This document shows, in pieces, positions 1 through 64,000 of a stretch of 64,000 nt of DNA; the first letter of the stretch is position 1; the number at the start of each line of letters is the position of its first letter. The position numbers and the translations under genes are program-made. The notes under the pieces are model-generated. The model saw only the letters and a program-made list of their open reading frames with translations, had not been told where the DNA came from and ran no database searches. The stretch comes from Erysipelotrichaceae bacterium (GTDB lineage: Bacteria; Bacillota_I; Bacilli_A; RFN20; CAG-826). Where the stretch lies: contig SVBB01000008.1 of assembly GCA_015059105.1 (NCBI GenBank), forward strand, positions 1-64,000. The letters run 5' to 3'.

Positions 1-2377
<2,377 letters not shown>

Positions 2378-2484
2378 TTCATAAGATTTTTAAGATCCTA
2401 AAAGTAAAATTTAAAGTTTCGCTTTAACAAATGGAAGATTAATGTTAATATTCAGTTTTGAGAGAACAACTCTCTAAAATAAAG

Positions 2485-2589
2485 TCTGGTGGCGATAGCG
2501 CAGTGGACACACCTGTTCCCATACCGAACACAGAAGTTAAGCACTGTAGTGGCGAAAATACCGAGAGGGAAGATAGCGAGCTGCCGGGC
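2485..2589 (+). rRNA. 5S ribosomal RNA, short form
   Basis: This has the canonical 5S core: GGTGGCGATAGCG at the 5' side, CCCATACCGAACAC, and GAAGTTAAGC. It is about 105 nt long, clearly shorter than the roughly 116 nt of Bacillus and close to the mycoplasma type. The shortening lies in the helix IV/V region. It follows the 23S gene by about 107 nt with no tRNA between, and runs straight into a T-run (2590-2596) that probably ends the rRNA transcript. Confidence 0.93.
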
Positions 2590-2624
2590 TTTTTTTATTC
2601 ATTTAATTTCTTTTAAGAAATTAT

Positions 2625-2630
2625 TATAAT
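2625..2630 (+). promoter_or_regulatory. -10 box implying a leaderless mRNA
   Basis: A perfect TATAAT ends exactly 7 nt before the ATG at 2637, so the expected transcription start is the A of the start codon. There is no Shine-Dalgarno sequence and no clear -35 box. Confidence 0.6.
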
Positions 2631-2636
2631 AGATAT

Positions 2637-3812
2637 ATGAATATAAATCTCATAAGACTGATCAATAAGAATGACGAACTTTTAAAAGGGGAAGATGATT
2701 TATTATTAGAAGATTTATCAGAACAACTCCTCGAAGAAGATATTTCCCTTGTGGAAGGGGTTATTGACTCTCCAGTGGACGTAATTCTTGTCGAGAGCGA
2801 TGATGTCTTTGAAGAACTTAAAAAACACCTTAAAAAGCTAAATAAATATATTTACCTATTCACCTTCTGTAAAGGGAGAAGCTACGCAGAAGCTTTATCC
2901 ATCTATAATTATTTAGGAAAAAATGGTTATCATGTTCTTTTAGATGATGATCCGCTTAATGCGTTAAAGGGGATATTACCAACTTATATCGATATTTCAC
3001 GTGTGAAAAAAAGCATCAACGGGAAGACATTTGGGATGTTTATACCTAACGAAGAAAGCTCATATGAACCTAAATTTGATTTTGGGAAGATGAATAAGAC
3101 ATTTGGTATATCTGTTATTAAGATTGGGAAAGAAGAACTATTTAAAGAATTTAGAAAAAATAAAATAGGGAATCCACCTCATTTATTGAAGCTCAAAAAG
3201 ATGGCGAAGAATTCTAAAGCTTTAAATAAGTCTTTATATTTATATAATGCGATTAAAGTATTTGTCGATAAATATCATCTCGTCGGATTTACTCTCGATC
3301 AAAAGGTTATTATAAACGAACTAGGTGTTTCTCCTAATTTAGCTCTTTCCTTGTTTAACGAAGAAGGAATCCTCGCGGTTAGTAGAAATGACTTATCTTC
3401 TTTGTTAACTTCTTATCTCGCTTATTTGATGAATTCTCGCATTCCTTTTATCGTTGAACCAATTAATAGCAATTATGAAGAAAAGATTTTATCTTTAAAA
3501 TGCGATTATCCACCTCTTAATCAGGTCAAATCCTATGAAATAGCTAATCCTCATGACCAAATCTTAGAAATTAACTGTGAAATCAATCTAGGAGAAGCTT
3601 CTTTATTAAAGATTGGTTCAGATGTCACCCATTTCTATGCGATTGGTGCGGAAATAAAACAAGGGAAAGATAACCTCATCGCTTTATATATCGATGAAAT
3701 TCCTCTATTTTCATTCATTAGAGATGCAGCGGAGCGACAATTAGTCCTTGTAAGCCAAGATATCTCTGTCCAATACAGTGCATTATTAAACTACTTAGAT
3801 ATCAATAAGTAG
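2637..3812 (+). CDS. L-fucose-isomerase-like fold protein, divergent
   Basis: This is a 391-residue protein. The C-terminal half follows the layout of the L-fucose/arabinose isomerase family (COG2407). Around residues 225-300, ALSLFNEEGILAVSRNDL followed by a SYLAYLMNSRIPF-type segment matches the family's pattern of an acidic substrate-pocket loop and following helix. Near the end, GEASLLKIGSD resembles the family's beta-barrel domain. Several positions expected to bind metal (for example the usual CEGD) read as VSRND, so catalysis is doubtful. The N-terminal third is acidic and not recognised. It is a single gene between 5S and yloU with a leaderless start. Sugar isomerase activity is not shown; only the fold relation is proposed. 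Confidence 0.5.
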   Translation: MNINLIRLINKNDELLKGEDDLLLEDLSEQLLEEDISLVEGVIDSPVDVILVESDDVFEELKKHLKKLNKYIYLFTFCKGRSYAEALSIYNYLGKNGYHVLLDDDPLNALKGILPTYIDISRVKKSINGKTFGMFIPNEESSYEPKFDFGKMNKTFGISVIKIGKEELFKEFRKNKIGNPPHLLKLKKMAKNSKALNKSLYLYNAIKVFVDKYHLVGFTLDQKVIINELGVSPNLALSLFNEEGILAVSRNDLSSLLTSYLAYLMNSRIPFIVEPINSNYEEKILSLKCDYPPLNQVKSYEIANPHDQILEINCEINLGEASLLKIGSDVTHFYAIGAEIKQGKDNLIALYIDEIPLFSFIRDAAERQLVLVSQDISVQYSALLNYLDINK

Positions 3813-3826
3813 GTTATTTTTACTAG

Positions 3827-3832
3827 TATAAT
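3827..3832 (+). promoter_or_regulatory. -10 box upstream of yloU-fakA with an 85-nt leader
   Basis: TATAAT at 3827-3832 would start a transcript near 3839, giving an 85-nt leader before the ATG at 3924. The leader holds a small hairpin (TCTATTTAC paired with GTAAAATAGA, about 3878-3899). No -35 box is clear. Confidence 0.4.
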
Positions 3833-3923
3833 TAACATATATTGGAAAGTGTCACATCCTCACTGACTTGACTACTATCTATTTACTTTGTAAAATAGAC
3901 CTAGACCGATAAGGTTGTATTTT

Positions 3924-4247
3924 ATGAGCGAAAAGAATAATAAAAATATTGATGTTGAGTCTTCGTTGATTGTACAAATCATCAATGAAGCAGTGCAAAA
4001 TTGCTATGGTGTTTATGGATTTTCCGAACAGGCCAGTGAAAAGAAAGGCTATGTTTCTCCTGGAATCATCATCCAAAGACATCCCGATCGTCGTCTATCA
4101 GTTGATGTTTATTTAGTGCTCTCTTCTGATATCAAAATTACGGAAGTGTTAAGAGAAGCTCAAAACCAACTCACTTTTGTTCTTAACAAAAACTTCCCAG
4201 GGACATTTAAATATGTCGACGTCTATGCGGATTCACTTGTAGCTTAG
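3924..4247 (+). CDS. yloU: Asp23/Gls24 family envelope stress protein (YloU)
   Basis: This 107-residue protein is of the Asp23/Gls24 family (DUF322). Family features include the central segment GYVSPGIIIQ and the repeated hydrophobic strands of a small alpha/beta domain. The ATG at 3924 was chosen over an in-frame TTG at 3915 because AAGG at 3911-3914 is properly spaced only for the ATG. It lies 10 nt upstream of fakA, the same yloU-yloV pairing as in Bacillus. Family members are linked to cell-envelope homeostasis and often sit beside the fatty-acid kinase gene. The exact function is unknown. Confidence 0.9.
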   Translation: MSEKNNKNIDVESSLIVQIINEAVQNCYGVYGFSEQASEKKGYVSPGIIIQRHPDRRLSVDVYLVLSSDIKITEVLREAQNQLTFVLNKNFPGTFKYVDVYADSLVA

Positions 4248-4257
4248 GTATATAAAT

Positions 4258-5940
4258 ATGAGAGAAATAGATGGTCAAGATTTAAAACAAATGCTCCTCA
4301 GTGGGGCGAATAACCTATATAATTTCTACCCAGAAATCGACGCGTTAAACGTCTTCCCAGTTCCTGATGGTGATACTGGTATGAATATGAATTTAACGAT
4401 GACTTCTGGTAGTAAAGAGATTCAAAATAGATCCGATACGAATATCTTTGAAATTTCTAAAGCTTTTTCCCGTGGTTTATTAATGGGCGCGAGAGGTAAC
4501 TCTGGTGTTATTACTTCCCAAATCTTTAGAGGTTTATCCCAAGGCCTTAGCGGCAAAGAAAAAGTCAACGCGGTGGAACTTGCTGAAGCTTTTGAAAACG
4601 CGGTTGCGGTTGCTTATAAAGCAGTTGTGAGACCAGTAGAAGGAACTATTTTAACAGTCGTGAGAGAGTCTGTGCATTTTATGCACGAACAAGTCAAAGA
4701 ATCCACCTCCATTGAAAGAGCGATGGAATATTTGATTGAAGAAGCTAATCAATCCTTAAATAGAACCCCAGAATTACTCCCAATTTTAAAAGAAGTTGGT
4801 GTCGTTGACTCCGGTGGTGCAGGTTTAATTAAAATCTATGATGGTATGCTAAGTGCCTTAAAAGGCAAATTTATTGAAAGAAACCAAGAAGCTCCAGAAA
4901 CTAATCCTATTCAAGCCGCGGGAGCGCAGATGGAAAGCGATGAATTCGGATACTGCACAGAATTCATTATGAGACTTGGTCCTGAAGACACAAAAAAACC
5001 ATTTAACCAAGCGAGATTTACAACTGTCTTAGAATCACACGGTAATTCCTTAGTGGTCGTCAAAGACGAAGATATCGTTAAGGTTCACGTCCATACATTA
5101 AATCCGGGCGCTGTTCTTACTTACGCGCAGGGATTTGGTGAATTCATCAAATTAAAGATTGAAAATATGACCGAACAACATCACGCTCTTGAAGGTGGTG
5201 CAGATGAGAAGAATAGCCTCCTTAATGAAGGTGGTAATGAAGACAAACCAGCGGAAGAAGTGGAAGAAAATCTTCCAAAAGAGAAATTCGCGATGGTTGC
5301 CGTCTCCTCTGGTTCTGGTATCGATGTCATCTTTGAAGAAGCGGGCATCAAGTCTATCGTTAAGGGCGGACAAACGATGAACCCAAGTAGTGAAGACTTC
5401 GTCAAAGCGATTAAAAAAGCCAATGCAGACAACGTCTTCATCTTCCCAAATAACTCCAATATCGTGATGGCGGCCAGCCAAGCCTGTGATATGGTTGAAG
5501 ATGTCAATGCCTTCGTCATTCCATCTAAAACTATTCCACAAGGTATCTCTGCCGCGATTAGATTCAACCCAGAGGCTACAGTTGAAGAGAACTTCAAAGA
5601 GATGAAATCTGCTTTAAAGAACGTCAAGAGTGGCGAAGTGACATTCTCTATTAGAGATACAGAAATCAACGGTGTCTCCATGAAGAAAGATGACTTCATT
5701 GGAATATTTGAAAAAGAAATCGTCATCGCGAGCAAAGATCGCTTTGAAACGATTACTGGACTCATCAAGAGAATGGTTGATGAGATGAGCAGCATTATCA
5801 CCATCATCTATGGTGCGGATGTCAACGAAGAAGAAGCGAACAAAGTCGCTAACTACATTCAAGATAACCTCCCAGATGTCGATATCGATATGCGCGCTGG
5901 CAATCAACCAATCTACTCCTATTTAGTCGGTATTGAATAA
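4258..5940 (+). CDS. fakA: Fatty acid kinase ATP-binding subunit FakA (YloV, DhaL/DegV-type)
   Basis: This 560-residue protein has the YloV/FakA architecture. The N-terminal DhaL-type kinase domain carries the Mg-ATP aspartates in PVPDGDTGMNMN (D37, D39), with RGARGNSG-type and DSGGAGL motifs further on. The middle domain starts near residue 235 (GYCTEFIM), and the C-terminal DegV-like domain begins around residue 345. FakA phosphorylates host-derived or recycled fatty acids held by FakB, making acyl-phosphate that PlsY can use for phospholipid synthesis. It is translated just after yloU. With plsX damaged downstream, this route may be the main acyl-phosphate source; that is inference. Confidence 0.93.
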   Translation: MREIDGQDLKQMLLSGANNLYNFYPEIDALNVFPVPDGDTGMNMNLTMTSGSKEIQNRSDTNIFEISKAFSRGLLMGARGNSGVITSQIFRGLSQGLSGKEKVNAVELAEAFENAVAVAYKAVVRPVEGTILTVVRESVHFMHEQVKESTSIERAMEYLIEEANQSLNRTPELLPILKEVGVVDSGGAGLIKIYDGMLSALKGKFIERNQEAPETNPIQAAGAQMESDEFGYCTEFIMRLGPEDTKKPFNQARFTTVLESHGNSLVVVKDEDIVKVHVHTLNPGAVLTYAQGFGEFIKLKIENMTEQHHALEGGADEKNSLLNEGGNEDKPAEEVEENLPKEKFAMVAVSSGSGIDVIFEEAGIKSIVKGGQTMNPSSEDFVKAIKKANADNVFIFPNNSNIVMAASQACDMVEDVNAFVIPSKTIPQGISAAIRFNPEATVEENFKEMKSALKNVKSGEVTFSIRDTEINGVSMKKDDFIGIFEKEIVIASKDRFETITGLIKRMVDEMSSIITIIYGADVNEEEANKVANYIQDNLPDVDIDMRAGNQPIYSYLVGIE

Positions 5941-5960
5941 AAGAAAGAAAAAAGTTAATT

Positions 5961-5986
5961 AAGGCAATTATATATTGCCTTTTTTT
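5961..5986 (+). terminator. Intrinsic terminator after fakA
   Basis: AAGGCAAT pairs with ATTGCCTT around a 5-nt loop, followed by a T-run. The recG -10 box starts directly after it. Confidence 0.8.
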
Positions 5987-5994
5987 GTTATAAT
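5986..5994 (+). promoter_or_regulatory. Extended -10 promoter of recG, leaderless
   Basis: TGTTATAAT is an extended -10 (TGN-TATAAT) ending 7 nt before the recG ATG at 6001. No Shine-Dalgarno sequence precedes the start, so the mRNA is predicted to begin at the start codon. Confidence 0.6.
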
Positions 5995-6000
5995 GACGAT

Positions 6001-8004
6001 ATGGAAGCCATTTCAAAATCGGACCGCATCAATAAAGCTTTAAAGCAAATGAATATTCATTCTTTATATGGAGTGATCAATCATTTTCCGCGTCGATATG
6101 ATAATTTTGAAGTGACCTCGCGCGAAGGATATATCGATAAAGCGCGAGTGGCGTTATACGGCAAGATAGTTACCCCCTTATTACTTAAAAATACTCCACG
6201 CGTTAAAATTGTTTCTTTTGACGTAGAAACTTCTGTTGGCTTAACTGTAAAAATAGTGGCCTTTAATAGAGAATACATGGGGAAGAATTTTTCTCTCGGT
6301 GATTATATCACCGTGAATGGCGTATATGACCGTAAGAAAAACCAAGTCAACATGATTCATTCCTATAAAGGGGAATTAAATGATAATGAAAAATATAAAC
6401 CGATTTATTCTCTCCCTTCTTCTTTAGATAACGCTTCTTTTGTAAGGCTAGTGAAAAAAGGATTAAGAGAATTAGAAGGGCATATCTATTCTTTAGTTCC
6501 GTATTCATATCAACATAAATATCAACTGATCAATAAAGAAGAAGCGATTAATAAAGTTCATTTCCCATCTTCTAAAGAAGATATTAGACAGTCATATCGT
6601 CATTTAAAATATGAAGAAGCTTTGCTCTTCTCTTTAAAAAACCAAATCATTAGGAAGAACAACAAGTCTCTTAGCAAGATTAAAAAAGAACCTATTGATT
6701 TATCCTTATGTGAACCATTTTTAAAGAAACTTCCTTTTACATTAACTGATGACCAAAAGAAAGCCTGTGATGAAATCATTGAAGATATGAATCAATCCGC
6801 GCTAATGTATAGATTACTTCAAGGCGATGTTGGTACAGGTAAAACTTTAGTGGCTTTCATCTGTTTATATGCGAATTATATTAGGGGAGATCAAGGAGCA
6901 TTGCTCGCTCCAACGGAAGCGTTAGCGAGACAGCATTATTTAAACGCGAAGAAATTATTTGAAAATACAAAAGTGAAAATCGCTTTGCTTTTAGGTTCAA
7001 CTCCGGCGAGTGAGAAGAAACAAATATATTATGATTTAATAGAAGGGGACATCGATATCATTATCGGAACCCATGCATTATTTACTAAATCTATTCAATA
7101 TTCTTCTCTTGGTTTAGCGGTTATCGACGAACAACATCGTTTTGGCGTTAACCAAAGATTAGCCCTTTTTGATAAAGGAAAATCGACGGATTTATTGATG
7201 ATGTCTGCTACTCCAATTCCCCGTTCTTTAGCGTTATCTATTTATGGAGATTTAGATGTTTCAACATTATATTCTTTCCCTGCTAATTCCCGTAATGTGA
7301 AGACGGTAATTATGGACAATGAAGATGAAAAAATCATCGAGCTTGTGAAGCAAGAAGTTGATAAAGGAAAAAGAATATATATCGTCGCTCCATTAATTGT
7401 TTATGACGAGAACAAAGCTTATTCAGCAGAGCAACTTTTTGCACGATATTTGTTGCATTTTCATGAAAAAGTTGGGCTTTTGCACGGAAAATTATCATCT
7501 AAAGATAAAGAATTGGCGTTAGAAAAATTCATCGATGGGACAACTCCAATTCTCATTTCTACACAAGTTATTGAAGTGGGGATTGATGTAAAACAAGCCT
7601 CCCTGATGGTCATTTATGATGCGAATAATTTTGGCCTTGCTTCCCTCCATCAATTACGCGGTCGTATTGGTCGAGATGGTAATGATGCCTTATGTGTTTT
7701 AGCGGTAGATAAAGCTAATGCGGAAGTCGATAAATTAGAAGTATTAGTAGAATCTATGGATGGTTTTAAAATCGCAGAAGAAGATATGAAGATGAGAGGT
7801 CCTGGTGAACTCGCTGGGGTAAAACAAAGCGGCATTCCAGAATTCTCTTTCTTAAATATTGTTAATGACTACAAAATATTTGTCGTCGCTAGAGAGGATG
7901 CGAAAGAGATTTTAGCGAATCCTACTGTTAAAGGAAATAGTTATATCATCTCAAAAGCAGAAAAAGAAGTGGAAGAAGGCGAGGGACTACATTACCTCGT
8001 ATAA
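6001..8004 (+). CDS. recG: ATP-dependent DNA helicase RecG
   Basis: At 667 residues this is near the usual RecG length. An N-terminal wedge/OB domain covers roughly residues 30-150. The superfamily 2 helicase motifs follow: Walker A GDVGTGKT (about 276-283), a DEQH box, SATPIPRS (motif III), and QLRGRIGRDG (motif VI) near residues 550-560. RecG remodels stalled replication forks and branched DNA. It sits between fakA and plsX as in Bacillus, where the serine dehydratase genes and fapR also lie between; those are absent here. The mRNA is predicted to be leaderless. Confidence 0.96.
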   Translation: MEAISKSDRINKALKQMNIHSLYGVINHFPRRYDNFEVTSREGYIDKARVALYGKIVTPLLLKNTPRVKIVSFDVETSVGLTVKIVAFNREYMGKNFSLGDYITVNGVYDRKKNQVNMIHSYKGELNDNEKYKPIYSLPSSLDNASFVRLVKKGLRELEGHIYSLVPYSYQHKYQLINKEEAINKVHFPSSKEDIRQSYRHLKYEEALLFSLKNQIIRKNNKSLSKIKKEPIDLSLCEPFLKKLPFTLTDDQKKACDEIIEDMNQSALMYRLLQGDVGTGKTLVAFICLYANYIRGDQGALLAPTEALARQHYLNAKKLFENTKVKIALLLGSTPASEKKQIYYDLIEGDIDIIIGTHALFTKSIQYSSLGLAVIDEQHRFGVNQRLALFDKGKSTDLLMMSATPIPRSLALSIYGDLDVSTLYSFPANSRNVKTVIMDNEDEKIIELVKQEVDKGKRIYIVAPLIVYDENKAYSAEQLFARYLLHFHEKVGLLHGKLSSKDKELALEKFIDGTTPILISTQVIEVGIDVKQASLMVIYDANNFGLASLHQLRGRIGRDGNDALCVLAVDKANAEVDKLEVLVESMDGFKIAEEDMKMRGPGELAGVKQSGIPEFSFLNIVNDYKIFVVAREDAKEILANPTVKGNSYIISKAEKEVEEGEGLHYLV

Positions 8005-8060
8005 AAAGAAAACCTATTTATAGGTTGGAAAGTTATATATAATAAGACAAGGAGCATTCC

Positions 8061-9041
8061 ATGTCTAAACTTATAATCGATGCAATGGGTGGAGATAAGG
8101 GCAGTCAAATCGTCGTTGACGCGCTTATCAGTTATCTTGGGAAATATCCTGAGACATCTTTTACTGTCGTCGGTAAAAAGGAAGAGTTAGTCGCTTTAGA
8201 AGGTAAGTGCGCAGTTGTTGATGCCCGTGATGTCGTTCCAATGGAAGCAGGGGCAATAGAGGCGATGAGAATGAAAGAATCATCGATGTATAAAGCTCTC
8301 GTTTTATATAAAGATGGCGGATATGATGGGATTGCTTCTTGTGGATCAACAGGAGCCTTTCTCTCTTTAGCCACCCTCATTTTAAAAAATATCCCAGGGA
8401 TTAAACGCGCGGCATTAGTCGCTCCATTCCCAACAAGAATTAAGAATAAATATGTCATCCTTCTAGATGCGGGAGCGAGCAATGAAAATTCACCAGAAGA
8501 AATGGTGCAGTTTGCACTAATGGGAAGATATTATTATCAAGCTGTTTATGATAAAGAAAACCCAAATGTGCAACTTCTTTCTAATGGGACAGAAGAACAT
8601 AAAGGTTCTCCTAACGGACAAGTGGCTTACAAACTATTAAAAGAAAAGAATTTCCCAGGGTTTAAAGGTAATATTGAAGCTCGTGAAGTATGTTCTGGAG
8701 AAGCGGATGTTGTCGTTAGTGATGGATATACTGGCAATATCTTTGTTAAATCAAGTGAAGGAATGGCTAAAACTATCGGCAGTATGATGAAATCCACTTT
8801 TAAAAAGAATATCTTTACCAAGATTGGCTATCTATTTGTGAAAAGTGGCATAAAACAGATGAGCGAAACGATGGATTATCGTTCAACTTGAGGGGCTTTA
8901 TTCCTTGGAATAAACGGGAATGTGATGAAAATACACGGCAATGCGGATAGCTACTGCTTTGAAAGCGGTATCTCCTGTTTAGATAAACTCGTTAAAGGCA
9001 AAGTTGTTAATAAGATTAAGGAATCGTTAAAAGATGAATAA
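8061..9041 (+). pseudogene. plsX: Phosphate acyltransferase PlsX, interrupted by an in-frame TGA
   Basis: The start is supported by AAGGAG at 8049-8054 and by the classic N-terminus KLIIDAMGGDKG. The frame is open for 276 codons to a TGA at 8889-8891 and then stays open for 49 more codons to TAA at 9041. The continuation (GALFLGINGNVMKIHGNAD) is the normal PlsX C-terminus, so full length would be about 326 residues, as usual. The stop replaces the first Gly of the family's conserved GGA motif, consistent with a GGA to TGA change. PlsX interconverts acyl-ACP and acyl-phosphate. The intact downstream frame overlaps rnc by 8 nt, preserving the operon. The gene may be a recent nonsense allele, a readthrough gene, or a sequencing error. 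Confidence 0.85.
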
Positions 9042-9717
9042 GTTAGAGAATTTTTATAAGAAATTTCATATTAAACCGGTAAATGAAGAACTTTATTTAT
9101 TGGCTTTTACCCATCCTTCATATAATGCGGATGCGAAAACTAAGCATCACGATTATGAAAGACTTGAATATATGGGTGATGCGGTGATTGGTTATGTTGT
9201 TGCCGATTTGATTTATAAGAATCATCCAACGATGGACCAAGGACTTATGAGCAAGTTGAGAAGCAATATCGTGCGCAGCTCCTCTTTAGCGGATTATGCA
9301 CGTAAACTCAATTACGTAGAATTTATTACCACTGGTCAATCAATTCAACACGACCAAATCAGTCATTCTAATAAAATATTAGAAGATGTTTTTGAAGCTT
9401 CCATGGGAGCGATATATTTAGACTTAGGAATTAAGGTCGCTTATGGAGTCATCAAAAATATCGTCTTAAACGATGTGAAGAATGTTGATATTTATGATTT
9501 AACAGACGCGAAGACGAGATTACAAGAAGAGATGCAGGCGGCATATCAAGATCGAGTGAATTATGAACTAGTGAGACAAGATGGGCCTGCTCATAACCGT
9601 ACATTCACTGTTAATGTCACTTTCAACGGGCAAATATTAGCAACTGGTAAAGGTAAATCGAAGAAAGCAGCGGAAGAAGATGCGGCGAGAATCGCTCTTA
9701 GCAAGAGGTCAGTATAA
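9034..9717 (+). CDS. rnc: Ribonuclease III
   Basis: This 227-residue protein has the RNase III signature ERLEYMGDAVIGY near residues 42-54 and the second catalytic segment EDVFEASMGAIYLD near 117-130. A double-stranded RNA-binding domain occupies the last 70 residues, ending in a KGKSKKAAEEDAA-type helix. It processes rRNA precursors and other duplex RNA. The start overlaps the plsX extension and the stop overlaps the ftsY start (TAATG), so translation is coupled. Confidence 0.96.
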   Translation: MNKLENFYKKFHIKPVNEELYLLAFTHPSYNADAKTKHHDYERLEYMGDAVIGYVVADLIYKNHPTMDQGLMSKLRSNIVRSSSLADYARKLNYVEFITTGQSIQHDQISHSNKILEDVFEASMGAIYLDLGIKVAYGVIKNIVLNDVKNVDIYDLTDAKTRLQEEMQAAYQDRVNYELVRQDGPAHNRTFTVNVTFNGQILATGKGKSKKAAEEDAARIALSKRSV

Positions 9718-10694
9718 TGGGTTTAATATCTTTTTTAAAAAACAAATTCACTAAAAATGATGAATCTACAAAAACTTATAGCGAGGGAATGGAAAAATCC
9801 CGTCGTAATTTTTCTAATAAATTAACTGATTTATCCAAAAGATATAAAAGTGTTAACCAAGATTATTTTGAAGAATTAGAAGAAATATTAATTGAATCTG
9901 ATGTTGGAGTCTCTTTAGCGCTTAGAACAATCGAAGAATTATTAGACATGTCTAAGGAACAAAACATCACTGATCCTGTGGCAATTAATGAATTATTGGT
10001 CGATAGATTATTTATCAATTATGCGGATAAAGGGGATGTTGTTAACGAGATTAGATTTGTAGAAAATGGACCTACTGTTTTATTAGTAGTGGGCGTTAAC
10101 GGCGTTGGTAAAACAACAACCATTGCAAAGATTGCTAACCGTTATATTAAGCAAGGCAAGAAAGTGATGCTTGCCGCCGCGGATACTTTTAGAGCAGGGG
10201 CAATTGAGCAATTAACTGTTTGGGCCCAAAGACTCAAGATTGATATCGTGACTGGCGCCGCGAATAGTGATCCTGCTTCTGTTGCTTATGACGGAGCAGT
10301 TAAAGCAAAGAAAAACAATGTCGATTTATTAATTGTTGATACAGCAGGAAGACTTCAAACAAAACAAAATTTGATGGATGAACTTGCTAAAATCAAAAGA
10401 GTATTAGGCAAAGAAATACCTGGTGCACCACATGAAACATTTATCGTTATCGACGCTACAACTGGTCAAAATGGTGTCATCCAAGCAAAGGCCTTTTCCG
10501 AAGTTAGTAAGATTACAGGAGTAGTGATTACTAAGATGGATGGAACATCAAAAGGTGGGATAATTTTAGCCATCAGAGATGAGATTGGTGTTCCAGTGAG
10601 ATTTATCGGCTTAGGCGAAAAAATGGATGACTTACAAGAATTTGATCTCGACAAATATTTATATGGCTTATGCGTAGGAGAAGCTAATGACTGA
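9717..10694 (+). CDS. ftsY: Signal recognition particle receptor FtsY
   Basis: This 325-residue SRP-type GTPase has an N domain to about residue 115, then G1 GVNGVGKTTT, DTAGR, and TKMDGTSKGG. It lacks the long acidic A domain of enterobacteria, as is usual in Gram-positives. It docks ribosome-SRP complexes at the membrane and forms a twin GTPase with Ffh, encoded two genes downstream. In Bacillus an smc gene separates rnc and ftsY; here they overlap directly. Confidence 0.96.
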   Translation: MGLISFLKNKFTKNDESTKTYSEGMEKSRRNFSNKLTDLSKRYKSVNQDYFEELEEILIESDVGVSLALRTIEELLDMSKEQNITDPVAINELLVDRLFINYADKGDVVNEIRFVENGPTVLLVVGVNGVGKTTTIAKIANRYIKQGKKVMLAAADTFRAGAIEQLTVWAQRLKIDIVTGAANSDPASVAYDGAVKAKKNNVDLLIVDTAGRLQTKQNLMDELAKIKRVLGKEIPGAPHETFIVIDATTGQNGVIQAKAFSEVSKITGVVITKMDGTSKGGIILAIRDEIGVPVRFIGLGEKMDDLQEFDLDKYLYGLCVGEAND

Positions 10695-11022
10695 GATAGA
10701 GCAATTTGAACATATCAATAGCCTATTATTATCCTATGGAGAAATTCTTACTCCACTTCAAAAAGAGGTGTTAACATGCTATTACTCATATAATCTTTCT
10801 TTAAGTGAAATTGCTAGTGAAAGGAAGGTTTCTAGAGCGGCAGTTGATGACGCTTTAAAAAAAGGAATCAACAAATTAGAAGAATTTGAAGAGAAATTAA
10901 AAATAAATGAAAAAAGTGAAAAAATATTAAAAATCACTGCAAAAATTAAACAAAAATCAAATAATGAAGATATTAATAAAGAAATTGAAGAGATAGAAAG
11001 GATATTAACAGATGGCATTTGA
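10687..11022 (+). CDS. ylxM: SRP-associated helix-turn-helix protein YlxM
   Basis: This is a 111-residue sigma-70 region 4-like helix-turn-helix protein with the YlxM N-terminus. The HTH segment LSLSEIASERKVSRAAVDDAL spans residues 37-57, and a charged, Lys/Glu-rich helix follows. It overlaps ftsY by 8 nt and ffh by 11 nt, the invariant ftsY-ylxM-ffh context. YlxM homologues modulate SRP GTPase activity in streptococci; a role here is by analogy. Confidence 0.9.
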   Translation: MTEIEQFEHINSLLLSYGEILTPLQKEVLTCYYSYNLSLSEIASERKVSRAAVDDALKKGINKLEEFEEKLKINEKSEKILKITAKIKQKSNNEDINKEIEEIERILTDGI

Positions 11023-12379
11023 ATCATTAACAGATAAATTATCCCTAGCTTTTAAAAAGATTAAAGGCCAAGCGCGTTTAACCGAAAAAAATATCGATGA
11101 CATGCTTAAAGAAATCCGCATTGCTCTTTTAGAAGCGGATGTTAATTATAAGGTTGTTAAAGAATTTACTAATAACGTTAAAGAACAAGCAATTGGTCAA
11201 AATGTTTTAGGAAAATTAAATCCTTCTCAAACCCTCGTTGGTATTGTTCACGATGAAATTGAAGACCTTTTAGGTAAGGATTCTACAGAAATCGCCTTAG
11301 CGAAAAATAGACCGACAATTATTATGGTTGTAGGTTTACAAGGTAGTGGTAAAACTACGACGATTGGCAAGCTTGCTTATCACTTTAAAAATAAACAAAA
11401 TAAGAAAGTTTTATTAGCCGCTGGCGACATCTATCGTCCTGCCGCTATTGACCAATTGGAGACCATTGCTAAATCAGTGGGTGTTCCGGTTGTTAATTTA
11501 GGTAACAAAGTATCTCCTGTTGAAATTGCTAAACAAGCGAAGAAAAAAGCTTTCGATGATCATTTCGATATCCTTTTAATCGATACTGCTGGTCGATTAC
11601 AAATCGATGAGCCTTTGATGAAAGAATTAAACGACATCAAAGATGAAGTAAAGCCAGATGAAATCCTCTTATTAGTCGATGCGATGGCTGGTCAAGATGC
11701 TGTTAACGTCGCGAATACATTCAATCAACAATTAGCCTTAACTGGTATTGTTATGTCCAAGTTAGATGGTGATGCTCGTGGTGGTGCCGCTTTATCTATT
11801 AAGCACATGACTGGTGTCCCAATTAAGTACGCTGGTATCGGTGAAAAATTAACTGATATCGATGCCTTCCATCCAGATAGAATGGCAGATCGTATTTTAG
11901 GTATGGGCGACATTATGACTTTGGTGGAAAAAGCCCAAAGTGAATTAGATGAAAAAGAAGCTCGTAAATCTGTTAATAAAATGATGAGTGGTAAGTTTGA
12001 TTTGAACGACTTATTAGCCCAGATGAAACAAGTGCAAAAATTAGGCTCTTTAAGAGGAATTATGAAAATGATTCCTGGTATGCCAAAAATCAGCAATGAA
12101 CAAATGGCAGTTGCTGAAAAAGAAATGCGCAACTTTGAAATCATCATCAATTCGATGACTCCAGAAGAAAGAGCAAATCCGGAATTATTTAAATACTCCC
12201 GTAAGATGAGAGTAGCGAATGGATGCGGCAAAACTGTCGCGGACGTCAATCGCGTCTTAAAGAAATATGATCAAACTAAAGAAATGATGAAACAGATGGA
12301 ATCATACCGAAAAAGCGGAAGAGTGCCACCAGGAGGTTTAGGCGGGCTAGGTGGTATGGGCGGATTCCCTGGAATGTAA
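11012..12379 (+). CDS. ffh: Signal recognition particle protein Ffh
   Basis: This 455-residue protein contains the NG GTPase domain (G1 GLQGSGKTTT near 106-115, DTAGR near 190, SKLDGDARGG near 247) and the methionine-rich M domain from about residue 300. The tail is rich in Gly, Pro and Met (PPGGLGGLGGMGGFPGM). It binds signal peptides and SRP RNA. It starts inside ylxM, so synthesis is coupled. It ends the ftsY-ylxM-ffh block and a serpin gene follows where rpsP would be expected. Confidence 0.97.
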   Translation: MAFESLTDKLSLAFKKIKGQARLTEKNIDDMLKEIRIALLEADVNYKVVKEFTNNVKEQAIGQNVLGKLNPSQTLVGIVHDEIEDLLGKDSTEIALAKNRPTIIMVVGLQGSGKTTTIGKLAYHFKNKQNKKVLLAAGDIYRPAAIDQLETIAKSVGVPVVNLGNKVSPVEIAKQAKKKAFDDHFDILLIDTAGRLQIDEPLMKELNDIKDEVKPDEILLLVDAMAGQDAVNVANTFNQQLALTGIVMSKLDGDARGGAALSIKHMTGVPIKYAGIGEKLTDIDAFHPDRMADRILGMGDIMTLVEKAQSELDEKEARKSVNKMMSGKFDLNDLLAQMKQVQKLGSLRGIMKMIPGMPKISNEQMAVAEKEMRNFEIIINSMTPEERANPELFKYSRKMRVANGCGKTVADVNRVLKKYDQTKEMMKQMESYRKSGRVPPGGLGGLGGMGGFPGM

Positions 12380-12476
12380 ATCATTTATCTTTATAGCTCG
12401 TGTATATCTATTTTTTATCGGAATAGTGCGCTTTTTACAAATATAGTTAATGCTGTAACCAACTAAGGAATATATT

Positions 12477-13778
12477 ATGAATAATCATAAAAAACGTTGT
12501 TTAATAATATCGCTTTCTTCTTTTGTCACATTAGCAACTGCTCTTTCAATTGTTCTGACATACTTTTTCGTTTGGGGTAAATCAGTGCTTGAAAAGCATC
12601 TATTCGCAGAACCAGAAGCACCACTCAATCTTTCGCATCAGAATCAATCTCAAGAATATATAAATGCAATTCGTGATTTTTCTACATTGTTGAATAAAGA
12701 AGTAGAAAAACAAGCAGGTAACGAAAACTATGTTTTCTCCCCTGTTTCAGTGGCGAATAGTTTCTTTATGCTCTATGAAACATCTAAAGGAGAAATAAAA
12801 CAGAGAGTTGCAGATTTATTTCATATAGATGATGAAAGTTATAATCATATCAATGAAACCGTCAAGATGATTGAAAATAATCATCAGGATATTGTTGATA
12901 CAAAAGGGAAAGGACATACAGTGTCGAGTGTGTCTCAAGCAATGATTATTGACGAATCAATTAAAGATCAATTCAGTGATGTTTATAAAGATAATCTATC
13001 AAAATATTATTCAGATATATATCACATGGATTTGAATAACAATGATGATGTAAATAATTTACAAAAAGCATATTTTGATAAAAAGACAAACAATTTGTTT
13101 TCAGCAGATTATGAAATTGAAAATAAGATTAATAATCCAGGCAATGCGATATTGCTAAGCAATTTCTTTTACAGTGCTGAATGGCTTAACACAAGGTTTT
13201 TTGAGGTCTTAAAACCTCTTCCCTTTAATAATTATGATGGCAGCGTTAACAAAAATGTCTGTTACATTCATGGGGAACTACCAAACTTAGCCACTTTAGT
13301 GGTGCGCGAAAGCGTTGATTATATGCTTTGCTATATTCCGCTTTTTAATGGTTATCATTTTAACATTCTACTTCCAAAGGAAGGGACTAATTATATCAAA
13401 GTTTTTGATGATAATTTTATTAATCTATTAACAAAAGAATGTGAAATTGAATACGAAGCCAATGTTGATTATACGTTGCCCATATTCTCTACAAATAACT
13501 TTTATGCATTTGATCAATTAATTGATAATTCAAATGCTAAATATGAAGCGACAAAACAAGACGATGGTATTTGTCCAAGGACCATTAATCATTTTTCTGG
13601 AATTGGAATAACAAATGGTGGTATATGTAAAGAAAAAGTTGTAGAGGAAAAACATGAGGATACTTTGTTAGCAAACAATCTACCTTATATTCACTTCAAT
13701 GTATGTCGTCCTTTCCTTTATTCATTAACTAATCAAGATGGATTACCGTTACTAACTGGACGAGTGTTAAAACTCTAG
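12477..13778 (+). CDS. Membrane-anchored serpin-like protein
   Basis: This 433-residue protein has one N-terminal transmembrane anchor (about residues 8-34) and a serpin domain. Family landmarks are NYVFSPVSVANSFFMLYETSKGE (residues about 83-105) and the C-terminal strand NVCRPFLYSLTNQDGLPLLTGRV. By eye, the stretch between the s5A-like KVVEEKH and the RPF motif is some 10 or more residues shorter than in inhibitory serpins, and the Ala-rich hinge is missing. Protease trapping is therefore uncertain. Serpins in gut bacteria can block host proteases. The gene is inserted between ffh and the inverted trmD block and has its own weak ribosome site (AAGGA at 12465). Confidence 0.8.
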   Translation: MNNHKKRCLIISLSSFVTLATALSIVLTYFFVWGKSVLEKHLFAEPEAPLNLSHQNQSQEYINAIRDFSTLLNKEVEKQAGNENYVFSPVSVANSFFMLYETSKGEIKQRVADLFHIDDESYNHINETVKMIENNHQDIVDTKGKGHTVSSVSQAMIIDESIKDQFSDVYKDNLSKYYSDIYHMDLNNNDDVNNLQKAYFDKKTNNLFSADYEIENKINNPGNAILLSNFFYSAEWLNTRFFEVLKPLPFNNYDGSVNKNVCYIHGELPNLATLVVRESVDYMLCYIPLFNGYHFNILLPKEGTNYIKVFDDNFINLLTKECEIEYEANVDYTLPIFSTNNFYAFDQLIDNSNAKYEATKQDDGICPRTINHFSGIGITNGGICKEKVVEEKHEDTLLANNLPYIHFNVCRPFLYSLTNQDGLPLLTGRVLKL

Positions 13779-13790
13779 TTAACTAGTCAA

Positions 13791-14561
13791 CTATTTAATA
13801 AACTTTTTGCCTTTATTAATCGCGGTAGCTTCCCACTTGGGTTGGCTATCGTTTTTACTTTCTTCTAATAATTTCTTATCTGATTTAGAAAGCTCATATT
13901 TATTAAATAAATCAGGACGATATTCTTTGGTTAATAGTAGAGACTGTTTCTTTCTCCATTTAGCAATGGCTTCATGGTTGCCAGAATAAAGAATATCTGG
14001 AACTTTATCCCCGTTATATTCACTTGGTTCAGTATACTGTGGATATTCTAATAAACCATCTTCAAAACTTTCTTCAACGATGCTTTCGGAAGCAATGGAG
14101 CCATCTAATAATCTGATGATTGCATCAGAGATAGCCATCGCGCCTATTTCTCCACCAGTTAAGATATAGTCTCCAATTGAGACTAATTCATCAACATATC
14201 TATTCACTCTTTCATCAATGCCTTCATAATGACCGCAGATGATAACTAAGTCTTCTTCTTTAGCGAATTCATGTGCTTTTGCTTGATTAAATGTATACCC
14301 TCTCGGTGAGAGGAGAATAGTTTTACTACTATCTTTTTTAACATCATTTAAACAGTCGAGGATTGGCTGACATTTCATGATTAAACCAGCCCCTCCCCCG
14401 ATAGGAGCGGAGTCGACCCGGTGATGTTTATCTAATGTATAATCGCGAATATTGACGATATTAACACTGACTGCTTCTTTCGCGATTGCTCTTTTGATGA
14501 TGGAATTAGTGAGAAAGCCAGTAAACATCTCTGGGAACAAGGTTAATATAGTAATTCTCAT
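13791..14561 (-). CDS. trmD: tRNA (guanine-N1)-methyltransferase TrmD
   Basis: This 256-residue protein starts ITILTLFPEMF and carries GGGAGLIMK, CGHYEGIDERV and SIGDYILTGGE, the trefoil-knot SAM-binding motifs of TrmD. It methylates G37 of tRNAs that read CNN codons and so prevents frameshifting. Its start overlaps the rimM stop by 4 nt (ATGA). The whole rpsP-khpA-rimM-trmD block points opposite to ffh and rplS, unlike in Bacillus, which indicates a local inversion. Confidence 0.96.
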   Translation of the reverse strand: MRITILTLFPEMFTGFLTNSIIKRAIAKEAVSVNIVNIRDYTLDKHHRVDSAPIGGGAGLIMKCQPILDCLNDVKKDSSKTILLSPRGYTFNQAKAHEFAKEEDLVIICGHYEGIDERVNRYVDELVSIGDYILTGGEIGAMAISDAIIRLLDGSIASESIVEESFEDGLLEYPQYTEPSEYNGDKVPDILYSGNHEAIAKWRKKQSLLLTKEYRPDLFNKYELSKSDKKLLEESKNDSQPKWEATAINKGKKFIK

Positions 14562-15061
14562 AGCATTCCCTCGATGACATTAATGATGATTATATGGTTA
14601 GAAATGTCGACTTTTTTAATAAAAGCACCGACAAAAGGCACTTGAAATATTTTTCCGTTATCTCTTTTTACTCTTAAAGTTATCTGCGCCGGATATTCTT
14701 CAACTTTAATAACTTTGCCGAGATTATTATCCTTTTCATCATAAACAAAACAGGATTCTAATTCATAGAAATGATAAGTGTTTTTTGGTAGTTTAGCTTC
14801 TTGTTTATTGATGAGAACTTCATATCCTTTTTTTGCTAAAGCTTCTTCTGGTGTAGTGAGTTCATTAAAGGTGACGATATCTAATTCGCCAGAATGACGA
14901 TACTTATTAACTGTCACTTGGACGATATCTTCCTCTTTTCTTAAAAATAATGTTCTCCCTTTTTTATATCGATCACTAGAAAAATCAGTAGAAGAAAGAA
15001 CCTTAACGCTTCCGTCAAGGGCAAAGCTTCCAATGATGACTCCAAGTGATAAATATTCCAT
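14558..15061 (-). CDS. rimM: Ribosome maturation factor RimM
   Basis: This 167-residue protein starts MEYLSLGVIIGSFALDGSVKV, the RimM N-terminal beta-barrel, and ends in a PRC-barrel domain with FYELESCFVYDEKDNNLG and VPFVGAFIKKVD. It assists 30S maturation at the S19/h33 region. An earlier in-frame ATG at 15076 was not chosen because family alignment begins at 15061. A terminator-like hairpin lies just upstream, overlapping the khpA stop. Its stop overlaps the trmD start. Confidence 0.9.
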   Translation of the reverse strand: MEYLSLGVIIGSFALDGSVKVLSSTDFSSDRYKKGRTLFLRKEEDIVQVTVNKYRHSGELDIVTFNELTTPEEALAKKGYEVLINKQEAKLPKNTYHFYELESCFVYDEKDNNLGKVIKVEEYPAQITLRVKRDNGKIFQVPFVGAFIKKVDISNHIIIINVIEGML

Positions 15062-15074
15062 AAAAAGATTTAGC

Positions 15075-15098
15075 AAAAAAGAGGATTAATCCTCTTTT
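15075..15098 (-). terminator. Terminator-like hairpin at the khpA stop codon
   Basis: AAAAGAGGA and TCCTCTTTT flank a TTAA loop whose TAA is the khpA stop. On the minus strand it is followed by six T. It lies inside an otherwise contiguous operon, so it may attenuate rimM-trmD relative to rpsP-khpA. Confidence 0.6.
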
Positions 15099-15352
15099 CC
15101 TTCTTCGTCAAAAGATTCAAATTTGAGATGGATTCTTTTGTTTTCGTTTTTGCCAGCGACAGAGATGACTTCTCTTAATGCATTGGCGACTGTTCCTTTG
15201 CGTCCGATTAATCTAGAAGCGTCTTCTTGTTCAGCGACGATTAAGATTAAGACATCTTTAGGACTAGTGCCTTCGGAAACACGAATTAAAATAGATTCAG
15301 GGTTAGAAACAATTGGATCGATTAACGAGTGAATGATTGCCTCGTAATCCAT
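15086..15352 (-). CDS. khpA: KH-domain RNA-binding protein KhpA
   Basis: This is an 88-residue single type II KH domain. The GxxG loop is IGRKGT (residues about 50-55), embedded in the helix-loop-helix of RLIGRKGTVANALREV. KhpA-type proteins form RNA-binding dimers, often with KhpB/Jag, that influence cell division and envelope genes in streptococci. It follows rpsP by 2 nt, the standard rpsP-ylqC arrangement. Confidence 0.92.
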   Translation of the reverse strand: MDYEAIIHSLIDPIVSNPESILIRVSEGTSPKDVLILIVAEQEDASRLIGRKGTVANALREVISVAGKNENKRIHLKFESFDEEGKED

Positions 15353-15354
15353 CT

Positions 15355-15663
15355 TTATTTTTCCTCTACTTTTTTAGCGGCTTTTTTAGCTGGTTTTTTA
15401 TCTTCGACACCAGCGTGTTTGGCATTGAGACCTTTGGCTTTGAAGACGGCTTTCACAGTATCGCTTGGTTGTGCACCTAAGTTTAACCATTTGAGAGCGA
15501 GTTCTTCATCGATAGTGGCGTTTTCAACACCATTTTGTGGATCGAAATAACCGATTTGTTCAATGTATCTGCCATCTCTCGCATAGCGGGAATCGGCGGC
15601 GACGATACGATAGAATGGATCTTTATGTCTACCAATTCTTGTTAATCTAATTTTGACTGCCAT
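15355..15663 (-). CDS. rpsP: 30S ribosomal protein S16
   Basis: This 102-residue protein opens with AVKIRLTRIGRHKDPFYRIV, the universal bS16 N-terminus, and ends in a Lys/Ala-rich tail. It is a 30S assembly protein. AGGAGG lies 8-9 nt before the ATG on the minus strand, and the promoter is immediately upstream. It is the first gene of the rpsP-khpA-rimM-trmD operon. Confidence 0.97.
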   Translation of the reverse strand: MAVKIRLTRIGRHKDPFYRIVAADSRYARDGRYIEQIGYFDPQNGVENATIDEELALKWLNLGAQPSDTVKAVFKAKGLNAKHAGVEDKKPAKKAAKKVEEK

Positions 15664-15689
15664 AGTAATATCCTCCTATATAAGGCCTA

Positions 15690-15721
15690 ATTATATTAAA
15701 TTGATAATATAGATGTGTCAA
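15690..15721 (-). promoter_or_regulatory. Promoter of the rpsP operon
   Basis: On the minus strand TTGACA (15716-15721) is followed after 17 nt by TAATAT, overlapping a TATAAT at 15690-15695 (20-nt spacing). It has the strongest -35 of this block. Confidence 0.65.
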
Positions 15722-15738
15722 GTATTTTTACTTTACAC

Positions 15739-16665
15739 CTACGCTTTTTTCTTCTTTCGTGATTCGTTGATTTTCGCCATTTCATCTTTACCGATGACTT
15801 TGACATTATTTTGATGCGCCCAATCAACGCAGCCATTGAGGACGAGTTTTAAGAATGGACGTGGAATCTTTACGAGCATTTTCATCGCCTCATCATCGAA
15901 AGTAACATCATCGACACCGAGACGGTCTATCGCATATTTGACACTGGAGACGTCGACTTCTCTATCAGGAATGCCTATGGCATCGGGTCTAGTAAAATCC
16001 GAACACCAGAAGAATTTAGAATCGCGATATCCCCAGTTAGTTGGTAGTGGGCAGAAGTTCTTTTTATTCGCTCCTTTAATGATGGCATCAAAATAAGGGT
16101 CTTTAATTAAAATATGATCGATTTTAAGAATGAAATGCGCGCCGAATTTTGATGTGATACCATTAAAATAATGGTAAGGCGGTTCATATTCCTCTTGCAC
16201 TTTATCATCTTGAGCGTTGTCTAATTCTTTCCACCAAGAGCATTCAAATACTTGAAGTGCTTCATCGATAATTTTTGGATAATCACCCTGTGGATCTAGT
16301 TCTTTAGATTTAGAATCTGAGAGATGAAATTTAAAATCCTTCATCTTTTCTTCAGGGGTATCACCAGGGAATCCGCAGTCGACATGTTGAGCGAAATTCT
16401 TTTTGGAATATGGCAAGAAATTGATCGTGCATTTGCCGTGTCTTAATATTCCTTTTGCAGTATTGGATGAATTGCGGCATTCTAAGACCATCGCATAATG
16501 TTCTTTGCCAGCGATGTAATAAGGGAAGATGAGAGAGTAAGCTCCAAAACTAGTAATAGTTTTATCTTCATTGAGGGTGCCAATTAATGTTAATGGCATT
16601 GGAAAAAAGCTGCTTGCTTGATAAAAGTTATCAACAGCTTTCACTTCTTTAAATTGTTGTTTCAT
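15739..16665 (-). CDS. Flavin-reductase-like split-barrel protein with a C-terminal helical domain
   Basis: This 308-residue protein has a first 100 residues (FFPMPLTLIGT, then SFGAYSLIFPYYIAG and ECRNSSNTAKGI) that fit the flavin reductase-like/FMN-binding split barrel. The last 60 residues (SSVKYAIDRLGV, then DDEAMKMLVKIPRPFLK and an acidic-basic tail) resemble the small PCP_red-type helical domain sometimes attached to redox proteins. A specific substrate cannot be named. It lies upstream of rpsP in the same direction, but the rpsP promoter separates them. It is not part of this locus in Bacillus and marks the second edge of the inverted segment. Confidence 0.5.
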   Translation of the reverse strand: MKQQFKEVKAVDNFYQASSFFPMPLTLIGTLNEDKTITSFGAYSLIFPYYIAGKEHYAMVLECRNSSNTAKGILRHGKCTINFLPYSKKNFAQHVDCGFPGDTPEEKMKDFKFHLSDSKSKELDPQGDYPKIIDEALQVFECSWWKELDNAQDDKVQEEYEPPYHYFNGITSKFGAHFILKIDHILIKDPYFDAIIKGANKKNFCPLPTNWGYRDSKFFWCSDFTRPDAIGIPDREVDVSSVKYAIDRLGVDDVTFDDEAMKMLVKIPRPFLKLVLNGCVDWAHQNNVKVIGKDEMAKINESRKKKKA

Positions 16666-16721
16666 TTTTGATAAGGACCTTTCATAAGTATTTTACTCTT
16701 CTTTTTTATAAAAAATCACTA

Positions 16722-16749
16722 TTGATTTGCCTTCTACCTATGGTATTAT
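16722..16749 (+). promoter_or_regulatory. Promoter of rplS
   Basis: TTGATT (16722-16727), 16-nt spacer, TATTAT (16744-16749). It starts the transcript of the L19 leader and rplS. Confidence 0.5.
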
Positions 16750-16755
16750 ATTCAA

Positions 16756-16820
16756 GCACGTTTAATCGTGATACGGGTGCTCCGCTGTCAAAATGAGAAT
16801 GAACACCAAGAGACAAATAT
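16756..16820 (+). promoter_or_regulatory. Putative L19 autoregulatory leader
   Basis: The roughly 80-nt untranslated leader holds a hairpin (CACG, about 16757-16760, with CGTG, 16767-16770), then GATACGGGTGCTCCGCTG, with GGTG (16776-16779) able to pair with CACC (16804-16807). The layout and the CACCAAGAGACA segment resemble the L19 leader family of Gram-positive bacteria, in which excess L19 represses its own mRNA. The assignment is by eye. Confidence 0.5.
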
Positions 16821-16838
16821 TTGCAAGGAGGCGTTAGT

Positions 16839-17189
16839 ATGAATTTACAATTAGTCGATGAGATTACTAAGAGCCAACTCCGCTCTGACATTCCAGCCTT
16901 CTCTTCAGGTGATGAAGTGAAAGTTTCCGTCAGAATTATTGAAGGTAACAAACAAAGAATTCAAAACTTCCAGGGTGTTGTTATCTCTCGTCGCGGTGGT
17001 GGTATTTCTGCAACGTTTACTGTTCGTAAGATGTCCAGTGGCATCGGTGTTGAAAGAACTTTCCCAGTTCACTCTCCTTCCATTGCTTCCATCGAAGTGA
17101 TTAGAAGAGGTAAAGTAAGAAGAAACAAAATTACTTACATTCGTCAACGCAGCGGTAAATCAGCGCGTATTAAAGAAATTCTTAAGTAA
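16839..17189 (+). CDS. rplS: 50S ribosomal protein L19
   Basis: This 116-residue protein has typical bL19 features: [30 protein letters not shown] and [10 protein letters not shown]. The ATG at 16839 is fixed by AAGGAGG at 16825-16831. It is a monocistronic unit with its own leader and terminator. In Bacillus it follows trmD; here the trmD block is inverted and rplS kept its orientation. Confidence 0.96.
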
Positions 17190-17193
17190 GAAG

Positions 17194-17219
17194 AAAGGGT
17201 TGATAAAACCCTTTTTTTA
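17194..17219 (+). terminator. Intrinsic terminator of rplS
   Basis: AAAGGGTT pairs with AACCCTTT, followed by a T-run. Confidence 0.85.
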
Positions 17220-17234
17220 TTATTTATATTTAAA

Positions 17235-17240
17235 TATAAT
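17235..17240 (+). promoter_or_regulatory. -10 box of lepB, leaderless
   Basis: TATAAT ends 7 nt before the lepB ATG at 17247. No Shine-Dalgarno sequence. Confidence 0.6.
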
Positions 17241-17246
17241 TTAGAT

Positions 17247-17915
17247 ATGCAAGCTCAAAAGCAGAAATCTATTAAGTTTTTCTTGTGGCCTATGCTCTCT
17301 CTTTTATTAGTGGTTGGTATTCTCGCTTTATCGCAAAGCATTTTTAATGCGCATTATTATTACAATTTCTATGTCTCCGGCGAATCGATGAGTCCAACTC
17401 TTAATGGAGATTATAGCGATGCGGACTACGGCACATATGACGGCCATGATAGTGCGATTAAGAATGTGAAGAGATTTCAAATTGTGACTACTCACTATCC
17501 AAGCGAAAGAAAATTACCTGACCAAGAAAAAACATTGAAAATAAAAAGATTATTGTTTAAACCTGGTGATACTTTTGAAGTTAGCTATGTTAATAAAAAC
17601 GGTCAATATGTCAATGAGATGCGATTATATAAGAATGCAACGGAATATGATGTTTTATCATTTCCATTTGATACATCGCATATCAAACAGGATCATTCAT
17701 ATCCCAAAACCACATTAGCAAAAGACCAATATTTCGTCGCTGGTGATAACTGGGACAATTCACTAGATAGTTTTGATGCTTCTGTTGGTCCGTTGTTATA
17801 TAGCGATTTAGTCGGCGTTGTTACTAAAGTCGAAGGGCGATGCAAAGTAGTGGATAAGAACATCACTGATAAACGTCCTTATCAAATAAGAATATTTAAT
17901 GGAGTGGACTATTGA
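17247..17915 (+). CDS. lepB: Signal peptidase I
   Basis: This 222-residue protein has one N-terminal transmembrane helix (about residues 10-31), the catalytic serine in SGESMSPTL (S47), the general-base lysine in KIKRLLFKPGD (K100), and box E GDNWDNSLDS near residue 168. It cleaves signal peptides on the outer face of the membrane. A long insert between the Ser and Lys boxes (residues 55-95) is rich in charged residues. It starts a lepB-rbgA-rnhB run, with rbgA 1 nt downstream of its TGA. Confidence 0.93.
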   Translation: MQAQKQKSIKFFLWPMLSLLLVVGILALSQSIFNAHYYYNFYVSGESMSPTLNGDYSDADYGTYDGHDSAIKNVKRFQIVTTHYPSERKLPDQEKTLKIKRLLFKPGDTFEVSYVNKNGQYVNEMRLYKNATEYDVLSFPFDTSHIKQDHSYPKTTLAKDQYFVAGDNWDNSLDSFDASVGPLLYSDLVGVVTKVEGRCKVVDKNITDKRPYQIRIFNGVDY

Positions 17916-17916
17916 T

Positions 17917-18771
17917 ATGGGGAATAATATTCACTGGTATCCCGGACATATGAAAAAAGCGACCATCAAGATTGAGGAGAGAATCAAATCAGTCGATTTG
18001 GTCATCGAACTTTTGGATGCACGCGCGCCTATATCTAGTATTAATAATGATTTTGAAAAGATTATTGGTAATAAGAAAAGGCTATTAGTGTTCACAAAAA
18101 GCGACTTAGCAGATAAAGAACAGACTAGTAAATGGCAGGAATATTTCTTAAGCCAAAATAAAGATGTTTTACTTTTAGATATCAGTAGAGATAACGTCAG
18201 CAAAATACTAACTGATAAAATCAAAGTGTATGGTAAAGATAAGCACGATAAAGAAATCGCGAAAGGGATGAAACCACAACCCATCAGAGCGATGATTGTT
18301 GGCATTCCAAATGTCGGTAAATCAACCCTTATTAATAAGCTATCAAAAAGAAGAGCAGCAGGGGTTGAAAACCGCCCAGGATTTACACGTGGTGAACAGT
18401 TCATCAAGGTTAACAATGACTTCTTACTTGTTGACACTCCAGGGATTTTGCCAATGAATTATGAAGATAAGAAAAAAGCTGCAAATCTTGCATTATTGGG
18501 TTCAATTCGCGAAGAAATTTTACCAAAATACGATTTGGTGACTTATTTATTAAACAATTTAAAAGCCCATTACCCTAATGGTTTATCATCGCGATTTGGC
18601 ATTGATAATATTGGTGATATTGAAGAGACGATTAACATGATTGGCTGTAAACGTGGAGCCCTTAAAGCTAAAGGTGAGATCGACATTGAAAAAGTGACGA
18701 GTTTAATCCTCAGCGAATTCCGTAATGGTCTCATTGGTAAATTTACTTTAGAGTGGGTTAATAATGCTTGA
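17917..18771 (+). CDS. rbgA: Ribosome biogenesis GTPase RbgA (YlqF)
   Basis: This 284-residue circularly permuted GTPase has the order TKSD (G4), then GIPNVGKSTL (G1), then DTPG (G3). The N-terminus IHWYPGHMKKA is the RbgA signature. It matures the 50S subunit. The ATG at 17917 is preferred over one at 17899 because GGAGTGG at 17901-17907 gives a usable ribosome site and homologues start here. It overlaps rnhB by 8 nt. Confidence 0.95.
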   Translation: MGNNIHWYPGHMKKATIKIEERIKSVDLVIELLDARAPISSINNDFEKIIGNKKRLLVFTKSDLADKEQTSKWQEYFLSQNKDVLLLDISRDNVSKILTDKIKVYGKDKHDKEIAKGMKPQPIRAMIVGIPNVGKSTLINKLSKRRAAGVENRPGFTRGEQFIKVNNDFLLVDTPGILPMNYEDKKKAANLALLGSIREEILPKYDLVTYLLNNLKAHYPNGLSSRFGIDNIGDIEETINMIGCKRGALKAKGEIDIEKVTSLILSEFRNGLIGKFTLEWVNNA

Positions 18772-19384
18772 GTTAGATAACGAATATTATTCCGATGAAG
18801 TTAAACTGATTGTCGGTGTTGATGAAGCGGGAAGAGGATGCTTGCTTGGCCCAGTAGTAGCAGGGGCGGTTATTCTTCCACGCGGTTTTTCTCATCCACT
18901 TATAAACGACTCAAAAAAGCTAAGCGAAAAACAAAGAGAAGAAGCATATAAAATTATTATTGATAATGCGATTGCTTATGGTATCGGCATGTGCTCACCT
19001 CAAGAGATCGATAAGATGAATATTTTAGAAGCCTCGAGAGAAGCGATGATGCGTGCGATTAGAAACATGAATTACGATTTTGATTTAGTGGTTTCTGATG
19101 CGATGAAATTGCCGAATACCGGTAAGCCATATATCGATTTAATCAAGGGTGATGCGAAGTGTTCTTGCATTGCGGCAGCGAGCATTTTAGCGAAAGTTAC
19201 TAGAGACCACATCTGTTATGAATTAGATAAGAAATATCCAGAGTATCAAATCGCTAAACACAAGGGTTATGTGACAGCCCTTCACGTCGAACTTTTAAAC
19301 AAATTTGGTCCAATCAAAGAAATTTATCGTTTTTCCTATAAACCTGTTAAACATAGTTTAAACGTCCAACAAACATTATTTTAA
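18764..19384 (+). CDS. rnhB: Ribonuclease HII
   Basis: This 206-residue protein has VDEAGRGCLLGPVVAGAV (active-site Asp-Glu pair) near residues 19-36, a further catalytic aspartate in VVSDAMKLP, and KGDAKCSCIAAASILAKVTRD. It removes ribonucleotides and RNA primers from DNA. Its start lies within the end of rbgA, so the two are translationally coupled, as in Bacillus. Confidence 0.95.
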   Translation: MLELDNEYYSDEVKLIVGVDEAGRGCLLGPVVAGAVILPRGFSHPLINDSKKLSEKQREEAYKIIIDNAIAYGIGMCSPQEIDKMNILEASREAMMRAIRNMNYDFDLVVSDAMKLPNTGKPYIDLIKGDAKCSCIAAASILAKVTRDHICYELDKKYPEYQIAKHKGYVTALHVELLNKFGPIKEIYRFSYKPVKHSLNVQQTLF

Positions 19385-19467
19385 TTATAAAAAAATAAAA
19401 AAATTTCCCGAAAATTTTCACTTTTTAGGGTCTTTTATATTAGGAGCACTTTTTTAGGAGGCTTAAT

Positions 19468-20280
19468 ATGAATGAAGAATTAATTAAAAAAATGTTGCTA
19501 GCTCTCTCCTTGCAAACAGGGGGAAATTATGAGCAAATGTTCCGCTTACTTCAAAGGAAAGAATTCCCGCCGATGGAAGATATCTTGAATGCGGAAAAAC
19601 ACATCAAGAGTCGTTACCTCACTTTCTTTGATAAAGAATATCCAGATAGTCTTAGAGAAAGCGCGAGACCACCTCTCGTGATTTATTACTACGGTGATAT
19701 TTCTTTATTATATAAGGAAAAAGAAGCGGTCGCGGTCATTGGCTCACGTGAAGCGAGCGAAGAAGGAATCAGTGTTACTGAAGAATTTGTGAGAGAATTA
19801 GTCCCTGATTATCTCATCGTTTCGGGTTTAGCAAAAGGAATTGATGCGACTGCTCATCGTGCGGCGTTAGATAATGATGGGAAGACAATCGCGGTTCTCG
19901 GTTCTGGGATCGACTACTGTTATCCAAGTGAGAACTATTCTTTATATCGAAAAATAAAAGAAAAAGGATTAGTGATATCTGAATATCCCAATGCGACGGT
20001 TCCTGACCAGGACAATTTTCCAATGCGTAACCGTATTATCGCGGGACTTGCAAAAGGAATACTTATCACGGAAGCAAAGAAGAGAAGTGGGACATTGATT
20101 ACTGTTAACTGGGCACAGATGATATCAAAAGAAGTGATGTGCGTCCCGTACCGCGCTAGAGATAATAGCGGTTGCAATCAACTCATTAAAGACGGCGCTT
20201 ATCTCGTCGAAGATAGTGAGGATGTGAGACTCGTAATGGACGGGACGAGAAAGCTCAAAAAAACATTAATGCCATATTAA
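19468..20280 (+). CDS. dprA: DNA-processing protein DprA (Smf)
   Basis: This 270-residue Rossmann-like DprA carries VIGSREASEEG, VSGLAKGIDATAHRAAL and LGSGIDYCYPSEN. It loads RecA on incoming single-stranded DNA during transformation. It is shorter than many DprA proteins and ends soon after the Rossmann core, without a C-terminal winged helix. AGGAGG at 19456-19461 supports the ATG. The upstream 80 nt are A/T-rich with a possible TATATT near 19435. Confidence 0.93.
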   Translation: MNEELIKKMLLALSLQTGGNYEQMFRLLQRKEFPPMEDILNAEKHIKSRYLTFFDKEYPDSLRESARPPLVIYYYGDISLLYKEKEAVAVIGSREASEEGISVTEEFVRELVPDYLIVSGLAKGIDATAHRAALDNDGKTIAVLGSGIDYCYPSENYSLYRKIKEKGLVISEYPNATVPDQDNFPMRNRIIAGLAKGILITEAKKRSGTLITVNWAQMISKEVMCVPYRARDNSGCNQLIKDGAYLVEDSEDVRLVMDGTRKLKKTLMPY

Positions 20281-20320
20281 ATAAATGATTATTTAAGAAA
20301 ACATAATATAGAAATTGCAT

Positions 20321-20349
20321 TTGACAAGCGGAGATATAACAACTATATT
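20321..20349 (+). promoter_or_regulatory. Near-consensus sigma-A promoter of topA
   Basis: TTGACA (20321-20326), exactly 17 nt, TATATT (20344-20349). The start of transcription is expected near 20356, leaving a leader of only about 10 nt without a Shine-Dalgarno sequence before the ATG at 20366. Confidence 0.8.
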
Positions 20350-20365
20350 TTTGCATTGTAGACAT

Positions 20366-22474
20366 ATGAAACTAGTTATTGTAGAATCCCCAACAAAATG
20401 CCACACAATCCAACGTTACTTAGGCGATGGTTACGTAGTAAAAGCGTCATTAGGTCACATACGTGACCTAGCCACATCTGGCAAAGGTGGGCTTGGCATT
20501 GACATCGAAAATGGCTTCGCACCCACGTATAAGATAAATAAGGATAAAATTGGAGTGGTTAATGAATTAAAGGCTCTCTCTAGAAAAGCAGAAGAGGTTA
20601 TTTTGGCAACTGACCCTGATAGAGAAGGAGAAGCGATCGCCTGGCATCTCGCCTCGGTTTTAGGACTTGATCCAAACAAGAATAAACGTTTGGAATTCCA
20701 TGAAATCACCCGCGAGTCCATCACGAACGCATTGAACAGTCCACGCACAATCGATTTAAATCTCGTTTCTAGCCAAGAGACAAGACGTATTATCGACCGC
20801 ATTATCGGCTTTAAACTATCAACCCTATTAAATAGTAAGATTCATTCTAAAAGTGCGGGACGCGTGCAATCTGCGACCTTAAAATTGATTTATGATCATG
20901 ATAAAGAGATCAAAAGCTTCGTCCCAGAAGAATATTGGGTTTTCTCCGTCCAAGCAAAATATAAAAATGCCGAATTTTCATTGAACTTCAAAGGCGATAA
21001 AAAAGGCAAAGTCGAAGTTAATAATAAAGACAAGGCTGATGAAATCATCAATGCTTTGGGTGATTCTTTTAAAGTTATCGAAGTGAAGAAATCATTCAAA
21101 CACATTGAATCAAAAGAACCATTTACAACTTCAACATTACAACAAGAAGCATTTAATAAACTAAAGTTTAAAACGAAGAAGACACAGTTCCTCGCCCAGA
21201 CTTTATATGAAGGTGTTTTAATCAACGGAGAACACGTTGGTTTAATCACTTATATCCGTACTGATTCTTCGCGTTTATCCGGACCATACGTCGGACGTGC
21301 GAATGCTTATATTGAAGAAACGTACGGCAAAGAATATCTCGGTAGAGTGAGAGGAAATCAACATAACATCTTGTCACAAGATGCTCACGAAGCAATCAGA
21401 CCGACGAGCAATCACCTCACCCCTGAAAGTGTAAGAAGATATTTAAAACCAGATCAATATAGTTTGTATAAACTCATCTATAATCGTACTTTAGCGTCTT
21501 TGATGAAAGCAAAGAAAGTGGAAGTAGAAGAGATTTTATTAGAAAATAATGGATATATATTCTCGTTAGAATTTAGTAAAACTATCTTCCCAGGATTTGA
21601 GATCGTTTATAAAGATGAAGATGTCGATTATAAAGGTGCGATTCCAAGTGTGAATGAAGGTGAAGAATTTGTTTTAATCGAAAAGAAAGCCGAACAAAAG
21701 TTCACCCAACCACCTGCCGCCTATTCCGAAGCGAGATTAGTTAAGCTGATGGAAGAAGTGGGCATTGGTCGTCCATCAACATATTCCTCCACGATTGAAA
21801 CGCTTAAGAAAAGAGGATATGTCGATAACGAATCTGGTATCCTCAACATCAACGATCAAGGTATCAAGACAACTGTGGTCTTAAATAAATATTTCCCAGA
21901 TATCGTTGATGCGAAATACACCGCGCAGATGGAGACTAACCTCGATGATGTGCAAGATGGTTCAGCATCTCGACTTAAGATGCTTACTGATTTCTTCTAT
22001 CCATTTAATGATGAAGTCGAAAAAGCAAAGAAGTTAATGTACCCAGATGCTGGTCAAGAAACTGGTGAAATGTGCCCAGTATGCGGTTCCCCGCTCGTGC
22101 ATAAACACGGGAAGAACGGTTCCTTCATCGCTTGCTCTAATTTCCCAAAATGTAAATACGTGAAAAAAGAAAAAGCAGAAGTGGTGCAAGTTGGTAGAAA
22201 CTGCCCTGAATGTGGCTCTCCACTCGTCATCAGAAAAGATAAAAAAGGCAGAGAATTTGTCGCTTGTTCCTCCTTCCCAAAATGCAGATATATCGAGAAG
22301 GAAAAGGTGGAATACACAGAGAGCGATTTTGTAAAAAAATGCCCGAAATGCGATGGATTTTTAGTGAAAAAGCGTGGGAAACGTGGATATTTCCTCGGTT
22401 GTAACAATTATCCTAATTGTGATTATATGGAGTCGTATCCACATAAAAGAAGAAACCATCCTGCTTCAAAATAA
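20366..22474 (+). CDS. topA: DNA topoisomerase I
   Basis: This 702-residue type IA topoisomerase opens with KLVIVESPTKCHTIQRYL (toprim), followed by DPDREGEAIAWHL. The active-site tyrosine lies in YIRTDSSRLS near residue 300. Three C-terminal four-cysteine zinc ribbons lie at about residues 570-690 (CPVCGSPLV, CPECGSPLV and CPKCDGFLV start them). It relaxes negative supercoils. The ATG at 20366 fits the family start; an upstream in-frame codon would place the promoter inside the gene. Confidence 0.96.
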   Translation: MKLVIVESPTKCHTIQRYLGDGYVVKASLGHIRDLATSGKGGLGIDIENGFAPTYKINKDKIGVVNELKALSRKAEEVILATDPDREGEAIAWHLASVLGLDPNKNKRLEFHEITRESITNALNSPRTIDLNLVSSQETRRIIDRIIGFKLSTLLNSKIHSKSAGRVQSATLKLIYDHDKEIKSFVPEEYWVFSVQAKYKNAEFSLNFKGDKKGKVEVNNKDKADEIINALGDSFKVIEVKKSFKHIESKEPFTTSTLQQEAFNKLKFKTKKTQFLAQTLYEGVLINGEHVGLITYIRTDSSRLSGPYVGRANAYIEETYGKEYLGRVRGNQHNILSQDAHEAIRPTSNHLTPESVRRYLKPDQYSLYKLIYNRTLASLMKAKKVEVEEILLENNGYIFSLEFSKTIFPGFEIVYKDEDVDYKGAIPSVNEGEEFVLIEKKAEQKFTQPPAAYSEARLVKLMEEVGIGRPSTYSSTIETLKKRGYVDNESGILNINDQGIKTTVVLNKYFPDIVDAKYTAQMETNLDDVQDGSASRLKMLTDFFYPFNDEVEKAKKLMYPDAGQETGEMCPVCGSPLVHKHGKNGSFIACSNFPKCKYVKKEKAEVVQVGRNCPECGSPLVIRKDKKGREFVACSSFPKCRYIEKEKVEYTESDFVKKCPKCDGFLVKKRGKRGYFLGCNNYPNCDYMESYPHKRRNHPASK

Positions 22475-22485
22475 AGTTAATAATT

Positions 22486-22522
22486 AATAATCGAGATGAG
22501 TAAAACATTTCGATTATTTTTT
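22486..22522 (+). terminator. Intrinsic terminator of topA
   Basis: AATAATCGA pairs with TCGATTATT across a 15-nt loop, followed by a run of T. Confidence 0.7.
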
Positions 22523-22564
22523 AAAGAAGAAAAGTAATTTATAATGGAGTGAGAAAAACAGCTT

Positions 22565-23500
22565 ATGAATAAGTATGAAGCAGAATTCTTAAACCATTTG
22601 TCATTCGATAGAAACTATTCTCCGATGACTATTGATTCATATCGTCGTGATATCGATAAGTTTTGTGCGTTTCTCTCAAAAGAAGATTGCCTCATCGATG
22701 ATGTTGATTTAGTGATTATTCGTAACTTTTTGACCGAAGAAATAAGCAGTAATGTCAGTAAACGTAGTTGTATGAGAAGACTATCTTCACTTCGTCAGTT
22801 CTATAGCTATTTAGTTAAAGAAAAATATGTGAAGATTAATCCCTTTGCCTTTGTCTCTTCTCCACGAACGGAAAAGAAATTACCTCATGTGATGTATCGA
22901 GAAGAAGTGGAAGCATTACTTAAAGCAAACGCGGAAAGAAAAGATGAACTCGCTCTCCGTGACCAAGCGATATTAGAGATACTTTATTACTGTGGGGTTC
23001 GCGCTAGTGAACTCATCAACGCGAAGATCAGCGATGTCAATGTGAGGAATAGATCACTTAGGGTTTTTGGCAAAGGAAGAAAAGAAAGAATTGTTCCTTT
23101 TACCAGCGAATGTGCGAATACGATTAGCAAATATTTAAAGGAGTCTCGCCCCTTATTAAAACAGAAATATGATGAACATCCAGAATTCGATGAAAAAGGC
23201 ATAAAGAAAGAATATTACAATTTGATATTAAATAATAACGGTAAGAAACTGACTCTTAGAGGTCTTGAATTTATATTGGACAAAATTGAGGAAAAAACTG
23301 GTGAATATGTGAACCTGCATCCCCACCTACTACGTCATAGTTTTGCCACTCAGCTCTTATCAAATGGAGCAGATTTACGCGTCATTCAAGAACTCCTTGG
23401 GCATAGTTCAATCAATACCACTCAAATATACACTCACGTCTCAGAAGAAAAAGTTAAACGGGAATATTTATCCGCTCATCCTCGGGCTAAAAAAGACTAA
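22565..23500 (+). CDS. Tyrosine recombinase of the XerC/XerD type
   Basis: This 311-residue phage-integrase family enzyme has a SAM-like N-terminal domain (residues 1-90). The catalytic residues are visible in GVRASEL (Arg), HLLRHSFATQLL (His-x-x-Arg), LGHSS and TTQIYTHVS (Tyr nucleophile near residue 291). The location after topA matches xerC/codV of Bacillus, so a role in chromosome dimer resolution is likely. TATAAT at 22540-22545 precedes it, giving a short leader. Confidence 0.9.
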   Translation: MNKYEAEFLNHLSFDRNYSPMTIDSYRRDIDKFCAFLSKEDCLIDDVDLVIIRNFLTEEISSNVSKRSCMRRLSSLRQFYSYLVKEKYVKINPFAFVSSPRTEKKLPHVMYREEVEALLKANAERKDELALRDQAILEILYYCGVRASELINAKISDVNVRNRSLRVFGKGRKERIVPFTSECANTISKYLKESRPLLKQKYDEHPEFDEKGIKKEYYNLILNNNGKKLTLRGLEFILDKIEEKTGEYVNLHPHLLRHSFATQLLSNGADLRVIQELLGHSSINTTQIYTHVSEEKVKREYLSAHPRAKKD

Positions 23501-23526
23501 AAATATATGAAAACAATATTTTCCCC

Positions 23527-23555
23527 TTGTTAATAGTTTTTCTCTTGGGTAGAAT
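23527..23555 (+). promoter_or_regulatory. Promoter of rpsB-tsf
   Basis: TTGTTA (23527-23532), 17 nt, TAGAAT (23550-23555). Transcription should begin near 23562. Confidence 0.6.
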
Positions 23556-23561
23556 ATATGA

Positions 23562-23682
23562 CGGCTCTACTAAGTAGGGACTACACACACCGTGAATTCA
23601 ACCCTTTGTGCAGAACCTGGGTTTTGGCTCTGTGGTCGTTGTCAGAAGCGGTGGAGGTAAAAAACATAAAGGAGGCTCAAAA
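23562..23682 (+). promoter_or_regulatory. Structured rpsB leader candidate
   Basis: A 120-nt untranslated leader precedes rpsB. It includes AACCC (about 23610) able to pair with GGGTT across a 15-nt loop, plus G-rich segments and a second GGAGG upstream of the true ribosome site. Ribosomal protein S2 leaders are autoregulatory in several bacteria; the match here is positional only. Confidence 0.4.
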
Positions 23683-24717
23683 ATGAGCGAAGAAGAAAAG
23701 AAAGTAGTTGCAGCGGAAGAAGTCGCTGCCAACCCAATGGATGCTGTTATCCATGATCCAGATGCCCCAATTATTACCATGAAAAAGCTTTTAGAAGCTG
23801 GTAGCCATTTCGGACATCAAACAAGAAGATGGAACCCAAAGATGAAGAAATTCATTTATGGTTCTAGAAACAATGTTTACATCATTGATTTAGCCAAGAC
23901 TGTTGAATGCATCAACGCTGCTTACCTCGCGATGAAACAAATCGTCGCCGATGGTGGTAAAGTCTTATTTGTCGGCACTAAACCACAATGCCGTGAAACT
24001 GTGGAAGCTGAAGCTTTCAGAAGTGGTTCATTCTATATGACTAACCGTTGGTTAGGTGGTACCTTAACTAACTTCAAGACTATTCAAGGTCGTATCAGAT
24101 ACTTAAACGAACTCGAAAAGAGAGAAGAAGAAGGCGAACTCGATTTATTACCAAAGACTGAGGCCGCTGGTTTAAGAAAAGAAAAAGAAAAATTAAACAA
24201 AAACTTATCCGGTATCAAAGAGATGAGAAAAGTTCCAAACGCTTTATTCATCGTTGATCCAAATATTGAACATAACGCTGTCTTTGAAGCGAAGAAACTC
24301 GGTATCCCAGTGTTCGGTATCGTCGATACTAACTCCGATCCAGATTTATTCGACTATCCAATCCCAGCCAATGATGATGCTATTCGTAGCGTGGCCTTAA
24401 TCTTAGCCGTCATCGCTGATGCTATCGTTGAAGCCAAAGGCGGTTTACCAGTCGTTGCTTATAGCAAAGATGAAGGTGAAGATGTCACTATGAAAGAAGT
24501 CATCAAACAAACTGATAAAGAAAATGCTGAGAAATTAGCAAGAATTAGAGCGGAAAGAGCGGCTCGTGCTGCCCAATTCCAAAGAGAACAAGAATTAAGA
24601 GCAACTTCTGAAGATAAAGCACAAGCAGTCGCCGAAGAAGAAAAACAATTAAAGAAAGCCCCTGCCAAGAAACCAGCTAAAAAAGAAGAAGCTCCTGTTG
24701 AAGAAAAGGCGGAATAA
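23683..24717 (+). CDS. rpsB: 30S ribosomal protein S2 with long N- and C-terminal extensions
   Basis: This protein is 344 residues long, about 90 more than usual. The S2 core runs from about residue 32 ([20 protein letters not shown]) to about 265, with [21 protein letters not shown] and [11 protein letters not shown]. An acidic 30-residue N-terminal extension and a Lys/Glu/Ala-rich C-terminal tail of about 75 residues are added. The ATG at 23683 follows GGAGG at 23671-23675. It is co-transcribed with tsf. Confidence 0.95.
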
Positions 24718-24722
24718 TAATC

Positions 24723-25601
24723 ATGGCTGATTCATTAATCGATTTAATCAAAGTATTACGTGACCGCACTGGTGCTGGTCTTATGGACTGCAAAGGTGCC
24801 TTACTCGCTAACGATTGCGATTTAGACAAAGCAACTGACTGGTTAAGAGAAAAAGGCTTAGCCAAAGCTGCGAAGAAAGCCGATCGTATCGCTGCCGAAG
24901 GTTTAGCCTTAACTATCCCATGTGGATGTGGCAATCGTGTTGTAATCTTAGAAGTTAACTGTGAAACAGACTTCGTCGCCAAAGGCGAACAATTCCATGA
25001 CTTCGTCGAATCCATCGGTAAAAACCTCTTAGCGAATAACTATGCTAGCTTAGAAGCCGCGAAAGACGGTGTCAAAGATTTAGTTGCTGATGCAACTGTT
25101 AAAATGGGCGAAAAATTCGATCTTAGAAGATATCAAATTCTCAAGAAAGAAGATGGCCAAGAATTCGGTACTTACCTCCATATGGGTGGTAAGATTGCTG
25201 TCGCTCTCATCTTAGAAAATGGCAGTGCTGAATTAGCCAAAGGCTTAGCGATGCACATCGCTGCTAATAACCCATCTTACTTAACTCTTAACGATGTCCC
25301 AGCTGATGTCTTAGCACATGAAAGAGATGTCCAAAGAGAAGCTGCTAAAAACGATCCAAAATTCGCTAGCAAACCAGCGGAATTCCAAGAAAAGATTTTA
25401 GATGGCAAACTCAACAAATATTTCTCTGAAATGACATTAGCGTCTCAAACTTATCTCATGGACGACAGCAAGAATGTTAGTCAAGTCCTCAAAGATAATG
25501 GTGCGAGCATCAAATGTTTCGTGAGATACCAAGTTGGCGAAGGCATTGAAAAAAGACATGATGATTTCGCTAGCGAAGTTATGAAGGAAATTAACAAATA
25601 A
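24723..25601 (+). CDS. tsf: Elongation factor Ts
   Basis: This 292-residue protein starts with the UBA-like domain (RDRTGAGLMDCKGAL), then CETDFVAKGEQF, the EF-Tu-contacting motif, and the dimerisation region. It is the nucleotide-exchange factor of EF-Tu. It lies 5 nt after rpsB. Immediately behind its stop is a hairpin with a T-run that may reduce pyrH-frr expression. Confidence 0.96.
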   Translation: MADSLIDLIKVLRDRTGAGLMDCKGALLANDCDLDKATDWLREKGLAKAAKKADRIAAEGLALTIPCGCGNRVVILEVNCETDFVAKGEQFHDFVESIGKNLLANNYASLEAAKDGVKDLVADATVKMGEKFDLRRYQILKKEDGQEFGTYLHMGGKIAVALILENGSAELAKGLAMHIAANNPSYLTLNDVPADVLAHERDVQREAAKNDPKFASKPAEFQEKILDGKLNKYFSEMTLASQTYLMDDSKNVSQVLKDNGASIKCFVRYQVGEGIEKRHDDFASEVMKEINK

Positions 25602-25602
25602 A

Positions 25603-25624
25603 GGAGCACTTTGTGCTTCTTTTT
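25603..25624 (+). terminator. Terminator or attenuator between tsf and pyrH
   Basis: GGAGCAC pairs with GTGCTTC (one G-U) over a TTT loop, followed by five T. pyrH begins 11 nt later with no ribosome site of its own. Confidence 0.65.
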
Positions 25625-25634
25625 ATTACTAATT

Positions 25635-26348
25635 ATGTATAAAAGAATATTATTAAAATTATCAGGCGAAGCTCTCGCTAATGAGCATCAAACAATCGAT
25701 GCTAGCAAAGTGAAAGAGATCGTTCAAGTCATTAAATCATTAGTGGAACAAGGCACCCAAGTCGGCATCGTTATCGGGGGAGGAAATATCTACCGCGGTA
25801 AACTCGCTGGTGAACTCGGTATCGATCAAGTTCCTGCTGATTTCATGGGTATGACAGCAACAACTATCAACTGCATCGCGATGTGCAATGCTTTAATCGC
25901 TAACGGCTTAAAGGCGAAAGTTTTTACTGCTCTTCCACCAATTGAAGGTGTTTCCTATTCTTATAATAAAGAAGATGCTAATAAAGCTTTTGATGAAGGA
26001 AATGTTTTATTCTTTGCGGGCGGTATTGGCAAACCATTCTTTACCACTGATACAGCAGCATCAACAAGAGCTTTAGAAACTAACTGTGAAGTCATCTTGA
26101 TGGCAAAAAATGGTGTTGAAGGTATCTATGACAAAGACCCAAGAACTAATCCAGACGCTAAATTCTTTAAAACTATTTCTTATGAAGAAGTGATTGAAAG
26201 AAAATTACAAGTCATGGATATATCAGCAGTGGAACTTGTTAAAAACACTGATTTAAAACTAAGAGTGTTTTCCATGCAAAACCTTGATAATATTATTAAA
26301 GTAGTGAACGGTGAAGATATCGGTACTACAGTAGGGAGGAATCTATAA
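25635..26348 (+). CDS. pyrH: Uridylate kinase
   Basis: This 237-residue amino-acid-kinase-fold protein has KRILLKLSGEAL, VIGGGNIYRG and DTAASTRALE. It converts UMP to UDP. The ATG at 25635 matches homologue starts and lacks a Shine-Dalgarno sequence. A weak TATTAC ends 7 nt before it, so it could also be leaderless downstream of the tsf terminator. Its stop overlaps the frr start (TAATG). Confidence 0.95.
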   Translation: MYKRILLKLSGEALANEHQTIDASKVKEIVQVIKSLVEQGTQVGIVIGGGNIYRGKLAGELGIDQVPADFMGMTATTINCIAMCNALIANGLKAKVFTALPPIEGVSYSYNKEDANKAFDEGNVLFFAGGIGKPFFTTDTAASTRALETNCEVILMAKNGVEGIYDKDPRTNPDAKFFKTISYEEVIERKLQVMDISAVELVKNTDLKLRVFSMQNLDNIIKVVNGEDIGTTVGRNL

Positions 26349-26893
26349 TGGATGAAATCGCATTAGACGCACAAAATAAGATGAACAAGTCAATTGATGT
26401 CTTAGTTCAATCTTTAACAACTTTAAGAACAGGCAGAGCTTCTGCCGCGATGCTTAACGGTATCGATGTTGACTATTATGGTTCTCCAACCCCTCTTAAT
26501 CAAATCTCTTCGATTACTGTTCCAGAACCAAGACAACTCTTAATCAAGCCATATGACAAAAACGATGTGAAAAGCATCGTTGCAGCGATCAATGCTTCTG
26601 ATTTAGGCCTTAACCCAATCAACGAAGGTCAACTCGTGAGACTCAATATCCCTGCGATGACTGAAGATAGAAGAAGAGAAGTTTCTAAACAAGCCCATAA
26701 ATACGGCGAAGAAGCGAAAGTGACCATTAGAAATATCAGACGTGAATATATGGATCTCGTCAAACTCGATGAAGAATTGACGGAAGATTATCAAAAACGC
26801 GTGGAAGAAGATATTCAAAAAGTCACCGATGAAGCAGTGAAGAAAATCGATGTTATCATCGCTGAAAAAGAAAAAGAAATCATGTCTATATAA
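26348..26893 (+). CDS. frr: Ribosome recycling factor
   Basis: This 181-residue protein has LTTLRTGRASAAMLNGIDVDYYG and IPAMTEDRRREVSKQAH, the RRF signatures. It splits post-termination ribosomes with EF-G. GGGAGG at 26334-26339 and the TAATG overlap with pyrH support the start. A strong terminator follows. Confidence 0.96.
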   Translation: MDEIALDAQNKMNKSIDVLVQSLTTLRTGRASAAMLNGIDVDYYGSPTPLNQISSITVPEPRQLLIKPYDKNDVKSIVAAINASDLGLNPINEGQLVRLNIPAMTEDRRREVSKQAHKYGEEAKVTIRNIRREYMDLVKLDEELTEDYQKRVEEDIQKVTDEAVKKIDVIIAEKEKEIMSI

Positions 26894-26900
26894 TAAAGAG

Positions 26901-26922
26901 CCAACCAAATGGTTGGTTTTTT
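26901..26922 (+). terminator. Intrinsic terminator of the rpsB-frr unit
   Basis: CCAACC pairs with GGTTGG around AAAT, followed by six T. Confidence 0.85.
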
Positions 26923-26955
26923 AATATAGTGTTTTATTTATTTTCGCGCGTAAGT

Positions 26956-26961
26956 TATAAT
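26956..26961 (+). promoter_or_regulatory. -10 box of uppS-polC operon, nearly leaderless
   Basis: TATAAT ends 10 nt before the uppS ATG at 26971, leaving at most a 3-nt leader. No Shine-Dalgarno sequence. Confidence 0.55.
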
Positions 26962-26970
26962 AACTTTAAT

Positions 26971-27681
26971 ATGGCAAAGAACAACAAATTAACACATGTT
27001 GCATTCATTATGGACGGGAATGGTAGATGGGCGAAAGCGCGTGGCCTACCACGTACAGCTGGGCATAAAGCTGGCTGTGACCGCATCATCGACATTTATG
27101 AAGAATGCTTAGCGCAGGATATCAAAGTGATGTCCTTATATGCTTTTTCAACTGAAAACTGGAATCGTCCAAAAGCGGAAATCAGTCAACTATTCAAATA
27201 CTTGGATGCTTTCTTCAAAAAGGAAATCAACCGTTTGATTAAGGATGGATCAAGAGTTATCGTCAGTGGCGATATCTCTCGCTTACCTCCTAAAACCCAA
27301 AAAACGATCAATGAAGCAATCGATAGAACTAAAGATTGCCCTAACTTTACTTTTAATATCTGCCTTAACTATGGTGGTAGAGCAGAAATTATTAGAGCTG
27401 CGAAATTATTTGCATTAGAAGTTAATAACGGCAAAGATATCGATTCGTTAACTGAAGATAATTTCAATGATTATTTATATACCAAGGGATTGCCGCCTGT
27501 TGATTTACTAATTAGAACTAGCGGTGAACAAAGAACGAGCAATTATCTCCCATATCAATTAGTTTATGCGGAAATGCTTTTCCCGAAAACTCCGTGGCCG
27601 GATTTCACAAAAGAAGAATTTAGAAAATGTATTGATGAATTTCAAAATAGGGACCGCAGATTTGGAGGAATTAAAGAATGA
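26971..27681 (+). CDS. uppS: Undecaprenyl diphosphate synthase
   Basis: This 236-residue cis-prenyltransferase has FIMDGNGRWAKARGLPRTAGH (catalytic Asp in MDGNGRW), FSTENWNRP, and near the end DLLIRTSGEQRTSNYLP. It makes the C55 lipid carrier for cell-wall synthesis. The ATG at 26971 was chosen because the family starts here and the -10 box excludes the upstream in-frame codons. Its stop overlaps the cdsA start (ATGA). It heads uppS-cdsA-dxr-rseP-polC. Confidence 0.95.
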   Translation: MAKNNKLTHVAFIMDGNGRWAKARGLPRTAGHKAGCDRIIDIYEECLAQDIKVMSLYAFSTENWNRPKAEISQLFKYLDAFFKKEINRLIKDGSRVIVSGDISRLPPKTQKTINEAIDRTKDCPNFTFNICLNYGGRAEIIRAAKLFALEVNNGKDIDSLTEDNFNDYLYTKGLPPVDLLIRTSGEQRTSNYLPYQLVYAEMLFPKTPWPDFTKEEFRKCIDEFQNRDRRFGGIKE

Positions 27682-28721
27682 GCGAAGAAATGCAAAGAAA
27701 TAGTAGACATACAATTACTATTAATAAAATTAACGAAGAGGCAAAAGTCGCTTTGAAAACACGTGTTATTTCCGCGATTGTTGGTTTAGCAATTATTATT
27801 CCAGCGGTCATCTTAGGCGACTGGCTATTTTTAGCAGAAATGATTGCGGTGGTTGGCATTGCTTCATATGAAATCGTCCACTGTGCGAAAAAGAAATATT
27901 CCATTTGGTTATACATCTTCTCTTGCTTAGCGATGTTCTCTTTGACCTTCTGGCCAATGTTTAGAAATCTCATCGCTTATGGCGCGATTGGGGATGGACA
28001 TGCTTATTTCTATTTCGATTCCTTATATATCTCATTCCTCATCTTAGTGTTATCGATGTTTGCTCTTTTCTATATCATCATGTGGGACGAGAATTTCACT
28101 GTCCGCGATGCAAGTTTCATCTTAACAACAGGTTTATTATCTGCATTAGGATTCCAATGCTTAGTGTTCATTAGATTTTATCCAGCCTATTTAATGGGGG
28201 TGACTGATGGGTATTACAATACGAATAATACATTTACAAGTATGCTACTCATTATCTATTTCTTAATTGCTGTCTTTTCCACTGATATCGGTGCTTATTT
28301 CACCGGTATGTTATTCGGTAAAAAGAAGATTAATCCAAGAATTTCTCCTAAAAAGACTTGGGCTGGTTTCTTTGGCGGATTAATCATTTCCACGGTTTTA
28401 TCAGCGACATTTGGTATCGTTTTGGCGGCTTGTGGCTATCCAATTCTCCCTATTCAAAATGGCATATCAATCTTCGACTTGAATCACTGGTATAATATCG
28501 TCATTCTTTCTGCTGTTATTCCTCCATTTGCGACATTAGGCGATTTCGTCTTCTCCGCGATGAAGAGATATTTTGGTATTAAAGACTTTGGCAAAATTAT
28601 GCCAGGTCATGGTGGAGTGCTTGACCGCACAGATTCCATCATCTTCGCGGCTTTAGTGATGGGTTTATTCATCATCATTGTGGAAGCGGCAACATTTGGA
28701 GTTATTAACCCGTTATTATGA
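27678..28721 (+). CDS. cdsA: Phosphatidate cytidylyltransferase
   Basis: This 347-residue membrane protein has about eight hydrophobic segments after a 30-residue cytosolic N-terminus. The CdsA signature is in the C-terminal part (SPKKTWAGFFGG, then GDFVFSAMKRYFGIKDFGK and MPGHGGVLDRTDS). It makes CDP-diacylglycerol for phospholipid synthesis. It is longer than the Bacillus enzyme (269 residues) because of additional N-terminal and loop residues. It overlaps uppS and dxr by 4 nt each. Confidence 0.94.
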   Translation: MSEEMQRNSRHTITINKINEEAKVALKTRVISAIVGLAIIIPAVILGDWLFLAEMIAVVGIASYEIVHCAKKKYSIWLYIFSCLAMFSLTFWPMFRNLIAYGAIGDGHAYFYFDSLYISFLILVLSMFALFYIIMWDENFTVRDASFILTTGLLSALGFQCLVFIRFYPAYLMGVTDGYYNTNNTFTSMLLIIYFLIAVFSTDIGAYFTGMLFGKKKINPRISPKKTWAGFFGGLIISTVLSATFGIVLAACGYPILPIQNGISIFDLNHWYNIVILSAVIPPFATLGDFVFSAMKRYFGIKDFGKIMPGHGGVLDRTDSIIFAALVMGLFIIIVEAATFGVINPLL

Positions 28722-29875
28722 GTAAATCAATTGTCCTTCTTGGTGCGAGCGGTTCAATTGGTTATCAAACGTTAGATATAATTAAGAAAAATCCTCAAGA
28801 TTTTCTTCTCCTTGGTATATCAATTGGACGAAAAACCCGTAAAATCCACGGGATTCTTTCTCTTTTCCCATCTGTTAAAGCCGTTTGTATTCAAGATAAA
28901 AACAAAATTAGTTATTATCAAAAACATTATCCAAATGTGAAATTCTTTTATGGAGATGATGGTTTAATCAAACTCATCGATGAATGCAAAGCGGAAATGG
29001 TAGTTAATGCTTTGGTGGGATTCGTTGGATTATATCCATCAATATATTCATTAACAAATAATTACAAATTAGCCCTTGCTAATAAAGAGTCATTAGTAGT
29101 GGGTGGAGATATCATCAACGACCTACTTAAAAAAGGACATGGCCAACTATTCCCTATCGATAGTGAACATTCCGCATTATGGAAATGTTTAAAAGTGAAA
29201 GATGATGATGTTGATAAACTCGTGATTACTGCTTCAGGTGGGGCTTTTAGAAAACTTAATAGAGAGCAATTAGTTGATGTTAAAGCGAGCGACGCTTTAA
29301 AACATCCCACATGGAAGATGGGACCAAAAATTACGATCGACTGTGCGAGTATGGTCAACAAATCTTTCGAAGTTATTGAAGCTTATTATTTATTCGGGTA
29401 TGATTATTCCCACATAGACATTTTGTTACATGATGAATCAATGATTCATTCGTTAGTGAAATATAAAGATGGCACATATCGCGCGGAAGTATCTCACCCC
29501 GATATGCGTAACCCTATTCGCTTCGCTTTATATGAAGGCAACATTCCTTTTGATACCGAAGTGGCAGATGATTACCATAAATTTGGTCCATATCATTTCC
29601 ATGACTTTGATATCAATAGATACCCAGTTGTTAATCACGCGAATACGGTGATGGAAAAAGGTGGGACTTATGGCGCGGTATTTAACGCTTCTAATGAAGT
29701 GGCAGTTCACGCGTATTTAAAAGATGAAATCCCCTTCTTGGCGATTGAAAATATCATCGACCGCTGCATGAAGGAGCATAAACGTCAGGATGCAAAAGAT
29801 TATCAAACATTATATGAGGTTGATCGTTCGACGCGTCGTTACGTTCAAGAATTAATTAAGAAAGGAGAATATTAG
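28718..29875 (+). CDS. dxr: 1-deoxy-D-xylulose 5-phosphate reductoisomerase
   Basis: This 385-residue protein has the NADPH site LLGASGSIGYQTLDII, LANKESLVVGG, the metal and substrate segment PIDSEHSALWKC, and KMGPKITIDCASMVNKSFEVIEA. It catalyses the committed step of the MEP isoprenoid pathway, feeding uppS at the head of the same operon. Its stop TAG overlaps the GTG start of rseP. Confidence 0.95.
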   Translation: MSKSIVLLGASGSIGYQTLDIIKKNPQDFLLLGISIGRKTRKIHGILSLFPSVKAVCIQDKNKISYYQKHYPNVKFFYGDDGLIKLIDECKAEMVVNALVGFVGLYPSIYSLTNNYKLALANKESLVVGGDIINDLLKKGHGQLFPIDSEHSALWKCLKVKDDDVDKLVITASGGAFRKLNREQLVDVKASDALKHPTWKMGPKITIDCASMVNKSFEVIEAYYLFGYDYSHIDILLHDESMIHSLVKYKDGTYRAEVSHPDMRNPIRFALYEGNIPFDTEVADDYHKFGPYHFHDFDINRYPVVNHANTVMEKGGTYGAVFNASNEVAVHAYLKDEIPFLAIENIIDRCMKEHKRQDAKDYQTLYEVDRSTRRYVQELIKKGEY

Positions 29876-31206
29876 TGGCATTTTTATCTGTTTTAGGCTA
29901 TATCGTCCTATTTATTCTCTGCTTATCAGTGTTAATCGTTGTTCATGAACTTGGACATTTAACGATGGCGAAAGCTTTTAATGTCTACTGTTTAGATTTC
30001 TCCATCGGTTTTGGCCCAGCTTTATTCCATAGAAAGAGAAAAAATGGTGAAACATATTTTTCCATTCGTGCTTTCCCTCTTGGTGGATATGTCTCAATGT
30101 ATGAAGAAGGAGTGGAACTCCCTGATGGAATGGTCGTTCCTCCCGAAAGAAGTTTTGAAGGCATCAAGAAATGGAAAAGAATCATCATTTTGTTTGCAGG
30201 TGTGTTTAACAACTGCATTTTAGCTTTAATCATTTTCTTTATTTCTGAAGCGGCTTGTTTACAAAGATCATTTGTTTATTATCAACAAGAAGCGACTTCT
30301 CCAACTGTATGTTTCCAAATCGATGCGAAAGCGGATTCTCAAGCGAGCAAAGCTGGCATTACTAGTGGAATGTGGAACAAATATACGCGTATCCATTCAG
30401 GCGATAACAATATCTTCTTGGCCTCATCCTATTTATTAGACCACGATGCATTATTAACATATCAAGATGGCACGAGCGAAACAGTCGCGGCAGTGGTGAG
30501 CACGGATAAACTCACTTTTACTGATAGAGCGTTTGCAAATAACCTTAGATTCTATTCTTATTCCGATTCAGAAAAGGCCAAGATTACCGATAAGATTGAT
30601 TTTGATAAAGAAATTGCTGCGTCTAACACCGCAGTTAAAGAAGTTACTTTTAATGCGATGACAGTGACATTATCTAGAGACGAAGCTGGTAATGTTAAAG
30701 AAGAGAATTTAACATATCACCAAATCACAGTTGGTAAAAAATTAAATGATGACCAAACTTGGTCTTACGAAGATAGTGGATTATCTTTTTATATTTGGGA
30801 AAGATATAACTCTATTGGAGATGCTTTTAAGAACACATTTAGCGACTTTGGTTATTCCGCGGGAGCGATTGTCCGTTCTTTAGGGTCTTTATTCACTTCT
30901 GCTGAAAGCTGGAAACAGGTGGGCGGAATTGTTTCAATTGGTGTACAAACTTCAAGTATCCTTGCGGATATGGGTATAGGTAAGTTTTTATATGTATGGG
31001 GCTTAATCTCTGTTAACTTAGCGATTATCAATTTACTCCCATTCCCAGGACTTGATGGATGGCAAATCCTCGTCTTGGTGGTGGAGATGGTCGCGCATAA
31101 AGAGATTCCTGAAAGAGTCAAAAACATCGTTTCTATTGTCGGGCTTGTGATTTTGATGGCGTTTGCCGCGTTGATACTAATAAAGGATGTAATAGGGTTA
31201 TTCTAG
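29875..31206 (+). CDS. rseP: Site-2 protease RseP/RasP family
   Basis: This 443-residue membrane metalloprotease has HELGH at residues 24-28 in the first helix, and the second motif NLLPFPGLDG near residue 385 (usual form NxxPxPxLDG). The middle region (about 130-300), where a PDZ domain is expected, is divergent and has a long insertion. It uses a GTG start in TAGTG, coupled to dxr. RIP proteases cut anti-sigma factors and remnant signal peptides within the membrane. Confidence 0.92.
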   Translation: MAFLSVLGYIVLFILCLSVLIVVHELGHLTMAKAFNVYCLDFSIGFGPALFHRKRKNGETYFSIRAFPLGGYVSMYEEGVELPDGMVVPPERSFEGIKKWKRIIILFAGVFNNCILALIIFFISEAACLQRSFVYYQQEATSPTVCFQIDAKADSQASKAGITSGMWNKYTRIHSGDNNIFLASSYLLDHDALLTYQDGTSETVAAVVSTDKLTFTDRAFANNLRFYSYSDSEKAKITDKIDFDKEIAASNTAVKEVTFNAMTVTLSRDEAGNVKEENLTYHQITVGKKLNDDQTWSYEDSGLSFYIWERYNSIGDAFKNTFSDFGYSAGAIVRSLGSLFTSAESWKQVGGIVSIGVQTSSILADMGIGKFLYVWGLISVNLAIINLLPFPGLDGWQILVLVVEMVAHKEIPERVKNIVSIVGLVILMAFAALILIKDVIGLF

Positions 31207-34200
31207 ATGAAAGACAAGATGAAGCGTTTCCTAACGAGCATCGGGATTGAAAATCTCGATGATTTCGATATGGATTTCGATCTTCTTTCTTATGATTTAT
31301 TTCAACCTAAAAAGCTCAATATGATGGTGGTTAAACAAACCCCATGGACTTATGAATTAATTCGTGAATTACAAGATCATCTCGTCAATATCACTTATCA
31401 ATATTCCCTCCGTTTTTCTTATATCAATAAACCAGATAGGGAAAACGTTATTTCTTTATTTAAAGACTGGTATCAAACGATTTATCGTTTACCTAGTGAA
31501 GTAGAAATACTTTTTGATAATGAAGAAGAAAACGGCTTAATCTTCGTCTTTTCTAACGATGAAGAGCAAGACAAATACAAATACCCATTAAAAGATTTTA
31601 AGGATTTTTTATATTTCCTTGGATATGATTTTTTAATTAAAAGTGAAGTGCGTTATATCGAAGAAATTGAAACTCCTAACATCTCCAAAAAAGAGCTTCG
31701 CGCGTTAGAAAAAAGCGTTGAAAAAGAAGCGAAAGCCATCATCAAAGATTCCAGTGAAGAAGGAATGGGCGAAGGTGAGAATGAAAAAGGTGACGTCTTA
31801 GCGCAAATCGAAGAAGAACACCGCAAGATGAACATCGAAGTTGGTGATGCGATTATGAAGACGATGCTTGAAAATAAAGCAGAGATGGATAGAGAAAGAG
31901 AAAGAAACCGCCGCAACAAAAGAGGTGGTTACGTCTTCGTTGAAAAAATCAGCGATATCGTCCCTGAAAAAGGTAATGTCGATTTCTCCGGCTCTATCTT
32001 TTTAGTCGAAGAAAAAACTTTTAAAGATAAGACGAGATTAACAATCGGTGTTCATGACGACGCCGGCGGTAATATCAAAGTCAGCATGTATGAAACCGAT
32101 CAAGTTTCTAAAGAATTTATTGGTGGCTTAAAAGTTAAAAGCAATATCCGTGTAAAAGGATGTGCATATAGAGATGACTATACGAAAGAAAATATGGTTA
32201 AAGGCCATTATTTATATATGCTACCTCCTGATGAAATCAAGGCGGATAACGCGGAAAAGAAGAGGGTGGAACTTCACCTACATTCTAATATGTCCACTCA
32301 AGATGGCATCACTCAGATGACCGACTATATTAAGTACGCGAAAGCGTTAGGGCATACCGCTTTAGCAGTCACTGATCACGGAGTCGTACAAGCTTTCCCA
32401 GACGCGCAGAATGCAGTGATGAAAGATAATGACTTCAAGATGATATATGGCTGTGAATTCTATATGGTTGATGGGATGAAATATGTGTTTAATCCTTGCA
32501 AAAAGCCATTAAAAAAAGCAACTTATGTCGTTTTAGACTTAGAAACAACAGGTTTAAGTTGCCGTTATGATCGCATTATTGAATTTGGTGCGGTGAAAGT
32601 TGTCGATGGATTAGTCGCTTCTTCAATCGATATTTTAATCAATCCTCAAATCCCTCTTCCAAAAGTCATTACCGAACTTACACATATTACTGATGAAATG
32701 CTTGTTGGTAAACCTACAATTAAAGAAGCATTACCACAGATTTTAGCCTATATTGGTGATAGTGTTTTGGTCACGCATAACGCGACTTTCGATTTCTCAT
32801 TCTTACAAGAAGCGCTTAAGAATAATGGTTTTGAATTATTGGCTAATCCGGTTATCGATACATTAGCTATTTCTAGATATTTATTCCCTGAAAGCAAACG
32901 TCATTCATTAGGCGCATTATGTAAGAATATGGATGTTAGATATGATGAAGATGATGCTCACCGTGCGGATTACGATGCGCGTGTATTAAATGATGTGTGG
33001 CAACCTATTATTGAAAAACTTGATACTCTAGGTATTACTAACATTGATGATTTAGATAAATTAGAAACTCCAAAAGAAACGCTTAAACATATTCGTCCAA
33101 CACACTGTATTGCTTTAGTGAAAAACCAAGCTGGTGTCAGAGATTTATATGAATTAGTGTCTTTATCGCATACTGAATATTTTGCGGTTTCTCCAAAAAC
33201 TCCTAGAAGAGAAATCAATCGCTTAAGAAAGAATTTATTAATCGGTTCAGCATGTTGCAATGGTGAGATATTTGATATTTCACATACTCGTAGTAAAGAA
33301 GCTCTTAAACAAGCGATGGAGTTTTATGATTATATCGAAGTCCAACCTCCTGGCAACTACTCTCATTTCACATACCGTAATGGTAGTGGTAGAATGAGCG
33401 AAGAAGATATTTTAAGATCGATTAAAGATATCATTGAAGCCGCTGATGAACTTGGTAAACCGGTTGTTGCAACTGGGGACGTTCATTATCTCACTCCAAA
33501 AGAAAAGATTTTTAGAGATGTATATATTTCTGCCCCTGCAGTTGGTAAAGGTTTGCACCCACTTTATCCTGGTAAAGGTAGAATGGTGGACTGTCCAAGT
33601 CCTGACCAACATTTCCGCACGACAGAAGAAATGCTTGAATGTTTCTCCTTTTTAGGCGAAGAAAAAGCTTATGAAATAGTGGTCACTAATACGAATATGA
33701 TTGCGGACCAAATCGAAAGAACAATCCCTGCTGCTAACGATGTCCTTCATACCCCAGATATTCCTGGATGTGAAGATAAGTTAAGAGAAATATGTTATAA
33801 AACTGCCCATGATACTTTTGGTGAGAATATTCCAGAAGAAGTGAAAGCGAGACTTGAAAGAGAACTCGATGGTATTATTTCTAGTGGATACGCGGTCATT
33901 TATTATATTGCCCATATTCTTGTTAAAAGGACCAACGATGCCGGTTATATCGTAGGTTCCCGTGGATCTGTTGGTTCATCTTTCGTTGCCACAATGGCGG
34001 GTATTACCGAAGTTAATCCGCTTCCACCTTATTATATATGTCCAAAATGTAAGCATTTCGAATGGGGCAAAGAATCACATCCAGAAATATTAAGTGGATA
34101 TGATTTACCAGAAAGAGTATGTCCTGAATGTGGACATATGATGAAAAGCGATGGTCAAAACATTCCTTTTGAAACATTCTTAGGATTTAACGCTGATAAA

Positions 34201-35739
34201 GTTCCTGATATCGACTTGAACTTCCCACGTGATTTCCAAGCAGAGGCTCATAAATTCACTAAAGATATCGTCGGTGAACATAACGTTTATCGTGCTGGTA
34301 CTATTGAAACTGTTAAAGACAAAACAGCATATGGTTTTGCTCGTGGTTATTACGAAGAACTCGCGATGGGTAGAGTCCTTAAAGATCCAACAAATAAAGG
34401 CTTGACGATGAAAGAAGTGGAAGCAAAAGCCAAAGATATCGTCAACAAAGAAGCAACTAATGCGGAATTATCATATATCGCTAGTGGATGTATTGATGTC
34501 AAAAGAACAACTGGTCAACACCCAGGCGGTATTGTCGTCCTTCCACAAGGACATGAAATCTATGAATTCACCCCAATTCAATATCCTGCTGATGATTTAA
34601 CAAATGAGTGGCAGACGACGCATTTTGATTTCTCAAAGATCCACGATACTTTATTAAAACTTGATATGTTAGGTCACTTAGACCCAATGGCGTTAAAAAT
34701 GATGTGTGACTTAACCGGCATTAAAGTTGAAGATATTCCTCTTAATGATAAGAATGTTTTGTCCTTATTCTCTTCAAACAAAGCTCTTAAGATGGATAGA
34801 GACTATTTAGGCAATCGCACTGGTGCGATGGCCCTTCCTGAATTTGGTACTGAAAATACGAGAAGGACATTAGAGACCACTTTGCCAAAAACATTTACTG
34901 ATTTAGTTGTTATTTCCGGTCTATCACATGGTACTGGTGTGTGGGCTGGTAACGCGGAAGATTTGATTAGAAACGGCACTGCAACACTACAAACTGTCGT
35001 CGGATGTCGTGATGATATCATGACTTACTTAATGAGAATGGGCTTACAACCTAGCATTGCTTTCTCCATCATGGAAACAGTTCGTAAGAAAAACAAATTC
35101 TTAAATGAAGAACAAATCGCTTTGATGAGAGCTAACGGGGTTCCTGATTGGTATATCGATTCTTGTAATAAGATTGAATACCTCTTCCCAAAAGGACACG
35201 CTTGTGCCTACGTTATTATGGCGGTTCGTGTCGCTTATTTTAAACTATATTATCCACTTGAATTCTATGCGACATTCTTCTCTGTGCGTAGTAAACAGTT
35301 CGATATTTTCTCGATGGTTAAAGGGGAAGCCGCTATCATCGATACTTTAGATAAGCTTAAATTAAAGAGCAGAACTAAAGGTGAAAAATTATCGACAAAA
35401 GAAGAAGAAATATTAAAAACGCTGCAAATCGCTATTGAAATGTGTCAAAGAGGCTATTCTTTTGCTAATATATCTCTCGATAAGAGTGATGGCATCAATT
35501 TCATTGTTGATCATGAAAACAAACAACTTATTCCACCATTTATCACTTTAGATGGTATCGGTGAAGCCGCTGCTAACTCCGTTCCAGAAGCACGAAAGAA
35601 TGGGCCATTCACATCCAAAGAAGATTTGCAGAGAAGAACATTACTAACCCAAACGAACATCAAAGATTTAGAAGAACTTGGTGTTCTAGAAGGAATGAAA
35701 GAAGACGAGAGAATTTCTTTATTTGATAATTTCTTTTAA
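31207..35739 (+). CDS. polC: DNA polymerase III PolC-type alpha subunit
   Basis: This 1510-residue replicative polymerase begins directly after the rseP stop. In order it has an N-terminal domain, an OB fold (about 240-340), a PHP domain (VELHLHSN near 354), an inserted 3'-5' exonuclease (VLDLETTGL near 442), a zinc finger (CPKCKHF and CPECGHM near 944-980), and the polymerase core with PDIDLNFPRDF. It is slightly longer than the Bacillus enzyme. The proS gene usually found between rseP and polC is absent. A tRNA-Pro gene starts 2 nt after the stop codon. Confidence 0.97.
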   Translation: MKDKMKRFLTSIGIENLDDFDMDFDLLSYDLFQPKKLNMMVVKQTPWTYELIRELQDHLVNITYQYSLRFSYINKPDRENVISLFKDWYQTIYRLPSEVEILFDNEEENGLIFVFSNDEEQDKYKYPLKDFKDFLYFLGYDFLIKSEVRYIEEIETPNISKKELRALEKSVEKEAKAIIKDSSEEGMGEGENEKGDVLAQIEEEHRKMNIEVGDAIMKTMLENKAEMDRERERNRRNKRGGYVFVEKISDIVPEKGNVDFSGSIFLVEEKTFKDKTRLTIGVHDDAGGNIKVSMYETDQVSKEFIGGLKVKSNIRVKGCAYRDDYTKENMVKGHYLYMLPPDEIKADNAEKKRVELHLHSNMSTQDGITQMTDYIKYAKALGHTALAVTDHGVVQAFPDAQNAVMKDNDFKMIYGCEFYMVDGMKYVFNPCKKPLKKATYVVLDLETTGLSCRYDRIIEFGAVKVVDGLVASSIDILINPQIPLPKVITELTHITDEMLVGKPTIKEALPQILAYIGDSVLVTHNATFDFSFLQEALKNNGFELLANPVIDTLAISRYLFPESKRHSLGALCKNMDVRYDEDDAHRADYDARVLNDVWQPIIEKLDTLGITNIDDLDKLETPKETLKHIRPTHCIALVKNQAGVRDLYELVSLSHTEYFAVSPKTPRREINRLRKNLLIGSACCNGEIFDISHTRSKEALKQAMEFYDYIEVQPPGNYSHFTYRNGSGRMSEEDILRSIKDIIEAADELGKPVVATGDVHYLTPKEKIFRDVYISAPAVGKGLHPLYPGKGRMVDCPSPDQHFRTTEEMLECFSFLGEEKAYEIVVTNTNMIADQIERTIPAANDVLHTPDIPGCEDKLREICYKTAHDTFGENIPEEVKARLERELDGIISSGYAVIYYIAHILVKRTNDAGYIVGSRGSVGSSFVATMAGITEVNPLPPYYICPKCKHFEWGKESHPEILSGYDLPERVCPECGHMMKSDGQNIPFETFLGFNADKVPDIDLNFPRDFQAEAHKFTKDIVGEHNVYRAGTIETVKDKTAYGFARGYYEELAMGRVLKDPTNKGLTMKEVEAKAKDIVNKEATNAELSYIASGCIDVKRTTGQHPGGIVVLPQGHEIYEFTPIQYPADDLTNEWQTTHFDFSKIHDTLLKLDMLGHLDPMALKMMCDLTGIKVEDIPLNDKNVLSLFSSNKALKMDRDYLGNRTGAMALPEFGTENTRRTLETTLPKTFTDLVVISGLSHGTGVWAGNAEDLIRNGTATLQTVVGCRDDIMTYLMRMGLQPSIAFSIMETVRKKNKFLNEEQIALMRANGVPDWYIDSCNKIEYLFPKGHACAYVIMAVRVAYFKLYYPLEFYATFFSVRSKQFDIFSMVKGEAAIIDTLDKLKLKSRTKGEKLSTKEEEILKTLQIAIEMCQRGYSFANISLDKSDGINFIVDHENKQLIPPFITLDGIGEAAANSVPEARKNGPFTSKEDLQRRTLLTQTNIKDLEELGVLEGMKEDERISLFDNFF

Positions 35740-35740
35740 T

Positions 35741-35817
35741 CGAGAAGTAGCGCAGCTTGGTAGCGCGCTTGGTTCGGGACCAAGAGGCCGCGGGTTCGAA
35801 TCCCGTCTTCTCGACCA
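35741..35817 (+). tRNA. tRNA-Pro (anticodon CGG)
   Basis: The acceptor stem is CGAGAAG with CTTCTCG, the anticodon arm is CTTGG-TTCGGGA-CCAAG, the T-loop is GTTCGAATC, and CCA is encoded. No promoter fits in the 1-nt gap behind polC, so it is probably cut from the polC transcript. Confidence 0.95.
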
Positions 35818-35827
35818 GATGTAAATT

Positions 35828-35858
35828 ACAGTATCGATACAAATCGGTACTGTTTTTT
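35828..35858 (+). terminator. GATACA-type hairpin terminator behind tRNA-Pro (copy H1)
   Basis: CAGTATCGAT pairs perfectly (with one G-U) with ATCGGTACTG around the loop ACAA, followed by six T. It is one of five related hairpins in this window with GATACA at the stem-loop border. Confidence 0.8.
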
Positions 35859-35883
35859 GTTATATTGTTCGTGAGGTGATTTT

Positions 35884-36405
35884 ATGTTAGAGAAAGTCAG
35901 AAACTATCAATTAAAACATAAGAGTTTAAAACTAATCTCTATTACAACTGAAAATTACTGGGAAATCGGCTGGCTTGAACTTAAAAAAGAGCAAGAAGAA
36001 TTCGTTGGCGATAATTTTAAATCAATGGCGTATGCTTATGCGACTGTGATGGAAGGGAAATACGCAAAAGCTTTCGGTATCTATGATGGAGACGAATCTG
36101 TTGGCTTTTTACTTATTGGACATAATTCATATGACTTCGAGGGATGTCCAGAAACACTTAAGCATAGTTATGATCTATGGAGAATCATGATTGATAAAGA
36201 TTATCAAAATAAAGGATATGGCAAAGACGCAGTCAAATTAGCGCTTGATTATATCTTAACTTTTCCTGATGGAGAAGAAGGCATCATTACTACTAGCTAT
36301 GTAGAAGGTAACGAAGTCGCTAAGCATATATATGAATCATTCGGTTTTGAACCAAACGGAGATAATTACGAAGATGAAATTACTTTAGTACTCAAGGTAA
36401 AATAA
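35884..36405 (+). CDS. GNAT family N-acetyltransferase
   Basis: This 173-residue protein has the acetyl-CoA binding motif A in LWRIMIDKDYQNKGYGKDAVKLAL (Q/R-x-x-G-x-G/A form) and motif B in VEGNEVAKHIYESFGFEPNG. It is closest in layout to spermidine/spermine-type (SpeG/Bltd-like) acetyltransferases, but the substrate is not readable. GAGGTGAT before the ATG is a good ribosome site, and TATATT at 35861 lies within the H1 tail. It is a single-gene unit between a tRNA hairpin and a phased repeat array. Confidence 0.88.
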   Translation: MLEKVRNYQLKHKSLKLISITTENYWEIGWLELKKEQEEFVGDNFKSMAYAYATVMEGKYAKAFGIYDGDESVGFLLIGHNSYDFEGCPETLKHSYDLWRIMIDKDYQNKGYGKDAVKLALDYILTFPDGEEGIITTSYVEGNEVAKHIYESFGFEPNGDNYEDEITLVLKVK

Positions 36406-36408
36406 GGG

Positions 36409-36476
36409 TGTAGCATTTATCTGTTTCTTGTAGCATTTTGCCTTCTGCTGTAGCATACAGGTAGCAAAGCGTAGCA
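36409..36476 (+). repeat. Phased GTAGCA repeat array (A)
   Basis: GTAGCA occurs at 36410, 36430, 36450, 36461 and 36471, that is at intervals of 20, 20, 11 and 10 nt, so all copies lie on one face of the helix. The array starts 5 nt after the GNAT stop codon. It may be a worn IS21-type element end or a protein-binding array. Confidence 0.6.
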
Positions 36477-36514
36477 ATTGTATTATTTCTATAGTTTATT
36501 TCCAGATGTAAACT

Positions 36515-36546
36515 ACAGTTCTGATACATTCAGGACTGTTTTTTTA
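36515..36546 (+). terminator. GATACA-type hairpin (copy H2) without a tRNA
   Basis: ACAGTTCTGA pairs with TCAGGACTGT around TACAT, then seven T. The preceding CCAGATGTAAACTA matches the sequence after tRNA-Pro at all but one base, but no tRNA is present here. Confidence 0.7.
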
Positions 36547-36569
36547 CTTTTCTTTGAATTTGATTTAGT

Positions 36570-36584
36570 GCAACAACGTGTTGC
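36570..36584 (+). promoter_or_regulatory. Inverted-repeat operator candidate before the XRE regulator
   Basis: GCAACA-ACG-TGTTGC is a 6-3-6 palindrome just upstream of a likely promoter (TTAGCA at 36585, 17 nt, TATTAT at 36608). An autoregulatory site for the adjacent XRE protein is plausible. Confidence 0.5.
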
Positions 36585-36637
36585 TTAGCACTCCCTGAAG
36601 CAAATGGTATTATTTTAGTGTATTGAGGTAATTGTTT

Positions 36638-37399
36638 ATGGAAACAAAATTAGTGCTACGGGAACTTAGAATTAAAAATGGTTATTCACAAAAGGAATTA
36701 GCGGAAAAGGTTTTTGTTACAAGACAAGCAGTGTCACGCTGGGAAGCGGGTGAAACAATGCCAAATACAGAAACTTTAAAACTGCTTTCAAAGCTATATA
36801 ACGTGTCAATAAACACACTTTTGGGTTCTCCTAATAAACTTATTTGCCAATGCTGCGGGATGCCACTTGAAGATGAAATCATCGGAAGAAATAAAGATGG
36901 GTCAATGAATGAAGAGTATTGCAAGTGGTGTTATGCAGATGGAACTTATACATATAACGATATGGATGATTTAATCAATATTTGTATTCCTCATATGGTA
37001 AAAGAAGGGTTCAATGAAGAACAAGCACGTACCTATATGAGAAACATGCTTCCAAATCTCAATTATTGGAAAAATCATAAAGAATTAAGCGATCATGGAA
37101 AATTCGATGCCTTTAAGAAAGAATTGATCGAAGAAATTAATGATTTAAACATCGAAGGCATGCCTAAATTAGAAAATCTAAGTGCACTTGTTGGAGCATA
37201 TGTTAATCTCGAATATCACTTACCTTCTGGTATGAAAGCCAAATTTTTAGATGATAATGTGACTTACTTAGGCAATCAACTTGAAGTAGATAATAATAGA
37301 TGCTTTGGAATAGTGGCAAATGCTGAAATAATATTGATTTGCACATATGGTGTTGAAGGTGCAAATCCAGAATTAGTATTGTTTAAAAGAAGACATTAA
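36638..37399 (+). CDS. XRE-family regulator with zinc-ribbon and C-terminal effector-like region
   Basis: This 253-residue protein has an N-terminal HTH (residues about 7-62, YSQKELAEKVFVTRQAVSRWE). A treble-cysteine zinc ribbon follows near residues 68-105 (CQCCGMPLEDE, then CKWCYADGTY), the pattern of the putative zinc-ribbon domain found in many XRE proteins of gut Firmicutes. The last 100 residues (SALVGAYVNLEYHLPSG) are not recognised. The ATG at 36638 follows GAGGT at 36625 and is preferred to the TTG at 36632. It may sense a small molecule or metal; no target is evident. Confidence 0.85.
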   Translation: METKLVLRELRIKNGYSQKELAEKVFVTRQAVSRWEAGETMPNTETLKLLSKLYNVSINTLLGSPNKLICQCCGMPLEDEIIGRNKDGSMNEEYCKWCYADGTYTYNDMDDLINICIPHMVKEGFNEEQARTYMRNMLPNLNYWKNHKELSDHGKFDAFKKELIEEINDLNIEGMPKLENLSALVGAYVNLEYHLPSGMKAKFLDDNVTYLGNQLEVDNNRCFGIVANAEIILICTYGVEGANPELVLFKRRH

Positions 37400-37404
37400 C
37401 TGTG

Positions 37405-37454
37405 GGTGGCTCACAATTAGACAAAGTGGCCCACATTTTTAGCAAGTGGCCCAT
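37405..37454 (+). repeat. Phased GTGGCYCA repeat array (B)
   Basis: GTGGCTCA at 37406 and GTGGCCCA at 37426 and 37446 are exactly 20 nt apart. The second and third share AAGTGGCCCA. The array begins within 7 nt of the regulator's stop codon. Confidence 0.6.
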
Positions 37455-37493
37455 TGTATCATTTCAGGCCATTACAACCATACGACAATAATT

Positions 37494-37520
37494 GAACATC
37501 TAAATAAGGTGTTCTTTTTT
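37494..37520 (+). terminator. Hairpin terminator downstream of array B (H6)
   Basis: GAACATC pairs with GGTGTTC around TAAATAA, followed by six T. AAATAAGGTGTTC recurs at 52220-52232. Confidence 0.7.
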
Positions 37521-37531
37521 ATAAAAATTAT

Positions 37532-37537
37532 TATAAT
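37532..37537 (+). promoter_or_regulatory. -10 box of the NUDIX gene, leaderless
   Basis: TATAAT ends 8 nt before the ATG at 37545. No Shine-Dalgarno sequence. Confidence 0.55.
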
Positions 37538-37544
37538 ATTGCTA

Positions 37545-38108
37545 ATGAAACTCTTAGATTTAAAACAGGTCCATAAAGGCAAGTTCTTATCTTATTATGT
37601 TGCTTCTTTTTTAAACAAAGACGGAAAAGTCAAAGAATACGAATTTATTTCAAGAGATTCGGCTTTAACAAAAGAAAAATTCGGAAATAATGTTCCTACA
37701 GGAGTTGGTCTTGTGGCATTAAATGAAACACGAGATAAGGTCCTTCTTCAAGCTGAATTTAGACTTGCTACTAATCACTTTGTTTTTAACTTTCCTGCCG
37801 GTTTGATTGACAAAGGCGAAACGGTGGAAGAGGCCGCCAAAAGAGAGCTTAAAGAAGAGACAGGTTTAGATCTAATTGATATTAAAGATGTTCTGCCTCC
37901 TTCATATGCTTCTCAAGGAACAAGTGATGAGCTAATGCAACTCGTAATTTGCACTTGTGAAGGAGAGATAAAAGAATCTTGTTTTGCAGATGAAGAAATC
38001 ATTGCAAAATGGTATACAAAAGAAGAAGTAAAAACTTTGTTTTTAGAAAAAGCATTTATGTCAGTTAGAACCCAAATGTTTTTATACATGTGGATTAACG
38101 AAAAATGA
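37545..38108 (+). CDS. NUDIX hydrolase, ADP-ribose pyrophosphatase-like
   Basis: This 187-residue protein contains a full Nudix box near residues 90-112: GETVEEAAKRELKEETGL, with the REx2EE metal-binding residues. The preceding NFPAGLIDKGE resembles ADP-sugar pyrophosphatases. The ATG at 37545 is set by the -10 box, because the in-frame upstream codons (from 37446) would precede transcription. It probably cleaves ADP-ribose or a related nucleoside diphosphate; the substrate is inferred from the family. Confidence 0.85.
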   Translation: MKLLDLKQVHKGKFLSYYVASFLNKDGKVKEYEFISRDSALTKEKFGNNVPTGVGLVALNETRDKVLLQAEFRLATNHFVFNFPAGLIDKGETVEEAAKRELKEETGLDLIDIKDVLPPSYASQGTSDELMQLVICTCEGEIKESCFADEEIIAKWYTKEEVKTLFLEKAFMSVRTQMFLYMWINEK

Positions 38109-38130
38109 GACTGAAAGTTAACTCAGTAAA

Positions 38131-38316
38131 CTCAATGAATACCCTGAAGGATTAAACAAACAAAAGTTCTTATTATTGAGCTGGCGGAATTGGCCAAACT
38201 ATTTCAACTTACCTTGTTGAGAATGGTGTAGAAAACCTCACACTTTGTGATTTTGATGTTGCTGAAATTTCCAATCTTAATCGTCAAATTTTGTTAACTG
38301 CAAATGTCAAGAAAAC
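38131..38316 (+). pseudogene. Decayed ThiF/HesA-type E1-like fragment
   Basis: Reading LNEYPEGLNKQKFLLL from 38131, then shifting frame near 38178, gives AGGIGQTISTYLVENG and NLTLCDFDVAEISNLNRQ. This is the nucleotide-binding region of the ThiF/MoeB/HesA adenylating family. The frameshift falls in the Gly-rich loop and the rest of the gene is missing. The intact tcdA at 51.3 kb is a different, full-length member. No other gene is seen in 38109-38393. Confidence 0.7.
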
Positions 38317-38378
38317 CCTGTTATTTATCGTGTTCTTAAGGACACTTGATAAATACACCTTTAGGCGTCCTATTGTGT

Positions 38379-38384
38379 TATACT
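38379..38384 (+). promoter_or_regulatory. -10 box of the membrane protein gene, nearly leaderless
   Basis: TATACT with an upstream TGT (extended -10) ends 10 nt before the ATG at 38394. Confidence 0.45.
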
Positions 38385-38393
38385 TAATTTGTT

Positions 38394-39071
38394 ATGCAAA
38401 AGATCATGGAACCAACCTTTGAAATCATCTATCTCCTCGCTGGATTATGTATTTCAATTTATATCCTTGCTAAAAGCAAAAAACGTTTACCATATATCCT
38501 CTTTGGAATCATGGGGCTAGTGTTAGTTTTTGGTGATGCATTCCATTTGGTGCCGAGAATAATTAATGCCTTGGAACCTGGAGTCCAGAATATTGATTAT
38601 TATCTTGGTATCGGGAAATTGATTACTTCCATTACGATGACTGTCTTCTATGTGATTCTGTTTTGGTTTTTTAAACTCAGATACAAAGAGAAAACATCTT
38701 TAGCTTTGGATTTTGGTATCTATGTTTTGGCAATAACCCGTATTGCTTTATGCCTATTACCATTCAATGATTGGACTAGTAAAGAGGCTCCATATATGTG
38801 GGGGATATATCGTAATATCCCATTTGTAGTTATAGGAATAATTATGGTTGTATTAACATTTATCTGGACACGAGCGAACAAAGATAAACCATTTATGTTT
38901 GTACCCCTCGCGATATTTTTGAGCTTTATATTCTATATTATGACCGTAACATTAACAGTAGTGCATACCGCCTTTGGAATGATGATGATTCCGAAAACAG
39001 TGTGTTATGTCTGGCTATTAGTGATGGGAGTAGTTGCAATTAGAAAAGATAATAAAAATGGGGAAGAATGA
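38394..39071 (+). CDS. Multi-pass integral membrane protein, unknown function
   Basis: This 225-residue protein has about seven hydrophobic segments (roughly 10-25, 34-52, 72-95, 103-122, 138-157, 169-190 and 198-216). Conserved-looking polar spots are FGDAFHLVPR in the second segment and TVVHTAF in the sixth. I do not recognise the family. A second ATG 15 nt in (MEPTFEII) is an alternative start. It follows a pseudogene fragment and ends inside its own terminator hairpin. Confidence 0.7.
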   Translation: MQKIMEPTFEIIYLLAGLCISIYILAKSKKRLPYILFGIMGLVLVFGDAFHLVPRIINALEPGVQNIDYYLGIGKLITSITMTVFYVILFWFFKLRYKEKTSLALDFGIYVLAITRIALCLLPFNDWTSKEAPYMWGIYRNIPFVVIGIIMVVLTFIWTRANKDKPFMFVPLAIFLSFIFYIMTVTLTVVHTAFGMMMIPKTVCYVWLLVMGVVAIRKDNKNGEE

Positions 39072-39091
39072 ATCTTACCCCATTATTTTTT
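39060..39091 (+). terminator. Terminator overlapping the membrane protein stop codon
   Basis: GGGGAAGA pairs with TCTT-A-CCCC (one bulge), followed by a T-rich run. Confidence 0.65.
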
Positions 39092-39108
39092 AAGCCAATT
39101 AGTAACGA

Positions 39109-39654
39109 TTAAGCTCCAAATGGATTGTTGATGAATTTTTGAATGATTGTTTCAACACCTGGAACAGTTTTGCTATATCCGCCGACTGTATCAGTGATGC
39201 AGATGTAGTTTCTGGATTCTCTAGAGAGCTTTGTAATACGATTTAATAATCTAGCAAGAATATCGTTTGCAGCTTCTTCATCGACGTTTTCACTGATGCC
39301 AGCGTTAATAGCACCATCATTTTCATAGGCTCTATAGAAACAAACATTGTTTAAAGCGCCTGTGACTTGGAACTGTGTATCAGCAGCTGGGAGATCGATA
39401 GTTGTAGTTTCGCTGATCACTTGATTGCCGAATTTAATACCAAAGTTTTCTGGTTTGTTGGTGAAATTTATATCGATATAGAATTTACCTGGATCGATAG
39501 TAGTCATGTAAGTTTTGGCTTGTGAAGATGTAGCTGGTTCAACAGATGATGTAGCTGGTGCTGGAGCAACTGAAGAAGATGCGCCACCGCTAGTGGAACA
39601 AGCTGCTAAGAGTAGTAATGATGCACATAATGGTGCTAATGTTTTGAACTTCAT
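39109..39654 (-). CDS. Secreted lipoprotein, unknown function
   Basis: This 181-residue protein has a lipoprotein signal peptide with lipobox LAAC (Cys about 19), a Ser/Thr/Pro/Ala linker to about residue 50, and a compact domain starting KTYMTTIDPGKFYIDINF. It has no recognised catalytic motif. GGAGG lies 8 nt before the ATG. It is divergent from nothing and convergent with the membrane protein gene. Confidence 0.75.
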   Translation of the reverse strand: MKFKTLAPLCASLLLLAACSTSGGASSSVAPAPATSSVEPATSSQAKTYMTTIDPGKFYIDINFTNKPENFGIKFGNQVISETTTIDLPAADTQFQVTGALNNVCFYRAYENDGAINAGISENVDEEAANDILARLLNRITKLSRESRNYICITDTVGGYSKTVPGVETIIQKFINNPFGA

Positions 39655-39741
39655 TTTTGTTTACCTCCGTTCGTTAAAATAATAAAGATAGTTTTATAAA
39701 ATAACAAGTTATTTCAGTTATTCCGGTGTAATGTCCATTTT

Positions 39742-39762
39742 AAAAAAAGACCCGAAGGTCTT
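39742..39762 (-). terminator. UUCG-loop terminator of the peroxidase gene
   Basis: On the minus strand AAGACC-TTCG-GGTCTT is followed by seven T. It overlaps the gene's stop codon. Confidence 0.85.
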
Positions 39763-40240
39763 ATTTATTGAGTTCAGCAACAATCGCTTGTTCGAAGTTG
39801 AGTGGCTTGTCTGTTGGGGCAAATCTACCGACGACTTCCCCTTGCTTGTTGATTAAGAATTTTGTGAAATTCCATTTAACATTAACAGGTTTTCCCTTCT
39901 CATTTTGAGTGATTAACCAACCGAATAATGGGTCTTTGTTATCGCCTTTGACTTCAATCTTCTTAAAACGTGGGAATTGGGTGTTGTATTTAAGAGAGCA
40001 GAATTGATTGATTTCTGCATCGCTTCCTGGTGCTTGGTGGAAGAATTGGTTGCATGGGAAGTCTAGAATGACGAATCCTTGGTCTCTATATTTCTCATAT
40101 AAAGCTTCCAATGCTTCATATTGTGGAGTAAATCCACAACCAGTGGCAGTATTGACGATTAATAATACTTTACCTTTATATTGCTCAAGAGATACTTCGC
40201 TTCCATCTTGAGCTTTTACTTTAAAATCATAAACGTTCAT
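39761..40240 (-). CDS. Glutathione peroxidase family thiol peroxidase
   Basis: This 159-residue protein has the GPx signatures: NTATGCGFTPQYEALEALY with the peroxidatic cysteine, LDFPCNQFFHQAPG with a second cysteine, and WNFTKFLINKQG. The usual selenocysteine is a plain cysteine. Bacterial members of this type normally use thioredoxin rather than glutathione. It has a good ribosome site (GAGGAAA) and stands alone, probably for oxidative stress defence. Confidence 0.93.
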   Translation of the reverse strand: MNVYDFKVKAQDGSEVSLEQYKGKVLLIVNTATGCGFTPQYEALEALYEKYRDQGFVILDFPCNQFFHQAPGSDAEINQFCSLKYNTQFPRFKKIEVKGDNKDPLFGWLITQNEKGKPVNVKWNFTKFLINKQGEVVGRFAPTDKPLNFEQAIVAELNK

Positions 40241-40342
40241 TTTTCTTTCCTCTTTGCCTAGATTATATATAGCAATTTATCATTGACCAAACGATATGAA
40301 TATTTTTTATAGTTTTTCGTTTATCAAATAAATACATAAATG

Positions 40343-40348
40343 TATAAT
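40343..40348 (+). promoter_or_regulatory. -10 box that fixes the start of the acyltransferase gene
   Basis: TATAAT ends 8 nt before the ATG at 40356 and itself contains the earlier in-frame ATG (40347), which therefore cannot be the start. Confidence 0.6.
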
Positions 40349-40355
40349 GGAAAAG

Positions 40356-41207
40356 ATGAGTGAATTAGTTATCGATAATCAAAACGTCTCGCGTAAAAGA
40401 GTTGGAGCTTTTGAAAAAAGAATACACGAGGTTGATTTGCTTCGTGGTTTATTGATTCTTTTGGTTGTTTTTGATCACATCATGAACAATATAATGCTCC
40501 ATTCCATCTCCTGGGCAGAATGGGTGCCATCTAATCCCGCTTTTGAAAACCTTATGAATGGGATGATTTGGTATTGGAACGGCGAGCCACGTGCGGTTAT
40601 TCGTTACGTCGCTTTATTCTTATTCTGTTTTGTGAGTGGCGTATCTTCGCAGTTCTCTCGTAATAACTGGAAAAGAGCAGGGGAGCTACTCATCGTTTGG
40701 GGTATTCTTCTCGTTGGAGGTCGACTACTTGAAGCATATCAGTGGTTACCAAATACGAATACTCGTATCGATTTCAACATCATCGGCGTGCTTGCCTTTT
40801 CAACTTTGTTCTACTGTTTTATTCAAAACCAATCTTGGAAAGGGATGCTTGCGAGTTGCTTGATATGGTTTTTAGTGTCCTGTTATCTCGTACCGTTTTT
40901 AGGGGCGATTAATGACGTAGCGAATAATCCTGATGTTTATATTCCTGTTCTTTGGAACGGAAAACGTTATTTTACTGGTGACTGGATGCCGTTATTCCCA
41001 TATATCACATTCTTCTTTATGGGAGCGGTTTTCTCATATTTCTTCTATCGTGCGAAGAAGAGCTATTTTACTAGACATGAATGGGAAAGACCTTTTTGCT
41101 TTGTTGGCAGAAATACGATTTGGATCTATTTAGGCCATCAAGTTATCTTCATTCCTATTTTTATGTTAATCGATGTAATTATAAGGGCAAGTTATGGAAT
41201 CAATTAA
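40356..41207 (+). CDS. DUF1624 / heparan-alpha-glucosaminide N-acetyltransferase-like membrane protein
   Basis: This 283-residue protein has six to seven transmembrane segments. The first, EVDLLRGLLILLVVFDHI, has the family's R-G motif and an Asp-His pair. The C-terminal RNTIWIYLGHQ is also typical. Members transfer acyl groups across the membrane to extracytoplasmic sugars. It overlaps the following acyl-CoA synthetase gene by 14 nt, so the two may supply and transfer an acyl group to a surface glycan; that is inference. Confidence 0.8.
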   Translation: MSELVIDNQNVSRKRVGAFEKRIHEVDLLRGLLILLVVFDHIMNNIMLHSISWAEWVPSNPAFENLMNGMIWYWNGEPRAVIRYVALFLFCFVSGVSSQFSRNNWKRAGELLIVWGILLVGGRLLEAYQWLPNTNTRIDFNIIGVLAFSTLFYCFIQNQSWKGMLASCLIWFLVSCYLVPFLGAINDVANNPDVYIPVLWNGKRYFTGDWMPLFPYITFFFMGAVFSYFFYRAKKSYFTRHEWERPFCFVGRNTIWIYLGHQVIFIPIFMLIDVIIRASYGIN

Positions 41208-42843
41208 TGACAAAACGATGTATCAGGCTTTAAAAGAAGCCGCGCTTGACTTTCCATTTGGAACAGCGATTTATTATCAAGGAAAAAAGATTTCCTATCG
41301 TTCTTTTATCAAGAAAATCGATAAAATGGCCGCAATTCTCCAATATAATCTTGGGGTTAAAGCAGGGGACGTCATCCTTCTTGCGCAGCCAAATATTCCT
41401 GATGTCTTAATCCTTTTCTATGCGATTAATAAGATTGGGGCTATTGCTAATATGGTTCATCCATTTACCCCATATAACCAAATCGCTGCGATATATAAGA
41501 AGACGAAATCTAAATATGCTTTCCTATTTGAACAAAGAGTGGCCAAAGAAGTGGAAGCATATCGTGAATCCGCGGTTCACTGTTACGTTACAAGAGTAGA
41601 AAATTATCTTCCTTTCTTTAAGAAGATTGTCTACCACTTCATGAACCGCAAAATAAGAAAGAAACTTGGTAGCTATATCAAATTCAAAGGATTCAAATAT
41701 GTTCATAAACTAAAATGCGTCAACAAAAAGAGCGTTGAAGCACCTAACCTCACTAAACAAACGGCAGTTTTGCTCCACTCTGGATCAACCACTGGGGCAC
41801 CGAAAACCATCTGTGTTTCCAATGATGCTTTTAACTTCACTAGCTATAAAGCCTGTGAATTTGTCGACTGCAAACCAGAAGATATTAGAGGGACGATGAT
41901 GCTCACTGTTTTACCTAGCTTCCATGGCTTTGGTTTATGTATGGCAATGCACGCGCCTTTAATCAATAGATTCGGTTGCGGTTTAGTGCCAAAATTCTCT
42001 ACTAAAGATGTCGTCAATATTATGAACCATAATAAGATGTCAGTTATCATCGGCATTCCAAAGATTTACGAAGCATTATTGAACGATCCAAAATTTGTTA
42101 ATAATAAGAGACTCAAACATTTGAAAGTCTGTTTCTGTGGTGGCGATTCTATGAATGTTTCTCTTAAAGAGAGATGGGATAAGACTATTAAAGCTGATAA
42201 CCATCACCGTCAAGTCTTTGAAGGATATGGTTTAACGGAAGCGATTTCTGTTAACTGTGTTAATACATATGCGCATAACAAAAAGGGTTCTATTGGTTAT
42301 CCAGCAAGCGAAGTTAAATTCAAGATTATCGATGAAAATGAAAACGCTTTAAAACCTGGTGAACTCGGTGAGATATGCATTCTTTCTGGTTCAGTAATGG
42401 TGCATTATTATGAAGATGCGAAAGCCACAAAAGCAACATTTACTAAAGACGGTTATTTAAAGACTGGTGATATCGGATATATTGACTCTGATGGATTTAT
42501 CTTCTTTAAACAAAGAAAGAAGAGAGTTATTAAAGTATCAGGAGTGGGTGTTTTCCCAAGTGAAGTTGAACAGCTTGTAGAATCCGTTCCAGGAGTAGAA
42601 GCTTGCTGCGCGATTAGAATCCCAGATGAGAAACTTGTAAACGCGATTAAAATTTATGTTGTCGCGAAGTTTTATGATGAGCAAGGTATGAGAAGAGCGA
42701 TTATGGCTAAATGTCAACAGTACCTCATCCGTTGGTCAGTGCCTAAAGAAATTGAATTTGTCGACGAACTGCCTTACACTATGCTAGGGAAAGTCGATTT
42801 CGTGAAGATTCAAAAAGAAGAAGACGCGAAAAGAGGGCTTTAA
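41194..42843 (+). CDS. AMP-forming acyl-CoA synthetase/ligase
   Basis: This 549-residue ANL-family adenylating enzyme has the P-loop LLHSGSTTGAPKTI near residue 192, the adenylate-binding GYGLTEA near 346, LKTGDIGYIDSDGFIFFKQRKK near 424, and a C-terminal lysine in LGKVDF. It activates an acid, probably a fatty acid, as acyl-AMP and then acyl-CoA. It starts inside the membrane acyltransferase gene and is followed after 7 nt by a tRNA-Leu that probably shares its transcript. Confidence 0.9.
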   Translation: MESINDKTMYQALKEAALDFPFGTAIYYQGKKISYRSFIKKIDKMAAILQYNLGVKAGDVILLAQPNIPDVLILFYAINKIGAIANMVHPFTPYNQIAAIYKKTKSKYAFLFEQRVAKEVEAYRESAVHCYVTRVENYLPFFKKIVYHFMNRKIRKKLGSYIKFKGFKYVHKLKCVNKKSVEAPNLTKQTAVLLHSGSTTGAPKTICVSNDAFNFTSYKACEFVDCKPEDIRGTMMLTVLPSFHGFGLCMAMHAPLINRFGCGLVPKFSTKDVVNIMNHNKMSVIIGIPKIYEALLNDPKFVNNKRLKHLKVCFCGGDSMNVSLKERWDKTIKADNHHRQVFEGYGLTEAISVNCVNTYAHNKKGSIGYPASEVKFKIIDENENALKPGELGEICILSGSVMVHYYEDAKATKATFTKDGYLKTGDIGYIDSDGFIFFKQRKKRVIKVSGVGVFPSEVEQLVESVPGVEACCAIRIPDEKLVNAIKIYVVAKFYDEQGMRRAIMAKCQQYLIRWSVPKEIEFVDELPYTMLGKVDFVKIQKEEDAKRGL

Positions 42844-42850
42844 TCCTTCC

Positions 42851-42934
42851 GCGGCCATGGCGGAATGGTAGACGCGCTAGTTTCAGACGCTAGTGGGGGA
42901 ACCCGTGGAAGTTCAAGTCTTCTTGGCCGCACCA
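42851..42934 (+). tRNA. tRNA-Leu (anticodon CAG)
   Basis: This is a class II tRNA of 84 nt with a long variable arm. The acceptor is GCGGCCA with TGGCCGC, the anticodon arm is CTAGT-TTCAGAC-GCTAG, and CCA is encoded. No promoter is visible in the 7-nt gap behind the synthetase gene. Confidence 0.95.
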
Positions 42935-42947
42935 CATCTGTAGAATT

Positions 42948-42975
42948 GGTTCGATACAAAGTGTTGAACCTTTTT
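42948..42975 (+). terminator. GATACA-type hairpin behind tRNA-Leu(CAG) (copy H3)
   Basis: GGTTCGATAC pairs over all ten positions with GTGTTGAACC around AAA, followed by five T. Confidence 0.75.
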
Positions 42976-43011
42976 ATATATTTAATTGTTGTAATATGTT
43001 AGATTAAAGCC

Positions 43012-44007
43012 ATGAAAGATAAAATTGTAAAAGTGCTAAAAGTCATCGGAATAGTGGTGTTCTTTCCATTATTGCTTTTGTTTTGGTTAATTTGTGTAGC
43101 GATTAATGCAGTTCTTACTGCTATAAATAAGGAAAGAGTCAATACTCCTCTTGGCCAATATGTGGAAATTAATGGTCATAGAATGAGTGTTTTAATAAAA
43201 GGAAAAGGGAAACATACACTAGTGTTCCTTCCTGGACTTGGGAGCGATTCTCCAATTCTAGAATTTAAACCTCTATATTCTAAATTTGAAAATGAGTACC
43301 GCATTATTGTGCCTGAAAAGTTTGGTTATGGACAAAGCGATATTGTGGAATATAAGCGTGGCATTAAAGTAGCGGTTGATGAATGTCGTGAAGCATTATC
43401 TAAATTAGGTATCAAAGGACCGTTTATTTTATGCGGCCATTCAAATGCAGGAAATGAAATTGAGTATTGGGAACAAAACTATCCTGATGAAGTCGAAGCA
43501 TTTATTGGTTTTGACACAAACCTTGCTGCCTTTAAGGATGACTGGGATTTTAAAATATCATTTTTGGATAAGCTTGAAATTTGGCTATTTAGAACGGCTG
43601 GATGGAATAGAAGAATAAATAAACCAGGTCTTAAGAAGCTTTTAAATAAAGAAGATAAGAAACTGATGAGATACCTCTCAAATAGAAATAGCGATAATTA
43701 TGATGTTTTGAGTGAAGTCTTTAATTTCAATAACGTTGCTTCTAAGTCCGTTATTAATGAAAAACCTCTTCCTTCTCAGCCAACTCTTCAGTTTGTTGCT
43801 GCGCCAGAATGGTATGTAAAAGGGGAGGAGGGCCACGAATTAGATGATGAAGATAAGCTATGGTTTAAGGCACATGAAGATCTAGTTAACGCCTCTACTA
43901 ATGGTAAGATTATATTTTTATCTACTGGGCACTGCCTCCATATTCTTGATTATGAAAAAGTATATGAGGAAATGGATAAATACATTAAGGAGAGCCTTGA
44001 GAAATAA
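43012..44007 (+). CDS. Alpha/beta-hydrolase with an N-terminal membrane anchor
   Basis: This 331-residue protein has one transmembrane segment (about residues 10-35) and then an alpha/beta-hydrolase fold. It shows VFLPGLGSDS (oxyanion region), the nucleophile elbow LCGHSNAGNE near residue 142, and a catalytic histidine in STGHCLHI near 305. The substrate is unknown. No Shine-Dalgarno sequence is seen, and a weak TAGATT ends 7 nt before the ATG. It lies between a tRNA hairpin and repeat array E. Confidence 0.85.
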   Translation: MKDKIVKVLKVIGIVVFFPLLLLFWLICVAINAVLTAINKERVNTPLGQYVEINGHRMSVLIKGKGKHTLVFLPGLGSDSPILEFKPLYSKFENEYRIIVPEKFGYGQSDIVEYKRGIKVAVDECREALSKLGIKGPFILCGHSNAGNEIEYWEQNYPDEVEAFIGFDTNLAAFKDDWDFKISFLDKLEIWLFRTAGWNRRINKPGLKKLLNKEDKKLMRYLSNRNSDNYDVLSEVFNFNNVASKSVINEKPLPSQPTLQFVAAPEWYVKGEEGHELDDEDKLWFKAHEDLVNASTNGKIIFLSTGHCLHILDYEKVYEEMDKYIKESLEK

Positions 44008-44047
44008 TCGGTCAGAATTATAATATCGGTCGGTATCAAAATTGGCT
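44007..44047 (+). repeat. Degenerate ATCGGTC repeats (E)
   Basis: ATCGGTC at 44007 (overlapping the hydrolase stop codon) and 44025, with a weaker ATTGGCT at 44041. Spacing is 18 and 16 nt, less regular than arrays A to D. Confidence 0.35.
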
Positions 44048-44063
44048 AACAATTCCAAAAATA

Positions 44064-44096
44064 ACAAAAAAACACACGAATTGCCGTGTGTTTTAT
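44064..44096 (-). terminator. Bidirectional terminator between hydrolase and HD-GYP genes
   Basis: AACACACG and CGTGTGTT enclose a 6-nt loop. The minus-strand product has seven T and the plus-strand product a shorter run. Confidence 0.8.
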
Positions 44097-44109
44097 TATA
44101 AATGCTTAA

Positions 44110-45474
44110 TTATTGAACTAATTCATCGATATGATTTCTGATTGAATCAGGGTATGATTCACATATTTTGATAAAAGCATCAACCATACGTGGATCTAGT
44201 TGGCTTCCTTTAACGCGTTCGAGTTCGGCAAGGGCTGCTTTATCGCTTAGTGCTTTGCGGTAGCTTCTATCGCTAGTCATTGCGTCATAGACATCACAGA
44301 CGGCGACAATGCGTGCTTCAAGAGGAATTTGTTCCCCTTTGAGTTTATCTGGATAACCATTACCATCCCATCTTTCATGATGGCTTCTTGCGACTTCTTT
44401 AAAAATTCTAAATTGATGTAAGCCTCTTAAGATATTGCCACCTAGTGGAGCGTGAGATTGAATGGTGTGGTATTCATCTTCGGTGAGTTTACCTGGTTTA
44501 GTGAGGATCGCTTCACTGATACCAATTTTACCGACATCATGAATGAGGCCTGCTAAATAAATCTTTTCTGCTTCATCTTTGTATCCTAAAGCAATCGCTA
44601 GGGCTTTTGCATAGGCTGCCACTCTAAAGGAATGACCATTCGTGTAGTGGTCCTTCGCATCGATGAGTTCCGCTAAAGAAGAAAGCGTTTCTAAAGTTAA
44701 CATCTTATAGGATTGTTTTTCTTTATCTAATTCTTTTGTACGATCATTGACTTGGATTTCTAGAGAGGCTTTAAGTTCATTGAGTTCATATAAAGTGGAC
44801 ATCAATTTGACATAATCAGGCGTTTCAATTGAAAAGAAGATGATGAGAGTGCCAATCGCCGCTCCAAAGTCTGAGAGAAGAATGTCTTGGAAAGCGAATA
44901 GTTGTAGACCAAAGGAAGCGAAGAACACCGCATAGAAGAGAATTGTAGAAATGATTTGTTTGTGATTAAAATTCTTTCTTTTAAGAATGAAAATAACAAT
45001 CGCTTCTATTAGAAAGATAACTGCACATAAATTAACTAATAAATAAACTGGCCCGTGATTATATGTTCCATTATCGAAATTGAAATAAAAGCCAGTAAAA
45101 TTATTAATTAATAAAGATATGAGATAAATGCCAAGGACAGAGGTATTAGCGATGTAATGTATTTTAACGTGCTTTCTATTAACACCTTTAAATGCGACGG
45201 ATATCGAATAATACAAGAATAATAAAGCGACTATAGCGCCAGATAAGAAATAAAGTGAATTGAGGAAATAGTTTAAAGCGACATTGATAGTGCTTGCGTG
45301 GTCGTTAGTATAGACCGTAACGATATCAAGCGCATACATCGCAATCGTTGCAAACAAAAAGTATTTGAATCTTTTATTCACCAAGTTGGTGGTGGAATAA
45401 TTCAATGAAACGATCAATATCAAAATGATTCCAATGATAATTGCCGCGATTGAAAATGAGATGTTATAACTCAT
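44110..45474 (-). CDS. Membrane HD-GYP domain phosphodiesterase
   Basis: This 454-residue protein has about seven to eight transmembrane helices (residues 5-225), a coiled-coil linker (about 230-265), and an HD-GYP domain. The domain shows HDVGKIG near 305, HHERWDGNGYP near 360, and VCDVYDAMTSDRSYR. Such proteins degrade cyclic di-GMP. The N-terminal module is of the 7TM sensor type. GATAAT ends 9 nt before the ATG and no Shine-Dalgarno sequence is seen, so it may be leaderless. No diguanylate cyclase is intact in the window. Confidence 0.92.
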   Translation of the reverse strand: MSYNISFSIAAIIIGIILILIVSLNYSTTNLVNKRFKYFLFATIAMYALDIVTVYTNDHASTINVALNYFLNSLYFLSGAIVALLFLYYSISVAFKGVNRKHVKIHYIANTSVLGIYLISLLINNFTGFYFNFDNGTYNHGPVYLLVNLCAVIFLIEAIVIFILKRKNFNHKQIISTILFYAVFFASFGLQLFAFQDILLSDFGAAIGTLIIFFSIETPDYVKLMSTLYELNELKASLEIQVNDRTKELDKEKQSYKMLTLETLSSLAELIDAKDHYTNGHSFRVAAYAKALAIALGYKDEAEKIYLAGLIHDVGKIGISEAILTKPGKLTEDEYHTIQSHAPLGGNILRGLHQFRIFKEVARSHHERWDGNGYPDKLKGEQIPLEARIVAVCDVYDAMTSDRSYRKALSDKAALAELERVKGSQLDPRMVDAFIKICESYPDSIRNHIDELVQ

Positions 45475-45557
45475 GGAATAATATTATCATAAATTTGTAA
45501 CAAGAAAATAATATTTATTTTGTTGTTAACTTACTTGGCAGTTGAACAACAGAGGAT

Positions 45558-45756
45558 TCACATTTGGTGTCCTAAAGATGCTAATATGTCGAGAATTGCT
45601 GAAATAAAGGTAACCACCGATGATGCCTAAATATATCTTGTTGCTTGAACCAATTATCTGCTTCTTTAAAATAATTGAGAATATAAGAAAAGACAGAATA
45701 GTTAAAGCAGCGATATCAAGGAATAAATTGAAGCCCATCTGTGTTATTTGGTACAT
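45558..45756 (-). pseudogene. Frameshifted N-terminal membrane fragment of a signalling protein
   Basis: From MYQITQMGFNLFLD the frame reads hydrophobic helices to SSNKIYLGI. A one-frame shift near 45626 then continues with VVTFISAILDILASLGHQM and a stop. This resembles the N-terminal membrane part of GGDEF/EAL or HD-GYP sensor proteins, but everything downstream is missing. It lies beside the intact HD-GYP gene and may be the relic of a neighbouring cyclic-di-GMP gene. Confidence 0.45.
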
Positions 45757-45854
45757 TCTTTTACAAGGTAGAAAATAAAAGTAAACATATATTAATTTAA
45801 GATAATAAATATGTATTGTACAATTATAAAAGAAAGAAAACATAGGTGATTAAA

Positions 45855-46199
45855 ATGGCTAGATTAAGAAGATATGGTGGAATGTACATTTTAGAAATCG
45901 TTGACGGTAAGCTCAGAGATTATGGAGGCGGTATTTATAAATACGAGATCGTCGGAGATAAACTTAGAAGATATGGCGGACAATTTCTATACCAATTTGA
46001 TGGCGATAAAATCAGGGAATATGGCGGACTATATATCTTGGAATTAGTGGGCAATAAGCTTCGAAGATATGGTGGCTTATTTATCGCTGAAGTAGTCGAT
46101 AATAAAATCAGACCTTATGGTGGACCTTATGAATATGAAATCGATGGATTTATCACCCATCGTGAACTATTAGCCTTGCTCACATTGCTCTATGCTTAA
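45855..46199 (+). CDS. Small YGG-repeat beta protein, unknown function
   Basis: This 114-residue protein is built of six tandem repeats of 16-18 residues with the pattern [L/I]R-x-YGG-x-[Y/F]-x-x-E-[I/L/V]-x-[G/D]-[N/D]-K. Examples are LRRYGGMYILEIVDGK and IREYGGLYILELVGNK. It is followed by a short hydrophobic tail (RELLALLTLLYA). The regular strand-turn pattern suggests a small beta-propeller or beta-flower. AGGTGA fits the ATG at 45855. It has no signal peptide and no recognised family. Confidence 0.8.
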   Translation: MARLRRYGGMYILEIVDGKLRDYGGGIYKYEIVGDKLRRYGGQFLYQFDGDKIREYGGLYILELVGNKLRRYGGLFIAEVVDNKIRPYGGPYEYEIDGFITHRELLALLTLLYA

Positions 46200-46203
46200 A
46201 TAG

Positions 46204-46231
46204 AAAAACCATGCATTTGCATGGATTTTTT
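46204..46231 (+). terminator. Bidirectional terminator
   Basis: CCATGC pairs with GCATGG around ATTT, with a T-run on the plus side and an A-run before it that serves the minus-strand DUF2804 gene. Confidence 0.8.
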
Positions 46232-46246
46232 AAATAATCTATAGCT

Positions 46247-47275
46247 TTACCAACGATTTTTCACTTTTTCAGCAAAACCGAGAAGATTATCTAAACGATA
46301 TATTTTACTGTTGATTGTAATTGTTCCAGAGAAATAGCCGAATACTTGATGTTGCTTACTTTGGATGATTAACGCATTTGTATTTGCGTAGCGGTCGATA
46401 ACAGGTTTGAAGATTAAACTTATATCACCGGATTTACTAACTAATTTCCATTCACCTTTGTAGTTTTCTTTTCCGTGCTCATCTTTTGGAATGATGAATT
46501 CGACATGATCGAGTTTATAAGCTTCTTTGTCATAGAAGAACATGTTTTCACTAGAAGCAGAAGTATCACCGAATCCGTATCCTAAATTGAAGCCTAATTT
46601 ATGCCCATCATTTGTGTATGCATTTAAGGAAGACCAGTACCACGTATTAGAATAAGTCCATACTCCTCTACCCCAATCTAAAACTCCTAATGTTTCTTCT
46701 TTTATAAATTGGTATTCTAATTCTCCATATGTGAAGAATCCTTTCGCACATAAGAGATTAATCTTTTGGTTGTAATAGAAATGTTTCTTCTTTTTAAATG
46801 GAGTAGCGATGACCATTGATTTATCAGTGGTACTTTCTAAGAAGATATCGCAGACAAAATCTTTGCCTTTATTAACATTTTTCATCATGCAGATGAGATG
46901 TCTTTTCCCATTTTCATTGAGGAATTTCATGTCGAAATTCTTGCTTTTAACACATAAATTGCCGTTAGAGGAAGTTGAAGGTAAGTTGGTTTTACCAAAA
47001 GTTAACCAGGACATATATGATTTAGTGACGTCTTTGTTGTTAACAAAATCGAGAACGGAAACGGAAACTAGGCCCATATAGGAATTATCATCAATGGTTA
47101 AAGCGATACCGTAGTTCTTATCTCCGATATAGTAATAATCCCATTCTTTAATGCGTGACTTTAATCCTTTGATCTGCTTACGGTTATATTCTTTAACAAG
47201 AGAAAAAGCATATCCCGCTTCGTTTAAATTACCTTGTTCGTCTAATAAAAGACCATTTTCAAGTTGGTGTTCCAT
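46247..47275 (-). CDS. DUF2804 family protein
   Basis: This 342-residue protein has the DUF2804 layout. LLLDEQGNLNEAGYAFSLVKEYNR lies at the start, LGVLDWGRGVWTYSNTWYWSSLNA near residue 200, and GFNLGYGFGDTSASSENMFFYD follows. The family is widespread in Gram-positives and is beta-rich, related to lipocalin-like or AttH-like folds; its function is unknown. AGAGGAC precedes the ATG and TATAAT lies at 47297-47302 on the minus strand. Confidence 0.88.
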   Translation of the reverse strand: MEHQLENGLLLDEQGNLNEAGYAFSLVKEYNRKQIKGLKSRIKEWDYYYIGDKNYGIALTIDDNSYMGLVSVSVLDFVNNKDVTKSYMSWLTFGKTNLPSTSSNGNLCVKSKNFDMKFLNENGKRHLICMMKNVNKGKDFVCDIFLESTTDKSMVIATPFKKKKHFYYNQKINLLCAKGFFTYGELEYQFIKEETLGVLDWGRGVWTYSNTWYWSSLNAYTNDGHKLGFNLGYGFGDTSASSENMFFYDKEAYKLDHVEFIIPKDEHGKENYKGEWKLVSKSGDISLIFKPVIDRYANTNALIIQSKQHQVFGYFSGTITINSKIYRLDNLLGFAEKVKNRW

Positions 47276-47360
47276 ATTTTGTCCTCTATATATTCATTAT
47301 AATTTATTTTCTTTTGTTTGTTATATACAATACATACTATAAAAATAGGAGAACAACATT

Positions 47361-48383
47361 ATGCATCATCAATTTCGTAGTGATTATATCGAACTTGCCG
47401 ATAAAAGAATATTAGATGCTTTAAGTAAATATTCATTGGAACAAAATATTCCTTATGGTTTTGATTATCATAGTGAGAATGCTTCTAAATACATATTGAA
47501 TACATTTGGCTCCGCGGAAGGAAGAGTTTATTTCTTAGAAGGTGGGACTCAAACAAATTTATTATTCATCTCATATTGTTTAAAACATTATGAAGGAGTG
47601 ATAGCAGCAGATACTGGTCATATCAACGTCCATGAATCTGCGGCAGTGGAAGGTAGTGGTTATAAGATTTTAACTGTCCCAAATAGAAACGGCAAAATCT
47701 ATCCTGAACAAATCAAAGAATTATTAGAAAAGAATAATGATGTTCACACTGTTAAGCCAAGAATGATCTATATATCTAACTCCACTGAAACAGGAACGAT
47801 ATATAGTAAAAAAGAAATTATAGATTTACATGAATTTGCAAAAGCTAATAAATTATATCTCTTCATCGATGGGGCGAGACTTGGTAGTGCTCTTACAAGC
47901 AAAGAGAATGATTTAGAAAAAACTGATCTCGGAAAATATTGTGATGCTTTCTATGTTGGGGGGACGAAAAACGGTTTACTCTTTGGTGAAGCGTTGGTAG
48001 TTAATAACCAAGACTTACAAATCGATTTTTATAACCATATCAAAAATAAAGGAGCGATGCTTGCTAAAGGCTATGCATTAGGCATTCAATTTGAAGAAGC
48101 ATTTAAAGATAATTTATATTTTGAGCTCGCTGCTCATGCGAATGAAATGGCTTCTTTAGTGAAAGCTGGACTAACAAAAATAGGAGTAGAAATTTATCCT
48201 TCTCCAACTAATCAATTATTCATTAACTTACCAAGAGATATCGCCTTAAAACTCATCGAAGTATTCGGCTTAGAAAAATGGATTGATAATGGAAATATGA
48301 TGGTTGTTAGAATCGTGACTTCCTTCTCCACCACAAAAGAAGATGTCGATGATTTGATCAATTATATTAAAGAATTGTTATAA
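47361..48383 (+). CDS. Threonine aldolase-type PLP enzyme
   Basis: This 340-residue fold-type I PLP enzyme of the beta-eliminating lyase/threonine aldolase family has FLEGGTQTNLLFI, INVHESAAVEG, FIDGARLGSAL and the PLP lysine in YVGGTKNGLLFGEA near residue 204. It probably cleaves threonine or allo-threonine to glycine and acetaldehyde. AGGAG at 47347-47351 is a good ribosome site. Confidence 0.88.
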   Translation: MHHQFRSDYIELADKRILDALSKYSLEQNIPYGFDYHSENASKYILNTFGSAEGRVYFLEGGTQTNLLFISYCLKHYEGVIAADTGHINVHESAAVEGSGYKILTVPNRNGKIYPEQIKELLEKNNDVHTVKPRMIYISNSTETGTIYSKKEIIDLHEFAKANKLYLFIDGARLGSALTSKENDLEKTDLGKYCDAFYVGGTKNGLLFGEALVVNNQDLQIDFYNHIKNKGAMLAKGYALGIQFEEAFKDNLYFELAAHANEMASLVKAGLTKIGVEIYPSPTNQLFINLPRDIALKLIEVFGLEKWIDNGNMMVVRIVTSFSTTKEDVDDLINYIKELL

Positions 48384-48412
48384 AAAAATGACGGAATTGC
48401 CGTCATTTTCTT
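48382..48412 (+). terminator. Bidirectional terminator between aldolase and glnS
   Basis: AAAATGACGG pairs with CCGTCATTTT around AATTG. It is usable in both directions. Confidence 0.85.
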
Positions 48413-48428
48413 TAAATGTTGTTAATTA

Positions 48429-50075
48429 TTAACCATTAAATGATGATTTTAATGGGCATGTTCTATTGAAGATAAGTTCGCCTTCTTTAGATAATTTATC
48501 TGTGCAGTAGAAACCGTTACGGATGAATTGATAGCGATCTAATGGTTTAGTGTCTTTTAATGATTCTTCAACATAACCGTTAACCTTCAACCAAGAATTT
48601 GGATTTAGTCTCTCAATGAAGGATTGACCTTTAGTTTCTTCAGTTTCATCAAAGACTAATGGTTCATATAAATTGAACTGTGCTTTTAAAGCAGTGGTCG
48701 CTTCAACATAATGAATTGTACCGTTAGGTTTTCTACCTTCAAAGCCACTTCCAGATTTAGTTTCTGGATCGTATGTGCAGTGGACTTCAATGATGTTTCC
48801 GTTATCGTCTTTTACCACGGAATTAGCTTTCACAAAGTAAGCATGCATAAGTCTTACTTCATCGCCTAATGATAATCTCTTCCATTTACGGTTTGGTTTT
48901 TCTTCGACGAAATCTTCTTGCTCGATATATAAATATTTACCAAATGCCATTTTACGTTCGCCAAGTTCAGGGTTTTCCATATTGTTTGGCGCGTCGACAT
49001 ATTCGATTTGTCCTTCAGGATAATTGTCGATGACGAGCTTTAATGGATTTAAAACTGCCATAACGCGTTTGGCTTTCATCTTTTGTTCTTCTCTTAAGAA
49101 ATAATCTAAGTTATCCGCGGAAGTCGTGGAGTTGATTCTTGATAAACCAGTGTACACGATGAAGTTTTTAATCGCCTCTGCAGTGAAACCTTTTCTTTTT
49201 AAACCGACTAATGTTGGCATTCTTGGATCATCATATCCCGTGACATGGCCTTCTTCTACCAACTGACGGAGATATCTTTTGCTCATCACTGTATTAGTGA
49301 TATTGAGTCTACCGAATTCATATTGATGTGGAATATGTTCCATTTCACACTTTTCAACAAACCAATCGTATAAAATTCTATGGTTATCATATTCTAATGA
49401 GCACATTGAATGAGTGATACCTTCAATCGCATCTTGAAGTGGGTGAGCAAAATCATACATTGGATAAATGCACCATTTGTTACCTTGTCTATGATGTGGG
49501 ACATGTAAAATACGATAGATAACAGGGTCTCTCATATTGATGTTTGGATGCGCCATATCAATCTTTGCTCTTAAAGTTTTTTCACCGTTACCATATTTGC
49601 CTTCTTTCATCTCTTCAAAGAGTTTGAGGTTTTCTTCAATGGAACGATCTCTATAAGGAGAATTCTTACCTGGTTCAGTTAGTGTTCCACGATAAGCAGT
49701 GGTTTCTTCTGGAGAAAGATCGTCGACATACGCTAATCCTTTTTTAATTAAAAGAATTGCTCTTTTATATTGTTCGTCGAAATAATCGCTACCGAAATAG
49801 ATGTTTTTTGGTTCATAACCAAGCCATTTTAAATCTTCGATAATGGCATCGACATATTCGGCACCTTCGTTGACAGGGTTAGTGTCATCGAATCTGAGGT
49901 TTGTATAACCACCGAATTCTTTTGCGAGTTCAAAGTCGGTGACAATTGCTCTTGCGTGTCCGATGTGTAGATAAGCGTTTGGCTCTGGTGGAAAACGGGT
50001 CACAATTTGACTGACTCTACCTTCTTCGAGGTCTTTTTCCATGATTGTTTTAATAAAGTTATTGATCTCTTCCAT
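48429..50075 (-). CDS. glnS: Glutaminyl-tRNA synthetase
   Basis: This 548-residue class I synthetase has PPEPNAYLHIGHARAI (HIGH motif) near residue 28 and VMSKRYL (KMSKS-type) near 268. It also shows FDDTNPVNE and the beta-barrel anticodon-binding domains. Direct glutaminyl-tRNA synthesis is uncommon in Bacilli, which mostly use GatCAB, so the gene may have been acquired. AAGGAG precedes the ATG. The divergent neighbour is the PTS-like transporter. Confidence 0.94.
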   Translation of the reverse strand: MEEINNFIKTIMEKDLEEGRVSQIVTRFPPEPNAYLHIGHARAIVTDFELAKEFGGYTNLRFDDTNPVNEGAEYVDAIIEDLKWLGYEPKNIYFGSDYFDEQYKRAILLIKKGLAYVDDLSPEETTAYRGTLTEPGKNSPYRDRSIEENLKLFEEMKEGKYGNGEKTLRAKIDMAHPNINMRDPVIYRILHVPHHRQGNKWCIYPMYDFAHPLQDAIEGITHSMCSLEYDNHRILYDWFVEKCEMEHIPHQYEFGRLNITNTVMSKRYLRQLVEEGHVTGYDDPRMPTLVGLKRKGFTAEAIKNFIVYTGLSRINSTTSADNLDYFLREEQKMKAKRVMAVLNPLKLVIDNYPEGQIEYVDAPNNMENPELGERKMAFGKYLYIEQEDFVEEKPNRKWKRLSLGDEVRLMHAYFVKANSVVKDDNGNIIEVHCTYDPETKSGSGFEGRKPNGTIHYVEATTALKAQFNLYEPLVFDETEETKGQSFIERLNPNSWLKVNGYVEESLKDTKPLDRYQFIRNGFYCTDKLSKEGELIFNRTCPLKSSFNG

Positions 50076-50173
50076 GCTAAGTCTCCTTAGGTTGACTAAA
50101 TAATTCTAAACTTTTATTCATAATTTGTGTATATAATTTATATAATTATTTTTGTTAACTCGAGGAAAAGACA

Positions 50174-51316
50174 ATGGAAGAAGAAATACAGATGAGTAAA
50201 GGGCAAGCAGTTAAAGATTTTTTTATTAAAACGCTTAACGGCATGGCCTATGGTTTATTCGCGACTTTAATTATTGGTACCATCTTTGGAACAATAGGTG
50301 CGTTATTTAACTACGGAGCAGGCAACGGCTTCTGCGATTTTATGGCGAATACGTTCTTCGGTAACAATGGTAAAAGCGGCATTTCTTATGTCCTTCAAGT
50401 ATTAACTGGCGCGGGTATCGGCGTTGGTATTGCTTTAGCCCTTAAAATGGACCCACTTAAAACGGTGGTGCTTGCTGGCGTGGGTGAACTTACTGCCTTC
50501 TTATCTTTAACTACTAAGTTTGTGACAGATGGAACTTACGCAGATGTAATCAAAATCGGTGATCCATTAACTATATATCTCGTCTGTATTGGTGTTGCTC
50601 TAGCAATGAAATATGTTTTAAGAAAGAAAACACCTGTTGATATTATCTTAGTTCCATTATTTGGAGTATTAGTGGGTGGCTTATTAGCATTAGGTATTAG
50701 ATATCCCGCTATATATGTGACATATGCGATTCAGTGGCTAGTTAACGCAGGGACGACAGCTGTTCCGTTTGTGATGGGAATCGTGGTTGCTGTTCTTATG
50801 GGTATGGCTCTTACTGCCCCAATTAGCAGTGCGGCAATTGCGGCGATGATATTCATTATCCCAGCTGGTGCGACAGGTGATTATACAGGTTTAATCATCG
50901 CTTCTGGTGCAGCAGTTGTAGGTTGTTCAACTCAGATGGTTGGATTCGCTGTGCAATCCCGTAAAGATAACAACATTGGTACGGTCATATCAGTGGGTAT
51001 TGGAACATCGATGTTACAGTTTAAAAACATCATAAAGAAACCAGTTATTTGGTTACCAACAATCATTGCTTCTGCGATTTTAGGACCAGTTTCTACTTGC
51101 TGGCTCAAACTTGCTTGTATGGGTAGTGCTGCTGGTATGGGAACTGCAGGACTTGTAGGACAAATTGGTACGATATCTTCTATGCCGATTGATTCCTGGC
51201 AGTTATGGGTTGGTTTATTTGTTTTAGAAATCATTGCTCCGGCCTTGCTTGTATTTGGCATTGATTTATTATTTAGAAAATTCGGTTGGATTAAAGAAGG
51301 AGATTTAAAAATCTAA
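50174..51316 (+). CDS. PTS_EIIC_2/PfoR-type membrane transporter
   Basis: This 380-residue polytopic protein has about ten hydrophobic segments, GxGIGVGIALALKMDPLK near residue 90 and Gly-rich helices (VAVLMGMALTAPISSAAIAAM). It matches the PTS IIC-like family that includes PfoR, proteins without an attached IIA or IIB domain. The transported substrate is unknown. GAGG at 50162 sets the ATG at 50174. Its stop overlaps the tcdA start in TAATG. Confidence 0.82.
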   Translation: MEEEIQMSKGQAVKDFFIKTLNGMAYGLFATLIIGTIFGTIGALFNYGAGNGFCDFMANTFFGNNGKSGISYVLQVLTGAGIGVGIALALKMDPLKTVVLAGVGELTAFLSLTTKFVTDGTYADVIKIGDPLTIYLVCIGVALAMKYVLRKKTPVDIILVPLFGVLVGGLLALGIRYPAIYVTYAIQWLVNAGTTAVPFVMGIVVAVLMGMALTAPISSAAIAAMIFIIPAGATGDYTGLIIASGAAVVGCSTQMVGFAVQSRKDNNIGTVISVGIGTSMLQFKNIIKKPVIWLPTIIASAILGPVSTCWLKLACMGSAAGMGTAGLVGQIGTISSMPIDSWQLWVGLFVLEIIAPALLVFGIDLLFRKFGWIKEGDLKI

Positions 51317-52020
51317 TGGACCAATTCATCCGCAGCAAAGCAATATTAGGTACCTCTGCTATAGAAAAACTACAGTGTAAACATGTGGCAGTTTTCGGTT
51401 TAGGTGGTGTCGGTGGACATGCCGCTGAGGCTCTTGTTCGCGCGGGTATCGGAGAAATAACTATTATCGATAACGATGATGTGGATATTTCTAATCTCAA
51501 TAGACAGTTAATCGCCCTTCATTCTACTTTAGGCAAAGATAAGGTAGATGTGATGGAAGATAGATTATTAGATATTAACCCTTCTCTCATCGTTCATAAA
51601 ATGAAGACATTCTATTTGCCAGATAATAATGATATCGATTTCTCTTCATTTGATTATGTTATCGACGCGATTGATACGGTGAGCGGGAAAGTTGGTATTA
51701 TTGAAAATTGTTCTAAAAACAATATTCCAGTTATCTCTGCTTTAGGATGCGGGAATAAGATAGATCCTACTAAGTTAGAAGTTACTGATATTTATAAGAC
51801 TAGCTATGACCCACTTGCGAAAACGTTGAGAAAATTATTAAAAGAAAAAGGCATTAAGCATCTTAAAGTTGTTTATTCAAAAGAAGAACCTTTAGAAATC
51901 ATTGAGCCATTTGATTCTAATAATAATGGAAGACATTCTCCTGGTAGTTCTCCCTTTGTTCCTTCCGTAGCGGGTATTATTCTCGCCAGTGAAGTAGTAA
52001 AAGATTTACTAAGTGAATAA
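51316..52020 (+). CDS. tcdA: tRNA threonylcarbamoyladenosine dehydratase TcdA
   Basis: This 234-residue E1-like enzyme has VAVFGLGGVGGHAAEALVRAG (nucleotide binding) near residues 27-47, IDNDDVDISNLNRQ, and C-terminal RHSPGSSPFVPSVAG. It cyclises t6A37 to ct6A37 in tRNAs reading ANN codons. It is translationally coupled to the PTS-like gene, an unusual partner. A tRNA-Leu follows under its own promoter. Confidence 0.92.
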   Translation: MDQFIRSKAILGTSAIEKLQCKHVAVFGLGGVGGHAAEALVRAGIGEITIIDNDDVDISNLNRQLIALHSTLGKDKVDVMEDRLLDINPSLIVHKMKTFYLPDNNDIDFSSFDYVIDAIDTVSGKVGIIENCSKNNIPVISALGCGNKIDPTKLEVTDIYKTSYDPLAKTLRKLLKEKGIKHLKVVYSKEEPLEIIEPFDSNNNGRHSPGSSPFVPSVAGIILASEVVKDLLSE

Positions 52021-52048
52021 TTGAAAGTAACAAATAGTTTGTTATAAT
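52021..52048 (+). promoter_or_regulatory. Promoter of tRNA-Leu(CAA)
   Basis: TTGAAA (52021-52026), 16 nt, TATAAT (52043-52048). The start of transcription would be 2-3 nt before the mature tRNA. Confidence 0.7.
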
Positions 52049-52057
52049 AATCTCACT

Positions 52058-52144
52058 GCCCGAGTGGTGAAATTGGTAGACGCACTGGACTCAAAATCCA
52101 GCGGTAGTGATACCGTGCCGGTTCGATTCCGGCCTCGGGCACCA
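52058..52144 (+). tRNA. tRNA-Leu (anticodon CAA)
   Basis: This 87-nt class II tRNA has acceptor GCCCGAG with CTCGGGC, anticodon arm CTGGA-CTCAAAA-TCCAG, T-arm CCGGTTCGATTCCGG, and encoded CCA. Confidence 0.96.
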
Positions 52145-52155
52145 TCTAAATACTT

Positions 52156-52189
52156 AATTCTCGATACAATTCGTATTGAGGATTTTTTT
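52156..52189 (+). terminator. GATACA-type hairpin behind tRNA-Leu(CAA) (copy H4)
   Basis: AATTCTCGATAC pairs over twelve positions (G-U allowed) with GTATTGAGGATT around AATTC, followed by seven T. Confidence 0.8.
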
Positions 52190-52203
52190 ACACTAAGCTT
52201 GGT

Positions 52204-52271
52204 GGACCGGAACAACTATAAATAAGGTGTTCAAAAATTAAAGTTCAGCAAGAGGCGGTCTCGTTTTCTTT
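52204..52271 (+). other. Small branched RNA-like fold of unknown role
   Basis: GACCG (52205-52209) pairs with CGGTC (52256-52260) and encloses GAACA...TGTTC (52210-52214 with 52228-52232). A T-rich stretch follows. AAATAAGGTGTTC is shared with the hairpin at 37494. Confidence 0.3.
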
Positions 52272-52294
52272 ATAAAGAAATAGGATGGTTTTTC

Positions 52295-52323
52295 TTGACA
52301 GAAAGGTTTCCATAAATGATAAT
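52295..52323 (+). promoter_or_regulatory. Strong promoter of a small RNA
   Basis: TTGACA (52295-52300), exactly 17 nt, GATAAT (52318-52323). No ribosome site or start codon follows for over 100 nt. Confidence 0.7.
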
Positions 52324-52329
52324 AAGGGT

Positions 52330-52430
52330 GTCAAGAGGGATGGGAGACGTTAAAAGACCACCCTATACATCGGGTCAGCGATCTAAAATACTGACATAGA
52401 CGTGGTGGCGCACCTTAAAACGCTTTTTTT
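52330..52430 (+). ncRNA. Candidate structured small RNA upstream of a PBECR4-like gene
   Basis: This is a transcript of about 100 nt from a strong promoter to a seven-T run at 52424-52430. GTCAG and CTGAC (52374-52395) form a hairpin with a 12-nt loop, nested inside CCACC (52358-52362) with GGTGG, and GGTG at the 5' end can pair with CACC near the 3' end. It matches none of the riboswitch, SRP, 6S or T-box patterns I can recognise. It may be an independent sRNA or a leader controlling the nuclease-like gene 7 nt downstream. Confidence 0.5.
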
Positions 52431-52436
52431 CGTAAT

Positions 52437-52946
52437 ATGGCAATTAATCAAGAACAATTTAACATCAAGCAAGCACTAATTGATTCCGCTCAATCTTATT
52501 TTAAATTGCTTAATTGCGACATTATCATCAAATCAACCAATTTTGTTCAGTCAGATAGTTATATTCTTAAATTCTTTAAAACAAATTTTCTTCATTTGAC
52601 CGGGTTAAAAACAAGTTTGTCTACTGAAGATTTTTTCCTAAAGTGTTATGCAGGAACAATTATTGAATCAGATTATTCGCTTGGACCTAATAATGATAGG
52701 AAAACAGTTAAAAGAAAACTTAAGAATTTGATAAGTATTGGAGATTTCTTCAAAAATGAAATAATGGTGCAAGAATCTTTTATAAAAAATCAAATTGTTT
52801 GCAAAATTGCAACAAGTGATGGCAAATGCACTTTAGGATTTGTGGATGCTAAATACTATTTAAGACCAAAAACAATCTTGGCCAACAATCACCTAGATGA
52901 GAGTAAACCAATTTATCGAGTAACTCCAATTATCAAAAAGCGTTAA
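52437..52946 (+). CDS. PBECR4-like toxin nuclease domain protein
   Basis: This 169-residue protein has YFKLLNCDIIIKSTNF followed by FKTNFLHLTGLKT near residues 48-60, the pattern of the PBECR4 domain (phage-associated barnase/EndoU/colicin E5/D-RelE-like nuclease group). The rest is basic (KKR end) and low in recognised motifs. Its ATG lies 7 nt behind the T-run of the small RNA, without a Shine-Dalgarno sequence, so expression may depend on terminator readthrough. No antitoxin gene adjoins. The family call is by eye. Confidence 0.55.
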   Translation: MAINQEQFNIKQALIDSAQSYFKLLNCDIIIKSTNFVQSDSYILKFFKTNFLHLTGLKTSLSTEDFFLKCYAGTIIESDYSLGPNNDRKTVKRKLKNLISIGDFFKNEIMVQESFIKNQIVCKIATSDGKCTLGFVDAKYYLRPKTILANNHLDESKPIYRVTPIIKKR

Positions 52947-52967
52947 TAAAAATTATAGTTAAAAGGG

Positions 52968-53015
52968 AGCGGTTCCGACTTCAAAAATCGGTTTCACTTA
53001 AGGAAAATCGGTTCC
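52968..53015 (+). repeat. Phased CGGTTYC repeat array (C)
   Basis: CGGTTCC at 52970, CGGTTTC at 52989 and CGGTTCC at 53009 (intervals 19 and 20). The last two are preceded by AAAAT. It begins 24 nt after the nuclease-like gene. Confidence 0.55.
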
Positions 53016-53056
53016 TTGTATTAAAATAGGTATATAAAGACATCTAAGTACTTAGT

Positions 53057-53084
53057 CCTTGATACATTCGTATTGATGTTTTTT
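53057..53084 (+). terminator. GATACA-type hairpin without a tRNA (copy H5)
   Basis: TTGATAC pairs with GTATTGA around ATTC, with one mismatch below, then a T-run. It is preceded by CATCTAAGTACTTA, close to CATCTAAATACTTA behind tRNA-Leu(CAA). Confidence 0.65.
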
Positions 53085-53187
53085 CTTTGATTACACCGAA
53101 CTATTTTGAATCATTGTGACTGTATCAGAACCTGGAACCCTATCATTCTAAGATAAAAATAGCGGTGAATCTGATAAAGAGTTATCG

Positions 53188-53236
53188 TATCTACACGTTA
53201 TTCATCATATCTACACAATATTCATCGTGCCTACTT
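53188..53236 (+). repeat. Phased TATCTACAC repeat array (D)
   Basis: TATCTACAC at 53188 and 53208 and TGCCTACTT at 53228 are exactly 20 nt apart, with ATTCATC between copies. The rest of the 360 nt before 53306 holds H5, array C and the next promoter, and no gene is seen. Confidence 0.6.
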
Positions 53237-53287
53237 CTTTAAATATATTTCATCACATATATGTATGTATAAGTATGTTGGACACGA

Positions 53288-53293
53288 TATAAT
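53288..53293 (+). promoter_or_regulatory. -10 box of the Big_2 lipoprotein gene
   Basis: TATAAT ends 13 nt before the ATG at 53306, giving a leader of about 6 nt without a Shine-Dalgarno sequence. Confidence 0.5.
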
Positions 53294-53305
53294 AATCTCA
53301 TCTGT

Positions 53306-54931
53306 ATGAAAAAGCAAATATTGTTACTTAGTTTACTATTACCTTTTTTAGCAATTTCTTGTTCAACTCCTAGCGAGAGTTCTTCGTTTAGCTCTTCTAG
53401 TAGTTCCTCATCTATTCCTTCTAGTAGTACTTCATCTTCTAGCGCGAGTGAAACAAGCAGCGGAGAATCTAGCAGTAGTTCCTCTACTAGCGAAGGACCT
53501 GTTCATGTTACTTCTGTCAGTTTAAATAAATCTAGTGTCGTGTTTTATCAAGATGATCCCGCACTTACTTTAACGGCGACAGTTTTACCAGCGAATGCAG
53601 AAAATAAGAATGTCATTTGGTCTAGTAACAACACAAGTGTTGCCACTATTAGTGATGGTGTAGTCACTCCGGTTAGTCCAGGAGATGCAACTATTACTGC
53701 TAAGTCTGTGGATGGGAATAAAACGGCGACTTGCAAAGTATCTGTCAGTTTTCCTAATTATGTCATACACGGTAAATTCAAAAATGAATCTGACTGGACA
53801 GATAAACCGATGATCAATAACGATAAATCAACCGCAGAATATATGCTTTTAGATGTTCAACTCTATGAAGGTGATGTCTTTAGTATTCATATGTATGGCA
53901 GTACTTGGTATGGTTATTCTGATTTAAAAACTTCTGTTGCTTCAGGATTAGTTACTAAAGCTTCCACTAATAACGATATTAAAGTCCTAGCAACTGGTGT
54001 TTATGACATTTATTCTAGTTACAATGAATCAGATGGTGGACATATTTATTTAGCGAATACTGGTTATACACCTTCTCCAGGTACTGTTCATGTCACTGAT
54101 ATTCAATTAAATCGTTCAGGAAAATATTTACAGTATCGCTATGAATATCAACTCACTGCGAATATTTATCCAAGCACAGCTTCTGAAAAAAAAGTTGTTT
54201 GGACTTCAAGCGATGAAAGCGTTGCGACAGTTACTTCTTCAGGTAGAGTTATCGCTAAAGAAAAGACCGGAAGTACTATTATTACCGCGACAACATATGA
54301 CCAACATAAAGTTGATACATGCCTTATTTATGTGAGTGCTTCTGCAATTCCTGAATATTATCTTATTGGCACAATTGGTGGACGTTCTTATTCAGCTGGT
54401 ACTTATACATACGCTGCTCTTCCATTAGGTTCAGGACAATTCTTTATCCCTAATGTTGATTTTGTTAAGGGCGATAAAGTCAAAATAATAAATAAATATG
54501 GAGCATATTTACATAGCACAAGCGAAATAGGTAATCCGATATACGAATATTCGGTGAGTGAAAATAAATCAGTAAACCTCTATTTAGACACTTATAAAAC
54601 TAAAGATTATTTATCAGTGGTTAATAGAGCGTCTCGTGATATTTATGTTAAATACGATTCTGACACCAATGATGATAACAAGTGTGGTTGGATTTATGTG
54701 CAGGGACCTGATATCACACCACAGTGGATGAAGTCTAGTTCTACGATGTCAGGTTCAACTGGTTGTCGTTTCAATATACCTAAACATGCCACTGAATTTA
54801 CTTTTGTTCGCGCTCCTAGAGATCAAGAACCGGATTCTAATTATATGTCTCTTGATTTAAAGACTAGGGTTAAGAGTTTTGATGTTACGGATGACGTCTA
54901 TGAATACGACGCTACCGTAGATTCTAAATAG
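53306..54931 (+). CDS. Surface lipoprotein with two Big_2 (bacterial Ig-like) domains
   Basis: This 541-residue protein has a signal peptide with lipobox AISC (Cys 19), then a Ser-rich linker to about residue 68. Two Big_2 domains follow: residues about 70-148 (VTSVSLNKSSVVF, then NAENKNVIWSSNNTSVATI) and about 258-345 (VTDIQLNRSGKYL, then KKVVWTSSDESVATV). Between and after them are beta-rich regions of unknown type (YVIHGKFKNESDW and YYLIGTIGGRSYSAG). It is probably an adhesin or glycan-binding surface protein. The linker codons are biased to Ser (TCT, AGC, AGT). Confidence 0.85.
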   Translation: MKKQILLLSLLLPFLAISCSTPSESSSFSSSSSSSSIPSSSTSSSSASETSSGESSSSSSTSEGPVHVTSVSLNKSSVVFYQDDPALTLTATVLPANAENKNVIWSSNNTSVATISDGVVTPVSPGDATITAKSVDGNKTATCKVSVSFPNYVIHGKFKNESDWTDKPMINNDKSTAEYMLLDVQLYEGDVFSIHMYGSTWYGYSDLKTSVASGLVTKASTNNDIKVLATGVYDIYSSYNESDGGHIYLANTGYTPSPGTVHVTDIQLNRSGKYLQYRYEYQLTANIYPSTASEKKVVWTSSDESVATVTSSGRVIAKEKTGSTIITATTYDQHKVDTCLIYVSASAIPEYYLIGTIGGRSYSAGTYTYAALPLGSGQFFIPNVDFVKGDKVKIINKYGAYLHSTSEIGNPIYEYSVSENKSVNLYLDTYKTKDYLSVVNRASRDIYVKYDSDTNDDNKCGWIYVQGPDITPQWMKSSSTMSGSTGCRFNIPKHATEFTFVRAPRDQEPDSNYMSLDLKTRVKSFDVTDDVYEYDATVDSK

Positions 54932-55031
54932 TTTTAAAATATGGCGAGCTCAATTGATTATCTTGAATACGTTCTTGAACTTCTTAGTTTACGATAATTT
55001 AGAATAATATTATTTATATAGGAAAAAGAAG

Positions 55032-55053
55032 TCTCAATTTTTTGAGATTTTTT
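55032..55053 (+). terminator. Intrinsic terminator before the VTC operon
   Basis: TCTCAA pairs with TTGAGA around TTTT, followed by six T. Confidence 0.75.
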
Positions 55054-55059
55054 ATTTGC

Positions 55060-55082
55060 TTTAAGTTTCATTTAAGGTTCAT
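55060..55082 (+). promoter_or_regulatory. Direct-repeat operator candidate for the OmpR-type regulator
   Basis: TTTAAGTTTCAT (55060-55071) and TTTAAGGTTCAT (55071-55082) repeat at 11 nt. That spacing suits tandem binding of PhoB/OmpR-family dimers. It lies about 35 nt before the VTC gene. Confidence 0.55.
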
Positions 55083-55115
55083 CTTTTAATCTATTCGTGT
55101 CAGGAGGGAAAACTA

Positions 55116-55880
55116 ATGGCAGAAGAAAAGATTATCGCAGTGATGAAAAGATATGAACTCAAGTTCTACTTGAACAAGGAACAACTAGCCTATTTTAATG
55201 AAAAGATTGTCGAGCATATGAAACTTGATAAATACGGTTTAACTTCTATCGCGTCACTATATTACGACACTCCTGATTATCGACTCATCAATCGCTCGAT
55301 TGAAAAGCCTAAGTATAAGGAAAAATTAAGACTCAGGAGTTATGGACTCGCAAAAGAGGATTCCAAAACATTCTTGGAAATCAAAAGAAAAAGCGAAGGA
55401 ATTGTTTATAAAAGAAGAATCTCTTTATTAGAAAAAGAAGCTGATGAGCTAATCAGAACTAATGAAGCAGAAAGAAAAGATCAAATCGGAAGAGAGTTAG
55501 AAGCTTTCTTAGAGAATTATAAGAAAGTTGAGCCAAAGTACTTAATAATCTATGACAGAATGGCTTATTACCAGGATGATAGTGACTTAAGAGTAACGGT
55601 GGATATCAACCCAAGATATAGAACAACCGATCTCAATCTCCATACTTCTTTAGAAGGAACACCATTAACTGATGATGGTGGGGCAATACTTGAGATCAAA
55701 GTACAGCACAGCATTCCTCTTTGGCTAACAAAGATATTAACCGAAGGGAAAATATATCAAACGAGTTTCTCTAAAGTGGGAACCGCCCATATTAAAGAGA
55801 TGAAGAAACAACAACTTAATACAGTTGTATACGAACAACAATACGTTCAAGGAGGACGTCAATATGGATTCACTATTTAA
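55116..55880 (+). CDS. VTC-domain protein (polyphosphate polymerase-type fold)
   Basis: This 254-residue protein has the VTC catalytic-tunnel pattern: KRYELKFYL at the start, SLYYDTPDY, KLRLRSYG with basic residues, FLEIKRKSEGIVYKRR and a late EIKV. VTC domains in eukaryotes make polyphosphate; bacterial members occur almost always with DUF4956 and CotH-like or beta-helix lipoproteins, and their product is not established. AGGAGGG precedes the ATG. It overlaps the next gene by 17 nt. Confidence 0.9.
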   Translation: MAEEKIIAVMKRYELKFYLNKEQLAYFNEKIVEHMKLDKYGLTSIASLYYDTPDYRLINRSIEKPKYKEKLRLRSYGLAKEDSKTFLEIKRKSEGIVYKRRISLLEKEADELIRTNEAERKDQIGRELEAFLENYKKVEPKYLIIYDRMAYYQDDSDLRVTVDINPRYRTTDLNLHTSLEGTPLTDDGGAILEIKVQHSIPLWLTKILTEGKIYQTSFSKVGTAHIKEMKKQQLNTVVYEQQYVQGGRQYGFTI

Positions 55881-56562
55881 TTTATTAGCCGAGACAAATT
55901 CTTATGTCGTTTGTCTATTGGTTATCGGTATCACATTTGTAATTGGATTAGTTTATACGTTCATCATATCGATCAAGATGAGAGCGACAAAAGGCTTCTT
56001 CATTACTTCGATCTTGATGCCGATGATCGTGGCAAGCGTGATATCGATGGTGAGTTTGTTCCTCGATAGCGCTTCTACAGGAGCGATAAGAATCGCAACA
56101 ATCGCAGTCGCATTAGGACTCATTAGATTCAGAAGCGTGAACGGTAGAGCGGAAGAGATGCTCGTCTTATTCGGAGGTGTGGCATTTGGCCTTATTGGTG
56201 GACTTGGATACGTCGTCATCGCCGCAATTGTAGCTGTCGCCTTATCCGCCCTATACGTCGTCTTATCTTCACTTAGTATCTGGGATCATAAAAGAATAGG
56301 AGAAGAAAAACTATTAAAAGTCACAATTCCCGAAGACCTCAATTATAACGAAGCATTTGATGCAATCTTAAAAACACATCTCAAGAGTTACGAACTCGTC
56401 GAGATAAAAACTACTGGTATGGGAAGCTTGTTCAGACTTTCCTACAAAGTAGAACTGCTCGTTAAAGATAGTGAGAAAACGCTTATCGATGAACTGAGAG
56501 TGAAGAACTCAAATCTTGAAATATCATTACTTCCATATGTGGAAAACACTAAATCATTATAA
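55864..56562 (+). CDS. DUF4956 membrane protein
   Basis: This 232-residue protein has four transmembrane segments in the first 130 residues (about 10-35, 48-68, 72-92 and 100-130) and a cytosolic alpha/beta tail. LGLIRFRSVNGRAEEMLVLFGG is the DUF4956 signature. GGAGG at 55852 sets the ATG at 55864. It is the standard partner of VTC proteins and may form the membrane part of the polymer machinery. Confidence 0.9.
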   Translation: MDSLFNLLAETNSYVVCLLVIGITFVIGLVYTFIISIKMRATKGFFITSILMPMIVASVISMVSLFLDSASTGAIRIATIAVALGLIRFRSVNGRAEEMLVLFGGVAFGLIGGLGYVVIAAIVAVALSALYVVLSSLSIWDHKRIGEEKLLKVTIPEDLNYNEAFDAILKTHLKSYELVEIKTTGMGSLFRLSYKVELLVKDSEKTLIDELRVKNSNLEISLLPYVENTKSL

Positions 56563-56574
56563 GGAGAAAAAGTT

Positions 56575-58404
56575 ATGAAAAAGAAACATTTATTACCATT
56601 ATCCGCATTCGCATTATTATTGCTCATGGGTTGTTCAGTATCAGGAACTAGCACTTCTGCAGCATCAACTGATACTTCTAACACCACAACTAGTGAAACA
56701 AGCGGAGCTACTTCTGATACGACAAGCGAGAACAACGGATCAGCTTATGATTACAATTCTCAAATCTCAGTAGAAGAAGCGGAAGAAATTGAAGTTGAAG
56801 ATAACGTTGGTGACTTCGCGATTGAAACTAGCGACGGCACTTATACAAAAACAAATAATATTTATAAGATTACTTCTGCTGGTACATATACTTTAAGTGG
56901 TAACCTCACTGGCCAAATCCTAGTGGAAGCTGGCGAAGATGATGAAGTTGTTATCGAACTAAATGGAGTTTCTATCACCTATGGTAGTGACGCGCCTATC
57001 AAAGCGTTAACAGCTGGTAAAGTTGAAATCTCTGCTAAAAAAGATACTGGTAACACCATTACTGACACAAGAAGCGCAAAGACAACTGATACTACAACCT
57101 TAGGGGAAGGCGCAATTTACGCCAAAACTGATTTAAAGCTTAAAGGTAGTGGCACATTAGTAGTGGAAGGCAACTACAACAACGCGATTCACACGACTAA
57201 GGATCTCAAGATTCAAAAATTAACATTAAAAGCGACTGGTTATAACAATGCCTTAAAAGGTAATAACAGCGTTACTATTGAATCTGGCGAAGTGCAAGCT
57301 TACGCGAAAACCGGTAATGGTATTAAAACAGAGGATAGTTCAGTTACTAGTAGCGGTAATCAAAAAGGAACGGTGGCAATTAATGGTGGATCTGTCTATA
57401 TCGATTCATTACATGATGCGATCGATGCAATTTACAATATCGAGATCGATGAACTTGATAGCACTGTTCCAACAGAAATCTCCATCAAAACTGGCACGAA
57501 ATCCACATTTTATTCTAAATCCAGTTTCAAAGCTGATTCTGAAAAAGGATTAAAAGCTGCGAATGAAATTAAGGTGAATAAAGGTGTAGTGGTTATCGCC
57601 GCTAGTGACGATGCCATCCATGCAAATTATGGTGATACTTTAGAAAATGGTTCTAAAGGATTAGGTAATATCACGATTAATGATGGGTTAATTCAAGTCG
57701 CGAGTGGTGATGATGGCTTACATGCTGATAATATCCTTGCTATCAATGGTGGTAAGATTGTCGTCACTGGCGCGACTGAAGGGTTTGAAGCTAACTATAT
57801 TAATATTAACGGCGGTTACTCCTATATCTACGGCACTGATGATGGCGTCAACTGCTCTAAGAAATCGTTCAACAACTGTGCAATTACTATCACTGGTGGT
57901 TATCTCGATGTCGCAGTGAGTAATGGCGATACAGATGGCATCGATTCTAATGGTAACTTCACGATGAGTGGTGGGACAGTCATCTCTAGAGGATCTCCAG
58001 GAACTAGTTCAGCGATGTCCACAGGCTTAGATGTCGATGGCACTTGCTCAATTACTGGTGGTACATTCATCGCCTTCAACGGTTTAGAAGTTGCTCCAAC
58101 TAAAGGCAGTAATGTCTTATTCGCCGGCACCACAACTGCTGGTAGCGGAATGGGCGGCATGCCTGGAAGAGGTGGATTTGGAAGACCAGGTCAACAAGGA
58201 ACTAGCTCATCTTATTCCTTCCAAGCCGGTAGTTATACTCTCACTGGTGGAAATCTAAATATTAGTTTTACTAACGACTATAATTACGGTAGCTTCATGA
58301 TCTATTCTTCTAACTTAGCAACTAGCAATACTTATACATTATCTAGAGGTACGACAAGCGTGCTATCTTGGAATCAATCTTCTAGCTCCGTTACAATTTC
58401 CTAA
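56575..58404 (+). CDS. Beta-helix carbohydrate-binding lipoprotein (Cthe_2159-like)
   Basis: This 609-residue lipoprotein (lipobox LMGC, Cys about 21) has a Ser/Thr linker to about residue 60. A long right-handed beta-helix follows, with repeated motifs such as DDAIHANYGDTL, SGDDGLHADN and DGIDSNGNFTMSGG, the pattern of the Cthe_2159 carbohydrate-binding family. A Gly-rich stretch (GMGGMPGRGGFGRPGQQG) lies near residue 530. Family members bind acidic polysaccharide and calcium. It is third in the VTC operon with its own ribosome site. Confidence 0.88.
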   Translation: MKKKHLLPLSAFALLLLMGCSVSGTSTSAASTDTSNTTTSETSGATSDTTSENNGSAYDYNSQISVEEAEEIEVEDNVGDFAIETSDGTYTKTNNIYKITSAGTYTLSGNLTGQILVEAGEDDEVVIELNGVSITYGSDAPIKALTAGKVEISAKKDTGNTITDTRSAKTTDTTTLGEGAIYAKTDLKLKGSGTLVVEGNYNNAIHTTKDLKIQKLTLKATGYNNALKGNNSVTIESGEVQAYAKTGNGIKTEDSSVTSSGNQKGTVAINGGSVYIDSLHDAIDAIYNIEIDELDSTVPTEISIKTGTKSTFYSKSSFKADSEKGLKAANEIKVNKGVVVIAASDDAIHANYGDTLENGSKGLGNITINDGLIQVASGDDGLHADNILAINGGKIVVTGATEGFEANYININGGYSYIYGTDDGVNCSKKSFNNCAITITGGYLDVAVSNGDTDGIDSNGNFTMSGGTVISRGSPGTSSAMSTGLDVDGTCSITGGTFIAFNGLEVAPTKGSNVLFAGTTTAGSGMGGMPGRGGFGRPGQQGTSSSYSFQAGSYTLTGGNLNISFTNDYNYGSFMIYSSNLATSNTYTLSRGTTSVLSWNQSSSSVTIS

Positions 58405-58412
58405 AAATAGTA

Positions 58413-58418
58413 TAGAAT
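58413..58418 (+). promoter_or_regulatory. -10 box of the two-component genes, leaderless
   Basis: TAGAAT ends 7 nt before the ATG at 58425. No Shine-Dalgarno sequence is present. Confidence 0.5.
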
Positions 58419-58424
58419 ACTAAT

Positions 58425-59102
58425 ATGAAAATCTTGCTAGTAGAAGATACAGAACAACTCAATAAAGCATTAACAACCATTTTGAAGCGGAATTCATACC
58501 TCGTGGATTCCGCTTTCGATGGCGAAGAAGCATTGCTCTTTTTAAAAGACTACCAATATGATGTCATCATCCTCGATATCATGCTTCCGCGCATTGATGG
58601 ACTTGAGGTTTTAACAAGAGCGAGAGCCCAAGGAATTCAGACCCCAATTATCTTATTGACTGCGAAATCGACAGTGGAAGATAAGATCACCGGTTTAGAC
58701 TTAGGGGCCGACGATTATCTTCCTAAGCCATTCTCGATGGAAGAACTTCTCGCGAGAATACGCGCGCTTTCTAGAAGGAAAAACGTCACCATTAAAGAAA
58801 ATAAAGAAATTACATATCATGACATCGTCGTGGATGAAAACAATCTCCTTATTAAATGTGGAGATAAAAGCGAAACCCTTTCTCGAAAAGAAATGCAAAT
58901 CATCCTTCTATTAATTGAAAATAAAGGTAATGTCGTATCCTTAGATACAATTACGAAATCTGCTTGGGATATCGAATCATATTCCACCAGTGAAAATGTC
59001 TGGGTCTACATCTCATATTTAAGAAAGAAATTAGAAAATATTGGCTCAACTATTAAGATTAAGTCAATCAGATACCAAGGTTACTATTTGGAGAACAAAT
59101 AA
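58425..59102 (+). CDS. OmpR/PhoB-family response regulator
   Basis: This 225-residue protein has a receiver domain with acidic residues at E7-D8, phospho-acceptor D51 in ILDIMLPRIDG and lysine in LPKPFSMEELLARIR. It has a C-terminal winged helix ending VWVYISYLRKKLE and IRYQGYYLE. It is paired with the kinase by a TAATG-type overlap. The 11-bp repeats before the VTC gene are a likely target. Confidence 0.95.
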   Translation: MKILLVEDTEQLNKALTTILKRNSYLVDSAFDGEEALLFLKDYQYDVIILDIMLPRIDGLEVLTRARAQGIQTPIILLTAKSTVEDKITGLDLGADDYLPKPFSMEELLARIRALSRRKNVTIKENKEITYHDIVVDENNLLIKCGDKSETLSRKEMQIILLLIENKGNVVSLDTITKSAWDIESYSTSENVWVYISYLRKKLENIGSTIKIKSIRYQGYYLENK

Positions 59103-60307
59103 TGATTAAGAAACTGAGAATCAAATTTATTATCATCTCGATGTTATCGGTTCTTTTCGTTCTCGCGGTGACTATCGGAGCAATCAATATCACTAACTAT
59201 ATCGTCATTGAAAATGACGCTAATGGAGCAGTCAGTGAAGTGATTAGACAAGGAACAGGCGATAACCCATTTGGTCCTGGTGGTGGTCCTGGTCAAAGAA
59301 GAGATATTAGACAAGACCATTATTTCATCGTTTCTTTTAATAATGATGGCTCGGTCAATAAAGTGAACGCCACTCACATGTTCATGTATAACGAAGAGGA
59401 ATGTAAACAGTTAGCAACGCGCGTATATAATAATGAATTAACGGGCGGTAAATATGACACTTTACGTTATGCTTTAGAAAAGAAAAATGATGGCTTAACT
59501 TATGTTGGATTTGTTGATATAAAAGATAAGTTAGATAGTTTTAATAACTTCTTATTGCTCTCTTCTCTCATCTCTTTAGGAGCGTTCCTCATCTTATTCA
59601 TTCTCATCTTTATTGGTTCTAAACTCGTGTTTAAATCAACAGAAGAAGCGTATCGAAAACAAAAGAGATTTATCACTAACGCATCGCACGAATTAAAGAC
59701 ACCTTTAACGATTATCTCTGCAGATATCGATTTAATTGAGATGGATAATGGGAAAAGCGAATGGAGTGATTCCGTTCGCGATCAAGTAAAAAGATTAACG
59801 GATATGACTAACCAACTAGTGACGCTTTCTAAACTCGAAGAAGAAGATAAGTCGCGTTTCCCAATGGAAGAATTCTCTCTTAACAATGTTTGTAAAAAGG
59901 CGGTAGAATCATTCTCCCCAAGTTTTAAAAACGAAGGTATTAAATTCTCTAGTAATATTTCTGGTAATATTTCGATGTACGGGAACAAATATCTCATCGA
60001 CCAGTTAATCTATATCTTTTTAGACAATTCTCTCAAATATACTGGAGGAGAACAAAAGAGTTCATATTTCGTCGTCAGTGAGAATAAGAACAAAGTTGAA
60101 CTGCGCTTCTCAAATACGATTGATAAAAACGATGAAGTTGACGTCAAACAAATCATGGAAAGATTCTATCGTTCCCCGTCTAATAAAAAAGAAGGTTCTG
60201 GAGTGGGATTATCAATCGCTCAAGAGATCATCAGATTCCATAAAGGGAAAATAGATATTGATAAAAACAACAATACGTTATCGTTTGTTGTAACACTGAA
60301 TAACTAG
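59102..60307 (+). CDS. Sensor histidine kinase
   Basis: This 401-residue protein has two transmembrane helices (about 10-30 and 148-175) bracketing an extracytoplasmic domain. Near residues 55-75 that domain carries a Gly/Pro-rich segment (FGPGGGPGQRR), reminiscent of the tail of the beta-helix lipoprotein. The H-box is ASHELKTPL with H196; the N-box is LDNSLKYT and the G-box is GSGVGLSIAQ. It probably senses envelope or polymer status and phosphorylates the adjacent regulator. Confidence 0.94.
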   Translation: MIKKLRIKFIIISMLSVLFVLAVTIGAINITNYIVIENDANGAVSEVIRQGTGDNPFGPGGGPGQRRDIRQDHYFIVSFNNDGSVNKVNATHMFMYNEEECKQLATRVYNNELTGGKYDTLRYALEKKNDGLTYVGFVDIKDKLDSFNNFLLLSSLISLGAFLILFILIFIGSKLVFKSTEEAYRKQKRFITNASHELKTPLTIISADIDLIEMDNGKSEWSDSVRDQVKRLTDMTNQLVTLSKLEEEDKSRFPMEEFSLNNVCKKAVESFSPSFKNEGIKFSSNISGNISMYGNKYLIDQLIYIFLDNSLKYTGGEQKSSYFVVSENKNKVELRFSNTIDKNDEVDVKQIMERFYRSPSNKKEGSGVGLSIAQEIIRFHKGKIDIDKNNNTLSFVVTLNN

Positions 60308-60310
60308 ATT

Positions 60311-60333
60311 AACTCCTTAAGGAGTTTTTCTTT
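60311..60333 (+). terminator. Intrinsic terminator of the two-component operon
   Basis: ACTCC pairs with GGAGT around TTAA, then five T. Confidence 0.75.
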
Positions 60334-60382
60334 TAAATATAGCTAACAATATAATAGCAATTATAACAAAATATGTTAAAAT

Positions 60383-60388
60383 TATAAT
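60383..60388 (+). promoter_or_regulatory. -10 box before the large structured RNA
   Basis: TATAAT at 60383-60388 predicts transcription from about 60395. No -35 box is clear. Confidence 0.5.
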
Positions 60389-60394
60389 GTTCAT

Positions 60395-60714
60395 ATATTT
60401 AGACCACAGGCGTTATGAACTAGCTAGTAGCAAAGTCGACCATATGCAGGTACACAGTGATAAATGGATATATGAACTGGTATGTCGTATGTGTTAGGGC
60501 ATATCAATGTGGAAAGCACCGCCCAGTATGAAATGAGCTCCTAAAGGAACAAACCCTTCGTGGAATCCTTAATAGCAAGATATTCATACAAACGCTCCAC
60601 ACAATAGAGATATTGATCCTGAGGCCATCCAAATGGGATGTAACACCACAAGATAGAACTAGTAGGGATATTAGTCGCTATCTTGACAAGGTGTTTTCAT
60701 TTGGATGGTTTTTT
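60395..60714 (+). ncRNA. Candidate large structured RNA (about 320 nt)
   Basis: No open frame occupies this stretch, but long-range helices nest cleanly. ATCAAT (60503-60508) pairs with ATTGAT (60612-60617), GTGG (60509-60512) with CCAC (60597-60600), AGC with GCT (60594-60596), and GTATGAA (60526-60532) with TTCATAC (60583-60589). A 3' domain stacks CCATCCAAATG (60625) with CATTTGGATGG (60698), AACACC with GGTGTT, and CAAGATAG with CTATCTTG, and ends in six T. A 5' helix joins CGACCATA with TATGTCG. It fits no class I know. Confidence 0.65.
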
Positions 60715-60772
60715 AAATTTCTCCTTTTGAAAACACGACAAAGTATGTTGTTCAAAAAAGGAGGAAAAAACG

Positions 60773-61894
60773 GTGAACAAAGACTATGACGATGCTGTAA
60801 AAGTTATAAAAACAGCAATATTAGCTAGCCAATTAGATGCTTTAAAGTCTATCAATGAAAAGCAATTAATTCTATATTATGCGATTGGCAAATATATCTC
60901 TCTTAATACCAGAAATGGGAAATGGGGAGAAAATGTTATTGATGAGATAGGTAATCGATTGAATGCAGAACTTCCTGGTTTAAGAGGCTTTTCAAGCAGA
61001 AATTTGAGAAACATGAGGCAATTCTATGAAGAGTGGAAAATGCTAGAACATGTTAAAAATGACAATTTGGAAGACGCGTCTGCCAAAATACAAAATATAT
61101 TTGATTGCTCTATCAACATTGAATACATCAATAGTGTGTTTGATATTGATATTCATAATTTTTTATCAGTGTCATTTTCTAATCATATGATTATTATTTC
61201 AAAAGTTAAGTCGATGGTTGAAAGACTATTTTATTTAAAGCAATGTATTTCTAATCGATATAGTTATCGTGAGTTGAAAATTGCTATATCTAACGACGAA
61301 TATCATCACCAAGGACAATTATCCAACAATTTTGAGAAAACTATATCAGACAATAGCAGAGTTATTAAGGCAATTAATTCTTTCAAAGATCAATATTTGC
61401 TAGATTATGTTAATGCTGAAGAGATTGATGTTAGAGATAAGATGGACGTCGATGAAAGAGTGATTGAAAATGGTATAGTCCATAACATTAAGAAATTTAT
61501 TCTTACTTTCGGCAAAGATTTTGCTTTTATTGGGAACCAATATCATCTCGAAGTATTTGGAGAAGACCAATATGTAGATTTGTTGTTCTTCAATAGAGAA
61601 CTTAATTGTTTGGTGGCGGTTGAGCTCAAAACTGGGAAATTCAAAACATCATATCTTGGGCAATTAAGTGGATATCTTACTGTTCTTGATAAATGTGAAA
61701 GAAAAGAGCATGAGAATCCGCCTATTGGAATAATATTGTGCAAAGATATGAATAAATCGTTCGTCGATTTTGTGATACGTGATTACAATAGCCCAATGGG
61801 TGTTTCTACGTATAAAGATATGTCGGATAAAGTGAAAGAGCACCTACCTAGTATTGAAGAGTTAACTAAACTGCTTGATTCTAATGATGATTGA
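60773..61894 (+). CDS. DUF1016/YhcG-family PDDEXK nuclease
   Basis: This 373-residue protein has an N-terminal DUF1016 domain (residues about 15-95, LILYYAIGKYISLN and LRGFSSRNLRNMRQFYEEW). The C-terminal PDDEXK nuclease fold has VDLLFFN (Asp) and VAVELKTGKF (ExK) near residues 270-290. YhcG-type proteins are often near restriction-modification or mobile elements. It has a GTG start with AAAGGAGG about 10 nt upstream. It stands alone behind the large structured RNA. Confidence 0.9.
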   Translation: MNKDYDDAVKVIKTAILASQLDALKSINEKQLILYYAIGKYISLNTRNGKWGENVIDEIGNRLNAELPGLRGFSSRNLRNMRQFYEEWKMLEHVKNDNLEDASAKIQNIFDCSINIEYINSVFDIDIHNFLSVSFSNHMIIISKVKSMVERLFYLKQCISNRYSYRELKIAISNDEYHHQGQLSNNFEKTISDNSRVIKAINSFKDQYLLDYVNAEEIDVRDKMDVDERVIENGIVHNIKKFILTFGKDFAFIGNQYHLEVFGEDQYVDLLFFNRELNCLVAVELKTGKFKTSYLGQLSGYLTVLDKCERKEHENPPIGIILCKDMNKSFVDFVIRDYNSPMGVSTYKDMSDKVKEHLPSIEELTKLLDSNDD

Positions 61895-61896
61895 TA

Positions 61897-61926
61897 GAAA
61901 AAAACTGGACTAAATGTTGTCCAGTT
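61897..61926 (-). terminator. Terminator overlapping the cobW-type stop codon
   Basis: AACTGGAC and GTCCAGTT form a stem. The minus-strand product is followed by eight T and the stop codon lies at the loop edge. Confidence 0.8.
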
Positions 61927-63160
61927 CTTCTTTAATGCCTTCTTTATCGAGGTTTTGACCGATGAAGACTAATTTATTCAATTTGTCTTTCCATTTTTCA
62001 TCCCAGTCGTGGGCGAAGAATTCATCATTGGCTAGCAAGGCTTTTATTTGTCGTGGAGTCAATGTTTCAGAATACCATTTTCCGTTTTCCATGAGTTTTC
62101 TTTGTTTGCCCGCGGATTCGTAAACATAACTCATTGCTTCATCATTAGAGAAATAGACAATGCCTTTACTACGAATGATGTTTCTACCATTATTAGCGAC
62201 CCAGTCTTCAAATTTCTTTCTATCAAATGGTCTTCTACGATAATAGACGAAAGTGTTGACGTTATATTCATCAGCAGTTCCTTCATCATCGTTTTGATCA
62301 ACCCCGTGTTCGTGGTGGTGATGGTGGTGATGGTGTTCTTCGTGTTCGTGATGCTCGTGCTCATCATCGTCATCGTCATCATCATCGTGATCGTGATGAT
62401 GTTCATCAGCGTCTTCTTCATTATCCCAGGAATCGAATTCTCTAATCCAAGCAGCGGAAGAAGCAGCTTTTTCATAGGAATATAAGTGGGTATCAATAAG
62501 TTTATCGATGTCGATATCGCAGTAATCAGTTTCGATGATGGTCGCATTATCTTGCAAAGCAAGAATCACTTTCTTAATCTTTTCTAATTCATCTTTAGAG
62601 ACTTCTGAGCATTTGTTAAGAAGGACGATATCGCAGAATTCGATTTGTTGGATGATGAGGTTTTCTAAATCTTCTTCTCCTCTTTCTGCAGAGCTTAAAG
62701 CGTCTCCGCATCCGAATTCATCTCTTAATCTAAGCGCATCAGTAACAGAAATGATCGCGTCGAGAGTGTAGAACTTAGGAAGATTTTGTTTGTTGAATTC
62801 TTCTTCCATATATTGAATTGTTTGAGCGATTGGGACTGGTTCGCAGATTCCGCTTGCTTCGATTAAGATGTGGTCGAATTTTTGAGAATTGACGATATCA
62901 GCGAGTTGGCTGATTAAGTCCGCTTTTAATGTGCAGCAGATGCAGCCGTTTTGTAACGCGACGAGGTTATCATCTTTAGAATTAACGACTCCGCCTTTTT
63001 GAATGAGTTCCGCGTCGATGTTAACTTCTCCAAGGTCGTTGACGATAACCGCCATCTTATGGCCTTTCGCGTTTTTTAAGATATGGTTAATCAAAGTGGT
63101 TTTACCACTTCCGAGGTAACCAGTGATTAATGTAATTGGTACTGTTTTAAATTGTTCCAT
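61910..63160 (-). CDS. CobW/COG0523-family GTPase metallochaperone with a His/Asp-rich loop
   Basis: This 416-residue G3E GTPase has Walker A GYLGSGKTT (residues 14-22), the metal-binding GCICCTL (C73, C75, C76), LLNKCSE near residue 180, and the CobW C-terminal domain from about 300. Between the domains (residues about 250-288) is an extreme His/Asp/Glu tract, with runs of eight or more Asp and eight His. Such loops bind zinc, nickel or cobalt. The ATG at 63160 has GGAG upstream on the minus strand. It probably delivers zinc or another metal to a client enzyme. Confidence 0.92.
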   Translation of the reverse strand: MEQFKTVPITLITGYLGSGKTTLINHILKNAKGHKMAVIVNDLGEVNIDAELIQKGGVVNSKDDNLVALQNGCICCTLKADLISQLADIVNSQKFDHILIEASGICEPVPIAQTIQYMEEEFNKQNLPKFYTLDAIISVTDALRLRDEFGCGDALSSAERGEEDLENLIIQQIEFCDIVLLNKCSEVSKDELEKIKKVILALQDNATIIETDYCDIDIDKLIDTHLYSYEKAASSAAWIREFDSWDNEEDADEHHHDHDDDDDDDDEHEHHEHEEHHHHHHHHEHGVDQNDDEGTADEYNVNTFVYYRRRPFDRKKFEDWVANNGRNIIRSKGIVYFSNDEAMSYVYESAGKQRKLMENGKWYSETLTPRQIKALLANDEFFAHDWDEKWKDKLNKLVFIGQNLDKEGIKEELDNI

Positions 63161-63178
63161 AGTTTTTTCTCCACGAGG

Positions 63179-63193
63179 CATTGTATCACAATG
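63179..63193 (-). promoter_or_regulatory. Palindromic operator candidate of the metallochaperone gene
   Basis: CATTGT-ATC-ACAATG is a perfect 6-3-6 palindrome about 20 nt before the start codon. A metal-responsive repressor site is possible; it does not match the usual Zur box. Confidence 0.4.
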
Positions 63194-63272
63194 AAATGGT
63201 AAGTGTTATTCAAAAAACCTCAGATCGTAATTCTTTTCTCACAAAAAAGAAGAAATCAAACCAGCTCTTATC

Positions 63273-63300
63273 AAAAAATACCATTAAATATGGTGTTTTT
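63273..63300 (+). terminator. Isolated hairpin with T-runs on both strands
   Basis: ACCAT pairs with ATGGT around TAAAT, with five T on the plus side and six on the minus side. It lies between two divergent genes, so no obvious transcript ends here. Confidence 0.4.
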
Positions 63301-63314
63301 ATTATTAATAGCTG

Positions 63315-63323
63315 TGCTATAAT
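63315..63323 (+). promoter_or_regulatory. Extended -10 promoter, leaderless
   Basis: TGCTATAAT (TGN-TATAAT) ends 7 nt before the ATG at 63330. Confidence 0.6.
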
Positions 63324-63329
63324 TAAGCG

Positions 63330-64000
63330 ATGAAAAAAATTCATGGATTACTATTAGGGTCTGGACTACTGCTATCAGCGCTTGCTGGTGCTTTTTTCTT
63401 CTCCACAAAGTCTAATGCTTATCAAGAAGTGAAAGCGGATGCTGTCGATAGCTTTTATATTGCAGGACAAGAATTAACAACCGAAGCTCCTGTCGCAGGA
63501 GATAGTGGAGAAGCATCTCTTGCCTTAACTGAAACAGAGGCAATCATCACCCTTGATAATTTTGAATATAGCGGAGATGGTAGCTTGATATCTGGTAATA
63601 AATATGGTTCGCTTGGTTTCGTTATTAATAGTAATAGAGATGTCAAAATCATTGTTAAGGGCAAAAATGAATTATTTAATACAATAGATAATTCTGACGC
63701 TTTTTCATGTGGTGTATGTTCTATTGTGAAATCGTCAACAAAGGTTTATTTTGAATCTTATGACGAGGAAAACAAACATTCATTGAGCGCTAGCGGTAGT
63801 AGCGAAGGAACTAATGAAAGTGCAGGATTAAGTTCAGATTTTGGAAGATTATATTTTAATGGCCCAGATTTAACTTTTACTGGCGGCGATAACGTGACCT
63901 CAAGTACTTTTGGTATTGTAAATAGCACAGGTAATAACACTTCCCGTTATTGTTATTTCAATGCTGGGACAATAATCGCTAACGCTGGTTCATCAGCGAC
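63330..64000 (+). CDS. Secreted beta-rich protein, 3' part outside the window
   Basis: The frame is open for 223 codons to the window edge. It has an N-terminal signal peptide (KKIHGLLLGSGLLLSALAGAF, cleavage probably near residue 30) and then a beta-rich region. That region includes SLALTETEAIITLDNFEYSG, GFVINSNRDVKIIVKGKN and RLYFNGPDLTFTGGDNV, resembling the beta-helix carbohydrate-binding lipoprotein at 56.6 kb. No lipobox is seen. Its function is probably surface or glycan related; the rest of the gene is needed for a family call. Confidence 0.75.
   Translation, partial: MKKIHGLLLGSGLLLSALAGAFFFSTKSNAYQEVKADAVDSFYIAGQELTTEAPVAGDSGEASLALTETEAIITLDNFEYSGDGSLISGNKYGSLGFVINSNRDVKIIVKGKNELFNTIDNSDAFSCGVCSIVKSSTKVYFESYDEENKHSLSASGSSEGTNESAGLSSDFGRLYFNGPDLTFTGGDNVTSSTFGIVNSTGNNTSRYCYFNAGTIIANAGSSA

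Follow-up and report, generated by a model that had tools for sequence, protein, structure and literature searches.

The window, which is the whole 64,000-nt stretch of DNA that was analysed, contains a structured RNA of about 320-330 nt on the forward strand (60389-60714). It extends from a promoter to a terminator and is followed by a gene for a YhcG-type nuclease (Table 1), whose product matches the PADLOC candidate defence protein PDC-S02 (E 3.8e-115). The RNA is real, and the comparative data for it lie far beyond chance. On the forward strand, the region 60383-60714 folds with an MFE of -92.7 kcal/mol (z = -3.5 versus dinucleotide shuffles), compared with z = -2.2 for the reverse strand. 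A sequence-only reading of this DNA had described the region as lacking an open frame, with a TATAAT at its 5' end and a 3' hairpin ending in six T. All of this is borne out: there is no open frame of at least 60 amino acids in 60383-60714, the hairpin is an intrinsic terminator, and the TATAAT most likely serves as the -10 box from which the RNA is transcribed. This reading of the TATAAT is based on 62 of 64 loci, in which a similar box (no more than one mismatch) precedes the RNA. No perfect TATAAT occurs between terminator and gene in 64 gaps. The effector gene is adjoined on the minus strand (61910-63181) by what appears by eye to be a COG0523-like GTPase gene with a long His/Asp-rich stretch. 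Three genes at 55116-58404, apparently encoding a VTC domain, a DUF4956-type membrane protein, and a repetitive secreted protein (also by eye), form a run upstream of a two-component system.

Table 1 Features of the RNA and its downstream gene in the window
Feature	Position	Strand	Evidence and remarks
TATAAT, best read as -10 box	60383..60388	+	Sequence reading; at most one mismatch in 62/64 loci
P1, closing the exchangeable 5' module	60389-60401 with 60465-60477 (60389..60477)	+	Arm-swap z 10.7; 39 distinct pairs
P4 hairpin	60478-60485 with 60499-60506	+	99.6% paired; both-side changes in 8/8 pairs; arm-swap z 15.8
P5 long-range helix	60508-60513 with 60596-60601 (60508..60601)	+	100% paired (33 sequences); arm-swap z 4.7
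P6 with enclosed variable P7 module	60526-60532 with 60583-60589 (60526..60589)	+	Arm-swap z 11.5 (P6), 13.9 (P7)
Match to Rfam RF02941 'COG3943 RNA'	60591..60694	+	85.0 bits (gathering 71.8), E 5.6e-14
P8 hairpin	60602..60615	+	92.4% paired; both-side changes in 4/6 pairs; arm-swap z 9.9
Strand A (CCATCCAAATG)	60625-60635	+	Local alternative partner B
Strand B (GATG)	60637-60640 (A+B: 60625..60640)	+	A:B 99.6% paired; CAUC:GAUG to CGUC:GACG
Intrinsic terminator	60643..60714	+	C:D, P11, A:E, then TTTTTT (60709-60714); in MFE
C:D	60643-60647 with 60690-60694	+	Nearly invariant
P11, inner hairpin of terminator	60649-60656 with 60678-60685	+	Arm-swap z 11.9
A:E	60625-60635 with 60698-60708	+	97% paired, covarying; arm-swap z 9.3
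D:G, antiterminator candidate	60691-60699 with 60728-60736 (60690..60736)	+	91% paired; arm-swap z 8.7
F:H hairpin over Shine-Dalgarno AGGAGG (60759-60764)	60721-60728 with 60756-60763 (60721..60764)	+	84% paired; arm-swap z 6.1; in MFE
Effector gene, DUF1016_N + YhcG_C PD-(D/E)XK nuclease, GTG start	60773..61894	+	Pfam 98, 158 bits

RF02941 and the larger RNA

An Rfam scan of 60100-60900 at E ≤ 5 returned RF02941 and two sub-threshold chance matches, and nothing else. The RF02941 match is full-length (model positions 1-108) and above the gathering score. The sequence-only reading had missed this match, and its proposal of a "new large non-coding RNA" is thus true only in part: the RNA is large, non-coding, and strongly covarying, but its 3' third is RF02941. 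It had been right to set aside tmRNA, RNase P, SRP, T-box, and the riboswitches familiar to it; no Rfam match to tmRNA, RNase P, SRP RNA, or group I/II introns was found anywhere in the window. A T-box identity was rejected because no T-box match appeared in 60100-60900 even at E ≤ 5 and the longest complement to the three tRNAs of the window is 7 nt. Complementarity to the rRNA and tRNAs of the window, at most 10 nt, gave no lead.

In Rfam, RF02941 is an sRNA-type entry of 108 nt in which the 5' tail is unpaired and only A:B and C:D are drawn. This model is a fragment of a longer RNA, since its supposedly unpaired tail forms the covarying helix P5 with upstream sequence (100% of cells) and the conservation, with covarying helices, continues for about 200 nt on the 5' side. 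The full RNA also differs from the model in the A:E end of the terminator and in the D:G and F:H pairings, which reach into the leader of the effector gene. The pairing of the tail enlarges the RF02941 family and does not exclude the window RNA from it. The namesake gene type of the family, COG3943 (RhuM), follows the RNA in 12 of 78 loci; the effectors are mostly not COG3943. RF02941 is reportedly, and probably, from Weinberg et al. in 2017. No function for it was found in the literature searched, where the papers containing the word COG3943 are, by title and abstract, not about an RNA. The orphan riboswitch-like leader is a known kind of element and RF02941 a known fragment; as far as the literature searched shows, the RNA at its full length, with its double switch and range of effectors, is new, and the original description of RF02941 may already contain parts of this.

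The comparison covers 78 unique loci and about 20 later check loci, all from uncultured gut or rumen Bacilli. The genome that contains the window has three RF02941 matches and three YhcG_C genes, with one RNA just upstream of each gene. A search of 84,980 species genomes with the core pattern GTGTTARN{12,15}GGAAAGYAYYGYCCA yielded 72 stretches. Apart from two in Proteobacteria, their sources are MAGs with the labels Bacilli, Erysipelotrichaceae, Bacillales, Mollicutes, or Tenericutes, with one 'Clostridia' and one 'bacterium', and many are from gut or rumen. The pattern did not require RF02941, and an RF02941 part lies 56-133 nt (mostly 103-107 nt) behind the core in nearly all loci. The RNA is absent from two matches in Proteobacteria MAGs (L065 and L098), which were discarded. 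Within one family, 57 of 196 genomes have the RNA. Phage and plasmid collections gave no match, and in viral contigs the core pattern gave one genuine match (L126; IMGVR_UViG_3300032007_003637, 9844-10242). There the RNA lacks the G/F/H leader, and the 141 bases behind it contain no effector start. A 16-nt pattern from the 5' module had 32 matches in viral contigs including L126, the rest of which were judged to be chance by the length of the pattern.

Across loci, the constant parts are the P4 loop (with GTGTTAG at 60491-60497), the core, P5, and the 3' part. P5 overlaps the conserved core GGAAAGCACCGCCCA, connects the upstream domain to the RF02941 part, and occurs as TGTGGA:TCCACA, TGCGGA:TCCGCA, and TAGGGA:TCCCTA, among other forms; it is absent from the Rfam model. 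Covariation across homologous loci, which the sequence-only reading had named as a check on its candidate, is strong. Across 33 sequences, P4 and P5 together are 99.8% paired and reach a covariation score of 0.675 versus 0.228 ± 0.020 in shuffles (0/500). The 3' part was compared in 59 sequences and is 93% paired (0/500 shuffles). In a second test, the arms of a helix were exchanged between loci and the fall in helix strength was scored as z (3.6 for P2; other helices in Table 1); relatedness of the sequences can inflate these values as well as the covariation scores. When relatedness was kept and partners were slid, the pairing of P4 and P5 dropped to 28-55%. The arm-swap test was used for P1 because register shifts made a plain alignment unusable for counting pairs.

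The periphery of the RNA is exchangeable. At the same place inside P1, the loci have at least two clear types of 5' module (A and B) and others, and the window has type A (GGCGTTATGAACTAGC...GTCGACCATATGCAGG). The P7 module is reduced to almost nothing in L057. The two long-range contacts drawn in the sequence-only reading fared differently. That of 60526 with 60589 is P6, whereas that of 60503 with 60617 is unsupported because P4, which contains 60503 (60499-60506), and P8 (60611-60615), which 60617 adjoins, covary with other partners. A conserved leader peptide was also rejected: an ATG-AAC-TAG can be read in most type A RNAs, but L003, L018, L047, and type B lack it.

Mutually exclusive pairings and a proposed leader switch

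The helices at the 3' end form two mutually exclusive sets, A:E with C:D and F:H versus A:B with D:G, of which the first is the predicted MFE in the window. A:B and A:E share a strand, as do C:D and D:G, and these pairings are 91-99% paired. In the window D is GTGTTTTCA and G is TGAAAACAC, while F and H are CTCCTTTT and AAAAGGAG. Strand G (GAAAACACC), behind the terminator and just before the gene, can pair with D (GGTGTTTTC), which forms the 3' side of the inner stem of the terminator. Pairing of the 3' arm of the terminator (GGUGUUUUC) with GAAAACACC would break both the terminator and the hairpin that hides the ribosome-binding site.

The D:G pairing has a mean score of 20.0 over all loci, compared with 12.9 ± 0.25 in 200 dinucleotide shuffles, and its 91% of paired cells come from 59 loci. 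In 17 RF02941 loci fetched later it scored 18.0 versus 10.6 ± 0.5 in mononucleotide shuffles. The start codon is apparently misassigned in three of them, and since all belong to the genome family already sampled and may be closely related to the earlier loci, this result repeats the first without being fully independent of it. The changes in D:G are often one-sided G-U, with both-side changes at the helix end. C:D, being nearly invariant, gives no covariation support. Both D:G and F:H are present across the cargo families, and the start codon lies 55-86 nt 3' of the RNA whatever the gene (78 unique loci), barring a few alternative upstream TTG starts. The position of the RNA, directly before the gene and in the same sense, is constant.

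We favour, with a probability of roughly two in three, the reading that the RNA is a cis-acting riboswitch-like leader with transcriptional and translational control over exchangeable effector genes. The leader, about 320 nt long and transcribed from a promoter of its own, would control the effector gene behind it. In the default state, predicted to be OFF, A:E and C:D would form the intrinsic terminator and F:H would hide the ribosome-binding site, turning the gene off at both levels. The upstream domain (P1-P8, with the GUGUUAG loop and the GGAAAGYAYYGCCCA core) would sense a trigger, upon which A would pair with B and E would be freed. D:G could then form, opening the terminator, trapping F in the D:G loop, and leaving H free for ribosomes. 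That the alternative helices decide termination or ribosome access is what we infer from them, and the direction of switching, along with the existence and nature of a trigger, is likewise proposed.

The same MFE structure, which in the 3' part of the window is the OFF state, would also be expected of a silencer without sensing, in which a fixed terminator and a hidden ribosome-binding site keep toxic genes low. Such a silencer, however, would need neither the approximately 200 nt of conserved, covarying structure upstream nor the conserved alternatives A:B and D:G, and we regard it as quite improbable. The sensing leader that we prefer has the architecture of riboswitch and T-box leaders, with which it shares a promoter, a large conserved domain, alternative helices, a terminator, a ribosome-binding-site hairpin, and fixed spacing to the gene. 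Riboswitches mostly control metabolism. In contrast to riboswitch and T-box leaders, the RNA has no other Rfam family match in its region, it precedes toxin- or nuclease-type genes instead of metabolic ones, and both its peripheral modules and its genes are swapped.

Exchangeable effector genes and copies of the RNA

The first genes of the 78 loci, grouped by similarity, are YhcG (29), a family with the motif KYHFR...HPFIVV (13, one of them broken), RhuM (12), and DUF4314 (9), together with small groups of a 60-aa protein (2) and a WHFR relative of the KYHFR family (2). BrnT/BrnA stands behind the RNA in three further loci, and 20 additional RF02941 loci have YhcG (9), RhuM (7), KYHFR (1), or BrnTA (3). 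A RhuM member that was scanned (L044) has the Pfam domains Virulence_RhuM and Fic. One RNA thus precedes at least five unrelated protein families: YhcG, RhuM-Fic/Doc, a predicted MazF-like-fold family, DUF4314, and BrnTA. Toxin-antitoxin or anti-phage roles of these effectors are plausible.

Proteins of the KYHFR family have 109-118 aa (e.g., L010:1674-2024, L009, L053, and L110; also G022:C25:676-1023 and G416:C51:19575-19916), and scans of representatives against Pfam, NCBIfam, and PHROGs gave no match. For an AlphaFold model of the family (pLDDT 85.8), the best 20 PDB matches are all MazF chains (probability 0.84-0.99, E from 0.09, TM about 0.5-0.6). No structure match falls below E 0.001, so this is a resemblance to the MazF fold and not proof. 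Among 17 RNA-bearing genomes, seven of nine strong matches to the family sit at the RNA. The 60-aa protein (MRNPNRI...) precedes the KYHFR gene in two genomes and could be its antitoxin.

BrnT/BrnA genes were seen directly behind the RNA in L048, L067, L124, L172, L177, and L184. In the first three they follow the Shine-Dalgarno of the leader, with a YhcG remnant downstream in L048, and seem from their sequence to carry their own promoter; read-through would therefore not be needed there, which counts against the leader switch. An apparent group II intron-type reverse transcriptase gene (L044:15545-16828, by eye) lies downstream of the second RNA locus of its genome.

The range of genes bears on whether the RNA acts on the protein instead of the gene. 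The sequence-only reading had suggested an RNA partner of the DUF1016/PDDEXK protein, against which the occurrence of the same RNA before at least five unrelated families argues. A partner of YhcG only was rejected on the same variation of cargo and on near-identical RNAs that, within one genome, stand before YhcG proteins of about 30% identity or before YhcG and RhuM. More broadly, the terminated RNA could be a trans-acting antitoxin or protein partner that neutralises the product of the downstream gene by binding to it, in the manner of RCd22 with AbiF. This RNA of Clostridioides difficile is structured, non-coding, and toxin-associated, and through direct binding it works both in cis and in trans (PMC12373285). 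Like the RNA described here, it accompanies a toxin-type gene in a gut member of the Bacillota; furthermore, stopping at a strong terminator would set the RNA free, and several of the effectors are toxin-like. However, the AbiF RNA belongs with a single protein family and binds it, and the specificity for one toxin family that marks type III TA and AbiF systems was not seen across our loci, where the RNA is common to unrelated families and apparently a cis switch. A specific fit between RNA and protein is unlikely given those unrelated families and the near-identical RNAs before different proteins, and it would leave unexplained the covarying D:G and F:H, which link the RNA to the ribosome-binding site. 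We therefore consider a trans-acting role unlikely; owing to the covarying pairings between RNA and gene, a cis-acting leader switch fits better than an RNA partner of YhcG.

Copies of the RNA within a genome can be almost the same. The window RNA and a second RNA of that genome (G000, the C4 RNA) are the same along about 310 nt, apart from a few differences, and have sharp borders. One base differs before the 3' part, and their YhcG proteins are about 30% identical. A sister genome (G001) has two identical RNAs before different genes, and the near-identical, sharply bordered copies before different genes within one genome comprise L017/L021, L008/L016, L049/L051, and the two copies of L080. 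Of 27 pairs from within a genome, 7 have cores that are more than 94% identical, compared with about 1.7% of between-genome pairs at more than 95%; cross-genome pairwise identities of the 5' part were left out because of end-gap artefacts. Between G000 and G001, the 5' module of the RNA differs at the syntenic window locus. The first effector gene differs between the sister species at a conserved HPRT-ABC transporter locus, with the order RNA-YhcG-RhuM/Fic in G000 and RNA-RhuM/Fic-YhcG remnant in G001. L068 and L080 contain tandem RNA-gene arrays. Gene conversion between RNA copies is possible, with MAG assembly error at repeats as a caveat.

These near-identical copies before different genes, the swap at one locus, and the tandem arrays would also fit a mobile or recombining cassette, in which the conserved block is mainly a recombination site for swapping effectors and regulation is secondary. 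Genes that are often transferred in gut mobilomes include COG3943 and DUF1016 (PMC10782964). Yet compensatory changes and conserved unpaired residues indicate selection on the RNA, the fixed spacing to the start codon calls for regulation, and ordinary gene conversion between repeats suffices to explain the copies, making a primary role in recombination quite unlikely. We tentatively suggest a modular device in which a conserved RNA core with exchangeable modules and genes, homogenised by gene conversion, might sense phage attack or other stress and release the effector plugged in behind it. If so, the conserved part of this RNA-sensor immunity or toxin system would be its sensor and not its effector.

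A large orphan RNA switch over interchangeable toxin- or nuclease-type genes would connect orphan RNAs with the control of toxins or with phage defence, and RF02941 would be redrawn from an sRNA to a leader about three times longer, with a double switch and a list of effectors. The RNA also offers a possible regulatory setting for YhcG/DUF1016 and RhuM-Fic, two groups whose roles are, to our knowledge, poorly known, and its loci point to a MazF-like family without a Pfam entry. In one locus (L105, JAILGI010000017.1), a truncated RNA core can be read to run straight into the C-terminal end of an apparent RhuM-type gene, a junction that is apparently a deletion scar.
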